Source: Kribbella antiqua
GTDB taxonomy: Bacteria > Actinomycetota > Actinomycetes > Propionibacteriales > Kribbellaceae
Direction: 5' to 3'
NCBI RefSeq assembly: GCF_004345665.1
Contig: NZ_SLWR01000021.1
Location: forward strand, 1-64,000
DNA: 64,000 nt
Shown here piece after piece: positions 1 through 64,000 of this stretch. Below the pieces are notes generated by a model, which worked only from the letters and a program-made list of their open reading frames with translations, was not told the DNA's origin and did not search any database. The position numbers and the translations under genes are program-made. Every line of letters begins with the position of its first letter. The first letter of the stretch is position 1.

Positions 1-69
1 AAGTTAAGCCCGACAGCGCCGATGGTACTGCGACCGGGAGGTCGTGGGAGAGTAGGACGCCGCCGGACA
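1..69 (+). rRNA. rrf: 5S rRNA, 3' end (partial)
   Basis: The first bases match the conserved 3' part of bacterial 5S rRNA: the AAGTTAAGCCC loop segment, the GGTACTGC stretch, and the terminal GGGAGAGTAGGACGCCGCC block. The 5' part lies outside the window. A strong terminator follows at once, so this is the end of an rrn operon. The exact 3' end is estimated from family alignment and could differ by a few bases. Confidence 0.93.
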
Positions 70-77
70 TTCACACT

Positions 78-112
78 GTTAAGGGCCACCCCCACCGGGG
101 GTGGCCCTTAAC
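78..112 (+). terminator. rRNA operon terminator hairpin
   Basis: A perfect 16-bp inverted repeat (78-93 with 97-112) with the 3-nt loop ACC, about 10 bp after the 5S end. The stem is GC-rich in the middle and ends in TTAAC; a short T-containing stretch follows. It is the natural terminator of the rrn operon. Being symmetric it would also stop transcription coming from the broken minus-strand gene next to it. Confidence 0.92.
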
Positions 113-399
113 ATTTGTACCGCTACACGGTCACGGATGAAGATGGGTACGCCGTCGTGGTGGTCGCCGTTCCAGCCGTCGGTTGCTTCGAAGGTGCCGC
201 GGTCGGCCACGATCGCGCCCGTCTTGAGGAAGTCGGCGGTGATCTAGCCTTCGGCGCCGTCCAGCTGGTCGAGGGGTATGCCGAGGTTCCATTCGTGCAG
301 GCGCACTCCGCCGTCTCCCAGGCCGTTCTGCAGTGTCTCGTTGGGGCCGGCGACGCAGCCGTCGAGGGACATCGACATGTAAAGCACGGTTGCGGACAT
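113..399 (-). pseudogene. Broken dihydrofolate reductase-like (RibD C-terminal family) gene remnant
   Basis: The minus strand encodes MSATVLYMSMSLDG followed by CVAGPNE, the typical N-terminus of the RibD_C/DHFR-like family in actinobacteria (start ATG at 399, preceded by a good GAGGAG ribosome site). The frame meets an in-frame TAG at 246-244. In the same frame it then continues with family-like sequence (TGAIVADRGTFE, then GWNGDHHDGVPIFI). It runs into the rRNA terminator without the C-terminal half; intact members have about 180-200 residues, here roughly 95 codons remain. The intact start signal with an internal stop and a lost 3' half indicates a gene broken by rearrangement next to the rrn operon. 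A sequencing error could explain the stop but not the missing half. Confidence 0.72.
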
Positions 400-533
400 T
401 GCTGTTCTCCTCGTCAGGTGAGCTGTTCTCACCCAGGCGTCGAGGCTCCCAGCGAGATTCGACAGTCGGCCAGAGAGGGAGTCGGCCAGAGAATTGGGGA
501 GCTGGATCCGGGCGCGGCTCGTAGGGTGCTGGG

Positions 534-1028
534 ATGGAGCGTGCGGTGATGATGTTGATCGTCGGGTTGCCCGGGGCGGGGAAGACGACGTTGGCGCGGC
601 GGCTGGAGGAGGAGCGGGCGGCGCTCCGGTTCACGCCGGACGAGTGGATGGAGCCGTTGTTCGGGGTGAGTGAGGACGGCGGGCGCCGGTGGGTGCTCGA
701 GTCGCAGCTGTTCTGGGGCATGGCGGCGAGAGCTCTGACGCTCGGCGTCGACGTCGTCCTGGACTACGGCTGCTGGTCAGAGACCGAGCGCGACCTGTTC
801 CGGAACCGGGCGCACGAGGTCGGTGCGCGCGCGGACATCGTCGTACTCGATCCGCCGTTGGAGGTGTTGTGGCAGCGGCTCGAGGCGCGGAATGCGGCGC
901 TGCCGGCGGGGACGTTTCACATCACCCGGGAGGAGCTCCACGAGTACAACTCGAAGTTCCACGCGCCGGACGCGGCTGAGTTGGCCCGTTGGGACCGCTC
1001 AGTCGTATTGACCGACGTGCAGACCTAG
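534..1028 (+). CDS. P-loop kinase-like ATPase (AAA_33/zeta-toxin-like fold)
   Basis: A 164-residue soluble protein with a Walker A motif GLPGAGKTT at about residues 11-19, then the RFTPDEWM segment typical of small P-loop kinases in the AAA_33/chloramphenicol-phosphotransferase-like group. A VVLDYGCW strand follows in mid-protein, and the R-rich ERDLFRNRA helix could form a lid. These proteins phosphorylate small molecules or RNA ends; the substrate cannot be read from the sequence. ATG 534 is used; ATG 549 (MMLIVG) is an alternative start just before the P-loop. Upstream there is a 12-bp direct repeat (465-476 and 481-492). The stop codon shares the palindrome CTAG (1025-1028) with the stop of the convergent gene. 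Confidence 0.8.
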   Translation: MERAVMMLIVGLPGAGKTTLARRLEEERAALRFTPDEWMEPLFGVSEDGGRRWVLESQLFWGMAARALTLGVDVVLDYGCWSETERDLFRNRAHEVGARADIVVLDPPLEVLWQRLEARNAALPAGTFHITREELHEYNSKFHAPDAAELARWDRSVVLTDVQT

Positions 1029-1675
1029 ATCTCTGGGGCGATGCCGACGAGGGCGGCTGCGGCGCAGATGTGGACCGGGGTGAGGTCGGCGGGCGCGACC
1101 GGGGCTTGGAGCAGGGTGCCGCGCTCGAACGGGGTGAGGCCGATGTCGATGCCGTGGGCACCGGCGACGAGGCCGCGGACGTAGGTCAGCCAGCCCATCA
1201 TCGGGATGCCGCGCCGGAAGACGCCGGCTGCGGCGGCGAGCTCGGTGTCGGCGATGCTGGCCCACTCGGGTTCCCAGATGGTCACGACGGCACGCAGGAC
1301 TTGGGCGAAGCGTTCGGACTGGATGAGCGCGTCCTCGTCGCTCCAGTGCAGGGTGAGCTGGTCGGAGACGGTGGTCAGCGTGTCGCCCATGGACAGGTCG
1401 AACAGCCACGGAAGGTCGCCGGTGCTCTGCAGGTGGAGACGGGTCGTGCTCGTGCCGTTGGAGAGGACCTTGGTGGTCGCCTCGACCATCTCCTGGAGCG
1501 GTGTGGACCCGTCGGCCTCGAGCACGTGGTAGCCCCAGCGTTCGTCCTGGGTCCAGGCGTGTACGTCGGGAAACGCTACGGCGACGGCGGTCAGTGTGCG
1601 GCCTACGCGGAGGGCGCGGTGTTCGACGGACTCGTCACGATGACTCCACTGGGCGCGGAGGAGCCAGGATGCCAT
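1025..1675 (-). CDS. Hypothetical protein, possibly Imm52-type immunity-like
   Basis: A 216-residue soluble acidic protein without signal peptide or membrane segment. It starts MASWLLRAQWSHRDESVEH and has several W-rich segments (RWGYHVLE, LTLHWSDED, VTIWEPEWASIAD). The opening W-x-x-R-x-E-S layout and the VxIWEPEW segment recall Imm52-type proteins of polymorphic toxin systems, but I see no adjacent toxin and the match is weak. It converges on the kinase gene with overlapping stops. Function unknown. Confidence 0.6.
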   Translation of the reverse strand: MASWLLRAQWSHRDESVEHRALRVGRTLTAVAVAFPDVHAWTQDERWGYHVLEADGSTPLQEMVEATTKVLSNGTSTTRLHLQSTGDLPWLFDLSMGDTLTTVSDQLTLHWSDEDALIQSERFAQVLRAVVTIWEPEWASIADTELAAAAGVFRRGIPMMGWLTYVRGLVAGAHGIDIGLTPFERGTLLQAPVAPADLTPVHICAAAALVGIAPEI

Positions 1676-1871
1676 TCACGCCCTCCGATCGTCACACGGC
1701 CGGACCCGTGCGGCAGACGGTACGCCGGTGGTCGGGCGATTGGCCAGAGTTCCGCCTACTCGGCGTAAGCGGTTCTCCGGATGTTCCACCGCTCCAGTTT
1801 GAGCCATCGGCAGGTCGAGGGTCAGCACCGGGGTCCGGTTTTGGTAAATACACACCCGAAGTCGGTGAGAG

Positions 1872-1909
1872 CGCTACCGCGGCGGCGGGGGCCCGCGGCC
1901 GCGGTAGCG
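1872..1909 (-). terminator. Hairpin downstream of the aldo/keto reductase gene
   Basis: A perfect 12-bp inverted repeat (1872-1883 with 1898-1909) centred on a G/C-rich loop lies about 40 bp beyond the stop of the AKR gene in its direction of transcription. No T-tract is obvious, as usual for high-GC actinobacteria. The rest of the 270-bp gap between the AKR stop and the next gene holds nothing else recognisable. Confidence 0.55.
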
Positions 1910-1948
1910 GTGCGATCAGGCGGCAGGTGCGGTCGGCGGCAGGTGTGG

Positions 1949-3010
1949 TCAGGCGGCGGCGCGGTCGTCGGCGGGTCGGCGGCGCAGGTGGGCTTGCTGG
2001 ATGGCGGGTGGGTTGTAGGCCATGTCGAGTCGGCCGATGTCGGTGCCGGGCGGGACGATCTCGTCGATCTGGTCGAGGATCTCGTCGGTGAGCGTGACGT
2101 CGACGCCGGCGAGGAGGTCGTCGAGCTGCTCCATGGTGCGCGGGCCGATGATCGCCGAGGTCACGCCTGGGTGGGCGATCGCGAAGGCGATGGCTAGATG
2201 GGTCAGCGGCATTCCGGCGTACTCGGCGAGCTTGATGAGCTCCTCGACGGCATCCAGTCGGCGCTCGTCGCTCAGGTGCCTGAAGCCGAACCGGGATCGG
2301 TGCGTGGAGTTCTCCTGGCCTTTCCGATAGCGGCCGGTGAGCAGGCCGCCAGCGAGCGGGCTCCAGACCAGGGCTCCCATGCCGTACTCCTGGACCACAG
2401 GCAGGACCTCGCGCTCGATGCCGCGGTTGAGGATCGAGTACGGCGGTTGCTCGGTGCGCAGCCGGGTCAGTCCACGCCGTTCGGCGACCCAATGTGACTG
2501 GACGAGGTTCGACGCGGGCAGAGAGGAGGTACCGATGGCCCGGACCTTGCCGGCCCGCACCAGGTCGGTGAGCGCCGAGAGGGTCTCCTCGATGTCGGTG
2601 TCCGGGTCGGGTTGGTGAATCTGGAACAGGTCGACGTAGTCGGTGCCGAGGCGGCGCAGGGAGTCGTCGAGAGCCTGGATCAGCCAGCGGCGTGAGGCGC
2701 CCGATCGGTTCGGTACGACCGGGGTGGCGCCGGTGGGGTCGAAGTTCACCGGGAATCGGGCCTTGGTGGCGAGGACGACGTCGTCGCGACGTCCCTTGAG
2801 CGCCTTTCCGACGATCTCTTCCGACTCGCCCTGGGAGTACATGTCGGCGGTGTCGATGAAGTTGATGCCGGCATCCAGCGCCCGGTGGATGATGCGGATC
2901 GAGTCGTCGTGGTCGGGGTTGCCGACGGCCCCGAACATCATCGCGCCGAGTGCGTAGGGGCTGACCTTGACTCCGGTCCGGCCGAGAGTGCGGTATCGCA
3001 TCTGTGTCAT
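1949..3010 (-). CDS. Aldo/keto reductase
   Basis: A 353-residue NADPH-dependent oxidoreductase of the AKR superfamily (voltage-gated potassium channel beta/YajO-like branch). It begins MRYRTLGRTGVKVS and carries the catalytic tetrad: Asp and Tyr in FIDTADMYSQGE, Lys in VLATKARF, and His in LFQIHQPD. The cofactor-binding C-terminal signature is AIIGPRTMEQLDDL. Length and order are normal. It is divergent from the AraC-type regulator starting 73 bp away, a common arrangement in which the regulator controls the reductase. The substrate is unknown. Confidence 0.92.
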   Translation of the reverse strand: MTQMRYRTLGRTGVKVSPYALGAMMFGAVGNPDHDDSIRIIHRALDAGINFIDTADMYSQGESEEIVGKALKGRRDDVVLATKARFPVNFDPTGATPVVPNRSGASRRWLIQALDDSLRRLGTDYVDLFQIHQPDPDTDIEETLSALTDLVRAGKVRAIGTSSLPASNLVQSHWVAERRGLTRLRTEQPPYSILNRGIEREVLPVVQEYGMGALVWSPLAGGLLTGRYRKGQENSTHRSRFGFRHLSDERRLDAVEELIKLAEYAGMPLTHLAIAFAIAHPGVTSAIIGPRTMEQLDDLLAGVDVTLTDEILDQIDEIVPPGTDIGRLDMAYNPPAIQQAHLRRRPADDRAAA

Positions 3011-3083
3011 GCCGCCAGTCTGCTGTGGGTTTCTCGGACTCTGAATAGTTGTCAGTTCGTATTTCTTGCGCGAGAGTACGGGG

Positions 3084-4001
3084 ATGGATCAGTTGTCCGA
3101 GGTGTTCGACCTCGTTGAGGTTCGCGGGCTCATGTCGGGTGGATTCGCGGTGCGGGGCCCGTGGGTGTCGCGGACCGCGCTCGGCGACGAGCTGAAGTTC
3201 ATCGCGATGGTGGGCGGCCGGGCCCGGCTGACCACCGACGGGATCGACGGGCCGATCGAGCTCGAACCGGGCGACGTCGCCATCCTGAACCATCGGTCCT
3301 GGCTGGAGCTCGAAGGCGGCACCGGCGATGGGCCGCGCCGCGAGGTCGCGCCCGAGCAGGGTTTTCCGTTCACTCATCTGAGAGGTGCCGACACCGAACT
3401 GGATGACATCGTCATGGGCGGCCGCATCGATCTCAACCCGGCCGGCCAGGCGCTGCTGCTGCAGGCGCTTCCACCGATAGGGCATGTCCAGGCGTCGGCC
3501 GCTGCGGGGTACAACCTTCGTGGGAGTTTGCACCGCCTGTTCGACGAGGTGACCGCGAACAGATTGGGGTCCGCGTTCGCGATCCGGCAGCACACCCAGC
3601 TCGTGTTGCTCGAGATTCTGCGCGCGTACCTCGACCAGTCCGAGTTGCCGCCGGGCTGGCTTCGACTGCTGACCGACGTACGGCTGCGTCCGGCGCTCAG
3701 CCTCATGCACGGAGAGCCGGGGAAGTCGTGGGGTTTGGCAGAGTTGGCGCGTGCCGCGGCGATGTCGCGGACGTCGTTCGCTGAGCGGTTCCGTGCCGTG
3801 GCCGGCGTACCGCCGCTGACCTACCTCAACCGCTGGCGGATGCTGCTGGCGCAGCGTGCTCTCCGGGACGACGACGTTCGCGTCGGGTCGCTGGCGTTCG
3901 ACCTGGGATACGCGTCGGAGAGTGCGTTCAGTACGGCGTTCAAACGCGAGGTCGGCGAGTCACCACTGCGCTACCGGCACCGGGTACGCGAAGCACTATG
4001 A
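3084..4001 (+). CDS. AraC-family transcriptional regulator (cupin N-terminus)
   Basis: About 305 residues. The N-terminal half is a cupin-type ligand domain (AraC_binding_2/cupin_6 style, with IELEPGDVAIL). The C-terminal 100 residues form two helix-turn-helix motifs: WGLAELARAAAMSRTSFAERF, and LAFDLGYASESAFSTAFKRE followed by PLRYR, the classic AraC/XylS signature. ATG 3084 is preferred because GAGAGTACGGGG precedes it and the upstream TTG at 3066 has no ribosome site. It probably regulates the divergent AKR. Its end overlaps the SMC gene by 6 bp tail to tail. Confidence 0.9.
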   Translation: MDQLSEVFDLVEVRGLMSGGFAVRGPWVSRTALGDELKFIAMVGGRARLTTDGIDGPIELEPGDVAILNHRSWLELEGGTGDGPRREVAPEQGFPFTHLRGADTELDDIVMGGRIDLNPAGQALLLQALPPIGHVQASAAAGYNLRGSLHRLFDEVTANRLGSAFAIRQHTQLVLLEILRAYLDQSELPPGWLRLLTDVRLRPALSLMHGEPGKSWGLAELARAAAMSRTSFAERFRAVAGVPPLTYLNRWRMLLAQRALRDDDVRVGSLAFDLGYASESAFSTAFKREVGESPLRYRHRVREAL

Positions 4002-7000
4002 GGTCAGGGTCGGTGCCGGTACGTCGAGGGTGGGTGTGGCGCCACGGTAGGACTCCAGCCAGGTGCGGAGGAGTTCGACGCGGGCGGCGTACTCCTCGTT
4101 GCCTTTGACGACCGGTGCCTGGTTGTACGGCATGGTGTCGGAGCTGCGGCGGAGTTTGACGTACAGCCGAGACGAGGCCAGGGCGTAGCGTTCCATGTCG
4201 TCCTGCAGCGCCCCGATGACGGTGATGTTGCGGTCGCGGCCGATCTGCTCGAACAAGGCGACGGCTTCGCGGCGATGCTGCGAACCGAGGTTGCGGCCGA
4301 GTTCATCCAGGATCAGCAGCAGTGGACGGTCGGAGCCACCCGCGAGCGCCGCGGCGCAGACGAGCTTGACCGCCTTCTCGTCCATCTGGGCGGTGTTGCC
4401 CTTCACGTTGAACGCGGAGAACGGGCCGCCCTCGGAGCGCCGCCACTTGGGCGTGACCATCCAGCGCCACGGCTTGTCCGGCTCGGCCGGCGGGTCGGGT
4501 TCGGGGAACTCCAGCTTGGCGCCATATCCGCCGTACTGCTGATCCAGCCGGTCGAACTCCTGCGAGACCAGGCGGAGTCGCGCTTTGATGCCGTCGGCAA
4601 GGGATGCGCGGTGGGCGCGGGCCGTGCTCTCGGCTTCGGCGAGTCCTTCCCGGGCGCGTTCGAGGGCGGCGTTGCGTTCGGCGCGCTGGCTGGCGATCTG
4701 CCGTTGCTGCAGGCTGTCGAACGTCTCGTGCTGCGCGAGGTGGCTGCTGAGCGTCCGGTGCAGCGCCGGGACCAGGCCGACGCGGGACCCGAGGGTACCG
4801 TTCGTCCAGCCGTCCGGGCCGTTGAGGATCTCCCACAGCTCGGTCGGGATCTCCTCACGCGAGCGTGCGTTCGGGAAGCAGCGGCGGATCACATCGTCGA
4901 GTTGCGTACACGCCTGGTGGTTCCAGTCGGCCGTCGTACGGCGTTGTGCGTCGTCGGGCAGACCGAGGATGAACTCCTCGGCCTCAGCCGGGGTCGAACC
5001 CCAGGCCGTCGTACGGGTGACCAGGTCGAGTGAGGTCTGTTCTTCGAGCAGAGTCAGCCGGCGGCCGGTCAGGTCGTCCAGCATTCGCAGGTGGTCGCGG
5101 CGGGTCGCCTCCAGGTTCTTGAGGCGTTCGTCGCGGACGAGCTGCTGGCCGGCTGCGGCCTCGGCGGACTCCTTGGCCGCCTGCAGCTGTGGCGCCAGCG
5201 AATCCCGGTCGTTCTCGTGCCGGTCGATCGTCTCGCGGAGCGCGAGGATCTGCTCCTGCACCGACTCCGCGTCGGCGAGTGCGCGGGCGGCCGCCGTACG
5301 ACGCTCTGCCTGCTCGACCCGGGCACGCGCCTGCTCGAGCGCTGCCGATGCGACGGCGCGCGCTTCGGCTGCGGCCTCGACTCGGCGCCGGGCCGCGTTG
5401 ATCCGTGCGGTCCGGCCGGTCAGTGGCTCGTCGAACTGGCCGACCGCGACGACCCCGGCGACGTCGTCGATGCTCTCCTTGGTCCCTCGCTCCCCAAGTG
5501 CCGTGAAGAAGCCGTCGAGGTTGAACCGCTGGTCGGCCGACTTCGGTCCACGCTTGCTCGTGCGAGCGCCGGGCCGATTCGCCAGCACCAGCAGGAATCC
5601 GGCGTACCCGGCGTCAGCCAGCGCGGCCGACGCTACCGCGGCGTCGCCGAAGTCGATGACGACGGCTTCCCGGTACGGCGCCAGCCGCGGCTCCCACTCG
5701 GTACGGTCGGACGACGGCAGCTCGGTGATGTCGGTAAGCGCGCCACACTCGATGCCGGCGTTCTCCAGCACCTGCTGCTGCGGGGCCGACACGGTCTGAC
5801 CGCTCTCGGCCTCGCGCAACTCGGCACTCGCTAAGTCGACCGCAGACCGGGCGGCATGGTCGCGCCCGATGTGTTCCTCGAGTACGGCGCGAGCCTCGTC
5901 CTGCTCCTCGGCGGCTGCTGCCAGGTCACGGCCGTCCGCCGAGCGCCCTGCGTCCAGCAAGCGGCGGTGTTCCTGCCCGAGTCGCTCGAGCTGCTCACGC
6001 ACCGAACGCTGCGCGAGGTCGAGCTCGCGGTCGCGCGCGTCCAGCTTGTCCCGTTCCTGCCGGGTCAGCTGGACGTCCCGCAGCAACCCCTCTTCGTTGC
6101 CGAAGGCATCGATCTCGGTGTCGACCGCCTCGCGCCGCGCCTCCTGCTCGGCAACGCGTTCGTCGAGTACGGCGAGCTCCTGCAGGATCTCGCTGTTCCG
6201 GGCCTCGCCGTCGATGAGGTGTCGTGCACACCGCGCCTGCCAGGACTCCTTCGCCGCGGCGAGCGCATCCCGGGCCGCGCCACGCTGCAGGATGCCGGCT
6301 TCGACCGCCGCCATCTCCTGCTCCCAGCGTTGCAGGTCAGCGGTCGCCTGCTTGGTCGCCTCGCGCTGGGTGTGCTCGGCGGAACGATGCGCCTGCTCCT
6401 GCTCGAGTTCGTGATCGAGGCCGGTGAGTGTCGCGATCGCGTTGAAGATGCGGGCCGGGCCGAGTTCGTTCAGCGGCTCGGCGAGCAGGTTCGCGGTCGG
6501 GCTCGACCGGACCGAGGTCGACAGGAACGAGACGCACCGGACTTGGCCGCCGTACAAGACTGTGGACAGCTTGTTCGCGTGGAAGTCGGTGCGGCCGTTC
6601 GAGTGTGGCAGCGCGGCCCAGAGCGCGTCGGCGCCGGCTGCGCGCTCGGCCTCGGTCGCGCCGTACGGGACGTGCAGACCGTTCTTCCAGCGCAGGTCGA
6701 TGTACGACGCCTTGCGGTTGATCCGGATCCACACGGTGATCGCGGCCGCCTCGATCTCGGCGAGGTCGGTGAGGTCGGGGTCGGAGAAGACGCCGACGAT
6801 GTAGCCGCGGTCGACGTTGGACCAGTTGCCTTCCTGGCCGGCGGCCTCGGCGGTGAACAGCAGCTCAGCCGCGCCCGGAGCGCCGCTGGTCAGTCGCCAT
6901 TGGTCGTCGGCGTGCAGCAGGCTCAGCGCGGCGATCCAGGACGACTTGCCGGCGCCGTTCGAGTCGGTCGGACCCTGGCCGGCGACCGTGACGAGGCCCT

Positions 7001-7115
7001 GGCCGACCATCGGGATCGGGTGCGTCGACAGGCGTGATAGATCGACAACCTGTACGCCGAGCAGCACCTTGGACCCGAGGATGTCGAACGGGCCGTCCTC
7101 TGCGGGACTGCTCAT
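3996..7115 (-). CDS. SMC-like (MukB/MksB/JetC-type) coiled-coil ATPase
   Basis: A 1039-residue protein with SMC architecture. The N-terminal ATPase half has a P-loop in GPTDSNGAGKSSW (about residue 50). Two long alanine/glutamate/arginine-rich coiled coils (about 230-440 and 590-700) flank a hinge-like region (about 450-560, including REAVVIDFGDAA and LLVLANRPG). The C-terminal half has Walker B LLLILDELGRNLG and an ALQDD segment. The usual LSGGE signature is not visible; the equivalent place reads FNVKGNTAQMDEKAV. It is the last gene of a four-gene operon, starting with a 4-bp ATGA overlap. With the kleisin-like and winged-helix partners it should build a DNA-entrapping or loop-extruding complex of MukBEF/Wadjet type. 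It acts on DNA in the cytoplasm; its target (plasmid, phage or chromosome) is not known. Confidence 0.82.
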   Translation of the reverse strand: MSSPAEDGPFDILGSKVLLGVQVVDLSRLSTHPIPMVGQGLVTVAGQGPTDSNGAGKSSWIAALSLLHADDQWRLTSGAPGAAELLFTAEAAGQEGNWSNVDRGYIVGVFSDPDLTDLAEIEAAAITVWIRINRKASYIDLRWKNGLHVPYGATEAERAAGADALWAALPHSNGRTDFHANKLSTVLYGGQVRCVSFLSTSVRSSPTANLLAEPLNELGPARIFNAIATLTGLDHELEQEQAHRSAEHTQREATKQATADLQRWEQEMAAVEAGILQRGAARDALAAAKESWQARCARHLIDGEARNSEILQELAVLDERVAEQEARREAVDTEIDAFGNEEGLLRDVQLTRQERDKLDARDRELDLAQRSVREQLERLGQEHRRLLDAGRSADGRDLAAAAEEQDEARAVLEEHIGRDHAARSAVDLASAELREAESGQTVSAPQQQVLENAGIECGALTDITELPSSDRTEWEPRLAPYREAVVIDFGDAAVASAALADAGYAGFLLVLANRPGARTSKRGPKSADQRFNLDGFFTALGERGTKESIDDVAGVVAVGQFDEPLTGRTARINAARRRVEAAAEARAVASAALEQARARVEQAERRTAAARALADAESVQEQILALRETIDRHENDRDSLAPQLQAAKESAEAAAGQQLVRDERLKNLEATRRDHLRMLDDLTGRRLTLLEEQTSLDLVTRTTAWGSTPAEAEEFILGLPDDAQRRTTADWNHQACTQLDDVIRRCFPNARSREEIPTELWEILNGPDGWTNGTLGSRVGLVPALHRTLSSHLAQHETFDSLQQRQIASQRAERNAALERAREGLAEAESTARAHRASLADGIKARLRLVSQEFDRLDQQYGGYGAKLEFPEPDPPAEPDKPWRWMVTPKWRRSEGGPFSAFNVKGNTAQMDEKAVKLVCAAALAGGSDRPLLLILDELGRNLGSQHRREAVALFEQIGRDRNITVIGALQDDMERYALASSRLYVKLRRSSDTMPYNQAPVVKGNEEYAARVELLRTWLESYRGATPTLDVPAPTLTS

Positions 7116-7777
7116 GCGTCTTCCTCTCGTACTTCGGCGGTGTCCGGGATGCCGTTGCGGGCGCGGATGGCTTCGGCGATGGGGCTGGCTGGGGCGGCGG
7201 CGAGGATCAGCTGGTCCTGGAGGCGGCGTCGTGCTGCCGGGGTGAGCCGTTGCAGCTGTGGACCGGGGATGTAGCTCGGGCCGCCGGAGTGGTCGCCGGA
7301 CAGCTGGATGAGTCCGGCCGCGCGGAGTCGCTGCAGGGCGAGGCGTCGTTCCTCGCCGCTGATCTTCGTCGTACGCAGCTCGTCGACGGTCGTCGGGCGG
7401 GCCGACTTCCAGCTGTCGCCGGTCAGGATTCCCTCGCTGCGGGGGATCGCGACCGAGTGGATCAGCACGAGCACGAGCACCGCGCGATCGACCACCGACA
7501 ACGGCTGCCAGCCTTGCGCGGTCAGCGTCGCCGCGACGTCGTCCGCGTAGCCGGCGGTCCAGTGCGTCCCGTCGACGTGTACGAGCGTACGGCCGATCAG
7601 CTTCAGCATCTTCTGGACATGTCGACGAAGCGTCACGTCGCGCAGCCCGGCCAACTGCACCTCGGCCACCGGATGCGCCGCGTACTGCACCGCGCTGAAG
7701 GCGGCCAGCACCTCATCCCGCGCCCGATCACTCAAGTCCTGCAACAGAGGATCGAACAACGCATGCTGCTCACTCAT
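7112..7777 (-). CDS. Winged-helix, KITE-like subunit of the SMC complex
   Basis: 221 residues, no signal peptide. The core looks like a winged-helix unit: a helix AVLVLVLIHSVAIPRSEG, then DELRTTKISGEERRLALQRL and RAAGLIQL, ending in a basic helix LTPAARRRLQDQLIL. This matches the size and helix pattern of MukE/MksE/JetB-type KITE proteins that bind the kleisin. It overlaps the preceding gene by 8 bp and the SMC gene by 4 bp, so all are translationally coupled. The assignment rests on context and secondary-structure pattern rather than on a firm family motif. Confidence 0.6.
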   Translation of the reverse strand: MSEQHALFDPLLQDLSDRARDEVLAAFSAVQYAAHPVAEVQLAGLRDVTLRRHVQKMLKLIGRTLVHVDGTHWTAGYADDVAATLTAQGWQPLSVVDRAVLVLVLIHSVAIPRSEGILTGDSWKSARPTTVDELRTTKISGEERRLALQRLRAAGLIQLSGDHSGGPSYIPGPQLQRLTPAARRRLQDQLILAAAPASPIAEAIRARNGIPDTAEVREEDA

Positions 7778-8435
7778 CCGCCACCGCCGGCGCGGGTGGC
7801 GTGGTGAGCGCGGTGTCCGGCGAGGGAGGTCGCTCGCTCGGGCCAGGGAGGGGGTCCGGATCCTGCGTCGCGGGAGGCGGACTGGTGAGAACGGCTGGGG
7901 GTGGGTCGGGGAGGTGGCGGCAGAGGTCTCGGAGGGTGGAGAGGTCGGTGGGGGTCCAGGTGATGGTGCGGGGGCCGAGGCGGACTTCGCCGGCCTTCTC
8001 GTTCCAGAGGAGCCAGTGGGTGGCGTGCAGGCGGCGGAGGCTGCCGATGATCAGGGTGAGATCGCTCGACTGCTCCGGCCGTCCGCGCATTCCGGCGTAC
8101 ACGGATCGCACCTGCGCGAGCGTCCCGATGGCGCCCGGCCACGCGGGTCCGCTGCGGTCGGTCCAGCAGCAGGTGACGCAGATCGCCAGTACGCGCGCGG
8201 TCTCGTTCGGCTGCTCGACGGCGACCGGGGGAGTACCCAACTCCTCCAGCACCGTGTGCCCGGCGCCAGAAGGCAACGTCGGAACCAGCCACACACTCGA
8301 GCCGTCCGGCGAAACAGCACGCGTCAACCCCGCGACAGCGGGCGTATCCGGATCAACCTCGAGCGGCCCCGCGGACTGAACCTTCGCCCACCACAACGCG
8401 TTGTCAAGCCGCCGCTCAACAGCCTCCGTACTCAT
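7770..8435 (-). CDS. Second winged-helix, KITE-like subunit
   Basis: 221 residues starting MSTEAVERRLDNALWW. The middle (ARVLAICVTCCWTD, then SDLTLIIGSLRRLHATHWL, a beta-wing LGPRTITW, and a closing helix) follows the same pattern as the next gene's core. The two may therefore be diverged paralogues forming a heterodimer. The last 45 residues are a proline-rich disordered tail. ATG 8435 overlaps the stop of the kleisin-like gene (ATGA). Known MukBEF, MksBEF and Wadjet operons have one KITE gene; a second one here is unusual. Confidence 0.55.
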   Translation of the reverse strand: MSTEAVERRLDNALWWAKVQSAGPLEVDPDTPAVAGLTRAVSPDGSSVWLVPTLPSGAGHTVLEELGTPPVAVEQPNETARVLAICVTCCWTDRSGPAWPGAIGTLAQVRSVYAGMRGRPEQSSDLTLIIGSLRRLHATHWLLWNEKAGEVRLGPRTITWTPTDLSTLRDLCRHLPDPPPAVLTSPPPATQDPDPLPGPSERPPSPDTALTTPPAPAVADE

Positions 8436-9622
8436 CGGGTCACCCGCCGGAAGACACCCTCGGTCGCCCACGGCGTCCCGGCGGAAGCATCGATCCGCAT
8501 CCCGTCCGACCACACCAGCTCGTAATCGAGCTCGTCATGCAGGTGCGCCGCCGTCAGCTCGGCCAGCACCCGCCGCGCGGTGATCCAGTCCCCGGCCTCG
8601 TCGACCACCTCGACGACGTCCACCGACTTCCGCCCGGCCAGCACCCGCTCGGCCTCGGCCCGCAACTCCTCCCGATCCGTCGCGGCCGCGGACTCCGGAG
8701 CGTCAACGTCACCCGTCGGCCGCGGTGGCGCCATCCGTGCGGTCCCGGTACGACATCCCGTCTCGACAGCCTCCACCAAGGTCTGCGGCGAGAAATCCGG
8801 CGCCGCCGCGTCGAACAGCAACCCGTCGAGCACTCCAGCCAGTACCTCAGGCTCACTGCTTCGCGTGAACGTCACCCACGTCTCGATCGGCAGCAGTCCG
8901 AGCGCGCGCGTCGTACCGGCTCTCTCGACCAGGCGACTCGCCGCGAGCTGTACGGCGTCGGCGTACGCCGCCAGCGCCATCCGCAGCGACGTACACGCGC
9001 GATGCAGCGTCGGCCAGCGGTCCAGCACGATCCGGTGGACCTTCTCGGCCTGCTCGATCAGCCGCTCGTTACCCCACGCGAGCTGGGCGTTCTCCCGCAG
9101 CTGCGCGGTGGTGCTGGTTGACACGAGAATCGCGAGTTCGTTGCCGAGCAGCCGGAACACCTTCGTCAGCCGCTCGATCGACGCCAGCCCGTCGCCCTCG
9201 GTCGCGCCTGGATCGCTGACGCTGTGCGCCTCCAGGGTGAGCAGCTGATGCAGCTCGGCTTGACCACCCTGCACAGACATCCGCCGCAGGAACATCAGCA
9301 TCACGTACGGCGCGAACGCGGCCCGGTGGCGCAGCTCGTTCGGACGGTCGACGAGCTTGGTGATCGCGCCGTACTGACGTAGTACGTCGAAACGCCGCAC
9401 GATCAGGTCGTGGGGATACGCCCGGCAGGCCAGCGTCGCCTGCTCGACGGTGAGCCCGTCGCTGCCGGCCTCGGCGAACGCGTCCAGGATCGCCTGGTCG
9501 ACGTCGAGCAGGTCCGGATCGACGATCATCGCGCCGGCCTCGCGGGCGAGCACGGCGAAGACCTGACGATAGACGCGCAGCACGGCCGCCTCGGCCTCGG
9601 CGTCCAGCAGCGTCGCGTCCAT
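8432..9622 (-). CDS. Kleisin-like (MukF/MksF/JetA-type) protein, first gene of the SMC operon
   Basis: 396 residues, almost entirely helical. Residues about 40-115 look like an N-terminal winged helix (DQAILDAFAEAG to LRRM, including VRRFDVLRQYGAI). A long helical middle with an ENAQLAWGNERLIEQAEKVHRI segment follows, then a variable acidic linker, and a C-terminal domain of about 75 residues beginning DREELRAEAERVLAGRK. This fits kleisins of the MukF/JetA kind, which bridge the SMC heads. ATG 9622 is chosen for its strong GGGAGGGAGAG ribosome site; longer reading frames run through the upstream repeats and are not credible. Confidence 0.65.
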   Translation of the reverse strand: MDATLLDAEAEAAVLRVYRQVFAVLAREAGAMIVDPDLLDVDQAILDAFAEAGSDGLTVEQATLACRAYPHDLIVRRFDVLRQYGAITKLVDRPNELRHRAAFAPYVMLMFLRRMSVQGGQAELHQLLTLEAHSVSDPGATEGDGLASIERLTKVFRLLGNELAILVSTSTTAQLRENAQLAWGNERLIEQAEKVHRIVLDRWPTLHRACTSLRMALAAYADAVQLAASRLVERAGTTRALGLLPIETWVTFTRSSEPEVLAGVLDGLLFDAAAPDFSPQTLVEAVETGCRTGTARMAPPRPTGDVDAPESAAATDREELRAEAERVLAGRKSVDVVEVVDEAGDWITARRVLAELTAAHLHDELDYELVWSDGMRIDASAGTPWATEGVFRRVTR

Positions 9623-9674
9623 CGTCTCTCCCTCCCGTGCGGCGCCGCCGTCACAGCGGCAATCGGAGAAATGG

Positions 9675-9702
9675 ACTCTAACCACCCACACCGACAGACC
9701 AA
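9675..9702 (-). promoter_or_regulatory. Candidate promoter of the SMC operon
   Basis: On the minus strand a TTGGTC box (9702-9697) and a TAGAGT box (9680-9675) are spaced by 16 bp, about 50 bp before the kleisin-like start codon. The -35-like box lies inside the first 70-bp repeat; the same TTGGTC occurs in the second repeat, so repeats and promoter may be functionally linked. Read by eye only. Confidence 0.4.
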
Positions 9703-9905
9703 AACCGGCCCACGCGGCACCTGTGGACAAGTGCAAAAGACGGGGTGGGTGCGGTGCGCACCGACAGACCAAAACCGGCCCATGTGGCATCTGTGGACAA
9801 GTGCAAAGACGAAGTGCGGGGTGGTGTGCACCGGCAGAGCAAACCGGCCCAGGCGGCGCCTGTGGACAAGTGCGAAGGCGAGGCGGGCTGTGGGGCTGTG
9901 GAAAA
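9689..9905. repeat. Three 70-bp direct repeats with DnaA-box sequences
   Basis: Units start at 9689, 9759 and 9829. Each begins CACCGRCAGA, has a shared AAACCGGCCCA core and contains TGTGGACAAGTGC. The segment TGTGGACAA (9722-9730, 9792-9800, 9861-9869) is the exact complement of the DnaA box TTGTCCACA, always in the same orientation. A fourth, TGTGGAAAA (9897-9905), complements TTTTCCACA. Units 1 and 2 are more alike than unit 3, which has a 1-bp deletion. The array occupies the gap between the SMC operon and the methyltransferase gene and codes for nothing convincing. Confidence 0.85.
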
Positions 9906-9910
9906 GCGGG

Positions 9911-9938
9911 TGACGGGTGGGCGGGGCGTGTCTACCAT
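9911..9938 (+). promoter_or_regulatory. Candidate promoter of the SpoU methyltransferase gene
   Basis: TGACGG (9911-9916) and TACCAT (9933-9938) are spaced 16 bp, a reasonable actinobacterial housekeeping promoter. Transcription would start near 9945 and yield a leader of about 140 nt before the ATG at 10085. Visual call only. Confidence 0.4.
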
Positions 9939-9944
9939 CCGAAG

Positions 9945-10084
9945 CGTGAAGAGAATCCTTGGCTGACGCGGTCCAGGTAGACCGCGTCCAGACCACGGCG
10001 CCTTCGGGCGTTCGCCACGCCGGCGTGGACCCACCACAGGGTCCCCGGCGCGCTTGCTGATTCTCTCCTTCCGGAGCTTTGCAC
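9945..10084 (+). promoter_or_regulatory. Structured 5' leader of the methyltransferase mRNA, riboswitch-like
   Basis: Several helices can be drawn. A closing stem AGAGAATC (9950-9957) pairs with GATTCTCT (10059-10066). Inside are a 9-bp hairpin (9965-9973 with 9980-9988, 6-nt loop), a CGCC-UUCG-GGCG tetraloop hairpin (9999-10010), a 14-nt palindrome (10014-10027) and GGACCC/GGGTCC (10026-10031 with 10038-10043). Just beyond, CTCC (10065-10068) can pair with the Shine-Dalgarno GGAG (10073-10076) through a 4-nt loop. That pairing competes with the closing stem for 10065-10066, so ribosome access could be switched. No known Rfam class was recognised. Confidence 0.5.
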
Positions 10085-10879
10085 ATGACCGTGCATGACG
10101 TGCGCCCGATCGGTGCGCAACACCCCCGTCTCCGCGACCTGCTCACCGTCCGCAAGGACGGCTCACCCGGCCGGATCATGATCGAGGGCCATTGGGAACA
10201 CGACCGCCTGCTCGACACCTTGACCCCGATCGAGACCTTCTTCTGGTGCCCTGAGGCCGGTACGACGTACGCCGCCGACCGGATCGCCGAACGCGCCGCC
10301 GAGGTCTACCGCATCTCGGAGAAGCTGCTCACCCGCCTGTCCCGCAAGAGCCGCTCCGACGGCCTGATCTCGGTCGTCCGGCTGCCAGTCTGGCGGCCGC
10401 GGACGTTCCGGTTCACCAACTCGTCGCTGGTCCTGGTCGCCGACGGAGTCGAGTACGCCGGCAACCTCGGCACCCTGATCCGTACCGTCGACGCGGCCAA
10501 CGCCGACTGCCTCATCCTGACCAGCCGGCGAGCGCGACCAAGCCACCCGGCCGTGTACTCCGCGAGCCGGGGGACAGTGCTGACGACACCGGTCCTGGAG
10601 TTCGACGACGTTGGTCGAGCGGCCGAGTGGTTGCGCGATCATGGCTTCCGCCTGCATCTCGCCGACCCCGCGGCCACCGGCAGTTACCGCGAGGGCGCCT
10701 ACGACGGACCCACCGCGTTCGTGGTCGGCTCGGAGGGCTCCGGCTTGTCGAAGGCTTGGCATCAGCAGGGGTGCGAAGCGGTGTCGATCCCGATGCTCGG
10801 TCAGGCGGACTCGCTCAACGTCGCGCTCTCGGCCGGCATCCTGCTGTTCGAAGCGCGGGCTCGAAAGGACGGCTGGTGA
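10085..10879 (+). CDS. TrmH/SpoU-family RNA 2'-O-methyltransferase
   Basis: 264 residues. The N-terminal part resembles the substrate-recognition domain (about residues 10-100). The C-terminal SPOUT fold carries the three family motifs: motif 1 around the NLGTLIRTVDAANAD segment, motif 2 FVVGSEGSGLSKAW, and motif 3 SIPMLGQADSLNVALSAGILLFE. It should methylate a ribose in rRNA or tRNA with S-adenosylmethionine through a knotted dimer. ATG 10085 has GGAG 8 bp upstream. It is preceded by a structured leader and not co-transcribed with an obvious partner. The exact RNA target is unknown. Confidence 0.9.
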   Translation: MTVHDVRPIGAQHPRLRDLLTVRKDGSPGRIMIEGHWEHDRLLDTLTPIETFFWCPEAGTTYAADRIAERAAEVYRISEKLLTRLSRKSRSDGLISVVRLPVWRPRTFRFTNSSLVLVADGVEYAGNLGTLIRTVDAANADCLILTSRRARPSHPAVYSASRGTVLTTPVLEFDDVGRAAEWLRDHGFRLHLADPAATGSYREGAYDGPTAFVVGSEGSGLSKAWHQQGCEAVSIPMLGQADSLNVALSAGILLFEARARKDGW

Positions 10880-10924
10880 TCGGCCAGGCAGAATTGCCTG
10901 CGACCCGACGATGTGGAGTGATAC

Positions 10925-11905
10925 GTGCCGTTCGAGCCAGGTGAGGTCGTTGCCCCGACAGATCCGCGCATCGTCCTGGAAGGTCAGTGGGGACACCAGC
11001 CAGGTGTCGCGATCACCGTCAACTCGGGCTCCCGGATCTCGTTCTCGTACGCCGGCGAGCGCGTCCAGCTGCTCTTCGACACGACCGGGCTGACGGTCGC
11101 GCCGCACCTGTGGATCACGATCGACGACGGCGAGCCGTCGCTGCACCTCATCGAGGATCCGGTGATCGAACTGTCCGCGCCGGATGGCCGCCACCAGGTG
11201 GAGGTGGCGATCAAGGACGTCAACGAGCACGTCAACCGCTGGATCCCGCCGTTCGAGTGCGCGGTGGTGTTCGCCGGTCTGGTCCTCGACGTCAAGACCC
11301 GGCTGCGGCTGAGCGGGCGACCGGCCGGTCCGCGGCTCGAGTTCTACGGCGACTCGATCACGCAGGGCGTCCGCTCGCTCAGCGCCGCGTCGGAGTCGGA
11401 CGGCGCCGACGGTACGACGTCGTACGCCTATCTGACCGCCCGCGCGTTCGGCGCCACGTCGTACCAGGTGGGCTTCGGGCGGCAGGGCATCATCCGGCCC
11501 GGGAACGGCGAGGTGCCGCCGGGGGTGGAGTCGTTCGGCTGGAACTTCGCCGGCTCACCGGCTGAGCGCGTGGAGGCGCCTGACGTCGTCGTCATCAACC
11601 TGGGCGTGAACGACGAGACGCTGACCGTGGAGGAGTACGCCGGGTATCTGACGCGCGTACGGTCGGCCTACCCGAGTACGACGATCGTGTCGCTGACGCC
11701 GTTCAAGGGAAAGCACGCCGACACGATCCAGGCGGCGAGCAAGTCCCTGGACGACCCGAACCTGGTCTGCATCGACTCCACCGGCTGGATCACCGCAGCC
11801 GACACCACCGACGAGACCCACCCGTCCGTCGCCGGCCACGCCAAGATCGCCGACCACCTCGTCGCGGCCCTGGAGACCCACACGACGCTCCGCCGCCGGA
11901 CCTGA
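10925..11905 (+). CDS. SGNH/GDSL hydrolase (carbohydrate-esterase-like)
   Basis: 326 residues, GTG start. An N-terminal beta-sandwich-like region of about 130 residues (VLEGQWGHQPGVAITVNSGS onwards) precedes a GDSL domain with block I YGDSITQG, block III GVND and block V DETHPSVAGH (catalytic Asp-His). This two-domain layout is that of CE2-type acetyl esterases that deacetylate carbohydrates. No signal peptide is visible, so it appears cytoplasmic unless exported otherwise. It lies 45 bp after the methyltransferase; a small CAGGCA/TGCCTG hairpin sits between them. Confidence 0.87.
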   Translation: MPFEPGEVVAPTDPRIVLEGQWGHQPGVAITVNSGSRISFSYAGERVQLLFDTTGLTVAPHLWITIDDGEPSLHLIEDPVIELSAPDGRHQVEVAIKDVNEHVNRWIPPFECAVVFAGLVLDVKTRLRLSGRPAGPRLEFYGDSITQGVRSLSAASESDGADGTTSYAYLTARAFGATSYQVGFGRQGIIRPGNGEVPPGVESFGWNFAGSPAERVEAPDVVVINLGVNDETLTVEEYAGYLTRVRSAYPSTTIVSLTPFKGKHADTIQAASKSLDDPNLVCIDSTGWITAADTTDETHPSVAGHAKIADHLVAALETHTTLRRRT

Positions 11906-11950
11906 ACCCGCAGGGTTGCCCAGTACGACGGTGCTGGTCAGCATGGCGGT

Positions 11951-12301
11951 ATGGCGGAGAACAAGTTCGCGAGCGTGGACGAGTACATCGGCTCGTTCCC
12001 GCCCGACGTCCAGGAGGTGCTGCAGGAGGTACGCCGTACGATCCGCGCCGTCGTGCCGGACGCGGGGGAGAAGATCAGCTACCAAATCCCCACCGTCACC
12101 CTCGACGGCAAGGCCCTCCTGTACTTCAGCGGCTGGAAAGAGCACATCGCGCTCTACCCGATCCCGCCTGTCGACGATGCCCTCGCGCAGGAGATCGAGC
12201 CGTACCGCTCAGGCAAGGGCACGCTCAAGTTCCCGCTCAAGAAGCCCATCCCGTACGACGTGATCACCCGCCTGACCCAAGCCTTCGTCGCTGGCCGTTG
12301 A
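11951..12301 (+). CDS. DUF1801 (YdhG-like) protein
   Basis: 116 residues, a single DUF1801 domain of normal length: VDEYIGSFPPDVQEVLQEVR, then GEKISYQIPTVTLDGK, YFSGWKEHIALYP and GTLKFPLKKPIPYDVI. This small fold binds an unknown ligand; some members act in iron chaperoning or stress, but no role can be read here. The last 38 bp overlap the convergent SWIM gene. Confidence 0.9.
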   Translation: MAENKFASVDEYIGSFPPDVQEVLQEVRRTIRAVVPDAGEKISYQIPTVTLDGKALLYFSGWKEHIALYPIPPVDDALAQEIEPYRSGKGTLKFPLKKPIPYDVITRLTQAFVAGR

Positions 12302-13514
12302 GTAGGTCTCGTGGGTCGGGCGACGGCGGGCCGGTCAAGGTCCAGTCGTTGAAGTGCTGGTCGAACCGGTACCAAAGGCCGTCGGGGCCGAGACGTAGTT
12401 GGGTTCGGCCGGCGGTGACTCGGTTGCCGTCTACCGAACCACCCAGCGCCTCCACGCCCTCAGCCAGCGCGACCTCATCGACATCAACACGCCCGACGGC
12501 GACCGCCAGGCCGCCGGGTCCGCCTTCGCGCCAGGCCACGGCCCAGCTGGTGAGGTGGCGCGCTGATACGCCCGCTCGATGAGCCAGGTCGGCGAGATCC
12601 GGCGTACCGAGCACCAACGCCGCGCGCCGAACCAGATCCTGGTCGAAGGTCAGCCCCAGACCGCCGTCGCCATCACCGGAAGCGAGTTCCCACGCACGCC
12701 GGGTGGCGTCAGTCGCCAGCGCGACGAGATCCCGTACGTCGACGCCCGAGGACCGCGGTGGATCCAACACCCGCACCGCCGCCGGCACACCCGGCGTGCC
12801 CAATGGCCGGGGTGGGACGGGCACAACGGCACTCGAGGTGCGCGCGAAGGCTGTCTTTGCGGGGATGCCGGGTGGTGGGGAAGGACGGGTGGAGGTCTTG
12901 GACTCCGCGGCGGATCGGCGCGAGCGGAGGGCGGACAGTAGCTCGTCCTTACGGCGGCCGCGGAGGAGCAGGAGCGCGAAGGGGTCGTCGTCGAGGGCGT
13001 CGGCGATGAGATAGCAGACGGCGGCGGAGTGTTTGCACGGTACGGCGAAGTCCGGACAACTGCAGTTGGTGCGGACCTCGCCGGCCGTCGGCAGGACATC
13101 GAGCCCCGCGGCGTGAACGTCGTCGACGACCTCGGGCGGCAGCTCACCGTCGAGGAGCGCTGCCACCCGGCCGATCTGCGCGGAGACCACGTCAAGTACG
13201 GCGTCCCACTGGGCGGATGAGAACGCGCGGATCTTCACCGTCACCTGGTACGGGTTGACCCGGCTGCCCTGCACGACCGCCTCAACCGAACCCGGCGTGA
13301 CCGTGAGCTCGAGCACGCTACCGCGACGCGCGTACGAGCGTCCTCGCGAGAGCCGATTGGGATCCAGCCGAGCCCGCTGCTCCAGCGCTTCCAGCCAAGC
13401 TCTACCCCACCACGTCGCCCCGAACGGCCGCCGACTCCCCGGGCCCCTCGCCGCAGGCAGCCCCGCATCCTCACCTTTCTTCCGCCACCCCTGCCAAGGC
13501 ACCCGCTCATTCAT
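12264..13514 (-). CDS. SWIM zinc-finger protein
   Basis: 416 residues. The N-terminal region (WWGRAWLEALE, RLSRGRSYARRG) is conserved in bacterial SWIM proteins. The SWIM finger CxCx(n)CxH appears as CSCPDFAVPCKH near residue 175, followed by a long variable C-terminal part with a proline-rich linker. SWIM proteins of this kind are encoded beside SNF2 helicases in many actinobacteria and are thought to work with them on DNA. ATG 13514 has a GAGGTGAGGA ribosome site and overlaps the helicase stop by 8 bp. Confidence 0.88.
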   Translation of the reverse strand: MNERVPWQGWRKKGEDAGLPAARGPGSRRPFGATWWGRAWLEALEQRARLDPNRLSRGRSYARRGSVLELTVTPGSVEAVVQGSRVNPYQVTVKIRAFSSAQWDAVLDVVSAQIGRVAALLDGELPPEVVDDVHAAGLDVLPTAGEVRTNCSCPDFAVPCKHSAAVCYLIADALDDDPFALLLLRGRRKDELLSALRSRRSAAESKTSTRPSPPPGIPAKTAFARTSSAVVPVPPRPLGTPGVPAAVRVLDPPRSSGVDVRDLVALATDATRRAWELASGDGDGGLGLTFDQDLVRRAALVLGTPDLADLAHRAGVSARHLTSWAVAWREGGPGGLAVAVGRVDVDEVALAEGVEALGGSVDGNRVTAGRTQLRLGPDGLWYRFDQHFNDWTLTGPPSPDPRDLLNGQRRRLGSGG

Positions 13515-16326
13515 CGTCCTCACCTCCATCCGAGGTCGAACGGCCTATGGATGAAGGGTTGTAGGCACTCGCCGAGCCAGACTTCACCGGACCGGTCGAC
13601 AGCTCCACGAGCTCGGTCAGCTCCGCATCCGACAGCTCACTCAACCAAGCCTCACCCGAACCGATCACCGCATCGGCGAGATCGCGCTTCCCAGCGATCA
13701 CCGTCGAGATCCGGTCCTCCAACGTGTTCTCGGTGACCAGGCGATGCACCTGCACCGGCCTGTCCTGTCCGATTCGATACGCGCGGTCCGTCGCCTGATC
13801 CTCCACCGCCGGGTTCCACCAGCGGTCGTAGTGCACAACGTGCGTAGCCCGAGTCAGCGTCAGCCCAACCCCACCGGCCTTCAGCGACAGCAGGAACACC
13901 TGAGCCTCACCATCCTGGAACTGCGAGACCAACTGCTCGCGTTTCCGAACCCCGATCCCGCCGTGCAGGAACAACGACCGGACCCGCCGTGACTCCAGAT
14001 GCGCTTCGATCAGCCGGCACATTTCGACGTACTGACTGAAGATCAGCACCGATTCGCCCTCGGCCAGGATCACGTCGAGCAGTTCGTCCAGGGCCGCGAG
14101 CTTGCCCGACCGGCGCTCGAGCGGACCAGGCTCATGCAGGAACTGCGCCGGATGGTTGCACACCTGCTTCAACTGGGTGAGCAGACTGAGCACCAGCCCG
14201 CGCCGCGCGATCCCCTCGGCGGACTCGATCTTCGCCAGCGTCTCCTTCGCCACCGCCTGGTACAGCGTCGCCTGCTCCACCGTCAGCGGTACGACGACAT
14301 CGTGCTCCGACTTCTGTGGCAACTCCGGCGCGATCCCGGGATCGCTCTTCCGCCGCCGCAGCAAGAACGGCCGCGTCACCCGAGTAAGGCGCGCGGTCGC
14401 CTCCTCGTCGTGATACCGCTCCACCGGTACGGCGACATCGTGCCGGAACCGATCCAGCGTCCCCAGCAAGCCGGGCGCCGCCCAATCCAGGATCGACCAC
14501 AGCTCGGACAACCGGTTCTCCACCGGCGTCCCGGTCAGCGCGATCCTGGTTGCCGATGGCAACGTCCTCAGCGAACGAGCAGTCCGGGACAACGGGTTCT
14601 TCGCATGCTGCGCCTCATCGGCGACCGCCAGCCCCCAGAACACCTCGCCGAGCACGCGATGATCCTGCCGCACCACGCCGTACGTCGTCAGGACGACCTC
14701 GTCCGGCGAGAGATCGCTCAGCGATCGTCCGGCACCGTGATATCGCCGCGTCGGAACGTCTGGCGCGAAGCGCGCGAACTCCCGCTCCCACGTCCCGAGC
14801 AGTGTCGAGGGGCAGACGACCAGTGTCGGCCCGCGACCGCGTCCCAACAGGTGAAGGTGCAAGGCGATGACCTGGATCGTCTTGCCCAGACCCATGTCGT
14901 CGGCCAGACATCCACCAAGACCGAGGTCGGCGAGCTGCGCCATCCACGCGACGCCTCGCCGCTGATAGTCGCGCAACGTCGCCTGCAGCCCGGCGGGCTC
15001 CACGAAAGGCGACGGTTCGACGCGCAGTCGCGACAGCATCGACGCGAGCGACCCATCCGCGTCAAAGGCGACCAGCTCGCCGTCGACCTCCACGGTCCCG
15101 GTCAGCGCTGCACCAAGCGCCTCGGCGCCAGTCAGCTTCCGCGTCCCACCACGGCGGAGCTTCCGAACCAGATCATGGTCGACCCGCACCCATCGCCCGC
15201 GCATCCGGATCATGGGCCGCTTTGCCTCCGCCAGCGCCGCGACCTCCTGCTCGGTCAACTCCTGCCCGTCCAGCGTGGGTTTCCAACGGAAGGCGACCAG
15301 TTCGGTCAGGCTGAAGTCCGGCCCGGTCACCGCACCAGGCGTCGGCGTCGCAACCGTCCCGCGCACCGCCAACTCGCCGGCGAACAGCTCGGTCGGCCAA
15401 AGCACCTCGATCCCAGCGCCCTCCAACGCCGTACTGCCCTCGGCAAGCTCCTCCAACGCCGTGTCATCGATGCCGACCTCCGAAGGCGCCGCATCCCGCA
15501 GTGCGGCACCCAGCGGTGGCCAGACCCGAGCCCCGCGACGCAACGCCAGCAGCAGATCCGTCTCGGCACGCTCCCCAAGAGCAGCCAGTACGGCGGCCGG
15601 CGCACTCCACACGTCCGCCACATCGACCAGCAGACTGCGATCCACCCCACTCCGCAGCTGCAGCACCGCCCGAAAATCCTCGCGACTCTCGAACGGCGGC
15701 TCGATCCGCAACACCAATCGCGCCCCGGCCTCTTCGCTCAGCGCAGTCTCATCCAGCCAAGCAGTAGGCCCGCTCAACGACACCGGCTCCGCCGAGGCAA
15801 ACGCAGCCGCGCCCTCCCGTACGGCGACTCGCGCGGCAGGCGTGCGCACAAGTGTGTCCGCGATCGAGTCCCAGAACGCGCGGACCAACTGCTCCGGATC
15901 GACCAGTCGCAGCGGCCGCGTCCCCTCGACCGGCACGGCATGCCCGTGCGGCGGCATCGCGGCAGCCAGGTTCTTCAACCAGCCCCGGTCCAAGGGATCC
16001 AGCGGGGCCACCCGCCAAGCGCCGTACCCGCTCTCGCTCCGATCCGGGACCAGCCGTCCGCGCGCGATCAGCCCGATCCCGGCCAGCGCCGCGGTCCGCC
16101 ACGCCTCCCAGCTCGGCGAGGAATCGTCGGGTCCGTTGAGCCGCGCGAGAACTTCCTCGATCGTCAGCAACCGCGCGGGCACGACAGTTCGCCGTACTTG
16201 CGAACCCCTGGGCAGCACCAGTTCGGCCGCGCCGTCGGCGATCTCGCCCGCCGCCGCGAGGTCGCCGTACAACGCCAATCGGCCCGCGCGCGGCGGGTCG
16301 GCTGGGATGAAGACGGCCTCGAACAT
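13507..16326 (-). CDS. SNF2-family (DEAD/DEAH box) helicase
   Basis: 939 residues from ATG 16326 (MFEAVFIPADPP). An N-terminal SNF2-associated region of about 430 residues precedes the ATPase. Motif I is DDMGLGKTIQV, motif II VADEAQHAKN, motif III ALTGTPVENR, motif V LLSLKAGGVGLTLT, and motif VI DRAYRIGQDRPVQVHRL. It is an ATP-driven DNA translocase of the HepA/RapA-like SNF2 class, probably remodelling protein-DNA complexes or aiding repair with the SWIM protein encoded immediately downstream. A perfect DnaA-box sequence (16380-16388) lies 54 bp before the start. Confidence 0.92.
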   Translation of the reverse strand: MFEAVFIPADPPRAGRLALYGDLAAAGEIADGAAELVLPRGSQVRRTVVPARLLTIEEVLARLNGPDDSSPSWEAWRTAALAGIGLIARGRLVPDRSESGYGAWRVAPLDPLDRGWLKNLAAAMPPHGHAVPVEGTRPLRLVDPEQLVRAFWDSIADTLVRTPAARVAVREGAAAFASAEPVSLSGPTAWLDETALSEEAGARLVLRIEPPFESREDFRAVLQLRSGVDRSLLVDVADVWSAPAAVLAALGERAETDLLLALRRGARVWPPLGAALRDAAPSEVGIDDTALEELAEGSTALEGAGIEVLWPTELFAGELAVRGTVATPTPGAVTGPDFSLTELVAFRWKPTLDGQELTEQEVAALAEAKRPMIRMRGRWVRVDHDLVRKLRRGGTRKLTGAEALGAALTGTVEVDGELVAFDADGSLASMLSRLRVEPSPFVEPAGLQATLRDYQRRGVAWMAQLADLGLGGCLADDMGLGKTIQVIALHLHLLGRGRGPTLVVCPSTLLGTWEREFARFAPDVPTRRYHGAGRSLSDLSPDEVVLTTYGVVRQDHRVLGEVFWGLAVADEAQHAKNPLSRTARSLRTLPSATRIALTGTPVENRLSELWSILDWAAPGLLGTLDRFRHDVAVPVERYHDEEATARLTRVTRPFLLRRRKSDPGIAPELPQKSEHDVVVPLTVEQATLYQAVAKETLAKIESAEGIARRGLVLSLLTQLKQVCNHPAQFLHEPGPLERRSGKLAALDELLDVILAEGESVLIFSQYVEMCRLIEAHLESRRVRSLFLHGGIGVRKREQLVSQFQDGEAQVFLLSLKAGGVGLTLTRATHVVHYDRWWNPAVEDQATDRAYRIGQDRPVQVHRLVTENTLEDRISTVIAGKRDLADAVIGSGEAWLSELSDAELTELVELSTGPVKSGSASAYNPSSIGRSTSDGGEDDE

Positions 16327-16397
16327 GCCCTGCACAGTACGCCGTACCACCGACAGATTCCCGCCGGTCGCGAGCAGCCTGTGGACAACCACTGGAT

Positions 16398-16428
16398 TTG
16401 ACCTGAACTCAAGTTGAGGTTGCAGTCT
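16398..16428 (+). promoter_or_regulatory. MerR-type promoter/operator of the MDR gene
   Basis: TTGACC (16398-16403) and CAGTCT (16423-16428) are separated by 19 bp, the stretched spacing typical of MerR-family promoters. The spacer contains the imperfect palindrome CCTGAACTCAAGTTGAGG (16402-16419), which closely resembles SoxR-type operators. It ends 34 bp before the MDR start codon. No MerR gene is in the window, so the regulator would be encoded elsewhere. Confidence 0.6.
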
Positions 16429-16462
16429 CGAAGCACCTCAGCAAACAGATGAAGGAGCAGCT

Positions 16463-17437
16463 ATGCGGGCAGCAGTGGTGACCGAGTTCGGAGCGGCCGA
16501 CGTGATCAAGACGCAGGACTGGCCGGACCCCGAGCCGGCCGCGGGCGAGGTCCTGATCGAGGTGGCGGTGGCGGACATGATCTTCGTCGACACGGCGATC
16601 CGGCAGGGCCACCACAGCGAGTTCTTCGACGTGGAACCGCCTTATGTGCCAGGCAGTTCGCTGGCAGGCACGGTTCGCGTCGTAGGCCCGGAGGCGTCGA
16701 CGGACTGGATCGGCAAGACCGTCGTCGGCCGCTCGGTCGGCTTCGGTGCACATGCTGAGCTGGTCCGAGCCCAGGCTGCCGGCCTGGTCGAGGTCCCGGC
16801 CGGCCTCAACGTCGAGACGGCGGTCGCGGTCGCGGGCGACGGCCTCACCGCGCTCATGCTCGAGGACCTCGCCCCGCCCATGCAGGGCAAGGAGGTGCTG
16901 ATCACGGCCTCCGCCGGCGGTATGGGGCTGCTGCTGATCCAGCTCGCACACAAGGCCAGCGCACACGTCATCGCCGCCGCACGCGGCCAGGCGAAGCTCG
17001 ACCTCAGCAAGGCGCAGGGCGCGGACGTGGTGATCGACTACTCGCTCCCCGGCTGGGAGAAATCGGTGCTCGAGGCAACGAACGGACGCGGCGCCGACAT
17101 CGTGTTCGAGGGCGCCGGCGGCGAGCTCGGCGCAACGGCCTTCAGCGTGGTCAGGGACGGCGGCTGGTTCTCCGCCCATGGCGCCCCGAGCGGCGGATTC
17201 GCGGCGTACGACGTAGCCGACGCAGAGCGCCGGGGGATCACGGTGAAGGGCATCCACGACCTCCGCGCCGACACCACGACCACGACGATCACCGGCGCCG
17301 ACGTCATCGCCAGGGCGCTCGCCGGCGACCTCTCACCGGTCGTCGACAAGGTCTTCGACCTCGACCACGTCGCGGACGCGCACGCCGCCCTGGAGCAACG
17401 CACTCTGCTGGGCAAGGCCCTGATCCGCGTCAAGTGA
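16463..17437 (+). CDS. Zinc-independent MDR oxidoreductase (NADPH:quinone reductase-like)
   Basis: 324 residues. A GroES-like N-terminal domain (GEVLIEVAVADMIFVDT) is followed by a Rossmann domain with the TASAGGMGLLLIQLA nucleotide-binding loop. The C-terminus is EQRTLLGKALIRV. The cysteines and histidine of the structural and catalytic zinc sites are absent, placing it in the quinone oxidoreductase/QOR branch. It likely reduces quinones or enones with NADPH. The SoxR/MerR-like promoter suggests induction by redox or electrophile stress. Confidence 0.9.
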   Translation: MRAAVVTEFGAADVIKTQDWPDPEPAAGEVLIEVAVADMIFVDTAIRQGHHSEFFDVEPPYVPGSSLAGTVRVVGPEASTDWIGKTVVGRSVGFGAHAELVRAQAAGLVEVPAGLNVETAVAVAGDGLTALMLEDLAPPMQGKEVLITASAGGMGLLLIQLAHKASAHVIAAARGQAKLDLSKAQGADVVIDYSLPGWEKSVLEATNGRGADIVFEGAGGELGATAFSVVRDGGWFSAHGAPSGGFAAYDVADAERRGITVKGIHDLRADTTTTTITGADVIARALAGDLSPVVDKVFDLDHVADAHAALEQRTLLGKALIRVK

Positions 17438-17448
17438 CGCAGCGAGCC

Positions 17449-18780
17449 TCACTCAGCCGGTTGGTCTGAGTGATCCGTGACCGCAGGCGGGTTCGGCCGG
17501 GCCGCGACGATCCGGTTGCGGCCGTCCCGCTTGGCGCTGAGCAGCGCGTTGTCGGCGGCCAGCACCAACTGGTCCATGGTGTCCGCGACGTCCGGGTACA
17601 CCGCCGCGCCGAACGACGCCGGCACACCAGTGATCACCGCACTGGCCGTGGTCGCGGTGTCCACTGACACGCTCAGAGCGCTGAGCCGGTCCCGGATCCG
17701 CTCGGCGATCTCCAGCACCTCAGTCTCGGACGCACCGGGCAGCAGGACAGCCAGCTCGTCGCCACCGACCCGTGCGACCAGGTCACCCTGCCGGACCTCC
17801 GCCCGTACGCTCTCACCGACCGCACGCAGCGCCTGGTCCCCGGCGGGGTGGCCGTAGGTGTCGTTGATCTCCTTGAACTTGTCCAGGTCCAGCATCAGCA
17901 GACCGACCGAACTGCGCAGCGTCTCCGCACGAGCAAGCTCAGCCGGCACGGCGCTCGCCCAGTACGCTGGAGTCGCCAGACCGGTCTTGACGTCCGTACC
18001 CGCGGCCCGCTGGAACTGCGGCAGCAGCAGATCGCGATGCAGCGTCAGCACCGTCACCATCAGGATCGGCACCACCCACGGGTACGACGCCTGGAGCGCA
18101 CCCACCGCGACACCGAGACCCAGGCCCGCTACCACCACGAGCTGGTCGGACAGGTCTCCCAGCGCGCCACGGGCGGTGGCGTCGGGGGAGGACAGCAGGA
18201 TCGCACCGATCACCAGAGCGAAGTTCACCAGCCACCAGGTCGTCGCCGCACCCAGCACGACCAGCAGCGACCACGGCCCGGTCGGCACGCGCGGCTCGGA
18301 CAGCAGGCCACCAGCCCGCAGTACGGCGGCCGCCGCGGCGCTGGCCAGGATGAACGTGCTGGCCGAGAACACCTTGCGGTGCGCGATGGTCCGGCCGTAG
18401 ACCCGGATCCAGGAGTAGCCGTACGAGACCACGACCAGTGCGACGACCAGGCTCAGCGGGAGCAGCAGCAGGCCCGCGAACACCCAGAGGCTCTTCAGGT
18501 TCGTGTATGGCGAAGTGTTGGCCGCCATCTCGCGTCGGCGCTCGATTCCGCGGGCAGACTCCAGGTGGAGTACCGAGGCGGCCGCCAGTACGGCGAAGGC
18601 GACCCACTCGGACGGCCTGACGCCGGCTCGGGCGCCGGAGATCGTCGAGGCCACAGCCAAGGCGGTGATCGTGACTGCGACTGCGTCCACGCCGAGCACA
18701 TAGCTGACGGCAGGACGGGGCAACGACCAGAGCTTCCACCGGCGGGGTGGCACCCAATTGCTCCGACCGATCAGAATCAT
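17449..18780 (-). CDS. Membrane-bound diguanylate cyclase (GGDEF)
   Basis: 443 residues. Residues about 28-245 hold several hydrophobic helices forming an integral-membrane sensor region of unassigned type. A GGDEF domain follows (about 262-425) with the active-site GGDEL at 339-343 (A-site intact) and an RxxD product-inhibition site (RQGD, 330-333) five residues before it. It should make c-di-GMP from two GTP at the membrane and be feedback-inhibited. It is transcribed away from the GNEWF-repeat gene, and the 121-bp gap must hold both promoters. A CGCGAG/CTCGCG hairpin (18838-18860) lies there. Confidence 0.92.
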   Translation of the reverse strand: MILIGRSNWVPPRRWKLWSLPRPAVSYVLGVDAVAVTITALAVASTISGARAGVRPSEWVAFAVLAAASVLHLESARGIERRREMAANTSPYTNLKSLWVFAGLLLLPLSLVVALVVVSYGYSWIRVYGRTIAHRKVFSASTFILASAAAAAVLRAGGLLSEPRVPTGPWSLLVVLGAATTWWLVNFALVIGAILLSSPDATARGALGDLSDQLVVVAGLGLGVAVGALQASYPWVVPILMVTVLTLHRDLLLPQFQRAAGTDVKTGLATPAYWASAVPAELARAETLRSSVGLLMLDLDKFKEINDTYGHPAGDQALRAVGESVRAEVRQGDLVARVGGDELAVLLPGASETEVLEIAERIRDRLSALSVSVDTATTASAVITGVPASFGAAVYPDVADTMDQLVLAADNALLSAKRDGRNRIVAARPNPPAVTDHSDQPAE

Positions 18781-18901
18781 GGTGGCCTCACACGGTTAGA
18801 CCTGAGCGGTTATTCCTGAATAGTAACGGCCTGTTCACGCGAGGTCATCCCCGGCTCGCGTTAATTCCATCCACTGGATGGCGACGGAAGGATCCAGCAC
18901 C

Positions 18902-19099
18902 ATGTCCAAGATCAGCACCGGCAACGAGTGGTTCCACGGCGGCAACGAGTGGTTCACCGGCAGCGGCAACGAGTGGTTCCACGGTGGGAACGAGTGGTTC
19001 CAGGGCGGGAACGAATGGTTCACGCAGAGTGGCAACGAGTGGCTGCGCCGTCCGGGTGGATCCGGTAACGAGTGGTTCACCACCGGTAACGAGTGGTGA
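18902..19099 (+). CDS. GNEWF-repeat small protein
   Basis: A 65-residue protein made of a short leader MSKIST and eight GNEW units. Six read GNEWF, one GNEWL, and the last GNEW ends the protein; spacers are mostly HG, TGS, QG, TQS or TT. Tryptophan makes up 8 of 65 residues, and there is no cysteine, signal peptide or membrane helix. ATG 18902 is preferred because GGAAGGA lies shortly upstream; ATG 18878 would add eight residues. The DNA units drift at third codon positions while the GNEW amino acids are kept, which argues for selection on the protein. I know no named family. Tandem-core RiPP precursor, ligand-binding repeat or structural peptide are all possible; no modifying enzyme is adjacent. 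Confidence 0.75.
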   Translation: MSKISTGNEWFHGGNEWFTGSGNEWFHGGNEWFQGGNEWFTQSGNEWLRRPGGSGNEWFTTGNEW

Positions 19100-19178
19100 T
19101 TCGCCGCTGACCACCGAAATTTCTTTACCGACTTTTTACGGAGCTGGTTCGGAGATATTTGCGCGGATCTCCGGCGGC

Positions 19179-20423
19179 TCACCCGGCACCCATTTCGGCG
19201 GTGCCGGACCCGGTACGGCGGGTACGTGCCCAGGCAGTGCCCGCCGCCAGGGCCGCACAGGCGCCTGCGACACCCATCAGGCCCAGTGCGACCGACGGCG
19301 ACCACTCGTCCGCCAATAGGCCGGCGAGCAGGATGCCGATGCCCTGACTGCTCTTCAGGGCTGTGCTCGCCACTCCGAACGCCTGGCCACGCTGTGAGTC
19401 CGGCACGGCCTGAACGAAGGCCGCGCTGGTCGGCAAATGGTAGGCAGAGGCGAGGCCCGACACGGCCCACAACGCCACAGTGGGCAGCAGGCCTGGCGCG
19501 AAGAGGCAGAAGATCAATGGTGCGCACGCCAGCACAGCCAGAGGCGCCAGCAACCCCAGACGTCGCTCTGGCGGCCACAGCGTGATGAGCCACATGCCTG
19601 CAACAGCTCCGGCCGGGCTGGCAGCCAGGAGCAGTCCGGCGGCTTCAGCGCCCTGGCCTATCTCATGGGCGTACGGGACTGCGAGGCCCTCTACTGTGAC
19701 GTAGAAGCCGGCAATGGTCGCTAGCACGACCAGCGCCCGGAGTTTCGGCGTACGGGCGACGAGTCTGAAGCCAGAGGATAGGTCGCTGAAGTAGCTGCCT
19801 TGTGGCTCATCTGTGCCACGCGCAGGCACCGGACGGCGTCGTACTCCGATGGCTATGAGGACTGCGGAGAGCAGGAAAGTCGCGGAGTCCAGCAGCAGGC
19901 CGCCTGACGTGCCTACGGCGACTACGACGACCCCACCGGTGCCGAAGCCGAGGACCTGGCTGAACTGGACGACCATGTCGTTGGCCGCCTTGCCCAGGAC
20001 GTAGTGGTCACCTGGCAGTACGGCGGGGAGCGTTGCGGCACGCGCTGCGTTGAAAGGTGAGCCGAAAGCCTGCAAAGCAAGCAGGAGCAGGATCACTACC
20101 ACCAGCGGTAGCGCCTGGATCGCCATGGCCGCGACCAACACTGCACGGGCCAGGTCGGTGACGATCATTACTGCGCGGCGGGGATAGCGGTCTGCGAAAC
20201 CGGCCAGCAATGGACCGAAGAGCAGGTCTGGCACATAGGTCAGTGCATAGGTCAGTGCGGTGAGGCCGGCGGACTCGGTGCGGTCGAAGACCAGCACTGA
20301 CAACGCGACCCGCGCCAGCTGGTCGCCCGCGACGGACAGCACGCCGGCCAGGAACAACGCCCTGAACTCCGAATGCCCGAACACGTCCCGCCAGCGGGCA
20401 CGCTCGATGACCCCACCCTCCAT
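19179..20423 (-). CDS. MFS transporter (MFS_3/enterobactin-exporter-like)
   Basis: 414 residues with about 12 transmembrane helices. The opening FRALFLAGVLSVAGDQLARVALSVLVFDRT and the loop GFADRYPRR between helices 2 and 3 are typical of the MFS_3 group of drug and siderophore exporters. A second-half TSAAFVQAVPDSQRGQAFGV segment is also characteristic. It probably exports a small molecule by proton antiport. It converges on the GNEWF-repeat gene with an 80-bp gap, so it is not in its operon, although they are neighbours. Confidence 0.9.
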   Translation of the reverse strand: MEGGVIERARWRDVFGHSEFRALFLAGVLSVAGDQLARVALSVLVFDRTESAGLTALTYALTYVPDLLFGPLLAGFADRYPRRAVMIVTDLARAVLVAAMAIQALPLVVVILLLLALQAFGSPFNAARAATLPAVLPGDHYVLGKAANDMVVQFSQVLGFGTGGVVVVAVGTSGGLLLDSATFLLSAVLIAIGVRRRPVPARGTDEPQGSYFSDLSSGFRLVARTPKLRALVVLATIAGFYVTVEGLAVPYAHEIGQGAEAAGLLLAASPAGAVAGMWLITLWPPERRLGLLAPLAVLACAPLIFCLFAPGLLPTVALWAVSGLASAYHLPTSAAFVQAVPDSQRGQAFGVASTALKSSQGIGILLAGLLADEWSPSVALGLMGVAGACAALAAGTAWARTRRTGSGTAEMGAG

Positions 20424-20872
20424 GCCTTAGACCATAACCACAATCCGTGGTGCGACACCTCCCGCCTGTGACTGAAAGGGTTTCCCTGCGCGTGGGGAGG
20501 GTTGGTTCAAGGGTTTGATCACGGCAAATCAGTGCCAGATGGGGTGCCCGGTGGCGACCGGTTTGGATGAACGTTCTACTCTGGAGATCTCTGGTACCGG
20601 GGTCTGGGCGGGGCGGCCCCGACCCTGGTACCAGAGTTCTTCTTTGTCCGGACCTGTATCCGCCGGTCCAAGGCGCACAGGACCGACCGGGGCGGTGGGG
20701 TGGGGGACGCAGCCAAAACTGTCCGTGGCGGCCGGTAGCGTTCTTCTTGCCAGGGGCGGCTCCTGGACGTGCTTCCTTCTGCTTCACCAGGCCAAGTAGC
20801 GCGTCCGCTCTCCGCCCCTGGCTCCTTCATCCACGAAGACGTGGCGGGAAGACCTGCTGGGGAGGAGCGCGC
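20424..20872. other. Non-coding divergent region between MFS and RING genes
   Basis: 449 bp without a convincing gene. It separates the divergent MFS and RING-finger genes. The notable content is the large hairpin with T-rich tail at 20589-20645, annotated separately. The 228 bp between that hairpin and the RING start codon are GC-rich with no further structure that I can support. Confidence 0.7.
20589..20645 (+). terminator. Terminator-like hairpin in the leader of the RING gene
   Basis: Arms 20589-20604 and 20621-20636 pair over 16 bp with one mismatch, enclosing an inner GGGG/CCCC stem. TTCTTCTTT follows directly. The shape is an intrinsic terminator in the plus direction, yet no plus-strand gene lies upstream, so it could be an attenuator for the RING-finger gene or stop antisense readthrough. 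Confidence 0.5.
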
Positions 20873-23440
20873 ATGCCGGATCAGCCGCGCCACGATCACG
20901 CCGCCGTCCTGTTGCGACGCCGGCGACTCGTCGACGCGACCGCGCTGACCCCGCCAGTACGGCGATCCGCCTGGCAGTGGCTGCGTCGTCCGCTCACCAT
21001 CCAGGCAGGTCTGTCCGCGTTGCAGGCCGACCTGATCGAGCGCGGCTTCCTCCTGTCCGTCGGCCTCTACCGGTACTGCACCGGCCTGTCGGCCCCGGCG
21101 CTCGCGGGATTCGGTCATTCGCTGCTCGACCTCCTCGATGCCGAGTCTGGGTACGACGCGTCGCAGGTGCCACTGTTCCGCGGCTTCCCCGAGAGCGTGC
21201 CGGGCAACACCGAGACGCTCTACATCAACCGGACCTTCGCGCGGTTGCTGCAGGAGCCCGAGCAGCCGTGTGTCATGTGCGGTGACGCGAAGTCGGTGCA
21301 CGCCGTCTCGCCCTGCGCACACCTGATCTGCCGGACCTGCTGGGACGGCACCGACTTCAGCGCCTGCCCGGTCTGCCAGCGCCGGATCAACCCCAACGAC
21401 CCGTTCCTGAAGCCCTCCCCGCACGAGGAGCAGCCCGCCCACGTCCGCTCGGATCGACTTCAGCTCCTGACCCTCGCGCCACACGACGCCGTACGGTCGA
21501 CAGTCGACGCTCTACTCGTACGGCGCTCGCCGCTGTCCGCAGGTGATCGCGCCGACCTGAAGGTGCTGCTGGCCGGAGCGGATCTATCGTGGTTGCCGGA
21601 CGAGATCCCGGTGCGGGAGACCCGCGCGCTGGTGCTCGCGCAATTCCTCGACGACCATCCACACCTGATCGATCGCGCCGGTACGGCAACCGACGTACTG
21701 CGGCTGGTCTACGCCCTGATGGATGCGGATCCAGGTCTGCGGACCGCGCCGGCCCGGCGGAAGTCGTTGCCTCGGGCAACTCGGCGGGCGGTGCTGGCCC
21801 GGCTCGACCGGCTGCCGGCCGATGCTTTGGTCGAGGACATGCTCAGGCATGAACGAGCCTGGAAGCGGGTCGCGGAGAACCTTCATCCTTTCGAGTTCGC
21901 GACCCGGTATCCGCTGGCGGCGCTGGCGTTCGCGGTGGTGCGCCGTACCGAGCTGGATTCGGGGAGCGCGGCCGGCCGCGCGGTGTTGGGCGAGGCGGCG
22001 CGGCGTCCCTTCGTGCGGTTGGAGGGGCGGCGGCTGACGACGAACACGTTCGCCGCGCGCGTCGAGGGCGCGTTCGCGGACGGTCGTCCGGGGCATGCGC
22101 TCGATCTGTTGCGGGATCGGCCGGGGGAGCTGGTGCGGCGGCTAATGCAGCTCGCGCGGGAGTTGCCCGCGGATCAGCACGGTGCGCTGGTGGATGCGCT
22201 GACGACTGCTGTCTCGGATGTGTCGCCGGTGGTGATCACGGCGGCGCTGGGGCAGGTGCGGACGCCGCCGGGTGATCTGCGGCTGTTCTTTCCGCGCGGC
22301 GGGACCACCCGGATCTGGACGACGGTGGATGAGCGGGAGCCGTTGCCGGCCGAGCTGGCTGCCGCGTTGTCCGGCGTACTGGTCGGGGAAATGTTGCGTC
22401 GGGCAACGGATTTGCCACGGCTGCGGCGGGTGTTCCTGGACGAGGAGCTGGCGCGGCTGGCGGCGCCGGGCTCGGAGCGGAGCGGGTCGTCGACACTGCT
22501 GCGGATGACGCGGGGGAGTGCGGTGCCGATTCCGCAGGACGAGCTGCTGCGGTTGTTCCTGCACTGGGTCGAGCCGCGGGACCGGCGGGTGGATCTGAAT
22601 CTGTCCGTAGCGGTGTTCGGGGAGGAGTGGGACTTCGTCGGGCTGTGTGACTACAGCCGGCTGCGGTTCGATCAGGATGCGCTGGTCCACTCCGGCAATC
22701 TGATGTCCGCGCCGGGTCCGGCCGGGTCGACCGAGTTCGTGGATCTGGACCTGCGCGCCGTACGACGGGTTGGCGGGCGATACCTGCTGCCGGTCGTGTT
22801 CAGCTACAACAACGTGCCGTTCGACCAACTCGAGCGTGGGTTTGTCGGGGTGATGCGGCAGCCGAACGGGCTGTTCGATCCGGCGGCGGTCGAGGAGCGG
22901 TTCGACCTGGCCGGGCCGGCGACGATCCTGCTGCCGTTCGGCCTCGACCTTCAGACGAAGGAACTCCGCTGGTACGACGTCAACCTCGGCGCCGCGGGTT
23001 ACCGGAACAACATCGCGCGGTACGGCGGTCACCTCGCACTGATGGCGGCGACACTCGAGGAGGTGCACGGCTCCGGCGACCGCGTCAGCCTGTGGGAGAT
23101 CTGCTGCTGGCACGCCGCGGCCCGCACCGACGAGGTCGTCGTACGCTGCGCCGACGGCTCGGTCGTCGGCTACCTCCGCGACCCGTCCGAAGACCTCGTC
23201 ACCTTCGCCCGCCGCTTGACCGCTCACCTCGAGCCCGACCGCCCCTGGGACACGGACGCCGCGATCCAGGCCGATCTGGCCGCCGTACTCACCGCCGACA
23301 TCACGCCGCGCCGCGGCGCCCAGATCTACGCCCTCCACCCCCATCTTCTGGACCCGGCCGCACACCTCCTCATAGACGCCCCCCACCTCCTCACCACGCT
23401 CACCCCCGACACCCGAGCCCACACCCCGCTCCACACCTGA
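20873..23440 (+). CDS. RING-finger protein with TerD-like C-terminus (MXAN_6230/SCO0854 family)
   Basis: 855 residues. A complete C3HC4 RING-HC finger lies at C133, C136, C148, H150, C153, C156, C165 and C168. A long helical middle (about 190-560) follows. The C-terminal part (about 565-760) resembles a TerD calcium-binding stress domain (LNLSVAVFGEEWDFVGLCDYS, VDLDLRAVR, LLPVVFSYNNVPF). The overall order matches the MXAN_6230/SCO0854 family found in actinobacteria and myxobacteria, function unknown. RING fingers are ubiquitin-ligase modules in eukaryotes; here it may be a protein-binding site. ATG 20873 is chosen for its GAGGAG ribosome site; longer frames are non-coding leader. Confidence 0.85.
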   Translation: MPDQPRHDHAAVLLRRRRLVDATALTPPVRRSAWQWLRRPLTIQAGLSALQADLIERGFLLSVGLYRYCTGLSAPALAGFGHSLLDLLDAESGYDASQVPLFRGFPESVPGNTETLYINRTFARLLQEPEQPCVMCGDAKSVHAVSPCAHLICRTCWDGTDFSACPVCQRRINPNDPFLKPSPHEEQPAHVRSDRLQLLTLAPHDAVRSTVDALLVRRSPLSAGDRADLKVLLAGADLSWLPDEIPVRETRALVLAQFLDDHPHLIDRAGTATDVLRLVYALMDADPGLRTAPARRKSLPRATRRAVLARLDRLPADALVEDMLRHERAWKRVAENLHPFEFATRYPLAALAFAVVRRTELDSGSAAGRAVLGEAARRPFVRLEGRRLTTNTFAARVEGAFADGRPGHALDLLRDRPGELVRRLMQLARELPADQHGALVDALTTAVSDVSPVVITAALGQVRTPPGDLRLFFPRGGTTRIWTTVDEREPLPAELAAALSGVLVGEMLRRATDLPRLRRVFLDEELARLAAPGSERSGSSTLLRMTRGSAVPIPQDELLRLFLHWVEPRDRRVDLNLSVAVFGEEWDFVGLCDYSRLRFDQDALVHSGNLMSAPGPAGSTEFVDLDLRAVRRVGGRYLLPVVFSYNNVPFDQLERGFVGVMRQPNGLFDPAAVEERFDLAGPATILLPFGLDLQTKELRWYDVNLGAAGYRNNIARYGGHLALMAATLEEVHGSGDRVSLWEICCWHAAARTDEVVVRCADGSVVGYLRDPSEDLVTFARRLTAHLEPDRPWDTDAAIQADLAAVLTADITPRRGAQIYALHPHLLDPAAHLLIDAPHLLTTLTPDTRAHTPLHT

Positions 23441-23581
23441 CCCCGGCCTGCCCCGATCCCGTAAATGGTTTCTGTGGGTTGGCTGAGAAGAGTTTGACAA
23501 TTCCGTGACGGCGGCGGGTTTGGTGCTTTGGCTGGCTGGGGTGCGGGGGTACAACGGAAGTGACTGCGAAGGGAGCCACGA

Positions 23582-24130
23582 ATGACGTACGACGTGGTGG
23601 TGCTCATCGAGCGGGAGATGAGCGAGGGCGACGCGCGCCGTGTTGCCGCCCTGCACGCAAGGTATGAGGACCCCGTTGACTATCACCTGCTCGTCTCCAG
23701 CCATCCAGAGGCCGGATTCGGTGGCCCGATGGCGTTGCTGGGTTCGAGTTTCGCGGACGTGGCCGGAATGCCCGGCTCCGGGGCAGGGCTCGGACCGTCG
23801 ATGATCCCGTCCGCCAGAGTCAGTCCACCCGCGGAACGAAAACCCATCAGTACGATGGCACTCGCCGACCCCGACGTCGACCTGGCCTCGGTGATCGAAC
23901 ACAGTTCGCGCCGCCTCCGCGCCGCGAGCGGTTACCCGGTCAACGTCTCCATCACCCACGGTGAGGTCCTGCTCGCCCTGATGACGCTGTGCAAGCAGAC
24001 CAACAGCCACGAGGTAGTCGTGGTCGCCTGGCCCGAAACCGCCGCCAGCTTCCTCTGCTCCGACTGGACCACCCGAGCCCGCAAAGCCCTCAAGGTCCCC
24101 CGAGTCCGAATCCTCGAACACGACACCTGA
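23582..24130 (+). CDS. Hypothetical protein, universal-stress/nucleotide-binding-like fold
   Basis: 182 residues, soluble. An N-terminal beta strand MTYDVVVLIERE is followed by alternating helices and strands (YHLLVSSHPE, VNVSITHGEVLLALMTLC, HEVVVVAWPE), suggesting a Rossmann-type or UspA-like alpha/beta fold. The middle is a glycine- and serine-rich loop. It follows the RING gene by 140 bp; a TTGACA (23494-23499) in the gap may belong to its own promoter. I recognise no specific family. Confidence 0.7.
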   Translation: MTYDVVVLIEREMSEGDARRVAALHARYEDPVDYHLLVSSHPEAGFGGPMALLGSSFADVAGMPGSGAGLGPSMIPSARVSPPAERKPISTMALADPDVDLASVIEHSSRRLRAASGYPVNVSITHGEVLLALMTLCKQTNSHEVVVVAWPETAASFLCSDWTTRARKALKVPRVRILEHDT

Positions 24131-24160
24131 CCGATAGCGCCGCCACCACCCAGGACCGGG

Positions 24161-25549
24161 TCAGGTTGCCGGGATGGGGTGGTGGGGGAGGCGGATTTGG
24201 AGGGTGGTTTGGCCGGGGTGGCTGGTGATGGTGATGGTGCCGCCGTGGTGTTCGGTGATGATGCGTTGGGCGATGTCGAGGCCCAGGCCGGTGCCTTTGC
24301 CGACGTCCTTGGTGGTGTAGAAGGGTTCGAAGGCGCGGGCGGCGACCTCGGGCGGCATGCCGGGGCCGGTGTCGGTGAACTCGACGACGATGCGGTCGCC
24401 GTCGGTGCGGGTGGTGATCCGCAGGGTGCCGGTGCCGTCCATCGCGTCGACGGCGTTGTCGATGAGGTTGGTCCAGACCTGGTTCAGTTCGCCGGGATAG
24501 GCTTCGATCCGGGGCAGGTCGCCGTACGCGCGGATGATCTCGATGCCGCCGCGGAGTTTGTGGCCGAGCATCACCAGGGTGGACTCGATGCCCTCGGTGA
24601 TGTCGATGGTCTGGATCGATCCGCGGTCCATCTGCGAGTACGAGCGTACGGCGGCGACGAGCTCGGTGATGCGCCGAGTCGACTCCTTGACCTCGCCGAG
24701 CAGGGTCGCGGTCGACAGCGTGCTGGCCACCCACAACAGACCGGGCTCGGTGGCGTCGCCAAGTACCGAAGCCGCCCGCGAGAGCCACTCGACCGTGGCT
24801 CCGGCAGCGGCGAGCGGTGGCGCGATCAGCCAGTCCTCAGCGATGCCCTGCCGATCGAGCCAGTCGGAGATCACGTTCTCCTGATCGGCGAGATCGACCG
24901 GATCAACCGCCGCGGCCCCACCGAGTTCCAGCCGCAGCGAGTCGAGTTCGCTGAACTGCGCCGCCGAAATCTCACCAACAGCGAGTCGCTGCAAAGCCGA
25001 CAGCAACGTCGCGCAGGCCGATTCGAGCGCACTGACCGAGCGGGAGGCCGCCGCGGCGGGGTTGTTGATCTCGTGCGCCAGCCCAGCCGCCAGCGTTCCC
25101 AACGTGATCAGCGCGTCCCGCTGACGGGCCGTCGACTCGATCGCACGCGCGGTCCCGTACACACCCTTGATCAGATGCCCGCCGAGCGGGAACCAGTCGT
25201 CGACCCGCTCCCGCAGTACGGCGGCCGGCACCCGCAGTACGCGACCTTCTTCAACGCCACGCCCGCTGGCGAGATAGACGCCGTGCTCGTCCCACGCCCG
25301 GAACCCGCCGGCCCAGCGACCCGGGACGTCCATCTTCCCCATCACGGTGTCCTCGCGACCGATCCGGCGGTGCAGCGCGATGGCGCCGTCGACAAGCACC
25401 CACCAGAAATCGGCCGGCTCACCTTCATGGAACAGGTCGACGCCAGGCTCGATCCGCAGCTCGAACCCGCCCTCGATCAGCTCGCCCAGCTGGATATCGG
25501 TCAGCCCGACGAAGAGGCCGATCCCGCGCAGGTCGTCGACGGTGATCAT
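24161..25549 (-). CDS. Sensor histidine kinase with N-terminal cyclic-nucleotide-binding domain
   Basis: 462 residues, cytosolic. Residues about 5-125 form a cNMP/CRP-like sensor domain (FVGLTDIQLGELIE, DLFHEGEPADFWWVLVDGAIAL). The H-box is AGLAHEINNPAAAA (about 185). The ATPase domain has N-box WTNLIDNAVDAM, G1 DTGPGMP, and G2 GKGTGLGLDIAQRI. ATG 25549 overlaps the stop of the upstream gene by one base, so the two are translationally coupled and form a two-component pair. The ligand of the sensor domain is unknown. Confidence 0.92.
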   Translation of the reverse strand: MITVDDLRGIGLFVGLTDIQLGELIEGGFELRIEPGVDLFHEGEPADFWWVLVDGAIALHRRIGREDTVMGKMDVPGRWAGGFRAWDEHGVYLASGRGVEEGRVLRVPAAVLRERVDDWFPLGGHLIKGVYGTARAIESTARQRDALITLGTLAAGLAHEINNPAAAASRSVSALESACATLLSALQRLAVGEISAAQFSELDSLRLELGGAAAVDPVDLADQENVISDWLDRQGIAEDWLIAPPLAAAGATVEWLSRAASVLGDATEPGLLWVASTLSTATLLGEVKESTRRITELVAAVRSYSQMDRGSIQTIDITEGIESTLVMLGHKLRGGIEIIRAYGDLPRIEAYPGELNQVWTNLIDNAVDAMDGTGTLRITTRTDGDRIVVEFTDTGPGMPPEVAARAFEPFYTTKDVGKGTGLGLDIAQRIITEHHGGTITITSHPGQTTLQIRLPHHPIPAT

Positions 25550-27192
25550 CAGAACGTCGCCAGGTAGCGGTGGACGAGGTAGACCGACATCGCGCCCTCG
25601 CCGACGGCGGACGCGACGCGTTTCATCGAGTCGAGCCGGACGTCGCCGGCCGCGAACACGCCAGGCAGGCTCGTCTCCAGCGCGAACGGCGGCCGCGCCA
25701 GCGGCCAAACTCCGGAAAGAACCAGATCAGGCCCGGTGACGATGAAGCCCCGCTCATCCCGTACGACGGAGTCGCCGAGCCACTCGGTCCGCGGCGACGC
25801 ACCGGCGAAGACGAACAACCAACTCGCCGGCACCTCCTCAGACTGCTCAAACGTGCGAAGCGTCAGTGCCTCCAGATGCCCGTCGCCCCGGCAGCCGACC
25901 ACTTGGGTCCGGCACCGCACCTCGATGTTCCGCGCCGCGCTGATCTTGTCGACGAGGTACCGCGACATCGAGGTCACCAGCGTGTCGCCGCGGACCAGGA
26001 GCACCACTCGTTTGGCATACCGCGCTAGGTTCAGCGCGGCCTGACCAGCTGAGTTCGCCGCACCGACGACGTACACCTCCTCGCCCTGACACTGACTGGC
26101 CTCGCTCGCCGTCGCTCCGTAGTACACGCCGCGGCCGGTGAGGTCGGCGAGGCCTTCGACGTCCAGCGTCCGGTAGGAGACGCCCGTAGAGACGATCAAC
26201 GAGCGGGCCTCGATCTCTCCGGATCCCTCCAGCAGTACGGCGTGCACAGGTCCGCGGGACTCGAGGCCGACGACGGACCGCGCGAGCACCATCTCGGCAC
26301 CGAAGCGCGAGGCCTGGGCCACGGCACGCGCAGCCAGGTCGGAGCCCGTCAGACCGCGAGGGAAGCCGAGGTAGTTCTCGATCGCCGCACTCATACCAGC
26401 CTGGCCGCCCGGCGCTTCGCGCTCCACGATGACTGTGCTCAGACCTTCGGATGCCGCGTAGACAGCTGCTGCCAGCCCGGCCGGTCCGCCGCCGACGATG
26501 CAGACGTCGTACAGCGGCTGCTCGGCGCGGGTTCGCAGGCCGAGCGCGGAGGCGAGGTCGACCGTGGACGGCGAGCGGAGGGCATCGCCTTCCGGTACCA
26601 AGACCAGCGGCAGGTCGACGTCAGAAGCCGAGGCGAGTTCGCGCAGGCGTTGCCCCTCGGCGTCGCGCTCGACGTCGTACCAGCGATAGGGCACGTGGTT
26701 GCGGGCGAGGAAGGTCTTGATGTCGTGGGCGCGGTCGGACCAGCGGTTGCCGATCACTCGGACGTCGGAGGTGTGCTCCGGGTTGGCCTGCCGCCAGTCG
26801 CCGAGCAGATCGTCGACGACCGGGAACAGCTGATCCTCGGGCGGATCCCAGGGCTTGAGCAGGTAGTAGTCCAGGCCGATGTCGTTGATCGCCTTGATCG
26901 CGACGTCGGTGTCGGCGTACGCGGTGAGCAACAGGTACTTCGCGGTCGGCGCCTGATCTCGCGCACGCTCGAGCAATTCGATGCCGGTCATCCCGGGCAT
27001 CCGCTGGTCGGTCGCGATCAGGGCGATCGGCTGGTTACGCAATGCGAGTTTCGTCAGTACGGCGAGCGCCTGGTCACCCGAGGTCGCCTTCACGACGAAG
27101 TAGTCGTCGCCGTAGCGCCTGCGCAGGTCACGGGAGATCGCCGCCGAGACCATCGGGTCGTCGTCGACGGTGAGAATCGCCGGTTTGCTCAC
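25549..27192 (-). CDS. Response-regulator receiver fused to thioredoxin-reductase-like FAD oxidoreductase
   Basis: 547 residues. A receiver domain (1-125) has the acidic pair in LTVDDD, phospho-acceptor Asp in IATDQRMPGMTG and Lys in LLKPWDPP. A linker with a thioredoxin-like look follows. A TrxR-type FAD/NAD(P) domain then runs from about 230 to the end, with FAD motif CIVGGGPAGLAAAVYAA, PGGQAGMS, NAD motif VYVVGAANSAGQAA and the closing GVFAAGDVR. The dithiol CxxC expected in thioredoxin reductase is absent (the region reads TASEASQCQG), so it is probably not a classical disulfide reductase. Phosphorylation by the partner kinase would control an oxidoreductase rather than DNA binding. Confidence 0.92.
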   Translation of the reverse strand: MSKPAILTVDDDPMVSAAISRDLRRRYGDDYFVVKATSGDQALAVLTKLALRNQPIALIATDQRMPGMTGIELLERARDQAPTAKYLLLTAYADTDVAIKAINDIGLDYYLLKPWDPPEDQLFPVVDDLLGDWRQANPEHTSDVRVIGNRWSDRAHDIKTFLARNHVPYRWYDVERDAEGQRLRELASASDVDLPLVLVPEGDALRSPSTVDLASALGLRTRAEQPLYDVCIVGGGPAGLAAAVYAASEGLSTVIVEREAPGGQAGMSAAIENYLGFPRGLTGSDLAARAVAQASRFGAEMVLARSVVGLESRGPVHAVLLEGSGEIEARSLIVSTGVSYRTLDVEGLADLTGRGVYYGATASEASQCQGEEVYVVGAANSAGQAALNLARYAKRVVLLVRGDTLVTSMSRYLVDKISAARNIEVRCRTQVVGCRGDGHLEALTLRTFEQSEEVPASWLFVFAGASPRTEWLGDSVVRDERGFIVTGPDLVLSGVWPLARPPFALETSLPGVFAAGDVRLDSMKRVASAVGEGAMSVYLVHRYLATF

Positions 27193-27244
27193 GCTGTGCC
27201 CCCCACGGCAAGGAACCGATCACGTCAGCATGCCACGACAAAAC

Positions 27245-28003
27245 CTAGTCGTCGATGAGTGCGCGCAGCGTCTCCTGCTCTGGTGCGGGGACGTAGCTGG
27301 CGTAGTAGTCGTACATGTTCTGCCGGGCGATCCGCGCGGCCGCGTGACCGTTGCCGGCGCGGATCGCGTCGACGACCTCGGTGTGGTGCTCGAGGGATTC
27401 GAGCATCAGGGCGCGGCTGTTCGGGGCGTGCGCGACCTTGTCCGAGATCAGCGTGAGGACGACGCCGCGGACGACGTCGTTGCAGGTCTGGATCAGCGAG
27501 TTGCGGCTGACCCGGGCGATCACGTCGTGGAAGGCCAGATCCGCTTCGCTGAACGCCTCGAAGTCGACATCGATCGCGGCCCGCATCGCGACCAGCGTCT
27601 CCTCCATCTCGGCCAGGTGCTCCGGCGTCCGGAGCCGGGTCGCCACCTGGATCGCGGCACCGTCCATGATCATCCGGAACCCGATCAGCTCACTCAGCGT
27701 GAGCTCGTCCACCCGGGCGAGCCGGACCATCTGCTTGCGCAGCGCCGATTGGGAGAACGGCAGAATCTCCGGTCCGTTCGGGTCACCGGGTCGCGACCGT
27801 ACGACGCCGTTGCTCTCCAGCACCCGCAACGCCTCGCGCACCGTCGACCGGCTGACCTCGAACTGCGCCACCAGTTCCCGCTCACTCGGCAGCCGCTGGC
27901 CCGGCGCCAGATCACCGCGGGCGAGCGCGTCCTCGACCTGCTCGACGATCCGCTGGTACGCGCGGACAGGCTGCACCGGCTGGAACTGCGGATTCTTTGC
28001 CAT
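27245..28003 (-). CDS. FadR-type GntR transcriptional regulator (FCD domain)
   Basis: 252 residues. The N-terminal winged helix has the GntR signature LAPGQRLPSERELVAQF then STVREALRVLESNGVV. The C-terminal all-helical FCD ligand domain includes the metal-binding pattern DLAFHDVI...HTEVVDAI, with D/H residues spaced as in metal-dependent FadR homologues. ATG 28003 is the start of the conserved domain. It is divergent from the transport/catabolic operon beginning at 28195 and should repress it until a metabolite, probably a carboxylate, binds. Confidence 0.92.
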   Translation of the reverse strand: MAKNPQFQPVQPVRAYQRIVEQVEDALARGDLAPGQRLPSERELVAQFEVSRSTVREALRVLESNGVVRSRPGDPNGPEILPFSQSALRKQMVRLARVDELTLSELIGFRMIMDGAAIQVATRLRTPEHLAEMEETLVAMRAAIDVDFEAFSEADLAFHDVIARVSRNSLIQTCNDVVRGVVLTLISDKVAHAPNSRALMLESLEHHTEVVDAIRAGNGHAAARIARQNMYDYYASYVPAPEQETLRALIDD

Positions 28004-28074
28004 CCGGAGGACCCCAATCGCTTGACAGACCCGTGTGTAGAGGACAAACCTAGTGGCCCACTGACACCTAGTCC

Positions 28075-28089
28075 ACTGGTCGGACCAGT
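28075..28089. promoter_or_regulatory. FadR-family operator palindrome
   Basis: ACTGGTC-G-GACCAGT is a perfect inverted repeat with 7-bp arms, and its core TGGTCNGACCA matches the established FadR/GntR-FCD operator consensus. It lies between the divergent regulator and the Dpp-type operon, 106 bp before the latter's start codon. A nearby ACCTAGT direct repeat (about 28048 and 28067) may be a second element. Confidence 0.72.
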
Positions 28090-28194
28090 CACAGTCGTAC
28101 GGCGAACCCCGCCGGCCCGGCGTGGCCCCGCTCACCGGACCGGGCCCAGCTCGTCAAAATGGCGCACTAGCCGGCGGCAACTGGAGGAGTTCGC

Positions 28195-29709
28195 GTGAAG
28201 TCGTTTCGGATTCGAGCGGTCGCATTCGTCGCCTCCGCGGCGCTCCTGGCGCTGACCGCCTGCTCAGCCGGTTCCGGTACGTCGCCCGGCAGTACGACGG
28301 GCGCCAGTCAGTCGCTGGCCATCGGCCTGGTCGCTGAGCCGGCCAGCCTCGACTTCACCACCACCGACGGCGCCGCGATCCCGCAGGCGCTGCTCGGCAA
28401 CGTCTACGAGACGCTGGTCAAGCTGGACGAGTCCGGCAAGATCGTGCCGTCGCTGGCGAAGTCGTGGACGACGTCGCCGGATCGCAAGACCTACACCTTC
28501 GACCTCGTCGACAACGCGAAGTTCACCAACGACAAGCCGTTCACCGCGGCCGACGCGGTGTTCAGCATCAACCGGGTGAAAACGGCCTGGACGACGCAGC
28601 TGAAGGCGGCGATGGACGTCGTACAGAATGTGAAGGCGCTGTCGGCCACGCAGTTGCAGGTGACGCTGTCGCGGCCGAGCAACGACTGGCTGTTCCGGAT
28701 GACGACGCGGATCGGCGCGATGTTCTCCGAGACCGGCGTCAGCGCACTGGCGACCGCGCCGATCGGCACCGGGCCGTTCAAGTTCTCCAAGTGGAACCGC
28801 GGCGACTCGATCGTGCTGCAGCGCAACGACGGCTACTGGGGCAGCAAGCCGTACTTCAACGAGATCACACTGAAGTACTTCAAGGACCCGACCGCGCTGA
28901 ACAACGCGCTGCTCACCGGCACGATCAACGTGATCGGCACCGTCCAGGCGCCGGAGGCGTTGAGCCAGTTCACCAGCAACGACAAGTACCAGGTGATCGA
29001 AGGTACGACGAACGGCGAGGTGCTGCTGTCGTTCAACAACTCCGAGCCGATCTTCAAGGACATCCGGACCCGGCAGGGGATCCGGCAGGCGATCGACCAC
29101 AAGGCCTTGCTGGACACGTGTTTCGCCGGTCGCGGCAAGCTGATCGGCAGCATGGTCCCGCCGACGGACCCGTGGTACGAGGACCTCACCAGCATCGACC
29201 CGTACGACCTGGCCAAGGCGAAGTCGTTGCTGCAGGCATCTGGTGCCGCCGGCAAGACACTTCGGCTCCGGCTGCCGACGTTGCCCTACGCGATCTCCTG
29301 CGGCCAGGTGGTGAAGAGCCAGCTGGAGCAGGCCGGGCTGAAGGTGCAGATCGATCAGCTCGAGTTCCCGGCGGCCTGGCTGACCACGGTGCTCAAGAAC
29401 GCGGACTACGACATGTCGATCATCGCGCACGTCGAGCCGCGCGACCTCGGCACCGTCTTCGGCAGCACGAAGTACTACACCAAGTACGACGACCCGACGC
29501 TGCGGCAGCTGCTCGCGGCGGCGGACACCGGGAACGAGGCGGCGCAGATCGACAACATGAAGAAGGCAGCCCGACGGCTGTCCGAGCAGGCCGCCGCCGA
29601 CTGGCTCTTCCTGCTGCCGAACCTGATCGTCGCGGACAAGAACCTCACCGGCCTGCCGCAGAACGCGATCACCGAGAACTTCGATCTCTCGCGCCTGGCG
29701 CGTTCATAA
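28195..29709 (+). CDS. ABC transporter substrate-binding lipoprotein (SBP_bac_5, Dpp/Opp-type)
   Basis: 504 residues, GTG start. A lipoprotein signal peptide ends in LLALTACSAGS (lipobox Cys near residue 23). The mature protein has family 5 features: SLDFTTTDGAAIPQAL, LAKSWTTSPDRKTYTF, and GTGPFKFSKWNRGDSIVLQRNDGYWG. It binds a peptide, amide or related solute outside the membrane and delivers it to the permeases encoded next. It heads an eight-gene operon with enzymes for aldehydes and amides, suggesting the ligand is such a compound rather than a nutritional dipeptide. Confidence 0.95.
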   Translation: MKSFRIRAVAFVASAALLALTACSAGSGTSPGSTTGASQSLAIGLVAEPASLDFTTTDGAAIPQALLGNVYETLVKLDESGKIVPSLAKSWTTSPDRKTYTFDLVDNAKFTNDKPFTAADAVFSINRVKTAWTTQLKAAMDVVQNVKALSATQLQVTLSRPSNDWLFRMTTRIGAMFSETGVSALATAPIGTGPFKFSKWNRGDSIVLQRNDGYWGSKPYFNEITLKYFKDPTALNNALLTGTINVIGTVQAPEALSQFTSNDKYQVIEGTTNGEVLLSFNNSEPIFKDIRTRQGIRQAIDHKALLDTCFAGRGKLIGSMVPPTDPWYEDLTSIDPYDLAKAKSLLQASGAAGKTLRLRLPTLPYAISCGQVVKSQLEQAGLKVQIDQLEFPAAWLTTVLKNADYDMSIIAHVEPRDLGTVFGSTKYYTKYDDPTLRQLLAAADTGNEAAQIDNMKKAARRLSEQAAADWLFLLPNLIVADKNLTGLPQNAITENFDLSRLARS

Positions 29710-29713
29710 GGCC

Positions 29714-30664
29714 ATGGTTCTCCGCCTGATCGAGCGCACCGCGGTGCTCCTCGCGAGCCTCGCGGTGAGCTCGGTGCTGGTCTTCGCCTTCATGGCGATC
29801 CTGCCCGGCGACCCGGCCCGGGTCGCACTCGGCGTCAACGCGTCCGACGAGGCCGTCGCCGAGCTGCGCCGCCAGTTCGGCCTCGACCGCCCGTTGACCA
29901 CGCAGTACTTCGAGTGGCTCGGCGGACTGGTCCGCGGCGACTTCGGTACGTCGTACGTCTCCAAGGCGGCGATCGGGCCGCAGATCTTCGACCGGTTCCA
30001 GGTGACGCTGTGGCTGGTTGTCGCCGGCATGGTCGTCGCGCTGGTGGTCGCGGCGCCGGCGGGCACGGTGATGGCGGCGCGCCACCGGAAGGTGTCGGGG
30101 CTGGCGCTCTCGGCCGTCTCCCAACTGGGCGTCGCCGTACCGGCGTTCCTGGCGGGCATCTTGCTGATCATGGTGTTCGCGGTGAAGCTCGGCTGGCTGC
30201 CCGCGAACGGCTGGACGCCGCCGGCGCAGGACCCGGCGATGTTCCTGAAACAGCTCGTCATGCCCGCGTTGTCGCTCGGCCTGGTGCAGGGCGCCGTACT
30301 GACCAGGTACGTGCGCAGTGCGGTGCTGGAGGTACTGCGCGAGGACTACCTGCGTACGGCGCGAGCCAAAGGACTCCGGCCGTTCCCCGCGTTGTGGCGG
30401 CACGGCGTTCGCAACGCGGCCGTCCCGGTTGTCACTGTGCTCGGTCTGCAGCTCGCGACGCTGCTGATCGGTGCGGTCGTCGTCGAGCGCGTCTTCGTCA
30501 TCCCTGGGTTGGGCAGCTTGCTGCTCGACGGTGTGTCTAACCGCGATCTCCTCCTCGTTCAGGACGTGGTGATGGTCCTCGTCATCGCCGTACTTCTGGT
30601 CAACTTCCTGGTCGATCTCCTGTACGTCGCTCTGGACCCGCGGCTCCGGGTGGGGTCGCGATGA
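29714..30664 (+). CDS. ABC transporter permease (DppB-type)
   Basis: 316 residues with about six transmembrane helices. The N-terminal helix, AVSSVLVFAFMAILPGDPARVALG and REDYLRTARAKGLRP (EAA-like loop that contacts the ATPase) are diagnostic of the DppB/OppB family, as is FVIPGLGSLLLDGV. It forms the transmembrane channel with the next permease and overlaps it by 4 bp. Confidence 0.95.
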   Translation: MVLRLIERTAVLLASLAVSSVLVFAFMAILPGDPARVALGVNASDEAVAELRRQFGLDRPLTTQYFEWLGGLVRGDFGTSYVSKAAIGPQIFDRFQVTLWLVVAGMVVALVVAAPAGTVMAARHRKVSGLALSAVSQLGVAVPAFLAGILLIMVFAVKLGWLPANGWTPPAQDPAMFLKQLVMPALSLGLVQGAVLTRYVRSAVLEVLREDYLRTARAKGLRPFPALWRHGVRNAAVPVVTVLGLQLATLLIGAVVVERVFVIPGLGSLLLDGVSNRDLLLVQDVVMVLVIAVLLVNFLVDLLYVALDPRLRVGSR

Positions 30665-31479
30665 GGCGCCTCAACCCGAGCCTGATCGCCGGCGGCGTGA
30701 TCGTCGGGCTCATCGTCGTGATGGCCCTGGTGTCGTTCGTCTGGACGCCGTACGACGCGACGCTGGTCAACCCGGCGGTGCGCCTGGCGAAGCCGTCGTG
30801 GGAGCACTGGTTCGGGACGGACAAGTTCGGCCGGGACGTGCTGAGCCAGATCATGGTCGGGTCGCGGACCACGTTGTTCGTCGGGGTGGTCGCGGTCGGC
30901 GTGGCGGCGGTGATCGGCGTACCGCTGGGGATTCTGGCGGCGATGTCGCGGCGGTGGGCGCACGAGTTGATCATGCGGACCAACGATCTGCTGCTCGCGT
31001 TTCCTGCGTTGCTGCTGGCAATCATGTTCGGCGCGGTGTTCGGGGCCAGCACGCTGACGGCGATGATTGCCATCGGCATCGCGTCGGTGCCGAGCTTCGC
31101 GCGGGTGATCCGGAGTGGGGCGTTGCAGGTGATGCGGACCGAGTATGTGCTCGCGGCTCGTGCGGCGGGGCGGCAGCCGTTCCCGATCGCCGTACGGCAC
31201 GTGCTGCCGAACGTGACGAGCCTGATCACGGTGCAGGCGTCGGTGTCGTTCGCGATCGCGGTGCTGGCTGAGGCGGCGCTGTCGTTCCTCGGGTACGGGA
31301 CGCCGCCGCCGACGCCGTCGTGGGGGCGGATGTTGCAGGAGAGCCAGGAGTTCCTGTTCAGCGCGCCGCGGCTGGCGATCTTCCCGGGCGTGGCGATCGC
31401 GATCGCCGTACTGGGATTCAACCTGCTCGGTGACGGGCTGCGTGACCGGTTCGACCCGAAGCTGGAGGACCGGCGATGA
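30661..31479 (+). CDS. ABC transporter permease (DppC-type)
   Basis: 272 residues, six predicted transmembrane helices. HWFGTDKFGRDVLSQIMVGSRTTLFVG is the DppC/OppC signature, and EYVLAARAAGRQPF is the ATPase-contact loop. C-terminal LGFNLLGDGLRDRFDP is typical. Both ends overlap neighbours by 4 bp, so expression is coupled. Confidence 0.95.
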   Translation: MRRLNPSLIAGGVIVGLIVVMALVSFVWTPYDATLVNPAVRLAKPSWEHWFGTDKFGRDVLSQIMVGSRTTLFVGVVAVGVAAVIGVPLGILAAMSRRWAHELIMRTNDLLLAFPALLLAIMFGAVFGASTLTAMIAIGIASVPSFARVIRSGALQVMRTEYVLAARAAGRQPFPIAVRHVLPNVTSLITVQASVSFAIAVLAEAALSFLGYGTPPPTPSWGRMLQESQEFLFSAPRLAIFPGVAIAIAVLGFNLLGDGLRDRFDPKLEDRR

Positions 31480-32435
31480 GCGATGTTTTGAGCGTGCGCG
31501 GGCTGACCGTGACGGTGCGGGACAAGACGCTGGTGTCCGATGTCGACCTGACGGTCGGGCCGGGGGAGCGGGTTGGGCTGATCGGGGAGTCGGGGTCGGG
31601 GAAGTCGTTGACCGCCCTTAGTGTGCTGGGGTTGTTGCCTGAGGATGTTGTTGCCGCGGGCTCCGTTCAGTTGACCGGGGTGGATCACGAGCTGATCGGG
31701 GCGGACGAACGCCGGATGTCGCGGGTGCGCGGCCGGCACCTCGCGATGGTGTTCCAGGAGCCGATGACCGCGCTCAACCCGACCATGCGGGTCGGCGACC
31801 AGATCGCGGAGGCCATGCTCATCCACCGCACTGTTCCTGGTCGTCGGGCAGCTCGGGCGGCCGCCGTCGAGCTGCTCGGGCGAGTTCAGTTGCCGAGGGA
31901 AACGATGCGTGCGTACCCGCATCAGCTCTCCGGTGGCCAACGGCAACGAATTGTCCTGGCGCTTGCCCTCGCCAACGATCCCGCCCTGCTCATCTGCGAC
32001 GAGCCGACGACCGCTCTCGACGTCACCGTGCAAGCGCTGGTGCTGGACCTCATCGTCAAGGGCGTCGTCGCCCGATCGTCGGCGCTGTTGTTCATCACCC
32101 ACGACCTGGCCGTCGTCGCGACCGTCTGCGAGCGAGTCCTGGTGATGTACGGCGGTCGCGTCGTTGAATCCGGCCCGGTCGAGGAAGTGTTCACCCGCCC
32201 GCGCCACCGCTACACCGAGGGCCTGCTCGCCGCGTCCGACCTCGAAACCAACGAGCGGCGCCTGACCACGATCCCGGGCAACGTCCCGCCGGCGGGCCAG
32301 TTCCCGTCGGGCTGCGTGTTCCGCAACCGCTGCCGCCACGCCACCGACGTCTGCTCGACCGCCCCTTCGTGGACCGGCACCGCGAGTACCGGATTCGCAT
32401 GCCACCATCCCGCGGAAGTCACCACTCATGCCTGA
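31476..32435 (+). CDS. ABC transporter ATP-binding protein (DppD-type)
   Basis: 319 residues. Walker A GESGSGKSLT, signature LSGGQRQRIV, Walker B LLICDEPTTALD, and the oligopeptide C-terminal extension with the cysteine cluster in SGCVFRNRCRHATDVC. This cluster binds an iron-sulfur centre in some Dpp/Opp ATPases. It pairs with the following ATPase. Confidence 0.95.
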   Translation: MSDVLSVRGLTVTVRDKTLVSDVDLTVGPGERVGLIGESGSGKSLTALSVLGLLPEDVVAAGSVQLTGVDHELIGADERRMSRVRGRHLAMVFQEPMTALNPTMRVGDQIAEAMLIHRTVPGRRAARAAAVELLGRVQLPRETMRAYPHQLSGGQRQRIVLALALANDPALLICDEPTTALDVTVQALVLDLIVKGVVARSSALLFITHDLAVVATVCERVLVMYGGRVVESGPVEEVFTRPRHRYTEGLLAASDLETNERRLTTIPGNVPPAGQFPSGCVFRNRCRHATDVCSTAPSWTGTASTGFACHHPAEVTTHA

Positions 32436-33309
32436 GATCCGAGAGCACATCCCCGCGGCCCACCAGCCGGACGCCGAGCCGGCCATCAAGCTGATCGATG
32501 TCGTACGCAACTACACCCGACCTCGTACGTCGTTGTTGCGCTCGGCACCGGCTGTGCATGCCTTGCGTGGCGTCAATCTGGAGGTCAAGCAGGGCGAGCG
32601 GTTCGGAATCGTCGGCGAATCGGGTTGCGGCAAGTCCACGCTGCTGCGCATCATCGCGGCCCTCGATCGCGCCAGTTCTGGTCATGTGATTGTCGAAGGC
32701 ACCGACATCACGCATCTTCCCGAACGCCGGCTGCGGTTCCTGCGGGAGAACCTTCAGCTCGTCTTCCAGGACCCGATGAGCTCGCTCGACCCGCGCATGC
32801 GCGTCCGTGACATCATCGCCGAACCTCTTGTCGTGCAAGGTCATCCGGCCTCCGGACAGCGCGTCCGCGAGCTCCTCGAAGCAGTCGGTCTCTCCGCCGA
32901 CGCAGGCGACCGCTACCCGCACCAGTTCTCCGGCGGGCAGCGGCAGCGCATCTCCATCGCCCGCGCTCTGGCGCCACGTCCACGGATCCTCGTGGCGGAC
33001 GAGCCGGTCAGCGCTCTCGACGTCTCCGTCCGTGCTCAGGTGCTGAACCTGATCTCGGACCTGGTCGACGAGCTGAACCTCACCCTGGTGTTCGTCTCCC
33101 ACGATCTGTCCGTGGTCAAGCACGTCTGCGACCGCGTCGCCGTCATGAACGCCGGCCAGATCGTCGAGACCGGCTACACCGGCGACGTCTACGCCGCCCC
33201 CCAACACCCCTACACCCAGCGATTGGTCTCCGCCATCCCCACCCTCCACCGAGCGTTGTCCGGAGCAACCACCACCGATCTCCTCGCGACGAAGGGAGAG
33301 CCCGCATGA
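32428..33309 (+). CDS. ABC transporter ATP-binding protein (DppF-type)
   Basis: 293 residues. Walker A GESGCGKSTLLR, signature FSGGQRQRIS, Walker B ILVADEPVSALD. It overlaps the previous ATPase by 8 bp and the aldehyde dehydrogenase by 4 bp, tying transport to catabolism. The C-terminal cysteine extension present in DppD is shortened here, which is common for the second ATPase. Confidence 0.94.
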   Translation: MPEIREHIPAAHQPDAEPAIKLIDVVRNYTRPRTSLLRSAPAVHALRGVNLEVKQGERFGIVGESGCGKSTLLRIIAALDRASSGHVIVEGTDITHLPERRLRFLRENLQLVFQDPMSSLDPRMRVRDIIAEPLVVQGHPASGQRVRELLEAVGLSADAGDRYPHQFSGGQRQRISIARALAPRPRILVADEPVSALDVSVRAQVLNLISDLVDELNLTLVFVSHDLSVVKHVCDRVAVMNAGQIVETGYTGDVYAAPQHPYTQRLVSAIPTLHRALSGATTTDLLATKGEPA

Positions 33310-34739
33310 AGTTCCCAGCTGGTCTGCCGATCGGCGAGTCCTGGATCTCGTCACCGTCCACCGCGCCGGTGATCTTCCCGTACGACGGGTCGACCGTGGC
33401 CGACGCGCCGGTCGGTGACGTGGCTTTGGCTGGGCAGGCGCTCGACCACGCCCTGGCCGTCAGCGATGCGGTCGGGCGGCTTCCGTCGTACGTGCGCCGG
33501 AAGGTCTTGCAGAGCGTGCATTCCGCGATGTTGGCAGCGCGTGACTCGTTCGTCGATCTGCTTGTGTTGGAGACTGGGAAGCCGCTGGTCGACTGCCGGG
33601 TCGAGGTGGATCGGACGCTGCTGACGTTGGAGACCTCGGCCGAGGAGGTCGCGCGGCTGCACGGTGAGACTGTGCCGCTGGACCTGTTGCCGAGTGGTGA
33701 GGGTCTGCTCGGATTCTGGGTGCGGAAGCCGATCGGGGTCGTTGTCGGCATCACCGGGTTCAACTATCCGTTGCTGTTGGCATCGCACAAGATCGCGCCC
33801 GCGTTCGCTGCCGGGTGTCCGGTGATCGTGAAGCCCGCTCCGCAGACTCCGCTTGCGACGCTGTGGCTCGTCCACCTGATGCGGACGGCGCTGGGGGAGG
33901 CCGGCGCACCGGAGGCCGCTGTACAGCTGGTGACCGGGGGAGTGGAGGTCGGAGTCACGCTGACCACGGATCGGCGGATCGGGGCTGTCTCGTTCACTGG
34001 TTCGGCCGCGGTTGGGCATCAGATCGCGCGGGACGCGGCGCCGACAAAAGTGCTGCTCGAGCTTGGCTCGAACTCGGCGCTGATTGTTGCCGAGGACGCC
34101 GATCTCGACGCGGCGGCCGATGCGATCGTCCGTGGCGGGTACTACGCGTCCGGGCAGGCCTGTATCTCAGTGCAGCGTGTCATTGCCGTCGAGTCTGTTC
34201 GGGCCGCGCTGCTGGAGAAGCTCGACGAACGGTTGCCGTCGGTGGTGGTCGGCGATCCGCGCGATCCGGCGACGCGGGTGTCGGCGTTGATCGATCCCAA
34301 GTCCACCTCGAGGGTTCGGGCCTGGGTCGACCAGTCGGTCGGCGCCGGGGCCAAGGTGGCCTTCGCGGCTTCGTCCGATCTGCTCGGGCCAACTGTGTTG
34401 ACCGATGTGCCGGACGGGCAGTTGGCCTGGGACGAGGAGATCTTCGGTCCGGTCATCGCGGTCCGGTCGGTGCCTGATCTGGAGACCGCGTTCCGGACTG
34501 TGAACGAGTCGCGGTACGGGTTGCACGCGAGTGTCTTCACGTCCTCGCTCGACACCGCGTTCGCCGCGATCGACCGGCTCGACGTCGGTGGCGTGGTGAT
34601 CAACGAGGTCCCGGGGTTCCGGTCCGACGTGATGCCGTACGGCGGGGTGAAGGACTCCGGCATCGGTCGCGAGGGACCGCGGTTCGCGATCGAGGAACTG
34701 ACCACGACCCGGATGGCGATCATCCGTCCACGGCCCTGA
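33306..34739 (+). CDS. NAD(P)+-dependent aldehyde dehydrogenase
   Basis: 477 residues, ALDH superfamily. Catalytic Glu lies in VLLELGSNSALIV and the nucleophile Cys in SGQACISVQRV. The cofactor-binding region is KPAPQTPLATL, and EEIFGPV and the C-terminal GGVKDSGIGREG motif are intact. It oxidises an aldehyde to a carboxylate; the aldehyde may arise from the substrate imported by the same operon. Length is normal. Confidence 0.94.
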   Translation: MKFPAGLPIGESWISSPSTAPVIFPYDGSTVADAPVGDVALAGQALDHALAVSDAVGRLPSYVRRKVLQSVHSAMLAARDSFVDLLVLETGKPLVDCRVEVDRTLLTLETSAEEVARLHGETVPLDLLPSGEGLLGFWVRKPIGVVVGITGFNYPLLLASHKIAPAFAAGCPVIVKPAPQTPLATLWLVHLMRTALGEAGAPEAAVQLVTGGVEVGVTLTTDRRIGAVSFTGSAAVGHQIARDAAPTKVLLELGSNSALIVAEDADLDAAADAIVRGGYYASGQACISVQRVIAVESVRAALLEKLDERLPSVVVGDPRDPATRVSALIDPKSTSRVRAWVDQSVGAGAKVAFAASSDLLGPTVLTDVPDGQLAWDEEIFGPVIAVRSVPDLETAFRTVNESRYGLHASVFTSSLDTAFAAIDRLDVGGVVINEVPGFRSDVMPYGGVKDSGIGREGPRFAIEELTTTRMAIIRPRP

Positions 34740-34746
34740 GGACATC

Positions 34747-35544
34747 GTGACTGACTACACCAAACTGTTCCGTTTGGACGGCAAGCACGCCCTCGTCATC
34801 GGCGCCGGCAGTGGCATCGGCCGCGAGAGCGCCCTTGCGCTGGCGGCCCACGGCGCCCGCGTCACCTGCGCCGACCGCGACTTCGGCGCTGTCGTGGAGA
34901 CCGTGGCTTTGGGCAACGACCCGGTCGACTCCAGCTGGGCCGGCGGACTCACGTCGTACGAGCTGGACATCTTGGACGATGCGGCGATCGATCAGGCAGC
35001 TGTGGACCTCAGTGACGTGGACGTGCTGGTGTTCACCGCGGCGACCAATGTGCGCAAGCGGATCCTCGACTACACCGGCGAGGAGTTCGACCGGGTGGTG
35101 GCGCTGAACCTGCGGGCGTCGTTCCAGCTGATCCGCGCCTTCGGCAAGCAGATGGCGGAGCGGGGTGGTGGCAACATCATCGGCTTCAGCTCCATCCGCG
35201 GCACCACCGTCGAGCCTGGTCAATCGGTGTACGCGGCAACCAAAGCCGGCCTCGTCCAGCTTCTCCGTACGGCGGCCGCCGAACTCGGGCCGAACGGCGT
35301 ACGCGCGAACGCGATCGCCCCCGGCGTCGTCGAAACCCCACTCACCGCGCAGATCAAGGCGAACCCGGCCTGGTACGACGCCTACGCGCAGAAGGGCGCG
35401 CTCGGTCGCTGGGCCCGGCCGTCGGAACTCGCCGGCGCCGTCGTCTACCTCGCCTCCGATGCCGCGTCCTTCGTCACCGGCAGCGTAGTCGCGGTCGACG
35501 GAGGCTGGACCGCCGTCGACGGCCGCTTCGACCCCCCGAACTGA
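34747..35544 (+). CDS. Short-chain dehydrogenase/reductase (SDR)
   Basis: 265 residues, classical SDR. The cofactor loop is GAGSGIG (about residues 19-25), followed by an aspartate (CADRD) favouring NAD(H). The catalytic Ser lies in IIGFSSIRG and YxxxK in SVYAATKAG. The C-terminus GSVVAVDGGW is typical. It would interconvert an alcohol and ketone in the pathway of this operon. It starts 7 bp after the aldehyde dehydrogenase stop. Confidence 0.95.
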   Translation: MTDYTKLFRLDGKHALVIGAGSGIGRESALALAAHGARVTCADRDFGAVVETVALGNDPVDSSWAGGLTSYELDILDDAAIDQAAVDLSDVDVLVFTAATNVRKRILDYTGEEFDRVVALNLRASFQLIRAFGKQMAERGGGNIIGFSSIRGTTVEPGQSVYAATKAGLVQLLRTAAAELGPNGVRANAIAPGVVETPLTAQIKANPAWYDAYAQKGALGRWARPSELAGAVVYLASDAASFVTGSVVAVDGGWTAVDGRFDPPN

Positions 35545-35555
35545 GGAGCTTTCGC

Positions 35556-36917
35556 ATGAGACTTGCCGACCTGACCGCGATGGAGTTGGTGGCACGGTTT
35601 GGTGACGGTTCGCTCTCGCCGGTCGAGGTGATCGAGGATGTGCTGGCCCGGGTGGAGGAGCTCGAGCCGCGGGTCTGTGCGACGTACGCTCTCGATCCTG
35701 ATGGCGCTCGCGCCGCCGCTCGTGAGTCGGAGCGGCGCTGGCGTGACGGTTCGGCTGGTGCGCTCGACGGCGTACCGGCGACGGTGAAGGAGAACATCGC
35801 AACCCGTGGGACGCCTGTCCCACAAGGCACGGCGGCCACCGCGTTGGTGCCTGCGGCCGAGGACGCCCCTGCGGCGGCGCGGCTGCGCGAGGCCGGGGCG
35901 GTGATCTTCTGCAAGACGACGATGCCGGAATACGGCATGCTGTCGTCCGGGGTCTCCACGTTCCACCACCTGACGCGCAACCCGTGGGACCTGTCGAAGA
36001 CGGCCGGCGGTTCGAGCGCTGGTGCCGCGGCGGCTGCGGCTGCCGGATACGGCCCGCTGCACCTCGGCACCGACATTGGCGGCTCGATTCGTCTGCCTGC
36101 TGGCTGGTGCGGCGTCGTCGGCATCAAGCCCACGCACGGCCGCGTCGCGGTCGGAAACCCCTACCCAGGAAGGGTGATCGGCCCGCTCACCCGTACGGCG
36201 GCCGACGCCGCGCTCGCCTTGTCGGTGATCTCCGGCTACGACCCGCGCGACCACACGTCATTGCCCGCGGCCGACGACAGCTTCGCCGTGTCAGTCGAGG
36301 GTCTTCGCGTCGCACTGCTCTTGGATGCCGGCGTCGGGTTGCCCGTCGACCCCGAGGTGGAAGCCGCAGTCTCGTCCGCGGCCGCCGTACTGGAGAAGGC
36401 CGGGGCTGTGGTGGAGCCGATCCCGCCGATCATCACTCGGGAGATGCTGGACGGGCTCGACAGCTTCTGGCGCGTCCGCTCCGCCGCCGACATCGCCGCG
36501 CTCCCCGACGACCGCCGCGCCAAGGTCCTCCCCGAGATCCGCCAATGGGTTTCCACGGCCGGTGAACTCTCCGGCTTCGACGTCTTCCACGGCTACAGCC
36601 AGATGCACGCCATGGCCGCAGCCGTCACCGCCGTCTTCACGTCGTACGACGTGATCCTCTCGCCGGTCGCACCGATCACCGCGTTCCCGGCCGAGCTCGC
36701 CTACCCGACCGACGACCCGTCGAAGCCCTTCGAACACATCGCCTTCACCGTCCCCTACAACATGTCCGCCCACCCCGCCACCACCGTCAACGTCGGCTGG
36801 TCCTCCACCAACCTCCCAATCGGCGCCCAACTAGCCGTCCCCCACCACCAAGACCTAACCGCCCTAGCCCTAGCCGACTTCCTAGACACCGCGGGACGGG
36901 ACTGGCCGACCCCCTGA
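35556..36917 (+). CDS. Amidase-signature family hydrolase
   Basis: 453 residues. The Ser-cisSer-Lys triad is visible: Lys in PATVKEN, cis-Ser in KTAGGSSAGAAAA, and nucleophile Ser in DIGGSIRLPAGW followed by GIKPTHGR. The family hydrolyses amide bonds of diverse small molecules. As last gene of the importer/ALDH/SDR operon it may release ammonia or an amine from the imported compound. Its 3' end has a run of rarer codons (CTA, TAG-adjacent) but the frame is intact. Confidence 0.94.
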   Translation: MRLADLTAMELVARFGDGSLSPVEVIEDVLARVEELEPRVCATYALDPDGARAAARESERRWRDGSAGALDGVPATVKENIATRGTPVPQGTAATALVPAAEDAPAAARLREAGAVIFCKTTMPEYGMLSSGVSTFHHLTRNPWDLSKTAGGSSAGAAAAAAAGYGPLHLGTDIGGSIRLPAGWCGVVGIKPTHGRVAVGNPYPGRVIGPLTRTAADAALALSVISGYDPRDHTSLPAADDSFAVSVEGLRVALLLDAGVGLPVDPEVEAAVSSAAAVLEKAGAVVEPIPPIITREMLDGLDSFWRVRSAADIAALPDDRRAKVLPEIRQWVSTAGELSGFDVFHGYSQMHAMAAAVTAVFTSYDVILSPVAPITAFPAELAYPTDDPSKPFEHIAFTVPYNMSAHPATTVNVGWSSTNLPIGAQLAVPHHQDLTALALADFLDTAGRDWPTP

Positions 36918-36950
36918 CAGTCACGGCGCTCAGGTGTAATTTGAGGGCCG

Positions 36951-37838
36951 ATGGCCGGTCGCGTTGACGAGGTTGCGGCCCACGCAGGGGAGCGCGGGCG
37001 GGTCGCGCACTGCTACCGAATGCTCGGCTCAATCACCGAGGCTGAACACGTCGCCGCGCGGACAACCAGCCTGGCCACGGCCACCCTGGAGTGTCTGGCC
37101 CGGGCCGCCGAGCGCCCGTTGCCGACGGATCTGGGTGAACCGAGCGACCACCCTGAGGGTGAGCTGCACCAGCGGCCGGAGGTGACCTGGCTCGAACCCA
37201 TTCCGGATGAGTTCGGCGACGGTCGTCCGATTGGCCTGGATCTCATCGCCGCTCTCCAACGGCTGCCGGCCCGCCACCGCGCCGCCCTCGTCCTCACCGA
37301 CATCGAGGGCTGGTCGCCTTCTCAGGTGTCAGCCGCGATCGGGAGCATCGACATTGAGGAAGCCAGGTCGCTGTTCAAACCGCTTCCCGGGCATGCGGCG
37401 GATCAGGGTGAGCTTCTCGACCGGTATCGCGAGGCGTTCGAGCAGTACGACGTACCGTCGATCGTCCAGTTCTTCACCGACGACGCGATCTGGGAGATGC
37501 CGCCGTTCACGTCGTGGTTCCGCGGCGCCCGCAACATCGGCCGGCTGATCTCCACGCACTGCCCCGCGGAGAAGCCCGGCGACCAGGTTCTCATCCCGAT
37601 CAAAGCCAACGGCCAACCCGGCTTCGCCGTCTACATGCGCGACCCTGCCGACAACGTCCACCGAGCCTTCCAACTCCAGGTCCTCACCCTCACCGCCGCC
37701 GGCATCATCCACGCCGTCGCCTTCTTCGACACCACCCTCTTCGACGCCTTCAACCTCCCCGACCTCCTAGCCGGCCTTCCGCCGCACCTGTATGACGGCA
37801 GCCCTCGCCCGCACGTCGAGCGGCTCCACAGGCCCTGA
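36951..37838 (+). CDS. Degenerate SigG/SigJ-like ECF sigma factor with SnoaL C-terminus
   Basis: 295 residues. The order is that of ECF sigma factors with a SnoaL-type C-terminal domain: HCYRMLGSITEAE (start of region 2), ERPLPTDLGEPS and RPEVTWLEPIPDE (linker), LQRLPARHRAALVLTDIEGW (region 4), then a SnoaL-like domain from about residue 145. About 25-30 residues that normally make up region 2.3-2.4 (the -10-recognition helix and the RSSLRTWLYRIATN-like segment) are missing, and the region 4 recognition helix is atypical. It may be a non-functional or repurposed sigma factor. Start ATG 36951 follows GAGGGCCG. Confidence 0.72.
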   Translation: MAGRVDEVAAHAGERGRVAHCYRMLGSITEAEHVAARTTSLATATLECLARAAERPLPTDLGEPSDHPEGELHQRPEVTWLEPIPDEFGDGRPIGLDLIAALQRLPARHRAALVLTDIEGWSPSQVSAAIGSIDIEEARSLFKPLPGHAADQGELLDRYREAFEQYDVPSIVQFFTDDAIWEMPPFTSWFRGARNIGRLISTHCPAEKPGDQVLIPIKANGQPGFAVYMRDPADNVHRAFQLQVLTLTAAGIIHAVAFFDTTLFDAFNLPDLLAGLPPHLYDGSPRPHVERLHRP

Positions 37839-37850
37839 GCGCGGACCGCC

Positions 37851-37922
37851 AGGCCATCACAACGACGCGCAACCGATCACTCCCCGCGGCCCGCCGCCCC
37901 ATCGCCATGATTGTGATGGCCT
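37851..37922. repeat. Inverted repeat between convergent genes
   Basis: AGGCCATCACAA (37851-37862) and its exact complement (37911-37922) flank a 48-bp loop, in the 216-bp gap between the sigma-like gene and the convergent L,D-transpeptidase. A small GGAGG-TCCG-CCTCC hairpin follows at 38025-38038. Either could end transcription from one side. No T-tract is seen. Confidence 0.4.
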
Positions 37923-38054
37923 GCGCGTCCGCGGACTTCCGCCACTCACCAACTACCTCGCTGGCCGTCCCCAACCGCTCGGCCAAGCGTGCCGCGGCAC
38001 GACCGGCGCTGCTTGCTGAGTGCCGGAGGTCCGCCTCCCGCCGACTGCCACGGC

Positions 38055-38861
38055 TCAGTAGTCGCCGTAGACCTGGACTTTGGTGCCGATCGGGGTTTCT
38101 CTGAAGATTTGGTGGATTTCGGGGCGGGTTACGCGGACGCAGCGGTGGCTGGCGGGGTAGGGCTTGACGAGGGAGTTGACGCGGGAGCCGTGCAGGGCGA
38201 TGCCGGGGCGGTCGCGGAGGAAGTAGAGGGAGTCGTACATGTACGCGTCGGGGTAGAGGCTGCTCTCGTGTGCGCCGGCCCACTTGCGCCAGACCTTGCC
38301 GGTGCGGTTCGGGGTTTCGTAGCCGGGTGCGCCGGTGGAGATCCAGACGATCCGCTTGTAGGTCTTGCCGACGATCTGGTACGCGACCTGGCAGGTCTTG
38401 TTGACGTAGATCCCGGGCTCGCGTGTCGGTGTCGGGCGCGTCGTTGCGTTGAGCACCGAGTTGACGTCGGTCAGCGTCAGTCCCTTGCGGCTGATCGGCA
38501 TCCCGTGCGTCTCCCGCCACGCACACAGGGCTTGCTTCGCGCGCCGGGTGATGTCGCCGTCGACGTCGCCGACCGGGTACCCGAGTTTGTCCAGTTGCCG
38601 CTCCACCTGCAGCGCGTAGTACTGCGGCTTGTGCGTCACCTTCGGCTTGGGAGGAGTCGGCTTGGGAGTCGGTGTGGCGCTGGGCGTCGTACTCGAGGCT
38701 GACGGAGAACTCGAAGCTGACGGAGAACTCGAAGCTGACGGGGTGCTCGAAGCCGACGGTGTGTTCGACGGACTGGATTCGCTCGCCGCCACGTCGGAAC
38801 ACCCGACGAGAACGAACGACAGTACGACGGCACCGGCAACGAGACCACGTCGACGAGACAC
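38055..38861 (-). CDS. L,D-transpeptidase lipoprotein (YkuD domain)
   Basis: 268 residues. GTG 38861 is chosen because GGGAGAGGGG precedes it. It encodes a lipoprotein signal with lipobox VLVGCSD. A Ser/Pro-rich spacer of S-P-S-A-S repeats (18-bp DNA repeats about 38692-38763) holds the enzyme away from the membrane. A peptidoglycan-binding-like segment (YYALQVERQLDKLGYPVGDVDG) precedes the C-terminal YkuD catalytic domain with HGSRVN and SHRCVRV (His and nucleophile Cys). It cross-links peptidoglycan stems in the cell wall. Confidence 0.93.
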   Translation of the reverse strand: MSRRRGLVAGAVVLSFVLVGCSDVAASESSPSNTPSASSTPSASSSPSASSSPSASSTTPSATPTPKPTPPKPKVTHKPQYYALQVERQLDKLGYPVGDVDGDITRRAKQALCAWRETHGMPISRKGLTLTDVNSVLNATTRPTPTREPGIYVNKTCQVAYQIVGKTYKRIVWISTGAPGYETPNRTGKVWRKWAGAHESSLYPDAYMYDSLYFLRDRPGIALHGSRVNSLVKPYPASHRCVRVTRPEIHQIFRETPIGTKVQVYGDY

Positions 38862-38948
38862 GATTCCCCTCTCCCTCAGCACTTTTCAGAGTCGCAGAAC
38901 CACGCCGTTGATTCCCGCAACGAAACGCCGTGTTCAAGCGCGCCAAAG

Positions 38949-39401
38949 CTAGTACGCCGAGGGGCCGCCAGGCTCACCATCGACCGGACCCGTCACCGAA
39001 CCGTTGCCGACGATGGGACCCGGATCGTCCCGCAACCTGCTGTACAGGTACCCATCCCGGTAGTTTCCAGCCCGGAACTCACACGCCCGGATCACTCCTT
39101 CGAGCCGGAAACCCGCCTTCTCCAACGACTTCTGCTCGGCCACGTTCTCCGGATGCGTCGCGGCCTGGATCCGTACGACGGGCGTGTGCTCGAAGAGGTA
39201 GTCCGTCAGCATCGCCTGCGCCCGCCACCCGATTCCACGCCCGCGGTACTCCGGCAGCAAGGCGATGCCGATCTCCCAGTACTTCGTTTTCCCGTCGAAC
39301 GACCCCGATCGATAGCTCACGAACCCGGCGGTCTCGTCCTCGACGACGACCATCAGCCGCCCGTCCTCCGCGCCGAGATACCCGTCGTCGGGAGTGCGCA
39401 T
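38949..39401 (-). CDS. GNAT-family N-acetyltransferase
   Basis: 150 residues. A GNAT core with acetyl-CoA-binding loop EYRGRGIGWRAQ, then RIQAATHPENVAEQKSLEKAGFRLEGV, the RimJ/RimL-like signature. The N-terminus lacks the usual first strands, so it is shorter than typical family members (about 170-190). It stands alone 27 bp downstream of the LacI gene on the same strand. Substrate unknown. Confidence 0.88.
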   Translation of the reverse strand: MRTPDDGYLGAEDGRLMVVVEDETAGFVSYRSGSFDGKTKYWEIGIALLPEYRGRGIGWRAQAMLTDYLFEHTPVVRIQAATHPENVAEQKSLEKAGFRLEGVIRACEFRAGNYRDGYLYSRLRDDPGPIVGNGSVTGPVDGEPGGPSAY

Positions 39402-39428
39402 AACTGGCAGCGTAGTTGCCTTCCGCTC

Positions 39429-40409
39429 CTAGATGCAGCCGCAGGACTCGCGTCGTACGAGTTCGTGGGGGAGGGTGATGGTGACTGGGCCGTCGCCGGG
39501 GGAGGCGTCGAGGAGGAGTTCGATGGAGCGGGTGGCGAGTTGCGGCACCGGGCGTTGGATGGCGCTCAACGGGGGGATGGTTACCGCGCATTCGGCGGTG
39601 CCGTCGCCGCCGAGGACCGCGAGGTCGTCCGGCACTGACAGACCGGCGCGCCACGCGGCGAACAGCACCCCAAACGCCTGCTCGTCGGTTGCGCAATAGA
39701 TGGCTCGCGGCCGTTCGTTGGCTAGCCAGGAGCTGGTCACCTCGGTGGCGTGATACCGGGAGATCTCACTGGTCCTGTGCTCGACCTTGACCCGCTGGCC
39801 GCGCGTCGCCTCGGCGACACCGATCAGATGCTCCTCGGTGCCAGGGGAGTCGATCGGGCCAGTCAGGACGCCGATACTGCGATAGCCGTGCGACACCAGG
39901 TGGCCCGCAGCAGTCGCGGCCGCGGCGACGGAATCGATCGCCAGGCTCGAGGCACGCGACCCACCGGGCATGCGGTGAAGCGCCACAACGGGGATGCCCG
40001 CAGTGTCGAGACCGACGAGCTCAGGCTGACTCCGCACCGACACCAGGACGATGCCGTCGACCTGCCGCTCGATGAAGGAAGTGAGGTGGCTCTGCTCCTG
40101 CGCCGAATCACCGCCGGAGTCGCCGATGAGGAGCAGGTGGTTGCGAGCCCTCGTACCAGCCTCGAGTTGCTCGGCGAGCGCCGCGAAGTACGGATTGCGA
40201 ATGTGCGGTACGACGATCCCGATCGAGAACGTGCGCCCGGCACTGAGCGCCCGGGCCAACGCATTGGGCCGGTACTGCAGCTCCGCCGCCGCGTCCAGCA
40301 CGCGCTGCCTAGTCTTCGGCGCAACCGGCCGGGGCCCGTTGTTGAAGACGTAGCTGACCACCGCTGTCGACGTACCGGCGCGCTCAGCGACGTCGCGAGC
40401 GGTGACCAT
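39429..40409 (-). CDS. LacI-family transcriptional regulator
   Basis: 326 residues. The N-terminal HTH is VTARDVAERAGTSTAVVSYVFN with the hinge helix RPNALARALSAGR. A periplasmic-binding-like effector domain follows (IGIVVPHIRNPYFAALAEQLE; DGIVLVS; GVLTGP). The start overlaps the nucleoside hydrolase gene by 26 bp, so it is the last gene of the 44.4-39.4 kb operon and should autoregulate through the palindrome at 44461-44489. The effector is probably a nucleoside or sugar. Confidence 0.93.
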   Translation of the reverse strand: MVTARDVAERAGTSTAVVSYVFNNGPRPVAPKTRQRVLDAAAELQYRPNALARALSAGRTFSIGIVVPHIRNPYFAALAEQLEAGTRARNHLLLIGDSGGDSAQEQSHLTSFIERQVDGIVLVSVRSQPELVGLDTAGIPVVALHRMPGGSRASSLAIDSVAAAATAAGHLVSHGYRSIGVLTGPIDSPGTEEHLIGVAEATRGQRVKVEHRTSEISRYHATEVTSSWLANERPRAIYCATDEQAFGVLFAAWRAGLSVPDDLAVLGGDGTAECAVTIPPLSAIQRPVPQLATRSIELLLDASPGDGPVTITLPHELVRRESCGCI

Positions 40410-41301
40410 CACCGACCCCCCGGTTCTCTGCTCCAGCTTGCTGAATTGCCTCGATGATAGCCGCGGCGGCGCGCGGACCGTCGACAGTGAGCGCGAGCCG
40501 GATCGTGCCCGCTTCGTCGGGTGCGAACTTGCTGATGCCCTCGTCGTCGATCTCGACCACACCCGGCTCGGAGAACGTGAACAACTCCGGCCGGGTGAGG
40601 GTCAGCACCGCGACGGGATCGTGCGGCACGTTCCATTCCTGCTGCCAGAACTCCCACCACTGCTGGATGTCCGCGCGAAGCGCCGCGCCGAGCGGTCCCG
40701 CGGCTCCGATGAGCTCGAGCCCGGCCTGATCGATGCCAAGCTGCCGGGTCACGTCGAGTCCGGTCACGGTGGTCGGGACGCCGGCCGACATCACGGTGCG
40801 AGCGGCGACCACATCGCTCCGAAAGTTGTGTTCGGCCTCGCTGCCGTGGGCGAACGACCCGCCCATGATCCACAGATGGCGCATCCAGGTCGCCACACGT
40901 GGTTCTTGGTCGAGTGCCGCGGCGATGTTCGTCAGAGGCCCGATGGCCACAACGTCAATCTCACCCGGACGTCGCTGCAGAGTGGCGATCAGGTGCTCAA
41001 CCGCAGGCTCGGCCGCGATGACCTCGTCAGCCAGTCCGTCATGCAGGCTGCCCTCGTGCCCGGGCCACCACACCTCACGCCCCGACAGGGTCGTGCTCTC
41101 TCCTGCGTGTACGGCGAGCTCGTGGCCCGCGAGTACGCCGTACCGACGGGCGATGCGGGCACGGAGGTCAGTGTCCCCGTAGACAGTCGTCACGGAGTCC
41201 AGGCGCAATTCCGGGGATCCCAGGATCTGGGCGAGCGCCATCGCGTCGTCCACGTCCGAGCCGATGTCGGTGTCGAGGACGAGCGTACGAGTGTTCTGCA
41301 T
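40384..41301 (-). CDS. Nucleoside hydrolase (IUNH family)
   Basis: 305 residues. The Ca2+-binding and catalytic motif DTDIGSDVDDAMAL is at residue 10, VAIGPLTNIAAAL and MGGSFAHGSEAEHNFRSDVVAA are family blocks, and the late catalytic Asp lies in VPHDPVAVL. The enzyme splits N-glycosidic bonds of nucleosides into base and ribose. Its place in a CUT1-like importer operon under LacI control suggests the imported solute is a nucleoside or related glycoside. Confidence 0.93.
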   Translation of the reverse strand: MQNTRTLVLDTDIGSDVDDAMALAQILGSPELRLDSVTTVYGDTDLRARIARRYGVLAGHELAVHAGESTTLSGREVWWPGHEGSLHDGLADEVIAAEPAVEHLIATLQRRPGEIDVVAIGPLTNIAAALDQEPRVATWMRHLWIMGGSFAHGSEAEHNFRSDVVAARTVMSAGVPTTVTGLDVTRQLGIDQAGLELIGAAGPLGAALRADIQQWWEFWQQEWNVPHDPVAVLTLTRPELFTFSEPGVVEIDDEGISKFAPDEAGTIRLALTVDGPRAAAAIIEAIQQAGAENRGVGDGHRSRRR

Positions 41302-41318
41302 CTGAGTTGATTGATCCT

Positions 41319-42137
41319 CTACTTGAGCCCGCTGCTGGAGACGGACTGGATGAAGTACCGCTGGAAGCCGAGGATGACGGCGAGCGGGATGAGCGTGAGC
41401 AGCACAGCGCCGGCGAACACGACGCCGTAGTCGACGAAGTTCTGTCCCTGCAGGTTGGCCAGCGCAACGGGACCGAGGATGTGGCCGCGATCGGTGCCCA
41501 TTAGCAGAGGCCATACGTACGAGTGCCACTGGAACAGGAACAGAGTCAGCCCCGCGCCGATGAGGGCCGGACGCGACAGCGGTAGGTAGATGCGGATGAA
41601 CACGCCGAACCAGCCCAACCCGTCGAGCCGGCCGGCTTCGACGAGCTCTGTCGGAATGGCCAGGAAGAACTGGCGCAGCAGGAAGATCGCCATGCCGTTA
41701 CCGATTCCCGGCAGGACCAGGCCGGTGAAGGTGTTGGTCAGATTCCAGTCGCGGAACATGTCCGACAGCGGAATCGCGATGGCGTCGAAGGGGATGAGGA
41801 AGCTCAGTACGACGATCGCGAAGACCGCGGTCTGGCCCCGGAACCTCAAGGCCGACAACGCGAAAGCGGCGCTCGAGCAGATCGCGAGGCCGGCCAAGAC
41901 GGTTGAGACGCTGACGAGTAGCGAGTTGGCGGTCGCCCGGCCGATGTCGCCGGTGAAGAGCTTGCTGTAGTTCTCCAGCGTCGGATGCACCGTGATGAAC
42001 GAGTCCCACGACAGCGGGCTGAGCCGCGCGAAGGTCTCACTGCCCGGCCGCAGGGAACCGGTCAGCACCCACAGCAACGGGATGAAGAAGAGGAGGCCGA
42101 TGACGGCTGCGCCGGCTGACAGGAGTGTGCGTTTCAT
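41319..42137 (-). CDS. ABC sugar-type permease (MalG/CUT1-like)
   Basis: 272 residues, six membrane helices. The EAA loop reads ELVEAGRLDGLGWFGVFIRIYLP, as in MalG-type permeases. ATG 42137 overlaps the first permease gene by 4 bp. It pairs with that permease; no ATPase gene lies in the operon, so a shared housekeeping ATPase (MsiK type) is probably used, as is common in actinobacteria. Confidence 0.94.
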   Translation of the reverse strand: MKRTLLSAGAAVIGLLFFIPLLWVLTGSLRPGSETFARLSPLSWDSFITVHPTLENYSKLFTGDIGRATANSLLVSVSTVLAGLAICSSAAFALSALRFRGQTAVFAIVVLSFLIPFDAIAIPLSDMFRDWNLTNTFTGLVLPGIGNGMAIFLLRQFFLAIPTELVEAGRLDGLGWFGVFIRIYLPLSRPALIGAGLTLFLFQWHSYVWPLLMGTDRGHILGPVALANLQGQNFVDYGVVFAGAVLLTLIPLAVILGFQRYFIQSVSSSGLK

Positions 42138-43108
42138 CGGTCGTCTCCCCTCAGCAGGCGGAACTGGAGGGCGACGATGATCAGCGTGACGGCGACCAGC
42201 AGGATGACCTCGGCCTGTGCGGTGTGCAGGTCTCCAATGGCGTACGCCCGGTTGTAGACGTCGTACATCATCAAGTTCGTCGTGCCGTTCGGACCGCCCT
42301 TGGTCAGGATCTGCACGGGGGCGAACACCAGCAGGTTGGACACTGTGTCGGCCACGAGGACGAACGCGAGGGGGCGCCGTACGAGGGGGAGGGTGATCGA
42401 CCACAGCCGCCGCCAGGGGCTGACGCCGTCGAGGCTTGCCGCTTCGTGGATGTCGTCGGGGATGTCGTTGATCCCGGCGATCAGGAAGAGCATCCAGTAC
42501 CCGACGCCGATCCACGACAGCAAGACGATGATCGACGGCAACGCTTGCTCGGTTGAAGTGAGGAAGGGTTGTGCTGGGATCTTGAGGAGGTCGAGGAAGC
42601 TGTTGCCCAGGCCGTCGGGTCGGTAGATGACGCTCCAGATCACCGCGGAGACCGCCGGCGGGACTGCGATGGGCAGGATGACCAGTGAGCGCCAGAACTT
42701 CGAGCCTGTAGCGCGTTGGGTGTAGAGGACGGCGAGCAGGAAGGCTACGGCGATCTGGAGCGGGTTGACGATCACGGTGAACAACAGCGTGACGCCGACC
42801 GACTTGCGGAAGTCGGCGTTGCCGAGCAGGTCGGAATAGTTGCCGAGGCCAACGAAGACCCGGCCGCCCCGCAACAGACTCTCGGTGAAGAAGCTGTCGA
42901 CGAGCGCGACTCCGGCGGGGATGAGCCGTAGCAGGGCGAGGCTGATCAACGCCGGCAACAAGAAGAGCAGCGCAACCCGCCCTTGCCCCGGCTGACCAGC
43001 CCTATCGGCCTTTGTCGCCCTACCCGCCTTTGTCGCCTTCCCCAGCCGTCGCGGTTGCCTCGTCCGCATCGGATTTCCCACTCGGCTCACCTCGCCTGTG
43101 CTGTCCAT
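42134..43108 (-). CDS. ABC sugar-type permease (MalF/CUT1-like)
   Basis: 324 residues with a basic, repetitive N-terminal tail (KATKAGRATKADRAG, encoded by a short imperfect DNA repeat near 43010-43040) followed by six membrane helices. The EAA loop is DIHEAASLDGVSPWRRLWSITLP, typical of MalF-like permeases. It is the second gene of the operon, 10 bp after the binding protein. Confidence 0.93.
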   Translation of the reverse strand: MDSTGEVSRVGNPMRTRQPRRLGKATKAGRATKADRAGQPGQGRVALLFLLPALISLALLRLIPAGVALVDSFFTESLLRGGRVFVGLGNYSDLLGNADFRKSVGVTLLFTVIVNPLQIAVAFLLAVLYTQRATGSKFWRSLVILPIAVPPAVSAVIWSVIYRPDGLGNSFLDLLKIPAQPFLTSTEQALPSIIVLLSWIGVGYWMLFLIAGINDIPDDIHEAASLDGVSPWRRLWSITLPLVRRPLAFVLVADTVSNLLVFAPVQILTKGGPNGTTNLMMYDVYNRAYAIGDLHTAQAEVILLVAVTLIIVALQFRLLRGDDR

Positions 43109-43118
43109 CTCGTCGTAC

Positions 43119-44432
43119 TCACTTGATGGACTTCCACGCCTCGTTGAGTTGGGAGGTGGCGGTTTCGAGGCGTGACGCGGCGTCGGTGCCGTTGCGGATG
43201 TCGGCGAACGCCTTGCCCATCACCTCTTCGAACTGGATGTACCCGACCGAGACGGGCCGTCCAACAGCAGTCTTGGACGCTTCGTAAGACACGATCTCAG
43301 CTGCCCCAGTGCTCTTGGACCCGGCGAGCTTCTCGAGCCTCGGCAGGTACTGCGCCTCAGACTTGGTGTTCGCGGGGATGATCGTCGTCGCCTCGGTCGT
43401 GGCCAGGTTGCCCGCGGTGTCCAGCGTGGCGAACTCGATGAACTTCCGCGCCATGCCCTGCTGCTTGGAAGCCGGGTTGATCCCCAGCGACCACGAGCCC
43501 GTCGGCGTCACCGGCTTGCCGCCTTCGAAGTACGGCATCGGCGCGATACCCCAATCCACCTTCGCGGACGAGAAGACCCCGATGTCCCACGGCCCGCCGA
43601 CGAAGAACGCGACGTTGCCGTTGGAGAACACCGGCCCGGTCTGGAACCCACCGATTCCCCGTGGTGACAGCCCGCTGGCGAACGTTCCGCCGTACCAGCT
43701 CATCGCCTTCTTCCACCCGTCGGTGGTGACGGCTGGGGTGAGTGCATCCGGACCGGTGATGCCGCTGCCACCGCCGAGCGACTCGGCCAGCGGCTGCAGT
43801 TGGTAGTAGGCCTCGGCCTGCTCGAGCAGCAGCCCGTACTTGGTGCCGCCCGCCTGCTGCGCCTTCTTGCCGGCCGTGGCGACCTGCTCCCAGGTCCAGC
43901 GCTGCTCGGGATCCGTCGTCGGTGGGGTGACGCCGGCCTTCTTCAGCGCGCTCTTGTTGTAGAAGAGGAACTGCGTGGAGTTCCACATCGGCAGCGACCA
44001 CAGCTTGTCGCGGAAGTGATTCGCGTCGTACGACGCCTGCGACGTCGCAGCCTTCGTTTTCGCATCGAGGTCAGTCAGGTCGACCAGGAACCCCTTCGCC
44101 GCCAGTTGCGACACCCGCGGCTGATCGACTGTGTAGACGTCGATCGTCGAGTCCTTGGCACCCAGCCGCTGCTGAAGCGTGGAGTTGAACTGATCGAACG
44201 GGACCTGGCTGTAGTTCACCTTGATCCCGGCGTTGGCACTCTCGAACGCCTTGATCACCGGCGCATACGTCTCGGCGTTGTCCGACCCGAGGACGTTGAT
44301 GGTCCCTGTCTGCGGCCCTTGATCAGCCGCCGGCGCAGTGTTCGACGACGAGGACCCGCCACCACACCCCGCCAACAACAGAACAGGTACGACGAAAACA
44401 CCGGCAATCAGCCGGCCAGCACGTGGAGCCAT
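43119..44432 (-). CDS. Extracellular solute-binding lipoprotein (SBP_bac_1, CUT1-type)
   Basis: 437 residues. The lipoprotein signal has lipobox VLLLAGCGGG (Cys near residue 23). The mature part shows family 1 features: INVLGSDNAETYAPVIKAFE, LWSLPMWNSTQFLFYNKSALKKAG, and NVAFFVGGPWDIG. It delivers a sugar or nucleoside to the two downstream permeases. It is the first gene of a five-gene operon with a strong palindromic operator 29-57 bp before its start. Confidence 0.94.
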   Translation of the reverse strand: MAPRAGRLIAGVFVVPVLLLAGCGGGSSSSNTAPAADQGPQTGTINVLGSDNAETYAPVIKAFESANAGIKVNYSQVPFDQFNSTLQQRLGAKDSTIDVYTVDQPRVSQLAAKGFLVDLTDLDAKTKAATSQASYDANHFRDKLWSLPMWNSTQFLFYNKSALKKAGVTPPTTDPEQRWTWEQVATAGKKAQQAGGTKYGLLLEQAEAYYQLQPLAESLGGGSGITGPDALTPAVTTDGWKKAMSWYGGTFASGLSPRGIGGFQTGPVFSNGNVAFFVGGPWDIGVFSSAKVDWGIAPMPYFEGGKPVTPTGSWSLGINPASKQQGMARKFIEFATLDTAGNLATTEATTIIPANTKSEAQYLPRLEKLAGSKSTGAAEIVSYEASKTAVGRPVSVGYIQFEEVMGKAFADIRNGTDAASRLETATSQLNEAWKSIK

Positions 44433-44460
44433 GACCTTCTCCTGCTACCTCGATGCCCGA

Positions 44461-44489
44461 GTCTAAGCGGTTAGTCTAACCGAATAGAC
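44461..44489. promoter_or_regulatory. LacI-type operator upstream of the solute-binding operon
   Basis: A 29-bp near-perfect palindrome: GTCTA-AG-CGGTTAG-T-CTAACCG-AA-TAGAC. The inner arms CGGTTAG/CTAACCG match exactly and the outer GTCTA/TAGAC also match. It lies 29 bp before the binding-protein start, where a repressor would block transcription, and is the obvious site for the LacI protein of the same operon. Confidence 0.75.
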
Positions 44490-44574
44490 CCGACCGTAGC
44501 AGCCGAGCGCCCGAAGCGGAAGCGATCTCCAAAATCCGTCGCCGGCGTTACGCTCGTACGTGGGTGGGGGTGCC

Positions 44575-45444
44575 ATGGACGGACAGACGAGCACTGTGAC
44601 CACGCCGGACGGCCGGAGGTTGGGCGTCTGCGTGTGGGGAGATCCGGACGGCGCCCCACTGTTCTGGCTGCATGGCACTCCGGGAAGCCGCTTCCTCCGC
44701 GAACCCGACGACAGTTACGTGCGCCACCACCTGCGGGTCTACACCTATGACAGACCCGGCTACGGGCTTTCCACCCGGCTGCCGGGTCGACGGGCTGCGG
44801 GCACGGCGGCCGACGTACGCGCGATCGCAGACGCGTTCGGCCTGGATGAGTTCGGCGTCGCTGGGGTCTCCGGCGGTGGCCCGTCGGCGTTGGCCGCCGC
44901 AGCGCTGCTGCCAGAGCGGGTGAGGCGATGTGCGGTGGTAGCCGGGCTTGCGCCCTTCTCCAGCGAAGGGCTCGACTTCTTCGCGGGTATGGACGAGGAG
45001 GGCCAGCAGGGCTGGCAACTGAACCTCCAGGGTGCCTCAGCGCTGGAGTCTGATTGGCAGGAAGTGCTGGCGTGGGTCAAGGCGGGCCTACCCGACCTGA
45101 ACCTCTCGGACGCGGAGCACGCGATGCTCATCGAAACCATGATCGAAGCGACGCGGCAGGGCTCGGGCGGCTACATCGACGACAGTTTGAGCTTTGTCGA
45201 CGACTGGGGTTTCGCGCTCGAGGAGGTCCGAGTGCCCACGCGCATCATGGTGGCGCGGGACGACACCTCGGTGCCCGCCGCGCACGGCGAGTGGCTCGTC
45301 GGCCACCTGCCCGCCGCCGAACTGATCACCGTTGACGGCGGACACTTCGGTCCCCGCCACGACCCGGAGATGGAGCTACTGACCTGGGTCGGGCATGGCG
45401 ACGCGTCCTACAGCCCGAGGTCGCGGAGGAATTCCGGCTTGTAG
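44575..45444 (+). CDS. Alpha/beta hydrolase
   Basis: 289 residues. The oxyanion region is WLHGTPGSR, the nucleophile elbow GVSGGGPSA, and a late DGGHFGPRHD gives the His; an acid lies in ARDDTSVP. No signal peptide. ATG 44575 is preferred to 44560 because GGGTGGGGGT precedes it. The substrate is unknown. The last 37 bp overlap the convergent hypothetical gene. Confidence 0.9.
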   Translation: MDGQTSTVTTPDGRRLGVCVWGDPDGAPLFWLHGTPGSRFLREPDDSYVRHHLRVYTYDRPGYGLSTRLPGRRAAGTAADVRAIADAFGLDEFGVAGVSGGGPSALAAAALLPERVRRCAVVAGLAPFSSEGLDFFAGMDEEGQQGWQLNLQGASALESDWQEVLAWVKAGLPDLNLSDAEHAMLIETMIEATRQGSGGYIDDSLSFVDDWGFALEEVRVPTRIMVARDDTSVPAAHGEWLVGHLPAAELITVDGGHFGPRHDPEMELLTWVGHGDASYSPRSRRNSGL

Positions 45445-45824
45445 GCCTGGATGACGACGTAGCGGGGGTCGGGGACCTCCATGTCGGCGTTCTTGGCGGC
45501 GTCGCTGGTGGCGTCGTGCTCGCCCACCGGGACGCTGGGGTCGGTCCACTCCTGCTCAGCTGGATTCCAGCGGGTCACTGTGTACTCGGCCCGCAAGTTG
45601 TCGTCGGCAACGAGCTCCTTGACGGTCCGCTCCGCCTCCTGGGAGTCGGCCAGCGTGTGCGTGTACAGCAGCATCCGATTCCCGTCCCGGGTGACGGTCA
45701 CCTGGCTCCCGAGCCGCTTCCGCGCGTCGTCGTCCAGATCCAACGCCCGCAACCGCTCCCAGAGCGACAGCCCATGCTGGTCGCTCCCCAACTCAACCTC
45801 AACCCGAAACTCCTCATCCGCCAT
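45408..45824 (-). CDS. Hypothetical acidic protein
   Basis: 138 residues, strongly acidic, soluble. Sequence blocks include HGLSLWERLRALDLDDDARKRLG, VTVTRDGNRMLLYTHT and RYVVIQAYKPEFLRDLGL, with two beta-alpha repeats predicted by eye. It follows the SEC-C gene by three bases and is probably co-transcribed with it. I recognise no domain. Confidence 0.7.
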   Translation of the reverse strand: MADEEFRVEVELGSDQHGLSLWERLRALDLDDDARKRLGSQVTVTRDGNRMLLYTHTLADSQEAERTVKELVADDNLRAEYTVTRWNPAEQEWTDPSVPVGEHDATSDAAKNADMEVPDPRYVVIQAYKPEFLRDLGL

Positions 45825-45827
45825 GCC

Positions 45828-46790
45828 TCACACCCTACCGACAGCAAGCTGCGCCCCGGCCCGCAGACCCTCGGGACCCCACGCCTGCCGGGATCCGGCC
45901 GGGTCACCCAAGCCGCAGCATCTCTCGTACTTCCTGCCGGACCCACACCAGCACGGCTGATTACGCTCTGGCGGCCAGGGGACACCAGGGTTGTCGTCCG
46001 GAGCCGGCGGTGCCGCGGTGGGGTGTGGTTCGCTCAGTCGCCGTTCGAGCTCGTCCACGCGGTCCAGAAAGAACTTGAACGTTCGGTGAAAGATGGTGAC
46101 CCGCTCGTCGTACTCGCGCAGTACACCCTCGACTTCTCGGTAATACGTGTCGATGCTGTCGGTGCTGATCCGCCAAGGCCAACGCCTACGGGCCTCAGCG
46201 AACTCCTCCCGGCTCCAGACCTGGACCGCGCCGCGCAGTACGCTCGGCTTGCGGAACAGGTCGAGCAGATCGAAGTACTTGTCTGAGGCTTCGACCTCGC
46301 CGACCTCACCCAGCTCATCGATGCTGTCGAGTTCCATTCCCAGCGCAGACTTGACTCGGCGACGGCTTGTGACCATCACTTTGCGCCACAGCGAGTTGCT
46401 CACCTCGTCCGCAGTCAATCCGTCGGTCGCCAGCGAATACCAAATCAGCGCATCAACAAGGTGACCGTGCCGTTCGAGAAGCAGTGCCGCCTGCAGCCAG
46501 GCCACCGAGTTCGTCCGGCCATTGGTCATCACCTTGTGCAGTACGGCGCGCGCCCCGTCGCCACGCGAGTGCCTGAACAAATGGCCTGCGTACTCAACGC
46601 GCGCGTCGTCGGCGTACTCGCCGCCTTCGTTGATCAACCGCTGCCAGAGCGCCACGGCTCGCTCGGGTTGGTGATGCAGCAGATGTTGCTCGGCAGCGTC
46701 GAGGAGAGCGCGGCCTCGATCTCGGTCGTCCGCGGTGTCGTCGTCATCGGTGTCACAGTCGCGGACCTCGTCCGCCAGTAGATCGTCCAT
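45828..46790 (-). CDS. SEC-C motif (zinc-binding) protein with helical repeats
   Basis: 320 residues. The first 220 are helical and TPR-like (ALLDAAEQHLLHHQPERAVALWQRL; VAWLQAALLLERHGHLVDALIWYSL). The C-terminus carries the SEC-C metal motif NQPCWCGSGRKYERCCG, also found at the end of SecA where it binds zinc. Such proteins are thought to be adaptors. ATG 46790 is selected; upstream codons fall in the repeat-rich intergenic region. Partner unknown. Confidence 0.88.
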   Translation of the reverse strand: MDDLLADEVRDCDTDDDDTADDRDRGRALLDAAEQHLLHHQPERAVALWQRLINEGGEYADDARVEYAGHLFRHSRGDGARAVLHKVMTNGRTNSVAWLQAALLLERHGHLVDALIWYSLATDGLTADEVSNSLWRKVMVTSRRRVKSALGMELDSIDELGEVGEVEASDKYFDLLDLFRKPSVLRGAVQVWSREEFAEARRRWPWRISTDSIDTYYREVEGVLREYDERVTIFHRTFKFFLDRVDELERRLSEPHPTAAPPAPDDNPGVPWPPERNQPCWCGSGRKYERCCGLGDPAGSRQAWGPEGLRAGAQLAVGRV

Positions 46791-47181
46791 GCCATGGAAA
46801 GTATTCGGATCGGCCCCGCAATCCGTGGTCTTCTTCAAACCTGTGGATATCCGGCTCTCCTGCCGCATGTGTGACTTCACCGTGCTGCCGCAAGATGCAC
46901 CGCAGACGTTGGAGGGTTTGCAGGAGAACCGGATATCCGCTCTTCTGTTGCCCGGTGGCTGCGGCGCCGCTCGATGCTGCCGATGACTGTGTGCACCAGT
47001 TCCGTACGGCGGTGCGCTCGACGTACGGAACTCATGCACAAAGTGCGCATCGCATCGTTGGTGCCCGCCGGGGGCCGCATCCGGGCCAGGCTGACCTTGA
47101 GCATTTACCGACCATCGCTCGAGTCCGGAATTGGTCGAACGGTTCTCAATGTCGACGCCTGCGGGCTGATCAGGATCCGGG
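46791..47181. repeat. Intergenic region with two long inverted repeats
   Basis: 391 bp without a gene. Inverted repeat A: 46845-46863 pairs with 46920-46938 (19 bp, one mismatch, 56-bp loop) and contains GGATATCCGG. Inverted repeat B: 46990-47007 pairs with 47023-47040 (18 bp, two mismatches, 15-bp loop), core AGTTCCGTAC/GTACGGAACT. The two do not resemble each other. They lie upstream of the SEC-C gene and downstream of the Ohr gene, both on the minus strand; B could end Ohr transcription, while A may be a regulatory site. Confidence 0.65.
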
Positions 47182-47592
47182 TCACTCGACGATGATTTCG
47201 ACGGGGATGTTGCCTTGGGTGGCGGTGGAGTAGGGGCAGGAGCGGTGGGTTGCTTCCAGCAGCTTCTCGCCGTCGGGGCCGCGGAGGTGGTCGGGCATTT
47301 CCACCCGGAGTACGGCGGCCAGGGCGAGGCCCGGGCCGTTCGGGACGAGACTGACTTCGGCGGTCACGGCGACGTCCTTGGCGTCCAGGCCTCTGCCCTC
47401 GGCGATGAGATCCATCACGGTGGAGAAGCAAGCCGCCCAGCCCGCGGCGAGCAGCTGCTCGGGGTTGGTGCCGTCGCCTGTCCCGCCCATCTCCTTGGGC
47501 ATCGCGAGCCGGAGATCCAGCCGGCCATCGGAGCTGACGGCACGTGCGTCGCGACCGGACGAGGTGGCGCTGGCTGTGTAGACGGGATTCAT
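47182..47592 (-). CDS. Ohr/OsmC-family organic hydroperoxide resistance protein
   Basis: 136 residues, the normal size. The peroxidatic Cys is C55 in WAACFSTVMDL and the resolving Cys is C119 in SCPYSTATQGN; the GTNPEQLLAAG block is conserved. It reduces organic hydroperoxides with lipoylated or thiol donors in the cytoplasm. It is divergent from an XRE regulator; the 148-bp gap contains a palindromic site. Confidence 0.92.
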   Translation of the reverse strand: MNPVYTASATSSGRDARAVSSDGRLDLRLAMPKEMGGTGDGTNPEQLLAAGWAACFSTVMDLIAEGRGLDAKDVAVTAEVSLVPNGPGLALAAVLRVEMPDHLRGPDGEKLLEATHRSCPYSTATQGNIPVEIIVE

Positions 47593-47686
47593 GGCATTGC
47601 CCTCCAGATCGTGTGATTGCGAACGCCATCCACGATCACCACTCGAGGGAATGGCCTCAATTACCTCTTAGGTGCAGCGATTTGCG

Positions 47687-47701
47687 TTACCTGACCGGTA
47701 A
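47687..47701. promoter_or_regulatory. Palindrome between Ohr and XRE genes
   Basis: TTACC-TGACC-GGTAA, 5-bp perfect arms, about 40 bp before the XRE start codon, with a related TTACCTCTTAGGT half-element upstream (47670-47682). It is a plausible operator for the XRE protein controlling itself and the divergent Ohr gene. Confidence 0.4.
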
Positions 47702-47740
47702 TGGCTGGCCGACGCACGGCCGCCGTACGCTGGAGCGACC

Positions 47741-48562
47741 ATGACTGCAGAACTTCTGGAAGAGCCGCAGACCGCTGGCGAGCTGATTCGCTTCTGGCGG
47801 TTGCGTAGGCGCCTGAGTCAACTCGACCTGGCTCTGGACGCTGAGATGTCGACGAAGCATCTCAGCTTCGTGGAGACGGGTCGGGCGCAGCCCAGCCGTC
47901 AGCTTCTGCTGCACCTGTCGAACCAGTTGGACTTGCCGATCGCCGAGCGCAACCGGCTGCTGCTGGCAGGCGGGTTCGCTCCGGTATACCTCGACCAGCC
48001 TTACCAGGCGGACTCGATGAGGCCGTTGCGGGAGTCCCTGCATCAACTGCTCGACGCGCACATGCCGAACCCGGCGCTCATCGTCGACGGTCTGTGGAAC
48101 CTGATCGACGCCAACGACGCGGCTTCCTTGTTATGGACCGGAGTGGATCCCGAACTCCTCAAACCACCGGTCAACATGCTGCGGCTGGCCGTACACCCCG
48201 ACGGCCTCCCGAGCGTCTCGTCGATGACCGCAGCCTGCAACCTTCCGCTGATTCGCCAATTGAAGCGCAAGAGCCGGGACAACGCCGACAAAGCACTCGC
48301 CGAACTGGTCGATGAAGTCGAGTCCTACCTGCCTGACAAACCCCCGTCGGCGAGCGCTCAGCAGCCGATGGTCACCCTCGACCTTCGCACCACGCTGGGC
48401 GATGTCCGGCTGTTCACCTTGATCGCCACGATCGGAGCTCCGCTCGAGGTGACCGCGGCGAGTCTTGCGATCGAGACCTTCCTTCCTGCTGACGCCACCA
48501 GCGCTGACCGCCTCCGGGAACTGGCAGCCAGCGCGATGAATGGGGTTGCTTCGATCGACTAA
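47741..48562 (+). CDS. XRE-family regulator with MmyB-like ligand domain
   Basis: 273 residues. The N-terminal HTH is RFWRLRRRLSQLDLALDAEMSTKHLSFVETGRAQPS. It is followed by the C-terminal PAS-like MmyB domain (LLDAHMPNPALIVDGLWNLIDANDAA; MVTLDLRTTLGDVRLFTLIATIGAPLEVTAASLAIETFLPAD). Actinobacterial MmyB-type regulators often control a divergent oxidoreductase or stress gene, here Ohr. Confidence 0.92.
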   Translation: MTAELLEEPQTAGELIRFWRLRRRLSQLDLALDAEMSTKHLSFVETGRAQPSRQLLLHLSNQLDLPIAERNRLLLAGGFAPVYLDQPYQADSMRPLRESLHQLLDAHMPNPALIVDGLWNLIDANDAASLLWTGVDPELLKPPVNMLRLAVHPDGLPSVSSMTAACNLPLIRQLKRKSRDNADKALAELVDEVESYLPDKPPSASAQQPMVTLDLRTTLGDVRLFTLIATIGAPLEVTAASLAIETFLPADATSADRLRELAASAMNGVASID

Positions 48563-48573
48563 GGTTCTTAGTC

Positions 48574-49461
48574 ATGGAGCTGAGGCACTTGGAACACTTC
48601 GTGGCGGTGGCCGAGCAGAAGCACTTCACTCGCGCGGCCGAGGCGATGTCGATCTCTCAGTCCGGCCTGTCCGCGTCGATCCGGGCGCTCGAGCGTGAGC
48701 TCCGCGCCTCCCTCTTCGTCCGCAACACCCGCAGCGTCGAGCTCACCGAGGCCGGCCGCGCCCTGCTCTGCGAAGGCCGTCGCGCTCTCGCCGCTGCTGA
48801 GGCCGCGAAAGACGCCGTAGCCGCAGTGCAAGGTTTACTGCGCGGCCACCTCTCTGTCGGACTTGAGCAGTGCCTGGGCGTAGTCGACGTACCTGCTCTG
48901 CTGGCCAAGTTCCGCTCGGCGTATCCCGGCGTAGAGATAGAGGTACGGCAGGGTGGCTCCACTCCCATGCTGGATGAGCTGGCGTCCGGCCGCCTCGACG
49001 TGGCGTTCGTAGCCACCGCAGGCGACCCAGTCGACGGTCTGGACCTCCGGCCGCTCTCCACTGAGTCGATGGTGCTGGTCTGCGCTCCTGACCACCGCCT
49101 GGCCTCTGCCGCCGCAGTGTCCTTGCAGGACCTCGTGGGGGAGTCCTTCGTGGACTTCGACCCCACCTGGGGCGCTCGCGCCATCTCCGACCGCGCCTTC
49201 GCCTCCGCTGGCGTCGCTCACCCGGTCACCATCGAGGTGAACGACGTACACACGCTCCTGCACCTTGTCTCCTACAACCTGGGCGTCGCACTGGTCCCAG
49301 AGCGCATAGCCGCCAAGCGCGGCGATCACGTCACCGTCCCACTCACTCCCGGCTCAGCCACCGACTGGCAGGTCTCGGTAGCAGTCCCGACCACCCCCGC
49401 AGCCTCCCTCGCCGCCAACGCCCTCATCGGCCTACTCCCAACGACCGCCGGCCACAGCTGA
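48574..49461 (+). CDS. LysR-family transcriptional regulator
   Basis: 295 residues. The winged HTH (residues 1-60) is MELRHLEHFVAVAEQKHFTRAAEAMSISQSGLSASIRALERELRASLFVR. The C-terminal type 2 periplasmic-binding-like domain binds the co-inducer. It starts 11 bp after the XRE gene and may be co-transcribed. The target operon is not evident. Shortly after its stop, a fragment at 49490-49522 can encode NIYERTGWMP and a stop, resembling the end of a GNAT protein; it is too short to call. Confidence 0.92.
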   Translation: MELRHLEHFVAVAEQKHFTRAAEAMSISQSGLSASIRALERELRASLFVRNTRSVELTEAGRALLCEGRRALAAAEAAKDAVAAVQGLLRGHLSVGLEQCLGVVDVPALLAKFRSAYPGVEIEVRQGGSTPMLDELASGRLDVAFVATAGDPVDGLDLRPLSTESMVLVCAPDHRLASAAAVSLQDLVGESFVDFDPTWGARAISDRAFASAGVAHPVTIEVNDVHTLLHLVSYNLGVALVPERIAAKRGDHVTVPLTPGSATDWQVSVAVPTTPAASLAANALIGLLPTTAGHS

Positions 49462-49592
49462 AGCCCGACTCCCGCCTGGCTGGGCGACCGCAACATCTAC
49501 GAGCGCACGGGCTGGATGCCCTAGTACGACGGGCCGGGTTTCGTAAGGGATCCGAAAGCCGGGCAAGGCCGTTGTGCGAGCACTATGGAGCC

Positions 49593-50354
49593 ATGGCGAG
49601 CGACGAAGTAGAGGACTATGTGGCCGCGGGGGTGGTCCGGACCTACTACGAGGCGCACGGATCAGGGGATCCGCTGGTGCTCCTCCACGGCGGACTGTGC
49701 ACGATCGAGACATTCAGCGGCTTGACGCCTCAGCTGGCGGAGCGATTTCGCGTCTACCTGCCGGAGCGGCGAGGGCACGGGCGCACACCGGACGTCGACG
49801 GGCCCATCACCTACGAGATCATGGCGCAGGACACGATCGCCTTCCTGGACGCGCTGAGCCTTTCGCGGGTGCATCTCGTGGGGTGGAGCGACGGAGCCGT
49901 TGTCGGGCTGCTCGTCGCGCTGCGCCGGCCAGCTCTGGTGCGCCGGCTGGTGATGATCGGGCAGAACGTGAACCCTGACGGCCTGGTGCCCGAGGCGGCG
50001 GAGATGATCAAGCTGGAAAGGATGCCGGACGTGCTGCCGCCGATGCTCCGGGACCTGTACGCCGCAGTGTCCCCGGACGGACCCGATCACTGGGATGTGG
50101 TGGTCGACAAGGTGTGGCAGATGATCAGGACCGAACCGGACATCGCACTGGCCGAACTCGAGAAGGTGTCGGCGCCCACGCTCGTCGTCGTGGCCGAACA
50201 CGACATGGTGACCGAGGCACACGCCCGCGCGATGCAACGCGCCCTGCCGGAATCGCGGCTGGAGGTAGTGCCGGACGCCACCCACGGACTACCGATGGAG
50301 AAGCCCGATGTGGTGGCCCGGCTGGTCCTCGACTTCCTGGCTGAAGATTCGTGA
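49593..50354 (+). CDS. Alpha/beta hydrolase
   Basis: 253 residues. Oxyanion segment VLLHGGLCT, nucleophile elbow GWSDGA (Ser), acid Asp in VVAEHDMV and His in DATHGLPMEKP. ATG 49593 is chosen over 49572 since the conserved sequence begins there. It ends flush against the convergent SnoaL-like gene. Substrate unknown. Confidence 0.9.
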   Translation: MASDEVEDYVAAGVVRTYYEAHGSGDPLVLLHGGLCTIETFSGLTPQLAERFRVYLPERRGHGRTPDVDGPITYEIMAQDTIAFLDALSLSRVHLVGWSDGAVVGLLVALRRPALVRRLVMIGQNVNPDGLVPEAAEMIKLERMPDVLPPMLRDLYAAVSPDGPDHWDVVVDKVWQMIRTEPDIALAELEKVSAPTLVVVAEHDMVTEAHARAMQRALPESRLEVVPDATHGLPMEKPDVVARLVLDFLAEDS

Positions 50355-50702
50355 TCACGCGTACTGGAGGTTGGCGACGGTGATGCGGTCGTCGCGGGTG
50401 GTGAAGTCGTAGTGGGCGGGGAAGCCGTCTGAACCGGCGGGGGCCCAGTGCACGAGGAGCTTTTGGCCGTCGGGGCGTTGTTCGACGATCTCCAGCACTC
50501 GGAGAGTGCCGCCGATTACCTCGTTGCGGGCCCAGGTGCGGATCGCGTCGTGGCCGGCGATGGTTCGCGACACGTCGATGACCTTGCCGTCGGAGTGGAA
50601 CGCGTTGACCAGCCCCTCCAGATCCTTCCGTCCGACTGCGTCGACGTACGCCTGGGCAGCCTGCATCACGTCAGCCGGCGGCGTCGTACCAGAGTTCGTC
50701 AC
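50355..50702 (-). CDS. SnoaL-like (NTF2-fold) polyketide-cyclase-family protein
   Basis: 115 residues with GTG start at 50702 preceded by GGAGG. Pattern VMQAAQAYVDAVGRKDLEGLVNAFHSDGKVIDVSRTIAGHDAIRTWA is the SnoaL/NTF2-like cone fold; the second half is beta-rich. It is the third gene of an AKR operon; its GTGA start overlaps the end of the microprotein gene. These proteins act as small isomerases, hydrolases or ligand binders. Confidence 0.86.
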   Translation of the reverse strand: MTNSGTTPPADVMQAAQAYVDAVGRKDLEGLVNAFHSDGKVIDVSRTIAGHDAIRTWARNEVIGGTLRVLEIVEQRPDGQKLLVHWAPAGSDGFPAHYDFTTRDDRITVANLQYA

Positions 50703-50779
50703 CGCGGAGCCTCCTGTCGTTGACTTTTGACCGCAGCGGCGACGAGCAGCGCCGTCAGTAATAGTGCGAGGAGCTTCAT
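50699..50779 (-). CDS. 26-residue membrane microprotein
   Basis: Encodes MKLLALLLTALLVAAAVKSQ followed by RQEAPR. One hydrophobic helix of about 16 residues is framed by Lys on both sides, giving a single-pass or tail-anchored peptide. The start ATG overlaps the AKR stop (ATGA) and the stop TGA overlaps the GTG start of the SnoaL-like gene, so it fills the gap exactly with 4-bp overlaps at both ends, as expected of a translated operon member. A leader role that couples translation is an alternative. No family known. Confidence 0.6.
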   Translation of the reverse strand: MKLLALLLTALLVAAAVKSQRQEAPR

Positions 50780-51771
50780 CGCGCGTCCTGCAGCAGCGTG
50801 GCGCCGACTGGTTTGATCCGTGCGAGTACGGCGTCGATCCGCGCCAGCGTGTCCGGATGCAGGGTGATGTCGGCTGCTGCCAGGTTCTCGACGATGTGCG
50901 CCGGCGTACGGCTGCCCGGAATCGGCACCACCGCCGGATCCTGATGCAGCAACCACGCCAGCGCCAACTGACTCCGGGTAAGTCCCAGATCCGCCGCGAG
51001 CGCCTGGAGTGCGCCGTACGACGCGTTGTTCGCAGCCAGGCTCTCCGAGTCGAACCGCGGCGCATTGTTCCTGAAGTCATCCGCACCCAACTGCTGCACC
51101 GTCCCCGTCAGGAACCCCGCACCAAGCGGGCTCCAAGGTACGACGCCAACGCCCAGCTCACGCGCGGTTTCCAACAGCTGGGGGTCCACCGGCCGCCACA
51201 TCGACCACTCGGTCTGCACCGCGGCGATCGGATGAACCGAGTACGCGCGCCGCAGCTCAGAAGGCGTCACATTCGACACCCCAAGGTGACGAACTTTGCC
51301 CTCAGCAACAAGCTTGGCCATCGCACCGACGGAATCCTCGATCGGCACCTGCGGATCCGGGAAATGCAAGTAATACAAGTCGATCGCGTCGATCCCGAGA
51401 TTGCGCAGGCTGTTCTCGGCATAACCGCGGATGTACTGCGGTTCGGCGTTCACCAGCAGCTCTTCGAACGCGAATCCGACCTTCAACGGATGGGGCTCTG
51501 CGTCCTCGGCCAGCTTGAGCCCGAACTTGGTCGCGACCGTGATCTCGTCGTTCCCACGGATCGCCCGGCCGACCACACGCTCGTTGTGGCCGTCGTCGCC
51601 GTACGCGTCACTCGTGTCGATAAAGGTGCCTCCGGCATCGATTGAGGCTTTGAGCGCATCGACTGCTCGCTCGTCGTCGATCTCGCCGTACATGCCCGGC
51701 GAAAGCACCATCGCGCCGAACCCGATCGCCGGTACGTCGAGCTCGCCGAGACTGCGGATAGGAAGGGTCAT
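50776..51771 (-). CDS. Aldo/keto reductase
   Basis: 331 residues of the AKR13-like group. Tetrad: Asp and Tyr in FIDTSDAYGDDG, Lys in VATKFGLK, His in LYYLHFPD; C-terminal cofactor site PIPGSRTPAHIVENL. It is divergent from the LysR gene at 51833, its likely regulator, and heads an operon with the microprotein and the SnoaL-like gene. It reduces an unknown carbonyl with NADPH. Confidence 0.94.
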   Translation of the reverse strand: MTLPIRSLGELDVPAIGFGAMVLSPGMYGEIDDERAVDALKASIDAGGTFIDTSDAYGDDGHNERVVGRAIRGNDEITVATKFGLKLAEDAEPHPLKVGFAFEELLVNAEPQYIRGYAENSLRNLGIDAIDLYYLHFPDPQVPIEDSVGAMAKLVAEGKVRHLGVSNVTPSELRRAYSVHPIAAVQTEWSMWRPVDPQLLETARELGVGVVPWSPLGAGFLTGTVQQLGADDFRNNAPRFDSESLAANNASYGALQALAADLGLTRSQLALAWLLHQDPAVVPIPGSRTPAHIVENLAAADITLHPDTLARIDAVLARIKPVGATLLQDAR

Positions 51772-51819
51772 GGCTTCACCCTGCGGCCGGAGCTGGTGCC
51801 GCGTCCAAGACCTGCTGGT

Positions 51820-51834
51820 ATAACCATCGGTTAT
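51820..51834. promoter_or_regulatory. LysR-type operator overlapping the LysR start codon
   Basis: ATAACC-ATC-GGTTAT is a perfect inverted repeat of the ATA-N9-TAT type used by LysR regulators. It overlaps the first bases of the LysR gene and lies 49 bp before the divergent AKR start, so binding could repress its own gene and affect the AKR operon. Confidence 0.65.
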
Positions 51835-52696
51835 GGATGCGCATCTGCGGGAACTGCGCTACTTCGTCGCCACGGCCGAGGAGCTGACCGTGACCGCGGC
51901 GGCCGCGCGCCTGTTCGTCTCCCAGCCCGCTCTCTCCAAACAGCTCCGGGCGCTCGAACGCCGCCTCGGCTTCTCGTTGTTCGAGCGGCTGCCCCGAGGC
52001 TTGGCCCTGACGGACCAGGGGAGTGCGCTGCTGCCCGTCGTACGGTCGATGCTCGAGACCTGGGACCGGGCGTACGTCGAAGCTCGCGCCTTGAGCCACC
52101 CTCGTCAGTTGATCGTGGGAATGCAGACCGCCGTCGGCCGCGACCTCCAACGCCCGGCCGTCCAAGGATTCCGCGAACGCGCTCCGGGCTGGACGGTCTC
52201 GCTGCGACTCGTCGGCTGGGACGACCCCACCGCCGGCCTCGCCGACGCGACCAGCGACGTCGCCTTCGTCTGGCTCCCCATCCCCGCCGACAACCTCGCC
52301 ACCCGAGTCCTGGTCCGCGAAAACCGCTGGGTCGCGCTACCCGCTGAACACCCCTTAGCCGATCGCCCCGAGATCCCCTTCGCCGACCTGCTCGATGAAC
52401 CCTTCATTGCCCTTCCCGCCGCGGCCGGTCCCCTCCGCGACTTCTGGCTAGGAATGGACGCGCGATCCGGGGCGCCGGTGATCGCAGCCGAAGCAACCGC
52501 CGCCGAAGAGGTCCTGGAACTGGTCACCGCCGGTGTGGGCGTCGTGCTGATTGCCGAAGGCAACGCCCGCCTCTACAAACGCCCCGGCCTCGTCTTCCGC
52601 CTCGTCCCCGACCTCCCACCCGCCGAACTAGCCATAGCCTGGCGCACCGACGACCCCCGCGAAGCCGTCCACGTCTTCCTCAACTCAATCGACTGA
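51833..52696 (+). CDS. LysR-family transcriptional regulator
   Basis: 287 residues. HTH: LRELRYFVATAEELTVTAAAARLFVSQPALSKQLRALERRLGFSLFER. The C-terminal co-inducer domain is of normal length. The start codon lies inside a LysR-type palindrome. Regulates, by position, the AKR-microprotein-SnoaL operon. Confidence 0.92.
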   Translation: MDAHLRELRYFVATAEELTVTAAAARLFVSQPALSKQLRALERRLGFSLFERLPRGLALTDQGSALLPVVRSMLETWDRAYVEARALSHPRQLIVGMQTAVGRDLQRPAVQGFRERAPGWTVSLRLVGWDDPTAGLADATSDVAFVWLPIPADNLATRVLVRENRWVALPAEHPLADRPEIPFADLLDEPFIALPAAAGPLRDFWLGMDARSGAPVIAAEATAAEEVLELVTAGVGVVLIAEGNARLYKRPGLVFRLVPDLPPAELAIAWRTDDPREAVHVFLNSID

Positions 52697-52720
52697 GCAG
52701 CGGCTGCAAGCCACGCTCCC

Positions 52721-52821
52721 GTACCGAAGAACGGGTGGTAGTCCGTCTGAGCCGTGACGGTCCCGCGTGACTGCCGCGATCAACTCCGGCTCTCGGCCGA
52801 CTACCACCCGTTCGTCGGTAC
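52721..52821. terminator. Long inverted repeat between convergent genes (bidirectional terminator, dispersed element)
   Basis: Arms 52721-52743 and 52799-52821 pair over 23 bp with one mismatch; an inner GAGCCG/CGGCTC stem strengthens the loop. It fills the gap between the convergent LysR and secreted-protein genes, so it should stop transcription both ways. The arm core GACTACnnCCnGTTCnTCGGTAC recurs at 56686-56708. Confidence 0.65.
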
Positions 52822-52824
52822 GCC

Positions 52825-53331
52825 TCAGGCGCAGGTGAAGGTGTCCTTCGATACCACGACGACACCGTTGGCATTCATCGTGAACTTGCCTGACAGCAGG
52901 AGGTCGATAGTCGAACCGTCGGTGCCCCGGAGAGTGCTGCGCAGTCGGTACTGCGACACGCGTGAGGTGTCGCCCTCTTCGGTAAAGGAGGTCACGACCC
53001 CGTTCACTTTCTCGCGATACGTGCCCGAGTACGTCGGTAGCGCGGCGTTGTCAGGGATCAGCTCGACCAGGCCGTCGATGACGCCGTTGACATGGAACTC
53101 TCCGTCGACTTGGCCACCGGGCGCGGTGACAAATCGGTACCCGCCAGAACGGACCTCATGGAATGTGCCCGGCCAGGAGACGCACGGCCCGTCGCCAGGC
53201 GCGAAGTGTTCGTAGGCGTTGTAGTCCTCGACGAGGAACGCGTGCTCGGCCCCGCCCGCCGCGGACGCCGGGCCGGCAGTGACCCCGGCGAGGGTGAAGG
53301 CGCCGAGCAGGATGGCCAGCTTGTGCTTCAT
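52825..53331 (-). CDS. Secreted protein of unknown function
   Basis: 168 residues. A Sec signal peptide MKHKLAILLGAFTLAGVTAG ends at an ASA-like site near residue 25. The mature part is beta-rich (YRFVTAPGGQVDGEFHVNGV, YSGTYREKVNGVVTSFTEEG, IDLLLSGKFTMNANGVVVVSKDTF) with two cysteines. I recognise no family. It lies 12 bp after the membrane protein gene and may share its transcript. Confidence 0.82.
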   Translation of the reverse strand: MKHKLAILLGAFTLAGVTAGPASAAGGAEHAFLVEDYNAYEHFAPGDGPCVSWPGTFHEVRSGGYRFVTAPGGQVDGEFHVNGVIDGLVELIPDNAALPTYSGTYREKVNGVVTSFTEEGDTSRVSQYRLRSTLRGTDGSTIDLLLSGKFTMNANGVVVVSKDTFTCA

Positions 53332-53343
53332 GATCTGAACTCC

Positions 53344-53802
53344 TCAGCCGAGCAGGCAAGTGACAGTGGACGCGATGAAGGCGATCGCACCAAGGACTAA
53401 TGCGATCAGCGTGGCGGCCGAGAACGAACCGACCCGGCGTCGGTGCTCGACCGCGAGTACGACGGCGACCGCGCCGAAGACGTGAGGCCACCCCGACCAG
53501 AAGCCGACGTACGTGGCAGCCGATGCGACGGCGAGACCGAGCGTTGTGGCGGACAGCCGGCTGGGCGAACCTGCTCGGGCATGGAGGCCGAGCCAGACGG
53601 CAATAGCCATCGCGGCGACGACCAATCCGACGTACAAGGCGATTTCCAGCATGCTGGTTGCAGCGCTTCCGGCCGAGTCGGAGTTGAGGCCGAACACCTC
53701 GCCGGCCGTCATCGTGAGGCCGAAGGTGACTGCGCCGATCGCCGCGGCGATCAGCGGGTGAAGCACGTCGATTCGGTGCGACGCGGTGGTGGCGGTGCTC
53801 AT
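53344..53802 (-). CDS. Small membrane protein (DUF6069-like)
   Basis: 152 residues with four predicted membrane helices: about 12-30, 50-72, 85-105 and 128-150. The opening STATTASHRIDVLHPLIAAAIGAV resembles DUF6069 proteins of actinobacteria. ATG 53802 is preceded by GAGGAGCTCCC. It is divergent from the sensor kinase, and the DosR-like box in between could control both. Confidence 0.72.
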   Translation of the reverse strand: MSTATTASHRIDVLHPLIAAAIGAVTFGLTMTAGEVFGLNSDSAGSAATSMLEIALYVGLVVAAMAIAVWLGLHARAGSPSRLSATTLGLAVASAATYVGFWSGWPHVFGAVAVVLAVEHRRRVGSFSAATLIALVLGAIAFIASTVTCLLG

Positions 53803-53909
53803 GGGAGCTCCTCTGGGTTGGAAATGAGGCTTCGAGCGCACCACGGATTGCCACTAGGACGGATCTGTCACGGGACAAGGTTCGGCCGGGAGCTCCTCCC
53901 GGGCGCTCT

Positions 53910-53923
53910 GGGACTTCTGTCCC
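53910..53923. promoter_or_regulatory. DosR/NarL-type operator box
   Basis: GGGACTTCTGTCCC is an inverted repeat that agrees with the DosR-box core GGGACTTnnGTCCC. It lies 36 bp before the sensor-kinase start; related GGGAC half-sites occur at 53868-53876 and 53923-53928. The NarL-type response regulator of this locus is the natural candidate to bind it. Confidence 0.6.
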
Positions 53924-53958
53924 GGGACAGCCAGTTCGATCGGGCGCACACTGTGTGC

Positions 53959-55944
53959 ATGGGAGCGGTGCGTGACGACGACCGAGTACGCCGGATCGGC
54001 GGCTGGTCGCTCGCTGCGCTCACCCTCGTCCTGTTCGCGACGGTTCCGTTGTCGCTCGAGGGTGGTGTCATGTCCCGTCCCGAGGTCATCGCCCCGGGCC
54101 CCGACCTGTGGATGGGTCTGATCATCGCCGGCTTCGCTCTCTCGGGCGCCGCACTGATTCAACTGCGGCCACGAAACTGGATCGGCTGGCTCCTGGTCGT
54201 CTCTGGGTTGCTCCAGGTGACCAACGTGGCCGCCGACGCGTACGCCACGCGTGCGCTCACCGATCCCGACCACTCCCTGCCGCTGGGCCTTGCGGCTGCA
54301 TGGCTCGCGTCGTGGACCTGGTTCCCCTCACTGCTCCTGCCGGCAATCGTGCTCCCGCCGCTCTACCCCACCGGTCGACCGACTTCCGCGTTCTGGTTGT
54401 GGCACGTGCGCGTAGCACTCGTCGGAATCGGGCTTGGTGTACTGGCGGTCGCGTCCGGTCCCGGTGCTGTTGATGACACCGTGCGCGGGACACGTCTGCC
54501 GTGGGACGCCCCGACATGGTGGTCATGGGTGGTCGGGTTGCCGGCGATTGTCCTCCTGATTTCCACGGCGACCGTCACCGTCATTGGGACCCTTGTCCGC
54601 GCGATCCGCGCCAGGACCCCGGAGCGGCAGCAGTTGCTGTGGTTGCTCGGCGTGGTCGCGGCGATGGCGGCCACGATCTTCACCGAGTACCGCGTGCTGT
54701 TTGCGATCGCCTACGGTCTGGTTCCCGTGGCCGTGACGATCGGCGTACTGCGCTATCGGCTGCTCGGCATCGAGGTAGTGCTCAGGCGCACTCTGCTGTA
54801 CCTCCCGATGACGTTGATGGTCGCCCTCATCTTTGGTGGGTTGACCACGGCATTCGCCCGGCTCGTCCCCGAAGGGCCGTTGCCGCTGCTAGCCGCGTCC
54901 GCTGTGGTGGCCGTCTTGGTGCTGCCCGTCGCTGGACGGTTGCGGGTTCTGGTCGATCGGCTGGTGCTCGGGGAGCGTGCCGATCCGCTCACACTTGTGG
55001 ACCGGGTCAGCGCGGGGCTCGAGGTCGAGCACGATGATCCGGTCGCCTCGATGCTTGAAGCGGTCGCCTCGGCCGCTGGTACGTCGTACGCCGTCGTCCG
55101 CGACATCCACGGTGGACTGGTCGCCAGAGTGGGTGAGGCTGCAGGCGCGACACTCAACCTTCCGCTGCGGCACAGGGGAGTCCAGCTCGGCACCTTGACG
55201 ATCGGGCCACGCCGCGGAGCAACTGGGGTCACTGAGCAGGACGCGCGGCTGGTGACAGCGCTGGCACCACACCTGGCTGTTGTCGTTGGGGCGGCACGGC
55301 TCGCCGATGAGCTCGCCCGCGAACGCACGCGCGTCACCACAGCCACCCTCGCGGAACGGGACCGTCTGCGCAGGGACCTGCACGACGGCCTAGGTCCTTC
55401 GCTCGCTGGTATCGCGCTGGGTCTTGAGGCCGCGAGTACAGCACAACCTTCTGCGATGCCGGCGTTGCTCGAGCGGACACGTGCCGAGGCCGATGTGGCG
55501 GTTCGCGAGATTCGCCGAGTGCTTGATGGGCTTCGGCCGACGTCGCTCGACTTGCATGGGCTCGAAGGCGCCGTACGGGAAACCGCGTCGTCGCTCGGCA
55601 TGGGTCGTCCCGGCGGTCCGGCCTTCGAGCTGCGTGCAGATGCGTTGCCCCTGTTGCCGCCTCAGGTCGAAGAGGCGGCGTTCCGGATCGTCGCGGAGTC
55701 GCTGACCAACGTCGCGCGACACTCGGCCGCCGTCCACTGCGCCGTACGGCTGAATCAGGCGAATGGGGATCTTCGCGTACGGGTGTACGACGACGGCAGG
55801 GGACTCGCTCTTGGAGCTGGATCCGGGCATGGACTGGACTCGATGCGGCGGCGTGCTGCCGATGTGGGCGGCAGCCTGCTCGTCGAGGGTGCCAGCCCAC
55901 ACGGGACGCTGGTGACCGCCGTACTCCCGCTGGAGGCGTCATGA
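53959..55944 (+). CDS. NarL-type (HisKA_3) membrane sensor histidine kinase
   Basis: 661 residues. About nine or ten N-terminal membrane helices (15-335) form a 7TM-like sensor. A GAF-like domain follows (about 360-450). The dimerization domain has H-box ERDRLRRDLHDGLGPSLAGI, and the HATPase has EEAAFRIVAESLTNVARHS, DDGRGL and GSGHGLDSMRRRA. It is paired with the response regulator by a 4-bp overlap. The signal is unknown; the GAF-like region lacks any obvious haem ligand pattern, so a DosS-type oxygen sensor is not indicated. Confidence 0.94.
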   Translation: MGAVRDDDRVRRIGGWSLAALTLVLFATVPLSLEGGVMSRPEVIAPGPDLWMGLIIAGFALSGAALIQLRPRNWIGWLLVVSGLLQVTNVAADAYATRALTDPDHSLPLGLAAAWLASWTWFPSLLLPAIVLPPLYPTGRPTSAFWLWHVRVALVGIGLGVLAVASGPGAVDDTVRGTRLPWDAPTWWSWVVGLPAIVLLISTATVTVIGTLVRAIRARTPERQQLLWLLGVVAAMAATIFTEYRVLFAIAYGLVPVAVTIGVLRYRLLGIEVVLRRTLLYLPMTLMVALIFGGLTTAFARLVPEGPLPLLAASAVVAVLVLPVAGRLRVLVDRLVLGERADPLTLVDRVSAGLEVEHDDPVASMLEAVASAAGTSYAVVRDIHGGLVARVGEAAGATLNLPLRHRGVQLGTLTIGPRRGATGVTEQDARLVTALAPHLAVVVGAARLADELARERTRVTTATLAERDRLRRDLHDGLGPSLAGIALGLEAASTAQPSAMPALLERTRAEADVAVREIRRVLDGLRPTSLDLHGLEGAVRETASSLGMGRPGGPAFELRADALPLLPPQVEEAAFRIVAESLTNVARHSAAVHCAVRLNQANGDLRVRVYDDGRGLALGAGSGHGLDSMRRRAADVGGSLLVEGASPHGTLVTAVLPLEAS

Positions 55945-56603
55945 CGATCCGCGTGGTGCTGGCCGACGACCATCCGATGTACCGGTACGGGCTGACCGCG
56001 ATCCTCGAGCAGGCCGAAGCCATCGACGTCGTCGCCAGCGTGGGGGATGGGGAATCGCTGATAAGCGCCGTGGGTGACCTCTCGCCCGACGTCGTACTCA
56101 CAGATCTCTCGATGCCTCGCTTCGACGGTATCGCCGCGATCACGCAGCTGCTACGCGCACAGCCTTCGTTGCCGATCCTCGTGCTGACGATGCACGAGGA
56201 CGACGCGCACGTCTTCGCCGCGCTCCGTGCGGGGGCCAGCGGCTACCTCGTCAAGGGCTCCGACGGCGAGGAGATCGTCCGCGCGGTCCGCTCCGTCGCG
56301 TCGGGTGACGCGGTCTACGGCGGCGCCGTCGCCCGGCGCATCGTCGCCTTCTACTCCGGCAGCCAGGTCGAGTCGCCGACGGCCCGCGCCTTCCCGGACC
56401 TGACCCCTCGCGAACGCGAGGTGCTGGAGCTGCTCGCCGCCGGCTGCCGCAACCACGAAATCGCCCGCCGCCTAGGTATGTCCGAAAAAACCGTCCGCAA
56501 CCACGTGTCCCAAGTCCTCACCAAACTCCAAGTCCCCGACCGAACCGCCGCCGCCCTCAAGGCCAAGGAATCCGGCATCAGCCCCCCAGCCGACCTCCGC
56601 TGA
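55941..56603 (+). CDS. NarL/LuxR-type response regulator
   Basis: 220 residues. The receiver has acidic DDH, phospho-acceptor Asp in VVLTDLSMPRFDG, Thr in VLTMHEDD and Lys in YLVKGSDG. The C-terminal LuxR HTH is LTPREREVLELLAAGCRNHEIARRLGMSEKTVRNHVSQVLTKL. It is translationally coupled to the kinase and likely binds the DosR-like box upstream of the pair. Confidence 0.95.
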   Translation: MTIRVVLADDHPMYRYGLTAILEQAEAIDVVASVGDGESLISAVGDLSPDVVLTDLSMPRFDGIAAITQLLRAQPSLPILVLTMHEDDAHVFAALRAGASGYLVKGSDGEEIVRAVRSVASGDAVYGGAVARRIVAFYSGSQVESPTARAFPDLTPREREVLELLAAGCRNHEIARRLGMSEKTVRNHVSQVLTKLQVPDRTAAALKAKESGISPPADLR

Positions 56604-56670
56604 TGCGCATCACCCGCGGACGGGAGGTACTCCGCCTCACCGGCGGCCATCCCGCCTGAACGTCAAGTCG

Positions 56671-56713
56671 GCTCCGGCTTTGGGCGACTACTTCCTGTTC
56701 TTCGGTACCCCTC
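56671..56713 (+). repeat. Dispersed repeat copy (relative of the 52782-52826 element)
   Basis: CTCCGGCT-(n6)-GACTACTTCCTGTTCTTCGGTAC-CCCTC matches the right arm region of the 52721-52821 element over about 43 bp with one gap and around nine mismatches. This copy is a single arm without its inverted partner. It sits in the 162-bp gap between the response regulator and the pRiA4b-type gene. Confidence 0.5.
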
Positions 56714-56765
56714 GATGCTCCAGTCTCGACGGTGATGTCCCGTGGTGGGCAGTAGCGTTGGCTGT

Positions 56766-58295
56766 ATGGCGGACAACCACGAGCGTCAGGCTCCTTCGCT
56801 CGACAAGGCTGAGCTGCTGGAGCAGTTCAAGGCGCTCATTTCCGGCATGGGCTCGGATGAGTTGCACGGGCTGCTTCCGCAGATGATGGCCGCGGGGATG
56901 GACAGGGATCCATTCGAGCAGGCTCCGCCTCCGTCGCGGCGGCGAGCACGTCGTGATGACGTGGTCACCTACCGGGTCCGCGTCGACCTCACGGGAACCA
57001 AGCCTCCACTGTGGCGACGGCTGGAGCTCGCCTCCGACCTGTTCTTGAACGAGGTCCACGAGGTCATCCAGGCCGCGTTCGGCTGGACCGACAGCCACCT
57101 GCACGAATTTGCCTCGGGCAAGGATTACTACCACGCCCTGACCGAGCATTACCTGTGCCCGTTCGAGGTCGAAGAGGGCAGGACGGGCGTGCCGGAAGAG
57201 GACGTCCGCCTCGACGAGGTACTCGCGGAGCAGGGCGACGCGCTGCTTTATCTGTACGACTTCGGCGACGATTGGATGCACGTGATCAAGCTCGAGAACG
57301 CGCGCCCTCGCGATGAATCCGCTCCCAGAGCCGTCTGCATCGGCGGTCGCCGTCCCGGCCCGAGCGAGGACTGTGGCGGCGTACACGGCTACGAGCGGAT
57401 CACCGCCGCCCTCGATCCTGCTCATCCCGAGCACGCCGCAGCGGTCGCCGACTATGCCCAGAGGTATGGCGACGACGCCAACCCCGGCGGTTACGCCCCA
57501 AGCCCGTTCGACCCCGAGGAGATCAATGAGGCGTTGACCTGGCTCACCGTCGCTGGAACAGATCTTCCGGGACCACTCGACCAGCTCGTGGGGGCGATCC
57601 GCTCCGCGACTCACAGACACCTGTTCCAGCAGCTGATCGCAGACGCGGACTTGGACGCGCCGATTGAGATCGACGCCAATGCCGCGGCGCGGATGGTTTC
57701 GCCGTACAGCTGGTTGCTCGACCGCGTCGGGACCAGCGGCATCAAGCTGACCAGCGCTGGCTACCTGCCGCCCAGCGAAGTGGAAGCCGCCATGGCCGAG
57801 CTCGGGTTGCACGAAGAATGGATCGGCAAGGGCAATCGCGAGGTCCAGACGCTGCCTGTCCTACATCTGCGGGAGTCAGCACAGGCGATGGGCCTGCTGC
57901 GCAAGTACCGCGGAGCTCTGCTGCTCACGCCGCGCGGACGAGCCCTCCGCAGCGATCCGCTCGCCCTGTGGTGGCACTTGGCCGAGCAGATGCCACCTGC
58001 CTCCAGAGAGGCCAACGAAACCCAGGCCGGCGTCGTCTTCCTGACCACTGTCGCCGCGGGATCCGTTGACGATGCGAACGCGACGATTGCGGAGCTGCTC
58101 ACCGCGATCGGTTGGGCGAGCAGCGATGGAACTCCCGTGACGCCATGGATGGCCGGCGAGGCGGCCTGGGACACCAAGGCGGTCCTGCGCCGCCTCGGCG
58201 CCCTCGTCGGCGAGCCGGGCCGTAGCTGGTCCGACACCACGACGCCGGAGGGTGTGACGTTCGCCAGGGCGGCGCTGCGCAGCTGGCCCAGCTGA
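56766..58295 (+). CDS. Plasmid pRiA4b ORF-3 family protein with long C-terminal extension
   Basis: 509 residues. The pRiA4b ORF-3 (IS1096 TnpR-like) domain spans about 60-265: YRVRVDLTGTKPPLWRRLELAS, VIQAAFGWTDSHLHEF, YLYDFGDDWMHVIKLE, and CGGVHGYERI. The last 240 residues (from about LDQLVGAIRSATHRHLFQQL) are a helical extension with winged-helix look (GLLRKYRGALLLTPRGRAL). No transposase or terminal repeats are nearby, so it is a chromosomal gene rather than part of an IS. Function unknown. Confidence 0.87.
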   Translation: MADNHERQAPSLDKAELLEQFKALISGMGSDELHGLLPQMMAAGMDRDPFEQAPPPSRRRARRDDVVTYRVRVDLTGTKPPLWRRLELASDLFLNEVHEVIQAAFGWTDSHLHEFASGKDYYHALTEHYLCPFEVEEGRTGVPEEDVRLDEVLAEQGDALLYLYDFGDDWMHVIKLENARPRDESAPRAVCIGGRRPGPSEDCGGVHGYERITAALDPAHPEHAAAVADYAQRYGDDANPGGYAPSPFDPEEINEALTWLTVAGTDLPGPLDQLVGAIRSATHRHLFQQLIADADLDAPIEIDANAAARMVSPYSWLLDRVGTSGIKLTSAGYLPPSEVEAAMAELGLHEEWIGKGNREVQTLPVLHLRESAQAMGLLRKYRGALLLTPRGRALRSDPLALWWHLAEQMPPASREANETQAGVVFLTTVAAGSVDDANATIAELLTAIGWASSDGTPVTPWMAGEAAWDTKAVLRRLGALVGEPGRSWSDTTTPEGVTFARAALRSWPS

Positions 58296-58316
58296 TCTTG
58301 GAGCCTGTACGGCGAC

Positions 58317-58353
58317 AGGCCGTCGTACGGGCTCATCGCCTGTACGACGGCCT
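58317..58353. terminator. Bidirectional terminator between convergent genes
   Basis: AGGCCGTCGTAC (58317-58328) and its exact complement (58342-58353) form a 12-bp stem with a 13-nt loop, in the 66-bp gap between the convergent pRiA4b-type and AKR genes. Confidence 0.75.
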
Positions 58354-58361
58354 TGGGTCCA

Positions 58362-59336
58362 CTACCAGGCGTAGTCCTCGGGAGCGGTCTTGTAGCCGGG
58401 GAAGATCTCGTCCAGCCGGGCGAGCGCCTTCTCGTCGAGCTTGATGTCGACGGCGCGCACGGCAGACTCCAGCTGCTCCATCGTCCGCGGTCCCACGATC
58501 GGGCCGGTCACCGTCGGCTGGTGGAGCAGCCAAGCCAACGCGAGCTCTCCAGGCTCATGCCCGAGCTCGTCCGCGAACGCCTCGTACTGCTCGAGCTGGG
58601 GCCGCAGCTTCTCGAGCGTCTCCCTGGCCCGGCCCTCCAGCCGCCGTACGCCCTCGTTCTCTTTCCGGATCACGCCACCCAGCAGCCCGCCCTGCAGGGG
58701 CGACCACGGGATCACGCCGAGCCCGTAGTGCTCAGCCGCCGGCAGGACCTCGCGCTCGAGGTCTCGCACAATCAGGTTGTAGAGCGACTGCTCACTCACC
58801 AGCCCGGTGAAGTTCCGCTTCTCCGCGGCGGCCTGAGCCTGCGCAATGTGCCACCCGGCGAAGTTGCTCGAACCGGCGTACAGAATCTTGCCCTGCTGTA
58901 CGGCGACCTCGATCGCCTGCCAGATCTCCTCCCAGGGAGTGTCCCGGTCGATGTGGTGGAACTGGTACAGATCCACGTAGTCGGTCTGGAGGCGCTTCAG
59001 ACTCGCGTCGAGTGCTCGGCGGATGTTGAGCGCGGACAGTTTGCTGGTGTTCGGCCAGTCGGCACCCATGTCGCCGTACACCTTGGTGGCGAGCACCGTC
59101 TTCTCACGGTTCTTGGGATCCTTGGCGAACCACTCGCCGATGATCTCCTCGGTTCGCCCGGGGTAGATCGACCGCCCATAGCCGTTCGCGGTATCGAAGA
59201 AGTTGATGCCGTTGGCATGCGCCGCGTCCATGATCGCGTGCGCATCCTTGACCTCCGTATGAGGCCCGAAGTTCATCGTCCCCAACACGATCCGACTGAC
59301 ATTCAGTCCCGTACGCCCAAGATAAGTGAAGTCCAT
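58362..59336 (-). CDS. Aldo/keto reductase
   Basis: 324 residues, AKR superfamily: MDFTYLGRTGLNVS start, Asp and Tyr in FFDTANGYGRS, Lys in VLATKVYGD, His in LYQFHHIDRD, cofactor site PIVGPRTMEQLESAV. Start ATG 59336 is the conserved N-terminus. This is the third AKR in the window; the three are not close paralogues in their loops. Substrate unknown. Confidence 0.93.
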   Translation of the reverse strand: MDFTYLGRTGLNVSRIVLGTMNFGPHTEVKDAHAIMDAAHANGINFFDTANGYGRSIYPGRTEEIIGEWFAKDPKNREKTVLATKVYGDMGADWPNTSKLSALNIRRALDASLKRLQTDYVDLYQFHHIDRDTPWEEIWQAIEVAVQQGKILYAGSSNFAGWHIAQAQAAAEKRNFTGLVSEQSLYNLIVRDLEREVLPAAEHYGLGVIPWSPLQGGLLGGVIRKENEGVRRLEGRARETLEKLRPQLEQYEAFADELGHEPGELALAWLLHQPTVTGPIVGPRTMEQLESAVRAVDIKLDEKALARLDEIFPGYKTAPEDYAW

Positions 59337-59380
59337 GCTTCCAACCTCCCTCGCGACCCCCGACATGTCCAACAGAAGAA

Positions 59381-59851
59381 TCAGCTGGGTCCGATCCACT
59401 CAGCTTCTGAGTCGTCGTCATCCCACAGCGGCACGGTCGGTCCACCCGGACGGCACGGGTGCCACAGGGGCAGCATGGCGGGCTCGCGTGGGTACAGCCG
59501 CTGATCATCGATCAGGAACCGTCGTTCGACGTCACCTTGGAACGGAGGGTTGTCGTAGTCGTAGACCGCGTCCAGCCGGGCGAACTTATCGAGCGTCAGG
59601 TGGGCGTTGTACCAACTGCCTTTGCCTGGTTGATGCATCGCTGTGCGCAGCAGACTGGCGGCGAGATGAAGGTCAGCGTCGTGCCTGACCGCCCGGTCGA
59701 GCGTTCCACTGGCCCGGGTCGCGATCAGGCCGGTCTGCGTCATGTCACCCGCGCACGAGATCCGCAGTGTCAACACGCGCCAGTCCTCAGGAGCAGACCG
59801 AGCCAGCGCCTGAGCAATCCTGGCCAGCAGATCCTTCACTTCATCGTCCAT
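59381..59851 (-). CDS. YezG-like (DUF600) immunity-type protein, copy 1
   Basis: 156 residues, ATG 59851 with GGAGG before it. Blocks: LLARIAQALARSAPEDWRVLTLRISCAGDM, GSWYNAHLTLDKFARLDAVYDYDNPPF and DQRLYPRE. These match the YezG/DUF600 pattern of immunity proteins for YeeF-type toxins. It is clearly paralogous to the gene at 60587-61081. No toxin gene is next to it. The 178 bp between this gene and the Nudix gene hold nothing I recognise. Confidence 0.72.
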   Translation of the reverse strand: MDDEVKDLLARIAQALARSAPEDWRVLTLRISCAGDMTQTGLIATRASGTLDRAVRHDADLHLAASLLRTAMHQPGKGSWYNAHLTLDKFARLDAVYDYDNPPFQGDVERRFLIDDQRLYPREPAMLPLWHPCRPGGPTVPLWDDDDSEAEWIGPS

Positions 59852-60029
59852 TTCGCCTCCAAGTACTCCAGGCGACGTTAGCCACCCCCACCGACATTTA
59901 GCTGACGTCGTAGTCTCGCCGCCACGCCAACAAACCAAAGGTCGATGCCAGCGGCATGCTCGTACGACGTAGCCCGGTGCATCGTGTATGGCGTCGTGCA
60001 AGTGATCGAGGCGGCTGGATAGCCAGCGG

Positions 60030-60590
60030 TCAGCTGGGTCGAAACGCCAGCACGTGGAGAAGGCCGACGAGAGACGCCGCACCGACGATCTCTCCAGCGT
60101 CAATGCGCCCGCGCACCGAGTCGAGCCGAACCCACTCGACACGTTCTGTTTCATTGAAATCCGCCGGCTCACCGATGTAGTCAGCCCCGTCCGACACGAA
60201 CAGCAGATTCTCGGCATCCGTCGTACCAACCGAAGGCTGCAACGCCACCATCGGCCGCACACCCCGCGGCCGCCACCCCGTCTCCTCCTCAACCTCCCGA
60301 GCGGCAGTCACAGCCGGATCCTCGTCCGGGTCGACATAGCCACCAGGCAACTCGAACGCCCAACGATCGATGACGAACCGATGCCGCCAAATCATCAGAA
60401 CGCTCTCGCACCTGTCATCAAGTACAACCACCATCGCGGCCTTCGGCATCCGCAACACGTACTGCTCAAACCGAACCCCATCAGGCAATTCAACAGACGC
60501 AATACTGAGCGGTAACCGCCGCGTGTCATCAACCACCCGCTCGCCATGAATCTTCCATAGCGTCATCTGCTTCTCTTGGTCAGCTGTCAC
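60030..60590 (-). CDS. Nudix hydrolase
   Basis: 186 residues. The Nudix box GGYVDPDEDPAVTAAREVEEETGW is complete (Gly, Glu, R-E-x-x-E-E). The PGG and following MVALQPSVGTTDAENLLF segment resemble ADP-ribose/nucleotide-sugar pyrophosphatases. GTG 60590 overlaps the stop of the preceding YezG-like gene (GTGA), giving coupling; ATG 60566 is an alternative start. Confidence 0.92.
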   Translation of the reverse strand: MTADQEKQMTLWKIHGERVVDDTRRLPLSIASVELPDGVRFEQYVLRMPKAAMVVVLDDRCESVLMIWRHRFVIDRWAFELPGGYVDPDEDPAVTAAREVEEETGWRPRGVRPMVALQPSVGTTDAENLLFVSDGADYIGEPADFNETERVEWVRLDSVRGRIDAGEIVGAASLVGLLHVLAFRPS

Positions 60591-61081
60591 AAGGCTCTCC
60601 AGTCAGACATCGCGATCAAACGACGCCGCCTACGCGCGCTGAGGTAGGCCGGGGCACCGCTCACTCCGAGTCCGCCGCCCGAGGGATGCCAGCGAGGGAG
60701 AGATCCGGCGTCGCGGGGGAACAGCCGCTGGTCCTCGATCAAGAGCTGCCGATCTGCATCACCGTCGAACGGCGGATTGTCGTAGTCGAAGTCGGCGTCC
60801 AGTTCCCCGGACCTTTTGAGCGTCAGCCGTGCGTTGTACCAAGTTCCTGTACCGTCCTGGTACATCGATTCGCGGAGCTCGGCAGCCGCATCATCATTGC
60901 CGGCATCGTCAAGCTCGCACTCCTGATCGAGGCTGCCATCGGCGCAGGTCGCGATCACGACTGTGTGAGTCATCCCGCCGGTTCCGGAGATACGCAGCTC
61001 GAGCTCAGGCCAGTCCTCAGCTGCGGAGCTCGCGAGCGACTGCCCGACTGCATTGAGCAGCTCCTGCGCTTCACCAAGCAT
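60587..61081 (-). CDS. YezG-like (DUF600) immunity-type protein, copy 2
   Basis: 164 residues. It shares with copy 1 the blocks AEDWPELELRISGTGGM, GTWYNARLTLKRSGELDADFDYDNPPF and EDQRLFPRD, then a distinct basic C-terminus (ARRRRRLIAMSDWRAL). ATG 61081 lies one base after the stop of a short reading frame that looks like a toxin end, the arrangement of a toxin-immunity cassette. It overlaps the Nudix gene by 4 bp. Confidence 0.72.
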   Translation of the reverse strand: MLGEAQELLNAVGQSLASSAAEDWPELELRISGTGGMTHTVVIATCADGSLDQECELDDAGNDDAAAELRESMYQDGTGTWYNARLTLKRSGELDADFDYDNPPFDGDADRQLLIEDQRLFPRDAGSLPRWHPSGGGLGVSGAPAYLSARRRRRLIAMSDWRAL

Positions 61082-61082
61082 G

Positions 61083-61220
61083 TCAGGCGTACCCTCGCCT
61101 CGGTTTGTTGTTGATGGCAACCCGCACAATCCCACCCGCATGTTCGTAGCGAACTCGAATCGTATCCGGCCGTGGACCTTGGTCGGCGTACCTGAAACCG
61201 ACCGACACGTCGACCGACTC
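61083..61220 (-). pseudogene. Probable toxin C-terminal remnant before the YezG-like gene
   Basis: The minus-strand frame ending at 61083 encodes about 45 residues, GESVDVSVGFRYADQGPRPD followed by TIRVRYEHAGGIVRVAINNKP, ending in GYA. It has protein-like composition and ends one base before the immunity start. Upstream the frame changes character and runs antisense-like through the next gene, and I find no start codon. It looks like the last part of a polymorphic toxin whose body was deleted. The call is an inference from position and composition. Confidence 0.4.
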
Positions 61221-61324
61221 ACCTTGTGGCAGACATCGGCGATCGCGATGCGACGACTGGGAGCTGACCGCTGAGATCAGCGAGTCGGCACGTTTGGTAC
61301 GGCGAGGCGGCGCCGACGCAGGGG

Positions 61325-61795
61325 TCAGGACGCCGCCTCGCCGGGTCGGTAGGACAACAACTCCGTCGCGGCGAGTACGTGCGTACGAGTGATGTACTCG
61401 AAGTGCTGTTTGATGTTTGAAGGAGGCCCGAGTACGGCGAAATGCAGCATGCTGGGGACGAGGACAACGCTCAGCTGATCCGAGAGTGCTGCTTCGACTA
61501 GGGCTTCGAATGCGGCGGGCCACGTTTCGACGTCCTCCACAAACACTTCGTCGAGCCGAAGACTCTTGATACGTGCGAAGTAGGCGAGGCGCTCCTTGGC
61601 ATCGCACACCTCGATCTCAGTCATCAGCAGATGCTGGCGCAAGTAGCCCAGTGCCCGAGGGAGCTCAGCGCCTTGAACCGTCATCTCGCCGGCGGCTACG
61701 TCGATCGCGGCATCTCTTCCAGGCCGCGAACTGTCACCCGTAGAGGCGGCCGCCCACATCAGTTGGCCCGCGTGATGTGGGGTCGCAATGGTCAT
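61325..61795 (-). CDS. Hypothetical protein
   Basis: 156 residues, soluble. Blocks: GYLRQHLLMTEIEVCDAKERLAYFARIKSLRLDEVFVEDVETWPAAFEALVEAAL and QLSVVLVPSMLHFAVLGPP, then IKQHFEYITRTHV. The LFVEDxxTWPAAFEALVEAA region with an Asp-Arg-like surface loosely recalls resolvase-type alpha/beta folds, but no serine-recombinase motif is present. It lies between the toxin remnant and the XRE gene on the same strand. Not recognised. Confidence 0.65.
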   Translation of the reverse strand: MTIATPHHAGQLMWAAASTGDSSRPGRDAAIDVAAGEMTVQGAELPRALGYLRQHLLMTEIEVCDAKERLAYFARIKSLRLDEVFVEDVETWPAAFEALVEAALSDQLSVVLVPSMLHFAVLGPPSNIKQHFEYITRTHVLAATELLSYRPGEAAS

Positions 61796-61875
61796 GGTTG
61801 GAACCGTAGGTTCATCGAGGTAAGTCCCTCGATGAACTTGCGCGAACTTGCGATGCCCCGTCGGTAGGCAGCCTT

Positions 61876-62733
61876 CTAATCAGGCAGCTCGGCCAGCGCC
61901 GCTGTTATCAACCTGCGGGCACGAGATCCGTAGACTGCGAGCTTGGAGAGCGCCGCAAAGCTCTCGGCGTACATGGCGATCTCGCGCGGGTGGGTGATCG
62001 TGAGGAATCCCGACACCAGTTCTACGTTGGCCTGCTTGTTGTCGAAGATGTAGAAGTCTTCCACAGGCCAGCGCGGCGTCCTGTCAACTGAGGTCGGGAT
62101 GATGCCGAGGCTGACCGACGCCAGCTGCATCACGTCGAGCAAGTGACGGAGCTGACCGGTCAGTACTTCTGGACCGCCGACCTGGTAGCGCAGAGCGGCC
62201 AATTCAAGGACAAAGGCGAACCTGTGGTCGCCTTCGTAGAGAACGTGCTGGCGGTCCATGCGCTCGGCGACGGCGCTGGCCACGTCGTCGACCTGCACCT
62301 GCCGACGTTCACGCAACGAGGCGAGCACGGCTGTCGTGTATTCGGGAGTCTGTAACAGGCCCGGAATCATGCTCTGGCAATACGAGCGGAACTGCCTTGT
62401 CCGTTCGTAGATATCACGAACCGACACGTTAAGGTGCTTCAGACCGTTTCGCTCGGCTCGCCGCCAGTCCAGCCACATCGAGTTGACAGCGCGAAGCTCA
62501 GCGATGAGTTCGGGTATGAGTTTTTCTGCCGAGCAGACGCAGCACCAAGCCCGCAGGTCAGCCTCCGAGGGCTGTTGTTTGGCGTGCTCGATCCGCGACG
62601 TCTTCGCCTCATGCCAACCGGCGGCAGTAGAGAGTGCTCGTGCGGACAAGCCGGCGTCGAGTCTGATCTCCTGCAGCCGGCCGGCAAGAGCCTGACGTGC
62701 GCTCTGGGCACTAGAGAATTGCGAATCGGGCAT
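61876..62733 (-). CDS. XRE-family regulator with DUF5753 domain
   Basis: 285 residues. HTH: LAGRLQEIRLDAGLSARALSTAAGWHEAKTSRIEHAKQQPSEADLRAW. DUF5753: IYERTRQFRSYCQSMIPGLLQTPEYTTAVL, VAERMDRQHVLYEGDHRFAFVLELAALRYQVGG and QLASVSLGIIP. These WhiJ-like regulators are numerous in actinobacteria and sit beside small partner genes; here the partners are the DUF6879 gene and the 78-residue gene directly upstream in the transcript. Confidence 0.93.
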   Translation of the reverse strand: MPDSQFSSAQSARQALAGRLQEIRLDAGLSARALSTAAGWHEAKTSRIEHAKQQPSEADLRAWCCVCSAEKLIPELIAELRAVNSMWLDWRRAERNGLKHLNVSVRDIYERTRQFRSYCQSMIPGLLQTPEYTTAVLASLRERRQVQVDDVASAVAERMDRQHVLYEGDHRFAFVLELAALRYQVGGPEVLTGQLRHLLDVMQLASVSLGIIPTSVDRTPRWPVEDFYIFDNKQANVELVSGFLTITHPREIAMYAESFAALSKLAVYGSRARRLITAALAELPD

Positions 62734-62752
62734 CGTTGACAACGCAGTGGGA

Positions 62753-63262
62753 CTACGCGCTGACGCTGTACTGATCGTGGTCGATGCCACGCTCCCAGGC
62801 AGCCTCGAACGCCGTGACGCACAACTTCACCAGGTCCGGGTCGGTGTTCACCTCGTTCGCCACGAATCGCCCGTCGCCACCAAACAAGCAGAATTGCAGA
62901 ACGCTGTCATCAAAGATCCAGACGTCATTGCCCGGCAGTGCGAGATCTGATACCCGCTGCCGGGGAACCCACCGGATCTGCTCACCGGCCGCCACATTGA
63001 CCCGCGCCGTGACCGCGTGCTCAAACGTGATGTACTCCGAGACCGGCTCACTGACGACGCGGGCCCGCTTCATCTGAACCCCACGCTCGATCGCACCGCG
63101 AGCGGTTGCGGTCCAGCCTGCGTACTCCTCGACGGCTCGGTCGAGATCGCCGGCCTCCCAGGCGACGTAGCCGGGGTCACCGCTCATGTACTGGTCGCGG
63201 AACTCCAGCTTGAGAGCAGTCCTACTGCACTTGGCAAGCAGTTCATCGAACGACTCCGGCAC
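62753..63262 (-). CDS. DUF6879 family protein
   Basis: 169 residues of normal family length. Pattern: SRTALKLEFRDQYMSGDPGYVAWEAGD, GVQMKRARVVSEPVSEYITFEH and WVPRQRVSDLALPGNDVWIFDD with QFCLFGGDGRF. It is the middle gene of the XRE-DUF6879-small-protein trio. It overlaps the previous gene by 20 bp and ends 19 bp before the XRE start. Function unknown; likely modulates the regulator. Confidence 0.88.
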   Translation of the reverse strand: MPESFDELLAKCSRTALKLEFRDQYMSGDPGYVAWEAGDLDRAVEEYAGWTATARGAIERGVQMKRARVVSEPVSEYITFEHAVTARVNVAAGEQIRWVPRQRVSDLALPGNDVWIFDDSVLQFCLFGGDGRFVANEVNTDPDLVKLCVTAFEAAWERGIDHDQYSVSA

Positions 63263-63479
63263 GGCACGCCTCCATAATGATCTCGACCATCCGGGCCGGC
63301 AGCTTTACGACAGACTCTGAATCCAGCAGCGGACTGTCTGCCGAGAACCTCGCCAGCATGTCGGGGTCGACTACCGTCTCACCTTGAAAGTAGAAGTCGC
63401 CCGTCTCTTCATCCCTGAAGACTGCCGGGCAGTTGTTAGTGGGGCTGTCGGGGTCCTTGCCGTGGAAGTGCAGTGCCAT
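63243..63479 (-). CDS. Small hypothetical protein of the XRE/DUF6879 trio
   Basis: 78 residues: MALHFHGKDPDSPTNNCPAV, then FRDEETGDFYFQGETVVDPD and a helical end. The NCPAVFxDExTGDFxFQG core is familiar from small actinobacterial proteins encoded beside DUF6879. ATG 63479 is preceded by GGGAGGTCACG. First gene of the trio. Confidence 0.8.
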   Translation of the reverse strand: MALHFHGKDPDSPTNNCPAVFRDEETGDFYFQGETVVDPDMLARFSADSPLLDSESVVKLPARMVEIIMEACRAGVVR

Positions 63480-63711
63480 CGTGACCTCCCGTATTGGATG
63501 CATGCGCCTGGGCCACATCCTGAGCCCGCTCCCAGCCTCAAGCCAAGCGCACCAGCGTTGTCGTCGCAAGTTCCCGCAAGTCCGTTGCGCCCCAACCACT
63601 TCATCGATTCAACGTGCGCCATGACCGTACGGCGCGCCCGTTTGTGTACGCCCTCGTTGAGTTGAATAGCCTCGTGCACGCTTGCCAACCACTGAGAGAA
63701 AGGCGACAGCC

Positions 63712-64000
63712 GTGAGCGATGACACCACAGACTGGGATGCAATCGGAGTTGTCGCATTCGCCTACGAGATGGGCGTCCTCAAGCGACTCCGTCGAGCAGG
63801 TTGGTGGCATGTCGGCGTACGCGATCCGGAGTCCGTCGCAGAGCACAGCCTCCGGGTCGCCCAGCTCGCTGCCTTAATTGCCAGCGAGGAGGGCGGGGAC
63901 CCAGCCCGCGCCGCCTATCTAGGCCTCTGGCACGACTCCCAAGAGACCCGCATCGGCGACATCCCGCACAGCGCGAAACCGTACGTCGACGTGGCCAGCA
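63712..64000 (+). CDS. HD-domain hydrolase (YfbR/5'-deoxynucleotidase-like), partial
   Basis: The first 96 codons are in the window; the 3' end is cut off. GTG 63712 follows GAGAGAAAGGC. Residues FAYEMGVLKRLRRAGWW, VAEHSLRVAQLAALIA (His of the HD site) and LGLWHDSQETRIGDIPHSAKPY (His-Asp) are those of HD_3/YfbR-type hydrolases that dephosphorylate deoxynucleoside monophosphates or related substrates. It is divergent from the XRE/DUF6879 trio; the 232-bp gap contains nothing else recognisable. Confidence 0.9.
   Translation, partial: MSDDTTDWDAIGVVAFAYEMGVLKRLRRAGWWHVGVRDPESVAEHSLRVAQLAALIASEEGGDPARAAYLGLWHDSQETRIGDIPHSAKPYVDVAS

Follow-up and report, generated by a model that had tools for sequence, protein, structure and literature searches.

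A 65-residue repeat protein (REP), encoded in the 64,000-nucleotide stretch of Kribbella antiqua DNA analysed here (the window), was found to be a member of a family of tiny tryptophan peptides that has apparently not been described before. The type of REP co-varies with the membrane sensor half of a divergently encoded diguanylate cyclase (the GGDEF protein), and this combination of a peptide with a co-varying sensor of a c-di-GMP enzyme suggests a new peptide signalling system. The features of the locus are listed in Table 1.

Table 1. Features of the REP locus (window positions; strand "." where none applies)
Feature	Position	Strand	Basis
REP, 65 aa, eight GNEW(F/L) units	18902..19099	+	translation, orthologues, dN/dS
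Ribosome-binding site GGAAGG, 10 nt 5' of the REP ATG	18886..18891	+	purine-rich at the same spot in orthologues
Membrane diguanylate cyclase, divergent to REP; GGDEL active site, RQGD I-site five residues ahead	17449..18780	-	
N-terminal membrane sensor half of the GGDEF protein, residues 1-255; holds all 17 NEW/NDW-discriminating residues	18016..18780	-	
Block common to type (NEW/NDW), not species: sensor half, intergenic region, REP	approx. 18000..19250	.	sliding identity
Probable regulatory element, conserved, between the divergent REP and GGDEF genes: GTAAC...GTTCAC...GTCATCC	18823..18850	.	
MFS transporter, convergent to REP; usual third module part, proposed exporter	19179..20423	-	

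The translation of REP, MSKISTGNEWFHGGNEWFTGSGNEWFHGGNEWFQGGNEWFTQSGNEWLRRPGGSGNEWFTTGNEW followed by a stop codon, agrees exactly with the composition given in the original prediction (GNEWF six times, GNEWL once and a final GNEW), as well as with its statements that the protein is rich in tryptophan (8 of 65 residues, 12.3%) and devoid of cysteine and of a signal peptide. The ribosome site, which had been called good, keeps its placement in the orthologues. The motif is preserved despite variation at third codon positions, all four GGN codons being used for its glycine. The proposed dN/dS analysis gave whole-gene values of 0.23–0.27 in two ortholog sets, i.e., strong purifying selection, as had been supposed, and in the set of NDW type (see below) the motif codons showed pN = 0.000 versus pS = 0.31. 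With orthologues in 37 of the 38 Kribbella genomes, chance occurrence is far off, and REP is a real gene. The author of the prediction knew of no family with this repeat; indeed, REP has no match in Pfam or NCBIfam, and Rfam gave none within 16400–21000. No relevant paper on GNDWF/GNEWF repeats or the micropeptides was found in the literature searched, where most subscription papers fall outside coverage.

The copy number of REP in Kribbella ranges from 2 to 8 units, and nearly every copy terminates in N[DE]W-stop. One of the 37 genes, that of genome G028, is decayed by a frameshift, and genome G029 has retained the GGDEF gene and lacks REP. The search of actinobacterial genomes that had been recommended revealed a genus-wide distribution in Kribbella, but no REP-profile homologue among the sampled genomes of other Propionibacteriales and of the rest of the class (total searches of 298 and 395 genomes). 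A profile match in Camelimonas was rejected as looking like chance, and so was a weak one (G396, locus L122) that lies antisense to a gene of Lys/Ala repeats.

REP exists in two forms, NEW and NDW, and within one genome nearly all units are of the same type; in two NDW genomes, S or T replaces the unit glycine. Gene conversion as the source of this uniformity is ruled out by the third-position data, since different repeats differ as much within a genome (0.369) as between genomes (0.364), while the same repeat position differs by 0.172 between genomes. Vertical descent of two clades is contradicted by the SNF2, RING, QOR and MFS trees, in which NEW and NDW genomes are interspersed and at least three switches are required. 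Just 3' of the REP stop (window 19110–19150) lies a conserved TTTAC-rich element, with the palindrome AGGTAAATCTTTACCT in NDW-type genomes.

The original prediction correctly described the neighbours, a diguanylate cyclase divergent to REP and an exporter convergent to it, but missed as the key point that the peptide type follows the sensor half of the former. When alignment columns that separate the 15 NEW from the 21 NDW genomes without exception were collected, all 17 were found within residues 30–239 of the GGDEF protein, in the membrane half, and none in the catalytic half. The tree of the sensor half shows a clean NEW/NDW split, whereas in that of the catalytic half the NDW clade G034/G035/G006 falls among NEW genomes. 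According to sliding identity, the block shared by type excludes both the catalytic end of the GGDEF gene and the MFS gene. This block is most simply explained by allelic exchange of sensor and peptide as one unit; since the sensor half adjoins REP, linkage alone could also yield such co-travel. Judged by its A-site and I-site motifs, the GGDEF protein of the window is a predicted diguanylate cyclase. Its AlphaFold2 model (mean pLDDT, 42) was too poor for mapping of the 17 residues. The intergenic GTAAC-GTTCAC-GTCATC element has an 11-bp period and is present in 34 of 35 Kribbella upstream regions (loose pattern); presumably, it resembles the binding sites of OmpR-type regulators.

The MFS gene, only 80 bp from REP, still does not follow the NEW/NDW type. 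It is present in 30 of the 38 Kribbella loci and missing in eight. REP is contracted, frameshifted or absent in seven of the eight genomes without MFS and in none of the 30 with it (Fisher p = 6e-7), a statistic that rests on only about four independent losses. In G028 the MFS gene is lost and both REP and GGDEF are frameshifted, and in G031 it is absent though REP is intact. Other features of the window include a large protein with a prokaryotic RING finger (PF14447; 20567–23440), syntenic in 38/38 Kribbella genomes, a response-regulator receiver domain fused to a pyridine nucleotide-disulphide oxidoreductase domain (25549–27192), and a 70-bp unit in 2.8 tandem copies (9689–9881).

Searches with the GGDEF and MFS proteins for paralogous pairs elsewhere in Kribbella uncovered further modules with the same order as in the window (MFS, gap, GGDEF). 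All of the examined gaps contain, on the strand and in the place of REP, an ORF of 6–7 codons with a strong Shine-Dalgarno sequence, coding for MQNNDW, MRNNDWH, MRNNDWP, MRNNDWT, MRNNEW or MRNGEWH. A DNA pattern for these micro-ORFs matched 20 distinct loci in 17 of the 38 Kribbella genomes; all 20 adjoin a GGDEF gene, and 19 an MFS gene as well. The same pattern found nothing in a class-wide sample of 395 genomes, which includes a single Kribbella genome, that of the window.

Outside Kribbella, relatives of the sensor half are found at 35–42% identity in another actinobacterial family (f23), and weaker ones in further families. Their gaps harbour tandem, separate ORFs of 7–8 codons in 1–11 copies, mostly spaced by 66–79 nt, every one of which has a ribosome site and a stop codon to itself; the peptides include MRDNTWT, MRDTTWS, MRGNSWD, MRANSWD, MRDNNWN and MRDNKWSR, among others. 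In the fetched loci (888 kb, both strands counted), array-type ORFs are confined to the gaps except for about one. With a looser pattern run on 17 whole genomes, nearly all matches were in gaps and about five were isolated, the reversed-pattern control giving four. Among gap ORFs of 5–9 codons with a Shine-Dalgarno sequence, 133 on the sense strand have Trp at position 6 and nine do not; on the opposite strand the corresponding numbers are zero and one. Codons of the arrays vary synonymously (Ser AGC to TCC included) with the peptide unchanged. In the profile of 136 units, Trp is invariably at position 6, and positions 3 and 5 are non-aromatic save for His in a few.

On plasmid p1 of Pseudonocardia sp. 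DSM 110487, MRNHNW is encoded three times, in separate ORFs, upstream of the gene for the GGDEF protein WP_255622856.1, with no MFS gene, and in Nonomuraea gerenzanensis MVRGVTWT is encoded upstream of a related GGDEF protein. GTG-start micro-ORFs (VRGNSWD twice, VRENCW) adjoin the same GGDEF type at loci L249 and L250. The REP unit, G-N-[DE]-W-F, aligns with micropeptide residues 3–7, mostly G/D/N/A-N-x-W-x, and REP is a fused, amplified version of the N-x-W-type core of the micropeptides. The repeated two-unit ORFs of genome G357, MRDTNWVLRDTNWSW, are a natural intermediate towards it.

Flanking genes vary among module contexts, while GGDEF and peptide are constant and MFS is usual. ThiF and lactonase neighbours were rejected as module parts, being confined to one syntenic group; in that group (L237:1-938 and syntenic loci), the ThiF-family protein is encoded near the MFS gene, 1.3 kb beyond it. 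The micropeptide of L237 ends in Asn, like MccA. Across 52 modules, and with phylogeny only in part removed by such tests, partial Mantel analysis related peptide to sensor given the catalytic half (r = 0.38, p = 0.0005) and not peptide to catalytic half given the sensor (r = -0.01); the values for peptide and sensor given MFS, and for peptide and MFS given the sensor, were 0.44 and -0.10, respectively. The GGEEF and RxxD I-site motifs are kept in 49/49 module rows examined.

We favour, with moderate confidence, a reading in which the diguanylate cyclase sensor has the peptide as its cognate ligand, the MFS protein is the probable exporter, and c-di-GMP output is set by peptide binding. Tryptophan peptides, most with a [G/D/N/A]-N-x-W-x core, each have a membrane diguanylate cyclase as partner and, in most cases, an MFS transporter as well; a high peptide dose might be reached through repeats in one ORF, arrays of 7-codon ORFs or reiterative translation. 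The peptide, usually exported by the MFS protein, would bind the N-terminal membrane domain of the cyclase, and NEW-type and NDW-type REP would represent two matched peptide-sensor specificities. The existence of the module, its protein-coding character and the co-variation with the sensor half are established, whereas binding, export, processing and c-di-GMP output are inferred. REP itself may be cleaved into units, perhaps after W and before the usual F or L; no protease or signal peptide for its processing or export was identified. Because peptides without a nearby MFS gene exist in Pseudonocardia and some GGDEF relatives, this MFS protein cannot be a universal exporter. Of the functions first suggested for REP, the best fit is that of a precursor with several peptide copies, given that the core is carried by relatives as separate 6–8-codon genes; a recognisable leader is absent, no modification enzyme was found among the scanned window proteins nearby, and processing is a proposal. 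A polymer-binding repeat and a membrane-surface peptide found no support. More tentatively, and with less confidence than we give to the ligand role, the system may constitute a new signalling class, in which an unmodified Trp peptide with dedicated MFS export is sensed by a diguanylate cyclase, leading to c-di-GMP, and specificity types are exchanged between species. No peptide-pheromone diguanylate cyclase was found in the literature searched, which excludes most subscription papers.

Another possible explanation is an intracellular role without export: as a short-motif effector, the peptide would attach directly through its xNxWx motif to the GGDEF protein, on the cytoplasmic side or at the membrane, and REP would be a multivalent form. 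The lack of a signal peptide, the peptide-GGDEF pairs without adjacent MFS (e.g., in Pseudonocardia) and the fact that the peptide follows the sensor half and not the MFS all agree with this; it is nevertheless doubtful, as 30/38 Kribbella loci and most of the other modules have kept the MFS gene, whose loss accompanies REP decay. The co-variation might also be mere hitch-hiking within one recombination tract, REP having an unrelated role, and the adjacency of REP and sensor half with their divergent starts is compatible with that. We consider this unlikely, given that the MFS gene, which lies on the other side at a distance of only 80 bp, is not carried along with the type and that the pairing recurs in independent paralogous modules of other genera.

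Slightly less probable again is a role in natural product biosynthesis: the peptides would be precursors of a small modified compound, either a minimal RiPP or an antibiotic of the microcin C kind, with MFS as its exporter and GGDEF as its regulator. A Met-Arg seven-codon gene beside an MFS gene recalls mccA, the seven-codon microcin C precursor gene (MRTGNAN; PMC6495379), biarylitide genes measure 18 bp (PMC13417212), and a ThiF protein adjoins the module in one syntenic group. However, ThiF is missing from the other contexts, P450, radical SAM and adenylyltransferase enzymes are not recurrent across them, none was found among the window proteins scanned (~8.4–29.7 kb), and the peptide type tracks the GGDEF sensor. 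Finally, the arrays could act through translation, sequestering ribosomes or sensing charged tRNA-Trp: ORFs of 2–8 codons can undergo reiterative translation (PMC6495379), and the Trp is invariant. This seems very improbable, since non-Trp residues are conserved despite synonymous change, including Ser AGC/TCC, the peptide sequence follows the sensor, and REP holds the same core within a single long ORF. Moreover, a same-strand downstream gene, as a Trp attenuation leader would have, is absent, the next gene being the convergent MFS.

Diguanylate cyclases are widespread, and the signals of their membrane sensors are rarely known. If the peptide is the ligand, as we favour, a likely cognate signal is encoded beside its sensor and is short enough for synthesis, so the signal becomes directly testable, with the NEW and NDW types as a built-in specificity control. 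An evolutionary route is also visible, from a single micro-ORF through an array to a fused repeat protein. Separate 7-codon genes in tandem arrays would be, to our knowledge, without precedent, and genes this short are missed by annotation.

The relatives of REP, itself of 65 codons, resemble microcin C in their Met-Arg genes of about seven codons (MRDNTWT, MRGNSWD, MRNNDWH) and transporter partner. They differ in the many tandem separate gene copies, the invariant Trp, the GGDEF partner and the absence of a C-terminal Asn rule; an MccB-type adenylyltransferase is lacking in most contexts, and no ThiF-family one was found beside the window locus among the Pfam-scanned proteins. The biarylitide gene bytA, an 18-bp actinobacterial gene for a five-residue precursor, often Met-Arg, is likewise overlooked by annotation (PMC13417212). 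The present actinobacterial genes share with it the few codons, the frequent Met-Arg start and the missing annotation, but have Trp at position 6 and a diguanylate cyclase link. They lack the aromatic residue that biarylitide precursors carry at position 3, as well as the aromatic residue or His of position 5 except for His in a few units, and no cross-linking P450 was found among the scanned window neighbours or beside L237. Like REP with its eight units, the yeast alpha-factor and multi-core RiPP precursors carry several copies of a short core in one ORF; unlike them, REP has no known processing sites, no multi-core RiPP modification enzyme was found near it among the scanned window proteins, and its closest relatives are separate ORFs. 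In Agr, ComX-ComP and ComC-ComD, strains or species that differ in peptide type also differ in the membrane sensor domain, the two forming matched alleles, and the same co-variation, with the caveat of linkage, is seen here. Unlike these pheromone pairs, the system described here lacks a leader and a dedicated processing protein, has a GGDEF output instead of a histidine kinase, and encodes its peptides in genes of 6–8 codons or in a fused repeat.
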